From: Halothiobacillus sp.
Lineage (GTDB): Bacteria > Pseudomonadota > Gammaproteobacteria > JAAZVP01
Assembly: GCA_018623495.1 (NCBI GenBank)
Contig: JAAZVP010000018.1
Span: 1-44,631 of the forward strand
Length of the DNA: 44,631 nucleotides
Direction: 5' to 3'
In this document: piece after piece, positions 1 to 44,631 of the stretch
How the letters are laid out: every line of letters begins with the position of its first letter
How positions within the stretch are numbered: position 1 is the stretch's first letter
The notes under the pieces: model-generated
What the model was told of the DNA's origin: nothing
Seen by the model: the letters and a program-made list of their open reading frames with translations, nothing else
The model's database searches: none
Made by a program: the position numbers and the translations under genes

Positions 1-308
1 CGGTGGGAACGGAAATACGGCCGCTGGCCGCGATCCCGCCCCTTCCCCTGGTCCCGTTTGCGACTCACCGTCTGGTTGCCCTCGACGACGTACTCGCTCA
101 CCTGGATGCCGTCACCGTCGAGCAGGTAGAGGATTTCGACGAAGGGATAGTGGCCGGCCACGGACACCAGCTCGCGCCGCTGGCGCTCCTGGTCGTCCAC
201 GAGATGCGCCTCGTCCACGCCGGTGACGATGGAGGCGACCAGTTCGCAGATGGGGTCGCGGAATTCGTGATAGCGCTCGATGAGGCTGATGAAATTGGCA
301 TTGCCCAT
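1..308 (-). CDS. PDC/dCache-type sensor domain protein, N-terminal part (runs off the left edge of the window)
   Basis: Minus-strand reading from ATG at 308: MGNANFISLIERYHEFRDPICELVASIVTGVDEAHLVDDQERQRRELVSVAGHYPFVEILYLLDGDGIQVSEYVVEGNQTVSRKRDQGKGRDRGQRPYFRSH, open to the window edge. 'YPFVEILYLLDGDGIQVS...GRDRGQRPYF' resembles the PDC/Cache fold. The ORF track does not list this frame, probably because no stop lies in the window. Confidence 0.6.
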   Translation of the reverse strand, partial: MGNANFISLIERYHEFRDPICELVASIVTGVDEAHLVDDQERQRRELVSVAGHYPFVEILYLLDGDGIQVSEYVVEGNQTVSRKRDQGKGRDRGQRPYFRSH

Positions 309-608
309 GGTGGCTGTCGTCCCCGTGGAGATGAATGGGCAATCGGGTCCGGGCGCGGGAAAGAAAAAGGGGCACCCGGCTGGATGCCCAATTCAGGAGG
401 AGTCAACAGATCGGACGCCCGCGCAGCGCAGAGCACATTCCCGTCTGGGGCCCGATTGCGACAGCATCAAAGCAGGTTCAATGCCAGGTCCGTTGCATCG
501 CCTGTATTCAGCACATTACGGGATGATGTAACGGTGGATTCTCGCAGGGCAGGCACCGCGGGGAGGCACGAACAAGGATCGTTGCACCAACCGGGCGCGG
601 CCGCCCGT

Positions 609-1091
609 TCAGCGGGATGCCTGCAAAAGGCAGACGGCATGCGCGGCGATGCCCTCGCGGCGGCCGACGAAGCCGAGGGACTCGGTGGTGGTGGCCTTGA
701 CGTTGACCGCCCCGGGATCGGCGCCCAGGTCGGCGGCGATGTGCCCGCGCATGGTCTCCACGTGGCCGGCGAGCCGGGGCCGCTGGGCGAGGATGGTGCA
801 GTCGAGGTTGCCCACCAGCCAGCCCCGCTCGCGCACCCGGCCCATGACCCGGCGCAGCAAGTCGCGGCTGTCGGCGTTCTCGAAGGCGGGATCGGTGTCC
901 GGGAAGTGGCGGCCGATGTCGCCCAGGGCGCAGGCACCCAGCAGGGCGTCGCAGACGGCGTGCAGCAGCACGTCACCGTCGGAGTGGGCCCGGAACCCGT
1001 GCTCGAAGGGGATCGTCACGCCGCCGAGCACCAGGTGGTCGCCCGGACCGAAGGCGTGGACATCGTAGCCGTGACCGATGCGCAGGCTCAT
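609..1091 (-). CDS. ispF: 2-C-methyl-D-erythritol 2,4-cyclodiphosphate synthase
   Basis: [45 protein letters not shown]...; classic IspF N-terminus; overlaps the ispD end by 4 nt. Confidence 0.97.
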
Positions 1092-1807
1092 GCCTCTTCC
1101 CCCTGCCCGCGCAGGTAGAGCTCGGCCAGGCCGAGGTCGGCGGGATGGGTGATCTTGATGTTGTCGGCGGCCCCCTCGACCAGGCGCGGCCGGTGGCCCG
1201 CCGCTTCCATGGCCGAGGCCTCGTCGGTGACGACGGCCGCCCCCGCCAGGGCCGCCCGCAGCGCATCGCGCAACGGACCCAGGGGGAACATCTGCGGGGT
1301 GAGTGCCCGCCACAGGCCCCGCCGGTCCACCGTCTCGGCGACGTGACCAGCGCCGTCGTCGCGCTTGACGGTATCACGCACCGGCACCGCCAGCAGGCCA
1401 CCGGCACCGCCCTGCCCCACGGTCCGGCAGAGCGTCTCCACGTCGCTCGGTCGCAGGCACGGCCGCGCGGCGTCGTGGACCAGCACCCAGTCGCCGGGGT
1501 CGGCCCGCTCGGCCAGCCGGTCGAGGGCGTTGAGCACGGAGGTGGCCCGCTGCTCGCCGCCGGCCACCGTCTCCAGCGGCACCGGCGCGCGATAGGCCAG
1601 TTCCGGCCAGAAAGGGTCGTCGCCGGAGATCGCCAGCACGGCGCCGGAAAGCCCGGGCAGGCCCAGCAGGCGATCGAGCGCCCACTCGATGACGGTGCGA
1701 CCGGCGAGCGGCAGGTACTGCTTGGGGCGGTCCTCGCCCATGCGCCGGCCGATGCCGGCCGCGGGCACGACGGCCCAGATGCGGGATTCGCGCGGGGATT
1801 GCTTCAT
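1088..1807 (-). CDS. ispD: 2-C-methyl-D-erythritol 4-phosphate cytidylyltransferase
   Basis: [32 protein letters not shown]; 239 aa; operonic with ispF. Confidence 0.97.
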
Positions 1808-2124
1808 CGGGATCCGGGTCGGGCGTCGTCGCGGGCCGTGGCGGGCCGCCCCCCGCCCTCGACGACCTGGAAGAAGGTCTCGTCCTCGGCCACCATGCCC
1901 AGCTCGCTGCGGGCGCGCTCCTCGATGGCGTCGAGACCCGTCTTGAGGTCACGCACCTCGGAGGCGAGCACGCGATTGCGCTCCTCGAGGCGGGCATTCT
2001 CGGCCCGCTGGCGTTCCAGGCGCTTTTCGAGCTCGGCCACCTCGCCCACGCTGCCCTGGCCGAACCACAGCTGGTACTGCAGCAGGACGAGCAGGCCGAC
2101 GAGCAGTGACAGAAGCCATTTCAT
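1804..2124 (-). CDS. ftsB: Cell division protein FtsB
   Basis: 106 aa, one N-terminal TM helix then a coiled coil (MKWLLSLLVGLLVLLQYQLWFGQGSV...); canonical position between eno and ispD. Confidence 0.95.
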   Translation of the reverse strand: MKWLLSLLVGLLVLLQYQLWFGQGSVGEVAELEKRLERQRAENARLEERNRVLASEVRDLKTGLDAIEERARSELGMVAEDETFFQVVEGGGRPATARDDARPGSR

Positions 2125-2172
2125 GCGCTGCCTTCCCTGTTGTGGCCGGGGTGAAGGAGCGCCGGGCGGCGA

Positions 2173-6182
<4,010 letters not shown>

Positions 6183-6242
6183 TTTTTCCGACGCCGTCCC
6201 GGGGCCGGCCCGCGCGCCTCGAAAGCGCTCCAGGAGACGGGC

Positions 6243-7598
6243 TCAACCCCCTGGTTCCAGGCGAAAAACAACGCCCTCCTCGGTCGCCCGGACGGGGCGG
6301 CAGTGGCACAGGCCGACGACCGCCAGCAGCGTTTCCCCCGCGAAGACCAGCGGCAGCCGGTCGCGCTCCCAGGGCGGCACCCCGCTCTCCTGGAGCAGCT
6401 TCTTCACGGCCCGGGACGGGCCTTGCGCCGCAGGCCGGCAACGTTCGCCGCCGCGGCGAAAGCCCACCACCAGCCGCCGCCCGGCGAAAACGGCCGGGAT
6501 GCCTTCACCCCGGCGCAGCTCGGCGCCCAGCCGGCCGACCCCGGGGATCGCCAGCGGGCCCTGCTCCGGCCGCCACTCGAGGCGCAGGCCGGGGTCGTGG
6601 GCCGGGCGGGGAGCGAGCACGTGGATCTCGTCCCGCCAGCGCCGGAGCTCGCCGCCCGGCCATTGCAGCCCGGGCAGGCGATCCGTGGCGGCCGTTGCCA
6701 GCTGCCGGCGAAACCCCTCCAGGCGATCACGCGGCGGGAGGGGCAGCCCCTGCCGGGCGATCGCGGCGCGCAGCAGGTTGCGCTGGCGGGCCGGAGCGAG
6801 CTCCAGGAAGGGGGCCAGGGAGAGCCGACCGGGCCTGCTGCCGCTGGCGTCCGCGAGGTCCTGGGCGGCCCGCTCGTCGAGCAACTCGGCGGCCTCCCCC
6901 TGGAGGGCGGCGGCGCGGGCCAGGGTGGTCTCCGCGCCCGGCCAGCGATCCCGCAGCCGGGGCAGGATCTCGGCGCGCAGGTAGTTGCGGTCGAAGGCCG
7001 TGGAGGCGTTGCTGGGGTCCTCCACCCAGTCCAGCCCGGCCTCGCGGCAGTATGCCTCCAGCCGCTCGCGGGGGCAGTCCAGCAGGGGCCGCAGCAGCCG
7101 GCCCCGGCCGAAGGCCCGCGCGGCGGGCATACCCGCCAGGCCCGCGGGACCCGCGCCCCGCAGGAGCTGGAGGAGCAGGGTCTCGGCCTGGTCGCCGCGG
7201 TGGTGGCCGGTGAGCAGCAGCCCGCCCGCCGGCAGGACGGCCGCGAGGGCAGCATGACGGGCCTCGCGGGCCGCGGCCTCGGGGCCCTCGCCCGCCGCGG
7301 TCACCGCCACCGTGCGCACGGTGAGCGGCACTTCCAGGGTGGCGCACAGCACGCGGCAATGGGCCGCCCAGCCATCGGCCTCGGGCTGCAGGCCGTGGTG
7401 GACATGCACCGCCTCGAGGGAGGCAAGGACACCGGCATCGAGGGCCCGGCGGGCGGCGATCAGCAGCGCGGTGGAGTCGGCCCCGCCGGAGAGCGCCACC
7501 CAGGCCCGGCGCGGCCCGGGTTCGGCGGCGAGGGCCTGCGCGACGGCCCGGGCGGGGTCGGCCGCGGACCCCGCCCCCGGGGAGGATTCGCCGGCCAA
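6243..7598 (-). CDS. tilS: tRNA(Ile)-lysidine synthase (start uncertain; TTG at 7598 proposed)
   Basis: SGGADSTALLIAARRAL P-loop motif, VHVHHGLQPEAD, LTGHHRGDQAETLLLQLLRGAG; after accA as is common in gammaproteobacteria. Confidence 0.92.
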   Translation of the reverse strand: MAGESSPGAGSAADPARAVAQALAAEPGPRRAWVALSGGADSTALLIAARRALDAGVLASLEAVHVHHGLQPEADGWAAHCRVLCATLEVPLTVRTVAVTAAGEGPEAAAREARHAALAAVLPAGGLLLTGHHRGDQAETLLLQLLRGAGPAGLAGMPAARAFGRGRLLRPLLDCPRERLEAYCREAGLDWVEDPSNASTAFDRNYLRAEILPRLRDRWPGAETTLARAAALQGEAAELLDERAAQDLADASGSRPGRLSLAPFLELAPARQRNLLRAAIARQGLPLPPRDRLEGFRRQLATAATDRLPGLQWPGGELRRWRDEIHVLAPRPAHDPGLRLEWRPEQGPLAIPGVGRLGAELRRGEGIPAVFAGRRLVVGFRRGGERCRPAAQGPSRAVKKLLQESGVPPWERDRLPLVFAGETLLAVVGLCHCRPVRATEEGVVFRLEPGG

Positions 7599-7606
7599 GG
7601 AGCGGC

Positions 7607-8566
<960 letters not shown>

Positions 8567-8634
8567 CAGCCGGTCCCCGAAAAGTTTCAACGATGATACA
8601 TCCGCAGTCGGTCGATGACCACGTGGCGGTCGGG

Positions 8635-12150
<3,516 letters not shown>

Positions 12151-12248
12151 GGGTGGCGCTCGTTTACAGCGGGTGGCGAAGGATCGGTCATTTTAACGCA
12201 CCCGACCGCGGTCGAGGGAGTTCGCCCGCCCACCCCCCGGGTCCGGTC

Positions 12249-12848
12249 TCAGCCGGTCTCGCCGAGTGCCCGGCGCACGGGCGCGAAGCTGCGCCGGTGC
12301 TCGGGGCACGGACCGTGCTCGGCGAGCCGGGCCAGGTGGTCGCGGGTGGGATAGCCCTTGTGGCGGTCGAAGCCGTAGGCCGGGTAGCGCTCGTGGAGCC
12401 CGAGCATGGCGCGGTCGCGGGTGACCTTGGCCAGGATCGAGGCGGCCCCCACGCAGGGGACTTCCAGGTCGGCCTTCACCCGGGCCCGGGCGGGGATGCC
12501 GAGACGCGGGCAGGTGTTGCCGTCCACCACCGCGTGGGCCGCGCGGCCGCCGAGCCCGTCCACCGCCCGCTGCATGGCCAGCAGCGCGGCCTGGAGGATG
12601 TTGTGCCGGTCGATCTCGGCCACGCTGGCCTCGGCGATGGCGTAGGCCACGGCCTGGCTGCGGATGGCATCGAACAGCCGCTCGCGCGCCCGGGCGGTGA
12701 GCTTCTTGGAGTCGGTGACGCCGGCCACCGGGCTCTGCGGGTCGAGGACCACCGCCGCGGCCACCACCGGCCCGGCCAGGGGGCCCCGCCCCGCCTCGTC
12801 GATCCCGGCCATGGGTCCGCCGGCGCCGGTATCGGTGAACAGGGCCAT
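12249..12848 (-). CDS. rnhB: Ribonuclease HII (start 12848, or GTG at 12866)
   Basis: [46 protein letters not shown]. Confidence 0.96.
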
Positions 12849-12854
12849 GCCGGG

Positions 12855-12883
12855 TTCAGTCGCCACGCCAATCTCCCTATAAT
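12855..12883 (+). promoter_or_regulatory. Putative sigma70 promoter of the gnnA-gnnB-lpxB unit
   Basis: TTCAGT-N17-TATAAT, 32 nt upstream of the ATG at 12916. Confidence 0.6.
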
Positions 12884-12915
12884 GCCGGTTTCGCCCGTCT
12901 TCGACTGGACGCTGA

Positions 12916-13854
12916 ATGGACAATCTCCGATGTGCCGTGATCGGCACCGGCCACCTGGGCCGCTTTCACGCCGAGAAGTATGCCGCCCTCCCCGGCTGCG
13001 AGCTGGTCGCGGTGGTGGACCCCGACACCGAACGCGCCGGCGAGATCGCCGAGCGCCTCGGCTGCCGCGCGCTGGCAGACTACCACGAACTGCTGGGCGC
13101 GGTGGACGCGGTGAGCATCGCCGCGCCCACCTCCACCCACCACGCCATCGCCCGGGACTGCCTGGAGAACGGCAGCCACGTGCTGGTGGAAAAGCCCATC
13201 ACCGTCACCCTCGCGGAGGCCGACGAGCTCATCGCCCTGGGGCGCGAGCACGACCGGCTGATCCAGGTGGGCCACCTGGAGCGCTTCAACCCGGCGGTGA
13301 TGGCCCTGGGCGATCACCTGGAGCGCCCGCGCTTCATCGAGTCCCACCGGCTGGCGCCCTTCAACCCGCGGGCCACCGATGTCAGCGTGGTGCTCGACCT
13401 GATGATCCACGACATCGACATCATCCAGGACATCGTCGATTCCGAGATCGAGGAGATCGCCGCCAACGGTACGCCGGTGCTCACCGGCGACATCGACATC
13501 GCCAACGCCCGCCTGCGCTTCGCCAACGGCTGCGTGGCCAACGTCACGGCCAGCCGGGTGAGCCGCAAGAGCGAGCGCAAGATGCGCGTCTTCCAGGAGA
13601 ACGCCTACCTCTCCGTGGACTTCGGCAACCGCGTCTTCGAGCGCCACTTCCGCGGCGAGGGCGAGATGTTTCCCGGCATCCCCGAGATCGACTCCGAGGA
13701 GTCGGCCTTCGACGACGGCGACGCCCTGCTCGCCGAGATCCGCCACTTCACCGACTGCATCCGCCGCGGCGAGCGCCCCCTGGTGCCCGGCGAGGCGGGG
13801 CGCCGCGCGCTGGCCACGGCCATCCGCATCGGCGAACTGATGAATCCCCAGTAA
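12916..13854 (+). CDS. gnnA: Gfo/Idh/MocA oxidoreductase, probable UDP-GlcNAc 3-dehydrogenase (GnnA-like)
   Basis: N-terminal Rossmann fold [23 protein letters not shown] motif ([10 protein letters not shown]), [10 protein letters not shown]; adjacent to a DegT aminotransferase and lpxB. Symbol rests on family plus context. Confidence 0.72.
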
Positions 13855-13865
13855 GAGAGGCACCC

Positions 13866-14963
13866 ATGCGCATCCCCATGGTGGACGTGAAGCGGCAGTA
13901 CGCCGCCATTCGCGAGGAAGTGGACCGCGGCGTCGCCGAGGTCCTCGCCGATGGCCGCTACATCCTCGGGCCCAACGTGAACGCCTTCGAGACCGAGGTC
14001 GCGGACTACATCGGCGTGCGCCACGCCATCGGCGTGGCCTCGGGCACCGACGCCCTCCACCTCGCGCTCGAGGGGGCCGGGATCGGCCCCGGCATGGAGG
14101 TGATCACCTCGCCGTTCACCTTCATCGCCACCGCCGAGGCGATCCGCTACGTGGGCGCGACACCGGTGTTCGTGGACATCGACCCGCGGACCTTCAACCT
14201 CGATCCCGAACAGGTGGAGGCGGCGGTGACCGGCCGCACGGCGGCCATCATGCCCGTCCATCTCTTCGGCCAGCCGGCGGACATGGGCGCGCTGGGCAGC
14301 ATCGCCGAGCGCCACGGGCTCAAGGTCATCGAGGACTGCGCCCAGTCCTTCGGCGCCACCATCGACGGCCGCCAGACCGGCTCGCTGGGCCTGGCCGCCG
14401 GTTTCTCCTTCTTTCCCAGCAAGAACCTGGGCGGCGCCGGCGACGGCGGCATGGTGACCACCGACGACGACGCGGTGGCCGAACACGTCCGCCAGCTGCG
14501 CAACCACGGCTCGGCGCGGCGCTACTACCACGACCGCATCGGCTACAACAGCCGCCTGGACGAGCTCCAGGCGAGCATCCTGCGGGTCAAGCTGGCCCGC
14601 ATCGACACGTACAACCGGGGCCGGCGACGCGTGGCCCGGCGCTATGCCGACCATCTCGCCGACCTGCCGCTGGAGCTGCCCTTGGAGGGCGGGCCGGGGG
14701 TGCACGTCTACCACCAGTACACCCTGCTGGTCGACGACCGCGAGACCCTCCAGCAGGCCCTGGCCGATGCCGGCATCGCCTCGGCGATCTACTACCCCGT
14801 GCCCCTGCACCGGCAGAAGGCCTTCGCCGACGTCTGCGGCGACCTGGCCCTGCCGGTGAGCGAGCAGACCGCCGAGCGCTGCCTGAGCCTGCCCGTCTTC
14901 CCCGAGCTCGAGGACGCCGAGATCGACCAGGTCGCCGAGGTCATCCGGGACACCCTGCGGTGA
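13866..14963 (+). CDS. gnnB: DegT/DnrJ/EryC1 PLP aminotransferase, probable UDP-3-keto-GlcNAc aminotransferase (GnnB-like)
   Basis: MRIPMVDVKRQYAAIREEVDRGVAEVLADGRYILGPNVNAFE; FSFFPSKNLGGAGDGG PLP-lysine motif; 365 aa; stop overlaps the lpxB GTG start. Confidence 0.72.
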   Translation: MRIPMVDVKRQYAAIREEVDRGVAEVLADGRYILGPNVNAFETEVADYIGVRHAIGVASGTDALHLALEGAGIGPGMEVITSPFTFIATAEAIRYVGATPVFVDIDPRTFNLDPEQVEAAVTGRTAAIMPVHLFGQPADMGALGSIAERHGLKVIEDCAQSFGATIDGRQTGSLGLAAGFSFFPSKNLGGAGDGGMVTTDDDAVAEHVRQLRNHGSARRYYHDRIGYNSRLDELQASILRVKLARIDTYNRGRRRVARRYADHLADLPLELPLEGGPGVHVYHQYTLLVDDRETLQQALADAGIASAIYYPVPLHRQKAFADVCGDLALPVSEQTAERCLSLPVFPELEDAEIDQVAEVIRDTLR

Positions 14964-16141
14964 GCGACCCCGCCCCCCACGTGATGCTCGTCGCCGGCGA
15001 GGAGTCCGGCGACCGCCACGCCGCCAGCGTGGTGCGCCTGCTGCGCGAGCGCCTGCCCGGGGCGCGCTTCACCGGCATGGGCGGCGGCCACATGCGCGCG
15101 GCCGGCGTGGCCACGCGGGTGGACTCCAGCCACCTGGGGGTGGTGGGTCTCGGCGAGGTGCTGCGCCACTACGGCAAACTGCGCCGGGCACTGAAGACCA
15201 TGAAGAACGCCGTCCGCGACGAGCGCCCCGACCTGCTCATCTGCGTGGACTACAAGGAGTTCAACCTCAAGCTCGCCCGCCACGCCAGGGCCTGCGGGGT
15301 CCCCGTGCTGTTCTACGTCAGCCCCCAGGTCTGGGCCTGGCGGCCCGGGCGGGTGAAGGACTACGGCCGTGCCGTGGACGTGATGGCGGTGATCTTTCCC
15401 TTCGAGGTGCCCTTCTACGAGCGCCATGCCATCCCCGTGCGCTACGTGGGCCATCCGCTGGCCGGCAAGGTGGACTCGGCGCTCGACCGGGGGCAGGCCC
15501 GCGAGGCCTTCGGGATCGGGACCGACGCCCCCGTGGTCGGCCTGCTGCCCGGCAGCCGGGCCAACGAGGTGGAACGCCTGCTGCCGGTGATGCTGGGTGC
15601 CGCCCGGCGCCTGCATGCCGCCGACCCCGACCGGCGCTTCCTGCTGGTCCAGGCCGGCTCGGTGACCCGCGAGCAGATCCGCCCCCACCTGGAGGCCGCC
15701 GACGACCTGCCGGTGACCGTCGTCCAGGGTCGCACCTACGATGCCCTGCGCGCCTGCGACGCGGTGATGACGGCCTCGGGCACCGCCACCCTGGAGGTCG
15801 CCCTGATGGGCGTGCCCATGGCCATCACCTACCGCGTCTCGACGCTGACCTACACCCTGCTCAAGCCCCTGGTGCGCATCCCCCACATCGGCCTGGTCAA
15901 CATCGTCGCCGGCCGCGAGGTCGTGGCCGAGTTCGTCCAGGACCGCGCCCGGCCCGAGCGGCTCGCCGAGGAGATCGAGCACATCCTCGCCGACCCGGAG
16001 TACGCCCGCGCCATCCGCGAGGGCCTCGCCGAGGTCCGCGAGCGACTGGGCGAGGCCGACGGCGTGGCCCGGCTCGCCGACCTGGTGGTGGAGATGCTCG
16101 AGCACCGGGGCCGGCCCACCCGCCGACCGGGCGCCGGATGA
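14960..16141 (+). CDS. lpxB: Lipid-A-disaccharide synthase
   Basis: HVMLVAGEESGDRHAASVVRLLRERLPGARFTGMGGGHMRAAG; VLFYVSPQVWAWRPGRV; GTG start overlapping the gnnB stop (GTGA). Confidence 0.97.
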   Translation: MSDPAPHVMLVAGEESGDRHAASVVRLLRERLPGARFTGMGGGHMRAAGVATRVDSSHLGVVGLGEVLRHYGKLRRALKTMKNAVRDERPDLLICVDYKEFNLKLARHARACGVPVLFYVSPQVWAWRPGRVKDYGRAVDVMAVIFPFEVPFYERHAIPVRYVGHPLAGKVDSALDRGQAREAFGIGTDAPVVGLLPGSRANEVERLLPVMLGAARRLHAADPDRRFLLVQAGSVTREQIRPHLEAADDLPVTVVQGRTYDALRACDAVMTASGTATLEVALMGVPMAITYRVSTLTYTLLKPLVRIPHIGLVNIVAGREVVAEFVQDRARPERLAEEIEHILADPEYARAIREGLAEVRERLGEADGVARLADLVVEMLEHRGRPTRRPGAG

Positions 16142-16190
16142 TCGCGGCATCCGCGCCGCGGCGCCCGGGTCGCAAACGGCGGGCCGGGCG

Positions 16191-16406
16191 TCAGGTGTCG
16201 CGCTCGACCTTCTCCAGGTCCTGGCGCGGGACGTCACCCTGGCGGTAGTAGCCCAGCCGGCGACGCATGTCCTCGAGGGCGCGATCCCGCTCGGCACGGC
16301 TGGCGAACCAGCGGTAGCTGGCCCAGTCCTCGCCGAGCAGATGGCCCGCACGCAGGCTCTGGCTCGTGTCCGAGAGCGTGATACGGATGCCGTATTCCTT
16401 CGTCAT
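16191..16406 (-). CDS. Conserved-looking small hypothetical protein (71 aa)
   Basis: MTKEYGIRITLSDTSQSLRAGHLLGEDWASYRWFASRAERDRALEDMRRRLGYYRQGDVPRQDLEKVERDT; begins 3 nt after the fumC stop, same strand. Confidence 0.65.
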   Translation of the reverse strand: MTKEYGIRITLSDTSQSLRAGHLLGEDWASYRWFASRAERDRALEDMRRRLGYYRQGDVPRQDLEKVERDT

Positions 16407-16409
16407 GGT

Positions 16410-17798
<1,389 letters not shown>

Positions 17799-17805
17799 GG
17801 TCTCG

Positions 17806-18579
17806 TCAGCCCCGGATGATGGGGCGGTCGCTGTTGCGGATGAAGTCGAGGAAGTTGGCCACCTCGGGATGCTCGGCGGCCATTGCCTCGACGCGGCGAT
17901 AGCTCTCGGGCGAGGGATTGCCCGAGCGCACCAGCAGGCGGAAGGCCTGGTGCAGTGCCTGGATCACCTCCTCGGAGAAGCCGCTGCGGCGCAGTCCGGT
18001 CTTGTTCAGGCCGAAGCTGCGGGCATAGTTGCCGGTCACCGAGAGGTACGGCGGCACGTTGCGGTTCACGGCGGTGGACATGCCCGAGAAGCTGTACTCG
18101 CCGATCTCGGTGAACTGGTGGACCGTGGTGAAGCCACCCAGGGTGACGTGATCGCGCACGATCACGTGGCCGGCGAGCGAGGCGGCGTTGGCGAAGATCA
18201 CGTTGCTGCCCACCTGGCAGTCGTGGGCCACGTGGGTGTAGGCCATGAGCAGGTTGTCGTCGCCCAGGCGGGTCACGCCGCCGCCCCCCACGGTCCCGCG
18301 GTTGAGGGTCGCGTACTCGCGGATGATGTTGCGCGCGCCGACCTCGAGCCGCGTCGGTTCACCGCGGTACTTGAGGTCCTGGGGCGCCTCGCCCACCGAG
18401 GCGAACTGGAACACCCGGCATTCGGGCCCCAGGCGCGTGGGCCCGTTGATCACCACGTGGGGGCCGATCTCGCAACCGTCCCCGATCTCCACGCCGGCAC
18501 CGATCACACTGAAGGGTCCGACGCTCACGTTGTCCCCGATGCGGGCATCGGGATCGATGATGGCCGTGGAATGGATCAC
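17806..18579 (-). CDS. lpxA: Acyl-ACP--UDP-(amino)sugar O/N-acyltransferase LpxA
   Basis: Hexapeptide-repeat LbH protein, VIHSTAIIDPDARIGDNVSVGPFSVIG...QDLKYRGEPTRLEVG...HVAHDC...VHQF; 257 aa from a GTG start overlapping the fabZ stop. Confidence 0.95.
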   Translation of the reverse strand: MIHSTAIIDPDARIGDNVSVGPFSVIGAGVEIGDGCEIGPHVVINGPTRLGPECRVFQFASVGEAPQDLKYRGEPTRLEVGARNIIREYATLNRGTVGGGGVTRLGDDNLLMAYTHVAHDCQVGSNVIFANAASLAGHVIVRDHVTLGGFTTVHQFTEIGEYSFSGMSTAVNRNVPPYLSVTGNYARSFGLNKTGLRRSGFSEEVIQALHQAFRLLVRSGNPSPESYRRVEAMAAEHPEVANFLDFIRNSDRPIIRG

Positions 18580-19028
18580 GCGTTCACCGCCCTCGCCGTG
18601 CACTTGATCACGGCCTTGGCAGCCAACTCGCCGTCCACCAGGGCCACCGCGTCGAAGAACCAGAGCCCGCGGACCACGCGCTTGAGCTCCACCTGCAGGT
18701 CCAGGCGATCGCCGGGCTCGACCATGCGCTTGAAACTCACCTTGTCCAGGCCGACGAGCATGTAGAGTTCGTCGTCCTGGGGCTCGCCCCCCATGCTGCG
18801 AAAGGCCAGGATGCCGGTGGCCTGGGCGAGGGCCTCGGTGACCAGCACGCCGGGCATCACCGGTCGGGCGGGGAAGTGCCCCTGGAAGAACGGCTCGTTG
18901 TAGGACACGTTCTTGTAGGCGTGAAGGAAGGCGTCCGCCTTCCACTCGGTCACGCGGTCCACCAGCAGGAAAGGATAGCGATGCGGCAGGTGGCGCATCA
19001 CCTTCTGGATGTTCATTGCTTCACTCAA
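18576..19028 (-). CDS. fabZ: 3-hydroxyacyl-ACP dehydratase
   Basis: MNIQKVMRHLPHRYPFLLVDRVTEW...FFQGHFPARPVMPGVLVTEALAQ; ORF start may be MSEAMNIQ. Confidence 0.97.
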   Translation of the reverse strand: MSEAMNIQKVMRHLPHRYPFLLVDRVTEWKADAFLHAYKNVSYNEPFFQGHFPARPVMPGVLVTEALAQATGILAFRSMGGEPQDDELYMLVGLDKVSFKRMVEPGDRLDLQVELKRVVRGLWFFDAVALVDGELAAKAVIKCTARAVNA

Positions 19029-19110
19029 GGCGTGTCCCCTGTTGTCGTTTTCTCGGTCCGTCGCCGATCGGTGGTTTCGGCGGCGCGGCCACCATACCGC
19101 GCTGGCCGGC

Positions 19111-19635
19111 CTATTCGCCCCCGGCCCGGGATTCCATCAGCTCGAGCACTTCGTCGGTGATGTCGATGCGCTCGGAGGCGTAGACGGCGCCGGCACCCTC
19201 GCTGAGGATGAGGTCGAAATGCTCCCGCTTGGCCAGTTCCACGATGACCGCGTGGATCTCCTCCTGGAGTCGCGCCAGCTCCTCGTTGCGCCGCAGGTTG
19301 AGATCGTCGCGGAAGGCGGCCTGCTCACGCTGCAGCTCGCGCATGCGCCGGTTGAGCTCGCGTTCCTTGCGCGCCCGCTGGCTCTCCGACCAGGTGGCCC
19401 CGTCGCGCTTGATCTGTTCCTCGAGGGAACGGGCCGCGTCCTGGAGTTCGCGGATCTGTTTTTCCCGGGGCGCGAATTCCTCTTCCAGCTTGACGCCGGC
19501 CTGCTCGGCCTGCGGTGCTTTCTCCAGGATGAGCCCGGCATTGACCACGCCCACCTTGATGTCCTGGGCGGCCACCGGCGCGGCGGAAACCATCACCCAC
19601 AGGACCACGAGCAGTCGTCGAACGATGCGCTTCAA
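19111..19635 (-). CDS. skp: OmpH/Skp-family periplasmic chaperone
   Basis: Signal peptide then IKVGVVNAGLILEKAPQAEQAGVKLEEEFAPREKQIRELQ; directly downstream of bamA. Confidence 0.92.
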   Translation of the reverse strand: MKRIVRRLLVVLWVMVSAAPVAAQDIKVGVVNAGLILEKAPQAEQAGVKLEEEFAPREKQIRELQDAARSLEEQIKRDGATWSESQRARKERELNRRMRELQREQAAFRDDLNLRRNEELARLQEEIHAVIVELAKREHFDLILSEGAGAVYASERIDITDEVLELMESRAGGE

Positions 19636-19662
19636 TGCAAACCTCCGGGTTGTCGGAAAGCG

Positions 19663-21954
19663 TCAGAGACCGGCGCCGATGGAGAACTGGAACATCTGCG
19701 TCTCGTCCTCGGGCTGGTCGTTGAGCGGCTGGGCCAGGCTGAAGGTGAGCGGGCCCACCGGCGACAGCCAGATGAAGCCCACGCCCACCGACTGGCGCAG
19801 TTCGTCGGCCTCGAAGTTTTCCACACCGTCATAGACATTGCCAATGTCGTAGAAGGCCGACATGCGCATCGAGGAATTGGATTCGTCCGAGAACGGCGTG
19901 GGGAAGATGAGTTCACCGCGGCCGGTCACGCTCAGGTTGCCGCCGAGCGGCTCGTCCTCGCTGTCGCGCGGGCCCAGGCTCGACCCCTCGAAACCGCGCA
20001 CGCTCTTGATGCCGCCGGCGTAGAAGTTCTCGAAGAACGGCAGCTTGTCGTCGGGGGTCTCCCCGTAGGCTTCCCCGTAGCCCACGTCGCTGCCCACCGC
20101 GAAGGTGAAGACGTCGCTCGCCGGGAAGAAGAAGCGTGTCCGGTAGCGCAGCTTGTAGTACTCGAGATCGGAGCCCGGGACGGTCACCTCGCCGCGTACC
20201 TGCTGGAAGGAACCCCTGTCGGCGAACACCGTGCGGTTGCGGGTGTCGTGGCTCCAGCCGGCGGTGAGCTTGGCCTGGGCGTACTGCTCGCCGGCATAGC
20301 GGTCGACCTCCACCGACGGGTCGTCGGGGGCGACGATCTCGATCTGCTCGGCACCGACACCGAAGTTGACGGTGTCGAACTCGGTGATGGGGATGCCGTA
20401 GTCGAGCTCGCCGCCGAAGGAGTTGTTGGAAAACCGCGAGATGGAGACTTCCTCGGCGTCCACCTCCTGGTAGTAGAGCTTGAAGCCGCGGCTGATGCCG
20501 TCGACCGTGTAGTACGGGTTGTTGTAGTCGAAGCTGTAGAGGGTGCGGTAGACGGAGTTGTCGAAGTTGACCTTCACCTGCTTGCCGGTGCCGAGGAAGT
20601 TGTTCTCCGAGACCGAGGCGTTGAGGATGATGCCCTGGGACTGGGAGTAGCCGGCGCCCACGGAGAAGCTGCCCGATCGACGTTCCTTGATGCGGTAGTT
20701 GACGTCCACCTGGTCGCCCGCCTCGGGCACCGGCCGGGTCTCCACCTGGACCTGCTCGATGTAGGGCAGGCGCTGCAGGCGAACCTTGGAGCGGTCGATG
20801 TCCTCGGCCGAGTACGGCGCGCTCTCGAGCTGGCGCATCTCCCGGCGCAGGACCTCCTCATAGGTCGCCTGGTGGCCGGCGAAGTCGATGCGGCGCACGA
20901 ACACCCGCTTGCCGGGGTCGATGTAGAAGGTGAGCTCGACCGTCTTGTTCTCCTCGTCCACGGTGGGCACGGCGTTCACCCCGGCAAACGCGTAGCCCCG
21001 GTTGCCCAGCTTGCGCTTGAGCGCAGAGGTGGACTGGGTCACCGCCTTGCGGGAGAAGGTCTCGCCCGGGGCGACCTGCAGCAGCTCGCGCAAGGTGGCC
21101 TCGTCGAAGACCATGTTGCCGGCGAGATCCACCGACTTCACCGTGTACGGCTCGCCCTCGGTGACGTTGACGGTGATGTAGATGTCCTTGCGATCGGGGG
21201 AGATGGTCACCTGGGTGGAATCGATCGCCGAGCGCAGGTAGCCGCGGTCGAGGTAGAACGAGCGCAGGGCCTCGAGGTCCGCCGAGAGCTTCTGGCGCGA
21301 GTACTGGTCCTTGTTGGAGAGGAACTGCCACCAGCCCGGGATGCCCAGCTGGAACTGGTCGAGCAGGGTCGCGTCGTCGAAGGCCCGGTTGCCGACGATG
21401 TCGATCCGGCGGATCCTGGCGGGCAGGCCCTCGGCGATGTCGATGGCGATGGCCACGCGGTTGCGCTCGAGCGACTCGACGGTGGTCTCCACCTCCACGC
21501 CGTACTTGCCCATGTTGTGATAGACCGCCAGCAGCTCGCGCTCCACCTGCTCCATCAGCGAGCGGTCGAAGACCCGCCCGCGGGCCAGGCCGAGATCCCG
21601 CAGCGACTGGGTCAGCTTGTCGGTCTCCACCTTCTTGTTGCCACTGATGTCGATGCGCGCGATCGCCGGGCGCTCCTCCACCCGCACCACCAGGACGTTG
21701 CCGCGGCGCAGCAATTCCACGTCGCGGAAGAAGCCGGTATCGAAGATGTCGCCGATGACCGCCGGGCTCCGGTCCGGGTCGAAGCGATCGCCCACCCGCA
21801 CCGGCAGGTAGGTGAAGACCGTGCCCGGCTCGATACGCTCGAGACCCTCCACCTCGATGTCTTCGACCTGGAAGGCTTCGGCGGCCTGCAGCCCGCCCGA
21901 GCCCAGCGCGGCAACCATGGCCAGGCTGAGCGTGGATCGGCGAAGTCTCGTCAT
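19663..21954 (-). CDS. bamA: Outer membrane protein assembly factor BamA
   Basis: 763 aa, POTRA repeats plus C-terminal beta barrel (GFEGSSLGPRDSEDEPLGGN, C-terminal FQFSIGAGL). Confidence 0.98.
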   Translation of the reverse strand: MTRLRRSTLSLAMVAALGSGGLQAAEAFQVEDIEVEGLERIEPGTVFTYLPVRVGDRFDPDRSPAVIGDIFDTGFFRDVELLRRGNVLVVRVEERPAIARIDISGNKKVETDKLTQSLRDLGLARGRVFDRSLMEQVERELLAVYHNMGKYGVEVETTVESLERNRVAIAIDIAEGLPARIRRIDIVGNRAFDDATLLDQFQLGIPGWWQFLSNKDQYSRQKLSADLEALRSFYLDRGYLRSAIDSTQVTISPDRKDIYITVNVTEGEPYTVKSVDLAGNMVFDEATLRELLQVAPGETFSRKAVTQSTSALKRKLGNRGYAFAGVNAVPTVDEENKTVELTFYIDPGKRVFVRRIDFAGHQATYEEVLRREMRQLESAPYSAEDIDRSKVRLQRLPYIEQVQVETRPVPEAGDQVDVNYRIKERRSGSFSVGAGYSQSQGIILNASVSENNFLGTGKQVKVNFDNSVYRTLYSFDYNNPYYTVDGISRGFKLYYQEVDAEEVSISRFSNNSFGGELDYGIPITEFDTVNFGVGAEQIEIVAPDDPSVEVDRYAGEQYAQAKLTAGWSHDTRNRTVFADRGSFQQVRGEVTVPGSDLEYYKLRYRTRFFFPASDVFTFAVGSDVGYGEAYGETPDDKLPFFENFYAGGIKSVRGFEGSSLGPRDSEDEPLGGNLSVTGRGELIFPTPFSDESNSSMRMSAFYDIGNVYDGVENFEADELRQSVGVGFIWLSPVGPLTFSLAQPLNDQPEDETQMFQFSIGAGL

Positions 21955-21984
21955 AATTCTCGTGTCCGCGCGGGGGTTCCCGGG

Positions 21985-23349
21985 TTAGTTGAACAGCCGG
22001 ATGAAGTCGTTGTAGAGGGCGAGCGTCATCAGGGTGACGATGATGGCGAGGCCGATTCGCTGACCCAGCATCTCCGCCTCGGCCGAGAGCGGGCTGCCCT
22101 TCACGGCCTCGATAAGGTAATACAACAGGTGCCCGCCATCCAACACCGGCACCGGCAGCAGGTTGACGATCCCCAGGCTCAGGCTGATCACCGCCAGGAA
22201 GCCGAGAAAGCTCACCAGGCCCGTGGCGGCGGTCTTTCCGGCAAAGGTGGCGATGGTCACGGGCCCACTCAGGTTCTCCAGGCTGGCCTTGCCGGTCACC
22301 ATCCCGCCGAGCACCCGCAGGGTCAGCCAGGACATCTCCCGGGTCTTTCCGGCCCCGGTGGCCAGCGCCGCGAGCGGGCCCTTGCGCTCGGTGACCAGCA
22401 TCCGCTCGCGCAGGGACTCGGGGATCTCCACGCCGATGGCGGCACCGATATGCCCCCGGGTACCGGCCTCGGTATCCCGAGGCGCCGGGGTCAGTTCGAT
22501 CCCGAGCAACTTGCCATCGCGTTCGACACGTAGCGACAGAACCTCGCCGGGATGGGCCTGGACGGTGTCGATGAAGGTCTGCACGTCGCCCGGGGGCCGC
22601 CCGTCCACCGACAGGATCCGGTCCCCCTCGCGCAGCCCGGCGCGGGCCGCCGGCCGGCCGGACTCCACCTGCATGATGGTAGGCGGCAGGTCGGGACGCC
22701 ACGGCTGCAGGCCGAGCTTTTCCAGGGCGTCCCCGTTCTCGCGCAGCAGCGGCTCGCCTCCCAGGTCGAGGACCAGTCGGCGTTGCCCGCCGCCCTCGCC
22801 GACCACCGCCAGCGGGATCCGGCCGCCGTCGAGGCCCGCATCCACCAGCGCCACCCGGGCGGCCTGCCAGGTGGGCGTTTCCCGCCCGCCCACCCGGGTG
22901 ATCTCGTCCCCCTCGGCGAGCCCGGCGACCGCGGCCGGCGTGCCGGGCTCGACCTCGCCCACCACCGGCCGCGTGCCGGTCACGCCGATCATGAACACCA
23001 GGGCGTAGAGCAGGATGGCGAGCAGGAAGTTGGCCACCGGCCCGGCCAGCACCACCGCGGCGCGCACGCCCAGCGGCTGGTTGTTGAAGGCCCGGTGGGC
23101 CTGGTCCGCCGGCACCGGCCCCTCGCGCTCGTCGAGCATGCGCACGTAGCCGCCCAGGGGGATGGCGGCGATGACGTACTCGGTCTCGCCCCGCTGGCGC
23201 CGCAGCAGCGGCCGGCCGAACCCGATCGAGTAGCGCAGGACCTTGACACCCAGCCGGCGGGCGACCCAGAAGTGCCCGTACTCGTGCACCGCCACCAGCA
23301 CGCCGATGGCGACCACGAAGGCCGCGATCGAGAGGAAGAATTCAGCCAT
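21985..23349 (-). CDS. rseP: RIP metalloprotease RseP
   Basis: [18 protein letters not shown] (HExxH), PDZ regions, [20 protein letters not shown]; 454 aa. Confidence 0.97.
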
Positions 23350-24559
23350 GCAGTCCCCGGCGGTCCAGCGGCGGCTCGCCGATCCAGCCCCGCGCGGCCT
23401 CGCGCGCCCTGCGGTCGGCCTCCTGCACGGCCTCCAGCGAGTCGGCCGCGACGACCTCGACGCGGTCGAGGGCCTCGCGGATGGCATCGGGGATCTGCAA
23501 AAAACCCAGCCGGTGTTCCAGGAAGGCGGCCACGGCCTCCTCGTTGGCGGCGTTGAGGATGGTGGTGGCCGTGCCCCCGGCCCACCAGGCCTCCCGCGCC
23601 AACCCCAGGGCCGGGAAACCCGCCTCGTCCGGGGCCTCGAAGTCGAGCGAGCCGCAGGTGAGCAAATCCAGCGGCTCGACCCCCGCGGGCACCCGATCGG
23701 GCCAGCCGAGCGCGTGGGCGATGGGCGTGCGCATGTCGGGATTGCCCATCTGCGCCAGCACCGAGCCGTCCACGTAGGCCACCAGCGAGTGGATGATGCT
23801 CTGGGGGTGGATGACCACCTGCACCCGGTCCGGGTCGGCGTCGAACAGCCAGCAGGCCTCGATCAGCTCCAGCCCCTTGTTCATCAGCGTGGCCGAGTCC
23901 ACCGAGATCTTGCGCCCCATGGTCCAGCGCGGGTGGGCACAGGCCTGGTCGGGGGTGACCGCCACCAGCGCCTCGCGGCTGCAACCGCGGAAGGGTCCGC
24001 CGGAGGCGGTGAGCAGGATCCGTTCCACGCCCATGGCATCGAGGTTCTCCCCGGTGGCCGGCAGGCACTGGAAGATGGCGTTGTGCTCGCTGTCCACGGG
24101 CAGCAACTCGGCCCCGTGGGCGGCCACCTCGTCCATCAGCAGCCGCCCGGACATCACCAGGGCCTCCTTGTTGGCCAGCAGTATGCGCTTGCCGGCGCGG
24201 GCGGCGGCCAGCGTGGGCACCAGTCCCGCCGCCCCGACGATGCCCGCGACCACCTGCGCGGCCGACGCGTCGCGGGCGATGGCCGCGATCCCCGCCTCGC
24301 CGACGCCCACTTCCACCGCCAGGTCCCGGGCCCGCAACTCGCGCTCCACGGCTCGCGCGGCGTCGGCATCCGCCATGGCCACCCGGCCGGGGCGGAATTC
24401 CATCACCTGTTCCACCATCCGGCCGACGTTGCGCCCACCGGAAAGCCCGCTGACGCGGTAGCGGCCCGGGTTGCGCCGGATCACGTCCAGGGTGTTGACG
24501 CCGATGGTGCCGGTGGAACCCAGCACGGCGACGCCGGAGGCTGGCTGCGTCTCGTTCAT
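23342..24559 (-). CDS. dxr: 1-deoxy-D-xylulose-5-phosphate reductoisomerase
   Basis: [47 protein letters not shown]; 405 aa; overlaps rseP and cdsA. Confidence 0.98.
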
Positions 24560-25380
24560 GTTCCGGTCCCCGCGATGGTCCAGCCGAGCAGCAGCACGGT
24601 GGGCGCGGCCAGCATGCTGTCCACCCGGTCGAGCACGCCCCCGTGGCCCGGCAGGAGGTTGCCGCTGTCCTTCATGCCCCGCTGGCGCTTGAACAGGCTC
24701 ACCAGCAGGTCGCCGGCAATCGAGACCAGCGCGGCCACCAGGGCCACGCCGATCATCACCGCCAGGCCGGCCCCCCCGGCCGGCAGGACCGCGTGGGCCA
24801 GCGCCGCCATGATCGCCACCAGCACCAGCCCACCGGCCACGCCCTCCAGGGTCTTGCCGGGGCTGATGGAGGGTGCGAGCTTGGACCGGCCGAACGCCCG
24901 ACCGGCGAAGTAGGCCCCGCTGTCCGCGGACCAGACCAGCACGAAGGTAAACAGGAGAAAGCCCGGGCCCAGGGCCGGGTGGGCGTGGATCGACGCCATG
25001 GCGAACCAGCTGGGCACCATGGCGGGCAGGCCCGCAAGCAATCCCAGGCAACGCCCCCGGGAGCGTGGCCGTCGCGTGCGGTGGCGCAACAGGTAAGCGC
25101 TCACGGCGAACCACCAGGCCGATCCCAGCGCCCCCACCCACCGCATCGCCGCGGGCTCGCCCACCCAGGGCCAGAGGGCCGCGCAGGCGGCCACGGTCAC
25201 CGCCGGGTAGGCCCACCTCGCCAGCGGGCCCTTGCAGCCAGCCAGGCGCTGCCACTCGAAGGCCGCCAGCAGGGTGACGCCCAGCAGGACCACCGCCATC
25301 GCCCGCGAGGGCAGCAGCAGGATGGCGGGCACCATCACCACCAGCAGGACGAAGGCGGTGATCAGCCGGGTCCTAAGCAT
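24556..25380 (-). CDS. cdsA: Phosphatidate cytidylyltransferase
   Basis: Polytopic protein, C-terminal signature [34 protein letters not shown]. Confidence 0.97.
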
Positions 25381-26131
25381 CGTCGGCGGCCTCCCCGAGC
25401 TGCTCCGAGGTGCGCCCGAAGCGGCGCTCGCGGCGCCCGAACCAGGCGAATGCCGCCTCCAGGCTGTCCTCGTCGAAATCGGGCCAGAGTTGCTCGCAGA
25501 AATAGAGCTCGGTGTAGGCCATCTGCCAGAGCAGGAAGTTGCTGATGCGCTGCTCCCCGCCCGTGCGGACGAAGAGGTCGGGATCGGGCAGGCCCGCGGT
25601 GGAGAGCGCCCCGTCGAGCGCCTGCTCGTCGATGGCCTCGGGGTCGAGCCGCCCGGCGGCGGCCTCGGCGGCCAGCCGGCGCTGGGCCTGGAGCAGGTCC
25701 CAGCGACCGCCGTAGTTGGCCGCCACCACCAGTTCCAGGCGGTCGTTGTCGCGCGTCAGCGCCTCGGCTTCGGCCATCGAGGCCCGCAGGGCGTCGGAAA
25801 ACGCCGCCCGGTCGCCAATGAAGCGCAGGCGGATGCCGTTCTCGTGGAGCCGGCCCACCTCCTTGTCCAGGGTGGAGACGAACAGCCGCATCAGCGCCGA
25901 GACCTCCTGCGAGGGGCGCTGCCAGTTCTCGCTGGAGAAGGCGAACAGGCTGAGCACCTCGACCCCGGCCTGCATGCAGCCACGCACCGCCCGGTGGACG
26001 GCCTGGACACCGCGCTGGTGCCCGGCCATCCGCGGCAGGTAGCGTTTCTGCGCCCAGCGCCCGTTGCCGTCCATGACGATGGCCACGTGACGCGGCACGG
26101 CGGCTTTTTCGGCTTGCGCGTTGTGCTTCAT
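25373..26131 (-). CDS. uppS: Undecaprenyl pyrophosphate synthase (di-trans,poly-cis)
   Basis: VPRHVAIVMDGNGRWAQKRYLPRMAGHQRGV...DLFVRTGGEQRISNFLLWQMAYTELYF. Confidence 0.97.
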   Translation of the reverse strand: MKHNAQAEKAAVPRHVAIVMDGNGRWAQKRYLPRMAGHQRGVQAVHRAVRGCMQAGVEVLSLFAFSSENWQRPSQEVSALMRLFVSTLDKEVGRLHENGIRLRFIGDRAAFSDALRASMAEAEALTRDNDRLELVVAANYGGRWDLLQAQRRLAAEAAAGRLDPEAIDEQALDGALSTAGLPDPDLFVRTGGEQRISNFLLWQMAYTELYFCEQLWPDFDEDSLEAAFAWFGRRERRFGRTSEQLGEAADDA

Positions 26132-26204
26132 CGACGGCCCTGGTTCGGCGCCCGAGGCCGGACACGATCGTCCCTGCACTCCGGCCAAGGGGTCCCAAAC
26201 TGAC

Positions 26205-26230
26205 GTGGGCGGAGGTTCGCCTCCGCCCAC
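26205..26230 (-). other. Strong intercistronic hairpin between frr and uppS
   Basis: GTGGGCGGAGG-TTCG-CCTCCGCCCAC (plus-strand reading): 11-bp perfect stem, 4-nt loop, no good U-tract on the minus transcript. Confidence 0.7.
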
Positions 26231-26261
26231 CGATCCGAAAAGGGAGGAAAGGCCGACCGGC

Positions 26262-26819
26262 TCAAACCTCCATGAGGTCCTTCTCCTTGACCTCGAGCAG
26301 CTTTTCCACGGTCGCCACGTGCTCGTCGGTGAGCTTCTGGATCTGCTCCTCGGCCTGGCGCTCCTCGTCCTCGCTGATCTCCTTTTCCTTGAGCAGCGTC
26401 TTGAGATCGCCGTTGGCATCGCGGCGGACGTTGCGGATGGCGATGCGGGCGTTCTCGCCCTCCTGGCGGACCACCTTGACCAGGTCGCGGCGGCGTTCCT
26501 CGGTCAGGGCCGGCATGGGCACGCGGATGACCTTGCCGGCGGTCGCCGGGTTCAGGCCCAGGTCGGACTCCATGATGGCCTTCTCCACGGGCTTGACCAT
26601 GCTGTCTTCCCAGGGACTGACCGTCAGCGTCCGGGCATCCTCCACGCCGATGTTGGACACCTGGGAGAGCGGGACCTCGGCACCGTAGTACTCGACGGTG
26701 ATGTGGTCGAGCAGGCTGGTGTGGGCCCGCCCGGTGCGGATCTTGGCCAGTTCGTTCTTCAGCGACTCGATGGTCTTGTCCATCCGGCTCGCTGCGTCTT
26801 TGCGGATCTCGTCGATCAT
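26262..26819 (-). CDS. frr: Ribosome recycling factor
   Basis: [57 protein letters not shown]; 185 aa. Confidence 0.99.
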
Positions 26820-26826
26820 CGTTTGC

Positions 26827-27567
26827 TCAGCCCTCGGGAAAGATGATGGTACCCACCGGTTCCCCGGCGATCAGGCCGGCCAGGTTGCCCGGCTTGTTGA
26901 TGTCCATGACCTGCAGCGGCATCCCGTAATCCCGGCAGAGCACGATCGCCGTGGCGTCCATCACGCCCAGGCGCTGCTCCAGCACCTGGTCGTAGCTCAG
27001 GCGATCGTAGCGGCTGGCCCCGGGATGGGTCACCGGATCGGCATCGTACACGCCGTCGACCTTGGTGGCCTTGATCATGACGTCGGCGCCGATCTCGATG
27101 GCGCGCAGGCTGGCGGCGGAATCGGTGGTGAAGAAGGGATTGCCGGTGCCGGCGGCGAAGATCACCACCCGCCCCTTCTCCAGGTGGCGGATGGCGCGGC
27201 GGCGGATGTAGTCCTCGCAGACCTTGTTGATCTCCAGCGCGGACATCACCCGGCAGAATCCGCCCCGGCGCTCGATGGCGTCCTGGAGCGCGAGCGCGTT
27301 CATGACCGTCGCCAGCATGCCCATGTGATCGCCGGTGACGCGGTCCATGCCGGCCTCGGACAGGCCCGCCCCGCGGAAGATGTTGCCCCCGCCGATCACG
27401 AGAGCGACCTCGATGCCGCTTTCGCGCAGGGCGAGGATCTCGTCGGCGAGGCGTTCGAGCATCTGCGGGTCGATGCCGTACTCGAAGCGGCCCATCAGGG
27501 CCTCGCCACTCAGCTTGAGGAGGATTCGACGGTGTTGCGCGGGTTCTTGCATGGGCTGGCCGGACAC
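26827..27567 (-). CDS. pyrH: UMP kinase
   Basis: [32 protein letters not shown]...; 246 aa. Confidence 0.98.
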
Positions 27568-27684
27568 ACGGTTCTGGTTGTCGTACCCGGCCCCCGGGCT
27601 CGTCCCACCGGGGACCCGGGAGGGACGCCTTGCACGCTTTCACGGCAGGCGCACCCCTGGCGGGCACGCCGGCCGGGAAAGCGC

Positions 27685-27714
27685 CCGGGGCGTGGAGATT
27701 CTACCACGCCCCGG
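27685..27714 (-). other. Strong hairpin in the tsf-pyrH intercistronic region
   Basis: CCGGGGCGTGG-N8-CCACGCCCCGG, 11-bp perfect stem; loop reads TAGAATCT on the minus strand; starts 14 nt after the tsf stop. Confidence 0.7.
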
Positions 27715-27728
27715 CGCATTCGGGTGGG

Positions 27729-28607
27729 TCAGCCGCCCTTGACCTGGGCCATGACCTCGGAGGCGAAATCCTGCTCTTCCACCTCGATGCCCTCGCCCAC
27801 CTCGAAGCGGACGAAGGCCTTGGGCGTGGCACCGGCCTGCTCGAGCATCTTGCCCACGGTGGTGTCCGGGTCCTTGACGAAGGGCTGGCCCACCAGGGTG
27901 ATCTCGCCCAGCCACTTGCGCAGGCGGCCCTGGACCATCTTCTCGATGATCTCGGCGGGCTTGCCGCTGTCCTGGGCCTGTTCCACCAGCACGGCCTTCT
28001 CCTTGTCCACCATCTCCCGGGGCACGTCGTCCTCGGAGACGCAGGTGGGGTTGGAAGCGGCCACGTGCATGGCGACATCGCGGGCGATCTCGGCGTCACC
28101 GCCCTCGATGTCCACCAGCACACCGATACGGCCACCGTGGGTGTAGCTGCCGATGTGACCGGAGGTCTCCATGCGGGTGAAGCGGCGCAGCTGGATGTTC
28201 TCGCCGATCTTGGCCACCAGGCCCTTGCGCACTTCCTCGATCGCCTCGCCGTCGATCTCCAGGGCGGAGAGCGCGTCCACGTCGGCGGGATCCTCTTCCA
28301 GGACCGTCTCGGCCACGGCATCCGCGAAGGCGCGGAAGTCGTCGTTCTTGGCCACGAAGTCGGTCTCGCTGTTGATCTCGACCATCGCCGCGCGCTTGCC
28401 GTCCTCGGACTGCTTGATGATCACCACGCCCTCGGCGGCGGCCCGGCCGGCCTTCTTGTCGGCCTTGGCCATGCCCGACTTGCGCATCAGCTCGATGGCC
28501 GCGTCCAGGTCACCGTCGGTCTCGACCAGGGCCTTCTTGCATTCCATCATCCCGGCGCCGGTGCGCTCGCGGAGCTCCTTGACCAGGGCTGCAGAAATCT
28601 TCGCCAT
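27729..28607 (-). CDS. tsf: Translation elongation factor Ts
   Basis: [55 protein letters not shown]; 292 aa. Confidence 0.99.
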
Positions 28608-28621
28608 TTTCGTTCACCTCG

Positions 28622-28648
28622 AAAACGCGGCGGGCCCGTGGGCCCGCC
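28622..28648 (-). terminator. Possible rpsB-tsf intercistronic attenuator/terminator
   Basis: Minus strand GGCGGGCCC-AC-GGGCCCGCC (9-bp complementarity, fewer pairs with a realistic loop) followed by GCG-TTTT. Confidence 0.5.
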
Positions 28649-28677
28649 CGGATGGACTGGAAAACTCGGGTTGCGGA

Positions 28678-29457
28678 TTACTCGGCCGCGTCTTTTGCTG
28701 CCGGCTGTTCGCCCTCGGCCTCGGCCTCGGTTTCCTCCTCGACCTCGACGAAATCCTCGCCGCTGTCGATCGACGCCGCCTGCTTGGCCTCCTTGATGGC
28801 ATCGGCCATGGCCGTCGTGTACAGGCGGATGGCGCGCTGCGCGTCATCGTTGCCGGGGATGACGTAGTCGATGCCCTCGGGCGTGTTGTTGGTATCGACC
28901 ACCGCGACGATCGGAATGCCGAGCTTCTTCGCCTCGGCCACGGCGTTCTTCTCGAAGCCGGTGTCGATGATGAAGATGGCGTCGGGCAGGCGCTCCATGT
29001 TCTTGATGCCGCCCAGGCTGCGCTCGAACTTCTCCATCTCGCGGCGACGCTCGAGGGCCTCGCGCTTGGTCAGGCGTTCGAAGGTACCGTCCTTGGCCAT
29101 GGCCTCGAGATCCTTGAGGCGGCGAATGGAGCCCTTCACCGTGCGGAAGTTGGTCATCATGCCGCCCAGCCAGCGGTGGGCGACGTAGGGCATGCCGCAG
29201 CGCTCGGCATTCTCGACCACCGCGTCCCGGGCGGAGCGCTTGGTGCCCACGAACATCACGTTGCCGCCGTTGGCCGCGAGCTTGCCCAGGTAGTTGGCCG
29301 CCTCCTTGAACAGGGGGACGGTCTTTTCCAGGTTGATGATGTGGATCTTGTTCCGCTCACCGAAGATGAACGGTTCCATCTGGGGGTTCCAGAAGCGGGT
29401 CTGGTGACCGAAGTGGACACCCGCTTCCAGCATTTGGCGCATGGATACGTCAGCCAT
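28678..29457 (-). CDS. rpsB: 30S ribosomal protein S2
   Basis: [47 protein letters not shown]; 259 aa. Confidence 0.99.
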
Positions 29458-29486
29458 TGTTTCTCTACTCCTAGGGGTTGGGCCTC

Positions 29487-29561
29487 CATATGCCCGCATG
29501 GAACGACCCCGGCCCGCCCGACGGCGGCACCGGGGCACCCTGCTCCACGTGACGGCATATG
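29487..29561 (-). promoter_or_regulatory. Structured rpsB 5' leader (candidate S2-responsive element)
   Basis: Outer 8-bp helix CATATGCC/GGCATATG (29554-29561 with 29487-29494) enclosing the hairpin CCCCGG-tg-CCGCC-gtcg-GGCGG-g-CCGGGG (29507-29535). Confidence 0.5.
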
Positions 29562-29619
29562 TGTGGATTGTCCCGGGCGCACCGCGCGTCCCGGTCGCAG
29601 CCGTTCGAGCTGCGCGCGC

Positions 29620-29649
29620 TTTATACCACGAAAGGCGCTTTTCCCTCAA
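29620..29649 (-). promoter_or_regulatory. Putative rpsB promoter with GC-rich discriminator
   Basis: Minus strand TTGAGG-N18-TATAAA followed by GCGCGCGC. Confidence 0.6.
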
Positions 29650-29763
29650 TCGACGACCGCCCTCGTCGGCCCGCCGGGCAGCGGTTACAATCGCCCCAGC
29701 GGGATCCGTCCCGATCGCCAACAGAACACGACAGCACGCCCGCGCGGGCACGAGCGTAATTTC

Positions 29764-30534
29764 ATGAGCATCAACATCAAGACTGCCGAGGAAATCGAGA
29801 AGATGCGGGCCGCCGGCCGGCTGGCCGCACGCACCCTGGACATGATCACCCCCCACGTCCGGGCGGGCGTGACCACCGAGGAGCTCGACCGGATCTGCCA
29901 CGACTTCATCGTCGAACATGGCGCCACCCCGGCCCCGCTCAACTACCACGGCTTTCCCAAGTCGGTCTGCACCTCGCTCAACCACCAGGTCTGCCACGGC
30001 ATTCCCGGCGCGCGCAAGCTCAAGCGCGGGGACGCCCTCAACATCGACGTCACCGTGATCCTCGACGGCTACCATGGCGACACCAGCCGCATGTACACCG
30101 TGGGCAAGCCCAGCATCCAGGCCGAGCGCCTGATCCGCGTCACCCGGGAATGCCTGTTCAAGGGCATCGAGGTGGTCCGCCCGGGGGCCTTCCTCGGCGA
30201 CATCGGCCACGCCATTCAGCGCCACGCCGAGGCCCACCACTACTCGGTGGTGCGCGAGTACTGCGGCCACGGCCTCGGCCGCGCCTTCCACGAGGAGCCC
30301 CAGGTGCTCCACTACGGCGACCCCGGCACCGGGGCGCAGCTGGAGGCGGGGATGACCTTCACCATCGAGCCGATGATCAACGCCGGCAAGCGGTTCGTGA
30401 AGACCCTCGCCGACGGCTGGACGGTGGTCACCAAGGACCACCGTCCCTCGGCCCAGTGGGAGCACACCATCCTGGTCACCGACAGCGGTCACGAGATCCT
30501 CACCCTCGGCGAGGACGAGGAGCCGCGGCCATAA
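29764..30534 (+). CDS. map: Methionine aminopeptidase, type I
   Basis: [73 protein letters not shown]; 256 aa. Confidence 0.98.
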
Positions 30535-33221
30535 ACCGTACCCCGCTCGACCCGCCCGCCCTGCCGGCCCTGCTGCCCTCGGCCGAGCGCCTGGCGGCCA
30601 TCCGCGACGCCGACCAGCCCGGCCGCCTGCTCGCCGAGGAGATCGACGCGCTCGACGAGCGCATCCGCCAGGCCTTCGCCGGCGGCGTGCCCGCCACCGA
30701 GCTGGTGACGGCCCGCAGTGCCGGCATGGACCGGGCCCTCGAGGTGCTGTGGTCGGCCTACCTGCCCGCCGATGCCGAGGCCTGCCTGGTGGCGGTCGGC
30801 GGCTATGGCCGGCGCGAGCTCTTCCCGCATTCCGACGTCGACCTGCTGGTACTGCTCGGCGAGGACGTCGAGGAACACATCGGCGACGCCCTGCGCGAAC
30901 TGGTCACCGCCTTCTGGGACCTGGGGGTCAAGATCGGCCACAGCGTGCGCACCGTCGCCGAGTGCATCGAGCACGGCCGCGACGACGTCACCATCGCCAC
31001 CAACCTGTTCGAGGCACGGCCCATCGTCGGCGCGACGATGCTCTTCGGGCGGCTGGAGATCGCCCTGGCCGGCCCCGATTTCTGGCCCGCCGAGACCTTC
31101 TTCCGGGCCAAGCGCGCCGAGCAGCGGGCCCGCTACCGCAAGTACGACGAGTCCGGCGCCAAGATCGAGCCCAACGTCAAGGAAAGCCCCGGCGGGCTGC
31201 GTGACGTCCAGACCATCAGCTGGGTGACCCGCCGCCACTTCGGTACCGGCGAGTTCTTCGAGCTCGTCGAGCACGGCTTTCTCACCGACGACGAGTACGC
31301 CGAGCTGACCGAGGGCCGCGCCCTGCTGTTTCGCATCCGCATGGCCCTGCACCTGCTGGCCGGCCGCACCGAGGACCGCCTGCTCCTCGATTACCAGCGC
31401 GACATCGCCCACCAGTTCGGCTATGCCGGCGGCGATGCCAACCAGGCCGTGGAGCAGTTCATGCAGACCTACTTTCGCGGCGTGCTGGGTCTGCAGCGGC
31501 TCAACGACATGCTCCTCCAGCTCTTCGAGGAGGCGATCCTGCAGCGCGGTGCCCACCACTCGCCCTGCCCGCTCAACCCGCGCTTCCAGACCCGGATGGG
31601 TTTTCTCGAGACCACCGGCCCGGAGATCTTCGCCCGCGAGCCCGCCGCGCTCATGGAGCTGTTTTTGATCCTGGCGCGCCTGCCCGAGCTGCGCGGGGTA
31701 CGCGCCAAAACCATCCGCCAGATCCGCCGCAACCTCGACCGCGTGGATGACGAGCTGCGCGAGGACATGCGCGTGACCGGCATGTTCCGGGCCATCCTGC
31801 GCCAGCCCGGGGGGCCCTACCCGGTCCTGCAGAAGATGAACCGCTACGGGTTCCTGGCCGCCTACATCCCCGAGTTCGGCCAGATCGTGGGGCGCATGCA
31901 GTTCGACCTGTTCCACGTCTACACCGTCGACGAGCATACCCTGCTGGTGATCCGCAACCTGGAGCGTTTCGCCGGCCGCGCGACCGCCGGGGAGCTGCCG
32001 CTGCCCGCGCGGCTGATGCGCGAGCTGCGCGCGCCGGAGACGCTCTACATCACCGCCCTGTTCCACGACATCGCCAAGGGCCGCGGCGGCGACCACGAGG
32101 TCCTCGGCGCCCTGGATGCCGAGGCCTTCTGCCGCCGCCATGCCTGCGACAGCGAGACCATCGACACGGTCACCTGGCTGGTACGCAACCACCTGCTGAT
32201 GTCGTTCACCGCCCAGCGCCGGGACATCTCGGACCCCAAGGTGGTCGAGGAATTCGCCGGTGCCGTGGCCACCCCCCGCCGCCTCGCCCTGCTCTACCTG
32301 CTCACGGTGGCCGACATCCGCGCCACCAACCCCAGCCTCTGGAACAGCTGGCGCGACGCGCTCTTGCGCGAGCTGTTCGAGAACACCCGGGAGGCCCTCG
32401 AGGGCGAGAGCCGGGCCGCGCTGCCCGATGCCGAGGCCATGGTGGAAACCACCAAGAACGAGGCCCTGGCCCTGCTCGAGGCCCGCCCCGAGGACGTCGA
32501 CCCCGACGACGTCCAGCGCTTCTGGGAAGACTTCTCCGACGAGTACTTCCTCCAGCGGTCGCCCGAGGAAGCCGCCTGGCACACCGCGCTCACCCTCGAC
32601 GCCCGCCAGCGCCGCCTGCCCATCATCGGCATCCGCCAGAACCGCGAACGCCACTGCACCGAGGTGGCCATCTACACCAGCGACCACCCGTTTCTGTTCG
32701 CCCGGGTCACCACCCTGCTCACCCAGCGCAACCTCAACGTGGTGAGCGCCGGCATCACCACCGCCGCCTCCGGCCATACCCTGGACACCTTCCACGTCCT
32801 CGGCCCGGACGGTCGCCCGCTGGAGGATCGCTGGATGATCGACGACCTGCGCCGCTCGCTGGTGCGCAGCCTGCGCGAGGCCGGACCGCCCGATGCCACC
32901 CCGCCGCGGGCGCTGTCGCGGCGCAAACGCCAGTTCGACGTCGCCACCCGCATCGAGCTGTTCCAGGACCGCCACCGCGACCGCACCATCGTCCAGATCG
33001 AGACGGCCGACTACCCGGGCCTGCTGGCACGCATGGCGCTGGCCTTCGCCGAGAGCGGGGTGCAGGTCCAGAGCGCCAAGATCGCCACCCTGGGCGAACG
33101 GGCCGAGGACATCTTCTTCGTCACCGACGGCGACGGCCACGCACTGATCGACGAGGCGCTCCGGGACCGGCTGGTCGCGCGCCTCCACCAGCGCATCGAT
33201 GACGACGACAGTGACGACTGA
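30531..33221 (+). CDS. glnD: Bifunctional uridylyltransferase/uridylyl-removing enzyme (start codon uncertain)
   Basis: [23 protein letters not shown] nucleotidyltransferase motif; [24 protein letters not shown] domain [14 protein letters not shown]-terminal ACT domains. No ATG/GTG/TTG in frame from 30531 until GTG at 30687. Confidence 0.95.
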
Positions 33222-33852
33222 GGCCGCACAGGGCCTCGCGCTGCTCTACCACGACGCCCACCTGCTGGCCGTGGACAAGCCGAGCCTGCTGCTCTCGGTG
33301 CCCGGCCGGGGCCCGGAAAAGCACGACTCGGTGCTCACCCGGGCCCGGCGGCACTGGCCGGGGGCGCGCATCGTCCACCGCCTCGACTGGGAGACCTCCG
33401 GCGTCCTCCTGCTGGCCCTCGACGGGCCCACCCAGAGCGCGCTCAACCGCCAGTTCGCCCGCCGCGAGATCGACAAGGAATACCGGGCACGGGTCGCCGG
33501 GCGGCTGGCCTGCCGGCGCCTGTCCATCCGTCGCCCCCTGGTCCGCGACTGGCCCAACCGGCCGCGCCAGATGGTCGACTGGGAGCGGGGCAAGCCCTCG
33601 CTGACCCACGTCGAGCGCCTCGGCCACCACGGCCCCGACACCTGCCTGTGCCTGCGCCCGGTCACCGGCCGCAGCCACCAGCTGCGCGTCCACCTCCTCG
33701 ACATCGGCCACCCGATCCTCGGCGACCGCCTCTACGGCCCGCCCGGCAGCCGCGAGGCGGCCGACCGCCTGCTCCTCCACGCCCATCGCCTGGCCTTCAT
33801 CCACCCGGCGACCGGCGAACGCCTGGCGCTCGAGGCACCGCTGCCCTTCTGA
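33199..33852 (+). CDS. rluA: RluA-type 23S rRNA/tRNA pseudouridine synthase
   Basis: LLSVPGRGPEKHDSVLTRARRHWPGARIVHRLDWETSGVLLLAL; DWPNRPRQMVDWERGKPS; PVTGRSHQLRVHLLDIGHPILGDRLYG; 217 aa; starts inside the glnD 3' end. Confidence 0.88.
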   Translation: MTTTVTTEAAQGLALLYHDAHLLAVDKPSLLLSVPGRGPEKHDSVLTRARRHWPGARIVHRLDWETSGVLLLALDGPTQSALNRQFARREIDKEYRARVAGRLACRRLSIRRPLVRDWPNRPRQMVDWERGKPSLTHVERLGHHGPDTCLCLRPVTGRSHQLRVHLLDIGHPILGDRLYGPPGSREAADRLLLHAHRLAFIHPATGERLALEAPLPF

Positions 33853-33938
33853 CCGGTGCCGCTGGGTCACTTGCCGCACGCCCTTCGCGTCGCTTGCCGG
33901 GGCCGGGCGAAATCCGTGGCAGTTGATAGACTGGAGAC

Positions 33939-34703
33939 ATGCACCCCCGATCCTGCCACCCGCACCCCCGCCGCACGGCCCGCCAGGTGATCGCGCTCGC
34001 CATGCTCTGCCTCGCGGCGGCCGTCCAGGCAACCCCGCGCATCGAGGTCTTCGAGCTGGACCACTGGCAGGCCGAGGCCGTGCTGCCGCTGGTGGAGCCC
34101 CACCTCGCGGATGCCGTCCAGCTCACGGCCACCGGCCACCGTCTGATCGCCAGCGGGGAACCGGGCGAACTGGAGCGCCTGCGCCGGCTCCTGGCCGAGC
34201 TCGACCGGCCGCGGGCCAGCCTGGTGATCCGCGTGCGCCGCGCCGGGACCACCCGCGCGTCCGACGGTTGGCGACTGTCCACCGAGCGGGTCCAGGGCGG
34301 CGAACAGCGCCTGCGGGTGCTCGAGGGCAGCCCCGCCCTGATCCACATCGGCCGCCGGGAGCGGGAAATGGAGACCCGCGCCGTGGGCGCCGGCGACCAG
34401 CTCCTGCTGGTCCGCTCCGGGCGGGACATCGAGACCGGCGAGGGCTTTCGCGTCTTCCCGCGGCTCGCCGGCGACGAGGCGAGGCTCTCCATCGAACCCT
34501 ACCGGGTCGACCGCGCCGACGATGGCGCCCTGCGCATCGAGCGGGCCACCACCGAGATCCGCGTGCCGCTGGGCGAATGGGTGCCCATCGTCACCGGCGA
34601 GAGCGGGCGGCGCGAGATACCCGGCGGCCAACGCTGGTCCACCGAGCACCGCGCCGGCGACGACCGTCGCATCGAGATCCGCGTCGAGCGCGTCGACTCA
34701 TGA
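33939..34703 (+). CDS. Secretin N-terminal-domain-like periplasmic protein (orphan)
   Basis: Signal peptide (QVIALAMLCLAAAVQA), then IEVFELDHWQAEAVLPLVEPHL...GHRLIASGEPGELERLRRLLAELDRPRASLVIRVR, the NolW/N1 pattern, plus a partial secretin-like C-terminal region; no pore domain, 254 aa. Confidence 0.6.
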   Translation: MHPRSCHPHPRRTARQVIALAMLCLAAAVQATPRIEVFELDHWQAEAVLPLVEPHLADAVQLTATGHRLIASGEPGELERLRRLLAELDRPRASLVIRVRRAGTTRASDGWRLSTERVQGGEQRLRVLEGSPALIHIGRREREMETRAVGAGDQLLLVRSGRDIETGEGFRVFPRLAGDEARLSIEPYRVDRADDGALRIERATTEIRVPLGEWVPIVTGESGRREIPGGQRWSTEHRAGDDRRIEIRVERVDS

Positions 34704-36010
34704 CGGGGCGGGCCGCCCGCCGGCGGCGGGGCGAAGACCGTCTCGCCGGTGTGCTGCTGCTGGCGCTGATCGCCGGCGTGGCCGCGCACCAGCTGCTGCC
34801 CGCCGTGCCCGGCTGGCTGCCCGGGGTCTTCGCCTGGCTGGCGGCCGCCACTCTCTGGCACGGCCTGCCCGGCGCCTACCGGCGCCAGGCCGCCATCCTC
34901 CTGGCCCTCGGGACTGCCGGCCTGCTCTGGGGCGCATTCCGGGGCCGGCCGCCGGACATCGCCGCCATCCTCGCCCAGAACCAGGCCCTGGTGGCCATGC
35001 TCGCCGGGGTCTCCTTCCTGCGCCTGCTGACACCCTCGGGTCGCGGCGGTCGCCAGCCGCACGGCCGTGCGGGGTTCTGGCGCACCCTGCTGGCCACCCA
35101 CCTGCTGGGCGCGGTGCTCAACCTGGCGGTGCTGCCGATCGTCGCCCGGCGCACCCTGGTCGACGCCCGGGCCCGTCCCGGCGCGATCCGCGCCCTGACC
35201 CGCGGCTACACCAGCGCCGTGCTCTGGTCCCCCTTCTTCGCCGGCATGGCCACCGCGCTGACCTATGCCCCCGGCGCCGACTGGCCCACCCTCGCCGCCT
35301 GGGGACTGCCGCTGGCGGGCTTCGCCCTCGCCTATACCCTGCTTGCCGGGCGCCTCGGCTGGCCGGCCGAGCTCGCCGCCCACCGCGGCTTCCCCCTCAC
35401 GCCCGGCAGCCTGGGCCTGCCGCTGGGACTGGCCCTGCTGCTGCTCGCCCTGCACACGCGGCTCCCCGGCTGGCCGATGCTGGCCCTGATCGCCGTGACC
35501 GCCCCCCTGGTGACCGCGGGCCTGCTGCTCCTGCGGCGCGGCAGGCGTGGCTGGGTCGGCCTGCGGCTCCACCTGCGCACCGGGCTGGCGGACACCCGCG
35601 GCGAGGTGATCCTGTTCCTCGCCGCCGGTTTCCTGGGCGTGGGCGTCACCGCCGCGCTGCCGCCCCTGGGAGAGACCGGTGCATTGCCGGGATTCGGTCC
35701 CGGCCTGGCCTCGGCGGTGGTGGGCATCATCACGCTGGGGGCGATCCTGGGCCTGCACCCGTTGATCGGGATCGCCGTCCTCGCCCCGGTGCTCACCCCC
35801 CTCGACCCGGACCCCATCCTGCTGGGGCTCACCTTCACCCTCGCCTGGTCGCTGGGCACCGCCCTCGGCCCGCTCTCGGCCACCCAGCTGCTGCTGCGCG
35901 GCGGCCACGGGATCCCCGGACTGGAAGTCCTCCGGCTCAACCTGCCCTACGGCCTGGCGCTCTACCTGGCCGGGGTGTTGGTACTGCACCTGCAGGCCGC
36001 GGGGGGATGA
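34700..36010 (+). CDS. Polytopic inner membrane protein of unknown function (possibly transporter-like)
   Basis: 436 aa with many hydrophobic segments (VLLLALIAGVAAHQLL, LGLPLGLALLLLALHT, EVILFLAAGFLGVGVTAALPPLG, GPGLASAVVGIITLGAILGLHPLIGIAVLAPVL); ATGA overlap with the upstream gene. Confidence 0.65.
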   Translation: MTGRAARRRRGEDRLAGVLLLALIAGVAAHQLLPAVPGWLPGVFAWLAAATLWHGLPGAYRRQAAILLALGTAGLLWGAFRGRPPDIAAILAQNQALVAMLAGVSFLRLLTPSGRGGRQPHGRAGFWRTLLATHLLGAVLNLAVLPIVARRTLVDARARPGAIRALTRGYTSAVLWSPFFAGMATALTYAPGADWPTLAAWGLPLAGFALAYTLLAGRLGWPAELAAHRGFPLTPGSLGLPLGLALLLLALHTRLPGWPMLALIAVTAPLVTAGLLLLRRGRRGWVGLRLHLRTGLADTRGEVILFLAAGFLGVGVTAALPPLGETGALPGFGPGLASAVVGIITLGAILGLHPLIGIAVLAPVLTPLDPDPILLGLTFTLAWSLGTALGPLSATQLLLRGGHGIPGLEVLRLNLPYGLALYLAGVLVLHLQAAGG

Positions 36011-36011
36011 G

Positions 36012-36040
36012 TTCAAGAACGGCGCCCCGTGGCCGATAAT
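36012..36040 (+). promoter_or_regulatory. Putative promoter of the Sel1-SPOR gene
   Basis: TTCAAG-N17-GATAAT, 22 nt before the ATG at 36063. Confidence 0.4.
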
Positions 36041-36062
36041 GGGAGGGCATGGGAGTCCCGCC

Positions 36063-37145
36063 ATGAGCCTGCGAAACCGATTGCTTGGCGCCGCCCTGGT
36101 GCTGGCCCTCGCCGCACCGGCGGCCACCGCGGCCGAAGCCGACGGCGCCGGATTGCACCAGGATGCGCTCGCCTGCCTCGGCGCGGCCGATCCCGCCTGT
36201 GCCGTGAACCGGTTCCGGCAGGCGGCCCGGGCCGGCCACGCCCCGGCCATGCTGGCGCTGGCCGCACTCCACGCACGGGGGACCGACGGCCTGGACGCCG
36301 ACGCGGACGAAGCCCACTACTGGCTGCAGATGGCGGCCGAGTGGGGCAGCGCGACCGCGCGCCGGCTCCTGGGCGAAACGGAGGTCATCGCCCGCCTGCG
36401 GGCCTACCCGCTGGCCCCCGCCGGAACCACCCCGGGGGCCGACTCCGCCACGGGATCCGCGCCCGCGGCACCCCGGGCGGCCGGGGCCGATCCCGGCTTC
36501 CCAGGGACCGAGGGCAGTCATCCGGGGACCGGGGCCGACGATCCGGGCGGCGAGCGCGCGGAGGCTCCCGCCACTGCCCGGCCGGTCCCGGCTGAAGGCC
36601 GGGCGTCCGCCCCGGACCGGGACGGGCGGGTACCGGGAGCCGGCAGCGAGCCATCCGCGGACCTGGCCACGGAAGGAGAAGAGACCCGGGCCGAGGACGC
36701 GCCCGAACCGGGCCGGGACGAATCGCTCCCCGCCCCGCCGGACACCTCTGCCCGGGCACCGGGGACCAACGGCGACACGGCGGCCCCGGAGCCGGCCGGC
36801 GATGCGGGCCGGCCGGGGCCAGCAGCCGGGAGGGCATCACCGCGGGGAAGTACCGAGCCCGCGGCGCCGCGGGCCGAACCGGAGCCGCAGCCGGCCCGCC
36901 CGGCCGCCCCGCGCTACACCCTCCAGCTCGCCGGGGCATACAGGCGCGCGGGCCTGGAACGCCTGGTCGAAACCCTCGACATCGCCGACGAGGCCCGTAT
37001 CGAGACCGTTTCCCGCGGCGGCAAACCCTGGTTCCGGCTGGTCTGCGGCCGCTTCCCCGACCCCGCCGCGGCCCGTGCCCGGGCCGCGGCATTCGAGGGC
37101 CGGCTGCCCGAGCGGCCCTGGGTTCGCCCCGTCAGCGCTCGGTGA
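36063..37145 (+). CDS. Sel1-like repeat and SPOR domain protein with disordered linker
   Basis: Signal peptide; ACAVNRFRQAARAGHAPAMLALAALHARG...DADEAHYWLQMAAEWGSATARRLLGE (Sel1-like); Pro/Ala/Gly/acidic linker; C-terminal YTLQLAGAYRRAGLERLVETL...WFRLVCGRFPDPAAARARAAAF (SPOR). Confidence 0.8.
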   Translation: MSLRNRLLGAALVLALAAPAATAAEADGAGLHQDALACLGAADPACAVNRFRQAARAGHAPAMLALAALHARGTDGLDADADEAHYWLQMAAEWGSATARRLLGETEVIARLRAYPLAPAGTTPGADSATGSAPAAPRAAGADPGFPGTEGSHPGTGADDPGGERAEAPATARPVPAEGRASAPDRDGRVPGAGSEPSADLATEGEETRAEDAPEPGRDESLPAPPDTSARAPGTNGDTAAPEPAGDAGRPGPAAGRASPRGSTEPAAPRAEPEPQPARPAAPRYTLQLAGAYRRAGLERLVETLDIADEARIETVSRGGKPWFRLVCGRFPDPAAARARAAAFEGRLPERPWVRPVSAR

Positions 37146-37512
37146 ACTCCACGGCGTTGCCGTCCGGGTCACGGCAGAAGAGTGCCCGGCGGCCGGAGCG
37201 GCTGCGGGTGAAGGCGATCCCCGCCCCGTCCAGGGCCCGGGCGAGGGTTTCCAGGTCCGTCACCGCCAGGGCGAAATGCCGGTCGCGCCCACCGTGGGCC
37301 GGCGCCTCGCGAGCCGCGTCCGGGTCGGGCAGCTCCAGCAGGTGGATTCGGGTGGCGCCGCCCACGCGCAACCAGGCCCCCGGGAAGCCCAGGTCGGGCC
37401 GCTCGGGGTCCACCTCCAGGCCCAGCACGTCGCGGTAGAAGCCCAGCGCCCGGCCGGTGTCGGCCACCAGCAGGCTGACATGGTCGATACCCGTGATCCC
37501 CGTCGATGGCAT
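37132..37512 (-). CDS. VOC/glyoxalase superfamily protein
   Basis: [41 protein letters not shown]...[13 protein letters not shown]; 126 aa; overlaps the Sel1-SPOR 3' end by 14 nt. Confidence 0.9.
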
Positions 37513-37536
37513 GGGTTCACCCCCCGGTTCCCTGGT

Positions 37537-37569
37537 CAAATCGGGTATACTACGCGATTTGGCAAATCG
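37537..37569. promoter_or_regulatory. Candidate operator/promoter of dapC
   Basis: CAAATCG-N11-CGATTTG-G-CAAATCG around TATACT (37546-37551). Confidence 0.45.
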
Positions 37570-37584
37570 GCAGCCCGACCCAGC

Positions 37585-38781
37585 ATGAACCCGGATCTCG
37601 CCCGGCTCCAACCCTATCCCTTCGAGAAGCTCCGCGAGCTCAAGGCGGACGCCCACCCGCCGGCCGACAGGGCCCACATCGCCCTGTCCATCGGCGAGCC
37701 CAAGCACCGGCCGCCGGGGTTCGTGGGCGAGGCGATCAGCAACCACATGCACGGGCTGGCGAACTACCCCCGGACCCAGGGCAGCGACGCCCTGCGCGAG
37801 GCCATCACCGCCTGGCTGACGCGCCGCTACGGCCTGGCCGAAGGGAGGCTGGACCCGGACCGCCACTGCCTGCCCGTGGCCGGCACCCGCGAGGCACTGT
37901 TCGCCTTCGCCCAGGCGGTGGTGGAGCGCTCGCCGGATGCCCTGGTGGCCATGCCCAACCCGTTCTACCAGATCTACGAGGGTGCCGCACTGCTCGCCGG
38001 GGCGACGCCGCGGTTTCTCGACCTGCGCGCCGACAACGGCTTCCTGCCCGACTTCGAGGGGGTCACCGACGACGAGTGGCGACGCATCCAGCTCGTCTAT
38101 GTCACCAACCCGGGCAATCCCACCGGCGCGGTGATGGACCGCGGCGCACTCGAGGTGCTGATCGAGCGGGCCCAGCGCCACGATTTCGTCATCGCCGCCG
38201 ACGAGTGCTACTCCGAGATCTACCGGGACGAGGCCGAGCCACCCACCGGCCTGCTGCAGGCCGCGGCCGGGATGGGGCTGGACGACTTCCGCAACTGCGT
38301 GGTCTTTCACAGCCTGTCCAAGCGCTCCAACCTCCCGGGCCTGCGCTCGGGCTTCGTCGCCGGCGACGCCGACGTGCTCGCCCGCTTTCGCCTGTATCGC
38401 ACCTACCACGGCTGCACCCTGCCCCCGCCGCTGCAGGCGGGCAGCACCGTGGCCTGGCAGGACGAGGGCCACGTGCGGGCGAACCGCGACCGCTACCGGG
38501 AGAAGTTCGACGCCGTGCTCGACATCCTCGACGGCGTGCTCGAGGTGGAGCGGCCCGACGCCGGCTTCTATCTCTGGCCCCGGGTGCCGGGCAGCGATAC
38601 CGAATTCGCCCGCCGGCTGTTCGCCGAGCAGAACGTCACCGTGCTGCCCGGGCGGTACCTGGGCCGCGACGGCGGGACCGGCAACCCGGGCACCGGCCGG
38701 GTGCGCATGGCCCTGGTGGCCGAACTCGAGGAATGCGTGGAGGCCGCCGGGCGCATCCGCGAAATGATCCGGGCCGGCTGA
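37585..38781 (+). CDS. dapC: Succinyldiaminopimelate transaminase
   Basis: [22 protein letters not shown]...[13 protein letters not shown]...[19 protein letters not shown]; followed by dapD/dapE; 398 aa. Confidence 0.93.
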
Positions 38782-38837
38782 GCCCTGCGCTCCCGGCCGT
38801 ATTGCATCGACCAACCAGCCTTTTCCGAGGAGTCAAC

Positions 38838-39662
38838 ATGAGCGACATCCAGAGCACCATCGAGGCGGCCTTCGAGCGCCGCGCCGAGATCAACCCGCGC
38901 AACGTCGAGCCGCAGGTCAAGGAGGCCGTCCTCGAGGCCATCGCCCGGATCGATTCCGGCGAGGCACGCGTGGCGGAACAGCGGGGCACCGGCGACTGGG
39001 TGGTCAACGAGTGGCTGAAGAAGGCCGTGCTGCTCTCCTTCCGCATCCAGGACAACGACCTGGTCAAGGGTGGCCACACCAACTACTTCGACAAGGTGCC
39101 CTCCAAGTTCGCCGACATGTCCTCCCGCGAGTTCCGCGAGGCGGGCGTGCGCGTCGTGCCCCCGGCCACCGCGCGGCGCGGCTCCTTCGTCGCCTCCGGC
39201 GTGGTGATGATGCCCTCCTACGTCAACATCGGCGCCTACGTCGACTCCGGCACCATGGTCGACACCTGGGCCACCGTGGGTTCCTGCGCCCAGATCGGCA
39301 AGAACGTCCACCTCTCCGGCGGCGTGGGCATCGGCGGCGTGCTCGAGCCCCTGCAGGCCGCGCCCACCATCATCGAGGACAACTGCTTCATCGGCGCCCG
39401 TTCCGAGATCGTCGAGGGCGTGATCGTCGAGGAAGGCGCGGTGATCTCCATGGGTGTCTACATCGGCCAGAGCACCCGCATCTATGACCGCGAGACCGGC
39501 GAGATCCTGCGCGGCCGCGTGCCCGCCGGTGCGGTGGTCGTACCCGGCACCCTGCCCTCCAGCGACGGCAGCTACAGCCTCTATGCCGCCATCATCGTCA
39601 AGAAGGTCGACGAGCAGACCCGCTCCAAGGTGGGCATCAACGAGCTGCTGCGCGACGTGTGA
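38838..39662 (+). CDS. dapD: 2,3,4,5-tetrahydropyridine-2,6-dicarboxylate N-succinyltransferase
   Basis: [26 protein letters not shown]...[69 protein letters not shown]; 274 aa. Confidence 0.98.
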
Positions 39663-39690
39663 CCGCGCCGCGGCGCACGATTCACCCGAT

Positions 39691-39713
39691 CGGGGACGCC
39701 GCGGGCGTCCCCG
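39691..39713 (+). other. Strong hairpin between dapD and the arsC-like gene
   Basis: CGGGGACGCC-GCG-GGCGTCCCCG, 10-bp stem, not followed by a T-tract. Confidence 0.7.
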
Positions 39714-39732
39714 TGTGCCTGGAGAAGCCGAA

Positions 39733-41233
<1,501 letters not shown>

Positions 41234-41260
41234 TCGCGCCGTGCGGCGGGGAGGCCGCCG

Positions 41261-42094
41261 ATGACGGCGCTGATCGCGGCCCTCGCCGAGGCCTTCCGCG
41301 GCGCCTCGCCGGTACTCCAGGCGCTGGTGGCCACCCTGTTCACCTGGGGAATGACCGCGGCCGGTGCCCTGCCCGTCTTTTTCACCGACCGCGAGAACCG
41401 GCGCCTGCTCGACATCCTGCTGGGCTTCACCGGCGGGGTGATGATCGCGGCCAGCTACTGGTCGCTGCTGGCCCCCGCCATCGAGATGGCCGAGGACGGA
41501 CCGCTGCCGGCCTGGTTCCCGGCGGTGGTCGGCTTCGTCACCGGGGCGATCTTTCTGCGCCTGGCCGACATGCTCCTGCCCCACCTGCACCTCAACGCCC
41601 CGGTCGAGGAGGCCGAGGGCGTCAAGACCACCTGGGAGCGCACCACCCTGCTGGTGCTCGCCATCACCCTGCACAACATCCCCGAGGGCCTGGCCGTGGG
41701 AGTGGCCTTCGGCGCCCTCGCCTTCGGCCTGGACTCCGCCAGCCTGGGCGGGGCCATCGCCCTGGCCCTGGGCATCGGGATCCAGAACTTTCCCGAGGGG
41801 ATGGCCGTCGCCATGCCCCTGCGCCGCGAGGGCGTGAGCCGCTTCAAGAGCTTCTGGTACGGCCAGCTCTCCGGCGTGGTCGAACCGATCGCCGGGGTGA
41901 TGGGGGCCGCGGCGGTGCTCTTCTGGGAGCCGTTCCTGCCCTATGCCCTGGCCTTCGCCGCCGGCGCGATGATCTTCGTGGTGGTCGAGGAGGTGATCCC
42001 CGAGGCCCAGCGCAGCGGCAACGCCGACGCCGCCACCATGGGCGTGGTGGCCGGCTTCGTGGTGATGATGACCCTCGACGTCGCCCTGGGTTAG
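41261..42094 (+). CDS. ZIP-family metal transporter
   Basis: [24 protein letters not shown] and [20 protein letters not shown], the ZIP TM4/TM5 metal-binding motifs; 277 aa. Confidence 0.93.
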
Positions 42095-42111
42095 CCGGGA
42101 TCTCAACCGAC

Positions 42112-42156
42112 CCGTCATCCGCCGGTCATCAATCGTTCAAGCAACCCGCCGAGAAT
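42112..42156 (+). promoter_or_regulatory. Pho-box-like tandem repeat plus -10 upstream of the phosphoesterase gene
   Basis: CCGTCAT-CCGC-CGGTCAT-CAAT-CGTTCAA (units at 42112, 42123, 42134; 11-bp period), then 10 nt, then GAGAAT (42151-42156). Confidence 0.6.
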
Positions 42157-42204
42157 GGTGCCGGAGCCAACAGGGGTCACCGGTCGTGACCCGGAGCGCC
42201 GGGG

Positions 42205-43032
42205 ATGAGCAAGTACAACAGTGTCTGGGTTTCCGACGTCCACCTGGGGCTGCGCGACTCCCAGGCCGACTGCCTCAACGACTTCCTCCAGCGGGTGGAA
42301 TGCCGCAACCTCTACATCGTCGGTGACCTGATCGACTTCTGGCAGGCACGGCGCGGCTGGTCCTGGACCATCGCCCACAGCCGGTTGATGCAGACGGTGC
42401 TCGCCCGGGCCATGGAAGGCACCCGGGTGGTCTACATCCCCGGCAACCACGACGAGATCGCCCGCGATTTCCAGGGGCTGGATTTCGGCGGCATCCGCAT
42501 CGAGCGCGAATGCATCCACGAGTCGCCGGACGGCCGGCGTTTCCTGGTCCTCCACGGCGACGAGTTCGACGGCGCCGTGCAGTGCCGCGTGCCGTCCTGG
42601 CTGGGCGACTTCGCCTACGACGTGCTGCTCGCGGCCAACCGCTGGGTCAACCACGCCCGCCGCCGCATGGGCTTCGGCTACTGGTCGCTGGCCAACTTCC
42701 TCAAGACCCGCATCCGCGAGGCCGCCACCCACATCGAGCGCTTCGAGAATGCCGCCGTGCACGAGGCCCGTTCCCGCGACCTCGACGGCATCATCTGCGG
42801 CCACATCCACAAAGCCGAGATCTGCGAGATCGACGGCACCCTCTACTGCAACGACGGGGACTGGGTGGAATCGGGCACGGCCCTGGTGGAGCACACCGAT
42901 GGTCGGCTGGAGCTCATCGAGGCCCTCGACGAGCAGCGCGTCCTGTTGCGCGAGGGCCGTCGCCGGGTCACCGGCCAGCCCGCCGGCGGCCTGGAGCCCG
43001 CGCCGCAGCACTCCCGCGACACCCTCGGCTGA
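42205..43032 (+). CDS. COG2908-type calcineurin-like phosphoesterase; PlcP-like phospholipase C or UDP-2,3-diacylglucosamine diphosphatase-like
   Basis: VWVSDVHLGLRDSQADCLNDFLQRVECRNLYIVGDLIDFW...VVYIPGNHDEIARDF...LVLHGDEFDG...GIICGHIHKAEI; 275 aa. Confidence 0.88.
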   Translation: MSKYNSVWVSDVHLGLRDSQADCLNDFLQRVECRNLYIVGDLIDFWQARRGWSWTIAHSRLMQTVLARAMEGTRVVYIPGNHDEIARDFQGLDFGGIRIERECIHESPDGRRFLVLHGDEFDGAVQCRVPSWLGDFAYDVLLAANRWVNHARRRMGFGYWSLANFLKTRIREAATHIERFENAAVHEARSRDLDGIICGHIHKAEICEIDGTLYCNDGDWVESGTALVEHTDGRLELIEALDEQRVLLREGRRRVTGQPAGGLEPAPQHSRDTLG

Positions 43033-43064
43033 CCGCCATCCCCGCCCGGGCGGAACGCGGCCCT

Positions 43065-44240
43065 TCAGTCGCTTTCCGCCCCGCCCTCGACCACCTCGCC
43101 GTAAAAGCCCGCCAGGCGCTCGGCCATCGCCCCGGCCGACCAGCGCTCCGCGTCGCCGCGGGCCCCCGCCCGCAGCCGCTCCATCCGCACGGGGTCGCCC
43201 AGTACCGCCACCACCGTTTCGGCGAAGCCGGCCACCGCGTCCGGGGCCAGTACCGCCCCCTCGGCGTCCCCCACCACCTCGCGGGTGCCCATCACCCCGG
43301 TGGAGACCACCGGCAGGCCACTGGCCAGCGCCTCCAGCAGCACCAGGCCCTGGGTCTCGGTGCGCGAGGCGAAGACGAACAGGTCGCCGGCCCGGTAGCA
43401 GGACTGCAGCCCGCCGTCGCGGTCCAGGTAGCCCACGAAGCGCACGTTGTCCACCAGCCCCAGGGCCTCGACATCGCGCCGCAAGGCGGGTTCCGCCGGC
43501 CCCTTCCCGGCAATCAGCAACAGCACGTCGGGGAAGGTTTCGCGCACCCGGGCGAGGACGTTGAGCAGAAAGCCGACGTTCTTCTCGAAGGCCAGCCGGC
43601 CGACGAAGACCAGGGTCGGCCGTTCGGCCGGGATCCCGTGGCGTTGGCGAAAGGCCGGGCCGTCGCCCGACTCGAACTGCCCGCGCTCCAGCCCGGTGGG
43701 GATGATGCGCGCGGTGGTGCCGATGCCGTAGCCGCGCAGCACGTCCAGCATGGCCCGCGAGGGCACCACCAGCCCGTCCACCGCGTTGCACTGGCGCCGC
43801 GAGAAGCCCCGGGCGGCGGCCCGCAGCCAGCCCGGCGGCATCCAGCGCATGTAGTTCTTGAGGTATTCCTCGAAGAAGGTGTGATAACTCTCGACTACAG
43901 GGATGCCCAGCCGGCGCGCGACCCGCACGCCCCGGTAGTGGGCGATGAAGGGGGTCTGCACGTGGACCACGTCGAATGCCTGCCCGGCGGTCAGGCGGTC
44001 GAGCGTCCGGTCGAGGTCCGCGCCCCGCATCAACCGGTCCTCCGGCGACATCACCACCCGGCGGGCCGGCACCCGGTGGATGCCCGGCTCGTCGTCGGGC
44101 TCGCCCCCGTAGGCCGGGCAGACCAGGGTGACCGAGTGCCCCTGGGCCTCGAGCGCCTGGCGAAAGAGCCCGATGGAAGTGGAGACCCCGTTGACCCGGG
44201 GAAAATAGGTGTCCGAGAGCATCAGGACGCGCATGGGCAC
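43065..44240 (-). CDS. GT4-family glycosyltransferase, possible Agt-like diacylglycerol glycosyltransferase
   Basis: MRVLMLSDTYFPRVNGVSTSIGLFRQALEAQGHSVTLVCPAYGG...VVESYHTFFEEYLKNYMRW...LVFVGRLAFEKNVGFLLNVL...ETQGLVLLEALASGLPVVS; 391 aa. Confidence 0.9.
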   Translation of the reverse strand: MPMRVLMLSDTYFPRVNGVSTSIGLFRQALEAQGHSVTLVCPAYGGEPDDEPGIHRVPARRVVMSPEDRLMRGADLDRTLDRLTAGQAFDVVHVQTPFIAHYRGVRVARRLGIPVVESYHTFFEEYLKNYMRWMPPGWLRAAARGFSRRQCNAVDGLVVPSRAMLDVLRGYGIGTTARIIPTGLERGQFESGDGPAFRQRHGIPAERPTLVFVGRLAFEKNVGFLLNVLARVRETFPDVLLLIAGKGPAEPALRRDVEALGLVDNVRFVGYLDRDGGLQSCYRAGDLFVFASRTETQGLVLLEALASGLPVVSTGVMGTREVVGDAEGAVLAPDAVAGFAETVVAVLGDPVRMERLRAGARGDAERWSAGAMAERLAGFYGEVVEGGAESD

Positions 44241-44336
44241 GTCCCGCTCGACTGGAAATGGGTGGCAGGCATCGGGCGCTCGGCAGTGTGGGCCGCAAGA
44301 GGCCCGATTCTATCGAATTCCCCTCTCGCTGCCATG

Positions 44337-44364
44337 CCCGGGTGACCCCCGGGACGTTCCCGGG
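44337..44364. repeat. Three CCCGGG palindromes spaced exactly 11 bp
   Basis: CCCGGGTGACC CCCGGGACGTT CCCGGG at 44337, 44348 and 44359, in a divergent intergenic region. Confidence 0.8.
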
Positions 44365-44444
44365 TTCGCCGAATCGTCACAAAACCCTGCTAGAACCATC
44401 CGGGTAACGCCATTGTCGACGGCTCGAGGAGCGGAGGAAATCCC

Positions 44445-44631
44445 ATGGCCAAGCGACTGTCCCTCAAGGGGCTCAACGAAGAGATCGACAGCCTGCGCCG
44501 GCAGGTCCTGTCGCTGGAGAGGCAGGTCGAGCAGAAGGTCGGCTCGGCCTTCGGGTCCGCCCTTGCGCGTCTTCGAGGCGGCCCGGCAGCGCTCCCCCGG
44601 GGCGTCACCCCGGAGATGCGGCACCGGATGA
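44445..44631 (+). CDS. Small coiled-coil hypothetical protein, N-terminal part (runs off the right edge)
   Basis: MAKRLSLKGLNEEIDSLRRQVLSLERQVEQKVGSAFGSALARLRGGPAALPRGVTPEMRHRM, open to the window end; GGAGGAAA Shine-Dalgarno-like sequence upstream. Confidence 0.65.
   Translation, partial: MAKRLSLKGLNEEIDSLRRQVLSLERQVEQKVGSAFGSALARLRGGPAALPRGVTPEMRHRM

Follow-up and report, generated by a model that had tools for sequence, protein, structure and literature searches.

A probable PhoB-activated promoter in front of plcP in a bacterial genome of 70% G+C

In the gap between a metal-transporter gene and a phosphoesterase gene lie three short repeats, followed by a hexamer resembling a -10 element. 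Does this stretch act as a phosphate-controlled promoter, and is the gene behind it one that belongs to the response to phosphate starvation? We address both questions within the window, that is, the whole stretch of DNA analysed (44,631 bases), within the remainder of the 2.46-Mb genome and across homologous loci of other genomes. From the sequence evidence set out below, we consider positions 42112-42156 to be very probably a PhoB-activated promoter of class II type, driving plcP. The principle of PhoB control before plcP is already known, published plcP genes having Pho boxes (PMC4796936, PMC8528852), and the present site is a well-made further example. Its interest lies in the prediction of phosphate-controlled membrane lipid replacement in an uncharacterised organism with a genome of 70% G+C.

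Architecture of the array

Read directly, positions 42112-42156 give the string CCGTCAT-CCGC-CGGTCAT-CAAT-CGTTCAA-GCAACCCGCC-GAGAAT. An earlier note on this DNA had described three 7-mers at an exact 11-bp period, the first two matching the CTGTCAT half-site at six of seven positions and the third being degenerate, with the last unit ending 10 nt before GAGAAT. The letters read as that note has it: the units start at 42112, 42123 and 42134, a period of exactly 11 bp, and the matches and the distance are those listed here, with bit scores from a half-site model of orthologous promoters.

41261..42094, forward strand: zip, ZIP-family metal transporter (Pfam PF02535), ending 17 nt before the array
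42112..42118, forward strand: Pho-box unit 1, CCGTCAT, 6/7 to CTGTCAT; 9.0 bits
42123..42129, forward strand: Pho-box unit 2, CGGTCAT, 6/7 to CTGTCAT; 7.0 bits
42134..42140, forward strand: Pho-box unit 3, CGTTCAA, 4/7 to the E. coli consensus CTGTCAT with the KTCA core retained; 4.8 bits
42151..42156, forward strand: -10 element GAGAAT by direct reading, 10 nt past the last unit, 4/6 to TATAAT
42193..42196, forward strand: likely ribosome-binding site GGAG by direct reading, 8 nt upstream of the ATG
42205..43032, forward strand: plcP, by homology a calcineurin-like phosphoesterase, phospholipase C of lipid remodelling (275 residues)

The whole array falls within the 110 nt that separate the stop of zip (42094) from the ATG of plcP (42205), with 48 nt between GAGAAT and the ATG. 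An ordinary sigma-70 promoter with a -35 element was sought in the surroundings of the array (41900-42300) and none was found. This agrees with the promoter architecture proposed earlier, with the repeats in place of the -35 and the -10 about 10 nt downstream.

In E. coli promoters of the phoA type, the -10 is located about 10 nt downstream of the Pho box. The units of the plcP site, each a 7-mer in tandem with a 4-nt spacer, are also built like those of E. coli Pho-box promoters (two CTGTCAT at 11 bp; PMC4415409). Unlike these, the plcP site has three units, in a GC-rich variant (CSGTCAT/CGTTCAA) set in a genome of 70% G+C.

Under the proposed mechanism, scarce phosphate would lead PhoR to phosphorylate PhoB. 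Dimers of PhoB~P would then occupy, in head-to-tail order, the three 11-bp units that stand in for the missing -35, and would recruit sigma-70 RNA polymerase to GAGAAT, with transcription of plcP predicted to start near 42163. PhoB binding, induction by phosphate scarcity and the enzymatic activity of PlcP are all expected because of family membership. Directly before the ribosome-binding site, the plcP leader also carries a perfect 7-bp inverted repeat (42174-42192, GGGTCAC-CGGTC-GTGACCC), which a rough estimate places within chance expectation.

Rank of the site and its conservation before related plcP genes

Within the window, searched on both strands and having 70% G+C, the plcP site is the sole place where two units with at least 6/7 matches to CTGTCAT stand at period 11. 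For ranking, three units and a -10 at +10 were combined into one composite score, using a half-site model that is neutral to the spacers. The plcP site comes first in the window with 26.4 bits; the runner-up, at 14.7 bits, is the plcP array itself, read one unit out of register, and no independent site exceeds 10.0 bits. Not one of 12 million sequences simulated under an order-1 Markov model attained 26.4 bits.

As a bare 18-mer, scored with the orthologue matrix that includes the spacers, the plcP site ranks only fourth in the window, and equal scores are expected by chance about twice per window and about 120 times genome-wide. Much of the significance is therefore carried by the third unit and the -10. 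The low rank of the 18-mer arises because the spacers in other genomes are A-rich, and the spacer-neutral half-site model together with the -10 was therefore used.

Genome-wide ranking was done via pattern searches. The untrained pattern TCA-N8-TCA-N8-TCA-N12-A-N3-T has three matches in the 2.46-Mb genome, all of them before genes, compared to 0 for the reversed pattern used as control. In addition to the plcP site, the matches are the following:

G000:C28:57294-57350 (L148:1795-1850): four Pho-like units (CGGTCAG, GCGTCAT, CGGTCAT, GGGTCAC) at 11 bp, then 10 nt and GAGAAT, preceding a gene for a family 2 glycosyltransferase (GT2)
G000:C78:51305-51346 (L174:2806-2847), reverse strand: three Pho-like units in tandem with a -10, preceding a two-gene unit

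With their spacers, units 2-4 of the GT2 site read GCGTCAT-CGGC-CGGTCAT-CGGC-GGGTCAC, 10 nt before GAGAAT, and at 27.8 bits this site is the best composite Pho promoter among the fetched genome stretches. In the two-gene unit, the first gene has a signal-peptide-like start and the second a phytase-like domain. Several consensus matches with 2-3 mismatches elsewhere in the genome are located within open frames and were left out of the promoter count. The ranking by matrix that the earlier note had put forward as a check thus favours the plcP site, which tops the window as a composite promoter and is one of only three pattern matches in the genome.

Conservation was assessed at the level of proteins that are 42-57% identical. 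More specifically, upstream regions were taken from 95 homologues in this identity range, drawn from GTDB-derived collections and reduced to 91 once near copies were removed; the window itself was always excluded. On the coding strand of these 91 promoters, 61 TCA pairs occur at spacing 11, compared to 1-10 at each of the other spacings from 6 to 18. Unseeded motif discovery, started from random subsequences, returned GTCAY-N6-GTCAY, present in about 64% of the set, and a seeded motif model reached 14.4 bits vs about 8 for shuffled sequences; the reverse complement returned the same motif by symmetry and is therefore not a control. Arrays of at least 12 bits under the half-site model are found in 52 of the 91 plcP upstreams (57%), compared to 84 of 5,166 other 250-nt stretches from the same loci on both strands (1-2%). 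As these promoters also served to train the model, the 57% is somewhat flattering, a bias that touches neither the period count nor the unseeded runs.

Two thirds of these arrays (35/52) have at least three units, arrays of three to five units are frequent, and TTCA is a common core. An A at position 2 and a T at position 6 of the -10 hexamer occur at offset +10 in 22 of the 52 promoters, compared to 0-6 at other offsets; the site in the window has exactly this offset. No box was found within 250 nt upstream of two near homologues (L004, 56%; L045, 55%). Conservation in relatives, also suggested earlier as a check, is thus seen in the motif returned by unseeded discovery, in the peak at period 11 and in the position of the -10. 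At the level of sequence, we regard this comparative evidence as decisive for the Pho-box reading. It further shows a Pho array to be shared by plcP promoters across Proteobacteria, frequently with 3-5 units and at a fixed 10-nt distance to the -10.

These results also bear on the possibility that the array is a chance GTCAT-rich intergenic stretch, and that plcP is read through from a dapE-zip operon without phosphate control. In its favour, dapE, zip and plcP run collinearly, 27 and 110 nt apart, no terminator turned up in the zip-plcP gap, and single 18-mers with the score of the plcP site are common in the genome. Chance, however, fits poorly with a composite score that no simulated sequence reached and with genome matches that all precede genes while the control has none, and read-through does not account for a box and -10 spacing that recur in related promoters whose upstream genes are unrelated. 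We therefore assign this explanation little probability.

The regulator and the identity of the gene

A promoter of this kind calls for a cognate regulator. Contig C110 of the genome encodes PhoB (362 bits, cut-off 296), PhoR (422 bits, cut-off 334) and PhoU (219 bits, cut-off 130), as well as a PstS-family protein at 156 bits, which is below the cut-off of 207. In front of phoB stands CGTTCAT-CCCG-CTGTCAC, followed after 10 nt by TGCAAT, and in front of pstS GTTTCAC-ATTT-CTGTAAC, followed at the same distance by CAAACT. When all three are scored with the orthologue matrix, the plcP box (12.7 bits) falls in the same range as the boxes of phoB (13.8 bits) and pstS (13.1 bits), the very promoters against which the earlier note had wished to see it ranked. 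The locus and its genome accordingly hold the features by which a Pho-box promoter is recognised, namely direct repeats, a -10 without a -35, a cognate PhoB with sites of its own, and conservation before orthologues.

Could another regulator of the OmpR/PhoB family that uses 11-bp direct repeats, rather than PhoB, occupy the site? The genome does encode a further OmpR/PhoB-like response regulator on contig C2, which scores 176 bits against the PhoB model, and members of the family overlap in their half-site preferences. Against this, the same GTCAY units stand before this genome's own phoB and pstS, and in other organisms the downstream gene belongs to the phosphate-starvation response. We give this alternative very little credence and retain PhoB as the predicted activator.

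Other Pho-like sites were also observed. One of them, CTGTCAT-CGAA-TCGTCAA with TACGGT at +10 (G000:C61:1273-1306; L147), precedes the type II secretion system gene gspC, possibly a case of phosphate-controlled secretion, and CTGTCAT-CAAG-CGGTCAC stands upstream of a PhoH2-family gene (G000:C62:5178-5195, reverse strand; L139). In the window itself, a weak two-unit site on the forward strand (44363-44396, GGTTCGC-CGAA-TCGTCAC, with TAGAAC at +10) precedes a short open frame at 44445, cut off by the end of the contig, for which Pfam gave no match.

The reading of the promoter depends in turn on what the adjacent gene encodes. Its product carries the metal-binding motifs SDVHL, GDLID, GNHD, HGDEFD and GHIH, and is 46% identical over 237 residues to an S. 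meliloti homologue whose metal-binding motifs are the same. The gene of this homologue adjoins a LuxR/AHL-synthase (sinI/sinR-type) pair, and from this place at the sinRI locus we take the protein to be SMc00171 PlcP. The S. meliloti gene differs in having a weak two-unit box (ATGTCAT-CATC-CTGAAAC) and no adjoining glycosyltransferase. One 3.7-Mb S. meliloti record labelled plasmid pSymB (CP090106.1; H19, L156) contains the chromosomal sinRI-plcP neighbourhood, and its replicon label therefore looks wrong.

Identity is 48% to a P. aeruginosa homologue of the PA3219 type, the gene of which is followed by a family 1 glycosyltransferase; PA3219-PA3218 is the published plcP-agt1 arrangement of P. 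aeruginosa (PMC8528852). There too a Pho box belongs to the operon; before the plasmid-borne copy of P. aeruginosa plcP we find a multi-unit Pho array, CTGTCAC-GCAA-CGGTCGC-CGGC-CTGTCAC-AGTC-GTTTCAC. In the reverse search, the Pseudomonas protein found the window gene first with 262 bits, compared to 43 bits for the LpxH paralogue. On this homology the adjacent gene is plcP, not lpxH, and phospholipid-degrading activity would follow for its product from its family. Orthology thereby bears out the phosphate-starvation role that had been attributed to the gene.

That the gene encodes UDP-2,3-diacylglucosamine diphosphatase (LpxH, lipid A synthesis), leaving the box out of place, is hardly credible: the protein matches the NCBIfam LpxH models weakly (31-38 bits) and automatic annotation gives such genes that name, as for the homologues in plasmid records, but it fails the model cut-offs of 134-190 bits, a separate gene on contig C60 passes them with 259-271 bits, and the window protein is 46-48% identical to the PlcP references vs 24% to the genome's own LpxH. 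As plcP and lpxH are confused in plasmid annotation, the Pho array and its 10-nt spacing may help to distinguish the two.

Glycosyltransferases and the predicted lipid pathway

PlcP would strip phosphate head groups off membrane phospholipids, leaving diacylglycerol, which glycosyltransferases would convert to phosphate-free glycolipids. Two family 4 (GT4) genes are of interest here:

43065..44240, reverse strand: GT4 glycosyltransferase convergent with plcP (Pfam/NCBIfam), plcP-linked in other genomes
G000:C70:28200-29380 (L173:2201-3380): GT4 gene, the best Agt1 match, with a two-unit Pho-like box (GCTTCAT-CCCG-CGTTCAT), 10 nt and TAGCCT in front

The best NCBIfam models for the convergent GT4 are lipid glycosyltransferases, with scores below cut-off. 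In two other genomes, relatives at 48-50% identity lie downstream of plcP and in the same orientation, and across homologue loci a GT4 is found in that position in 60 of 96, as the literature also describes (PMC4796936). We looked for a Pho box before the convergent GT4 in the window and found none, the promoter score being below zero. We also considered this gene as Agt1 and rejected it, since P. aeruginosa Agt1 gives 68 bits vs 154 for the gene at C70:28270-29316. The latter sits among phosphorus-related genes, between PPK2 and PAP2, with PhnN nearby.

The locus thus differs from P. aeruginosa, where plcP shares an operon with agt1; the GT4 beside the plcP of the window is convergent and lacks a Pho box, and the best Agt1 match is on another contig. 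With the marine plcP clusters of types 1-6 (PMC4796936) it shares the Pho box upstream of plcP and a glycosyltransferase nearby, although the glycosyltransferase of the window is convergent and without a Pho box. The closest arrangement is that of Thiodictyon, where the same glycosyltransferase (59% identical) diverges from plcP and Pho-like boxes face both directions.

We tentatively suggest, as a possibility rather than the expected outcome, a dispersed Pho-controlled glycolipid pathway in which plcP, the Agt1-like GT4 and the GT2 with its four-unit array each have a PhoB promoter of their own, while the convergent GT4 would be phosphate-independent and use the diacylglycerol released by PlcP. 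If so, the glycolipid output of the convergent GT4 would be set by PlcP alone. At a contig end elsewhere in the assembly (G000:C45:3-74), 24 residues are 96% identical to the start of this GT4, which perhaps reflects strain variation or assembly redundancy.
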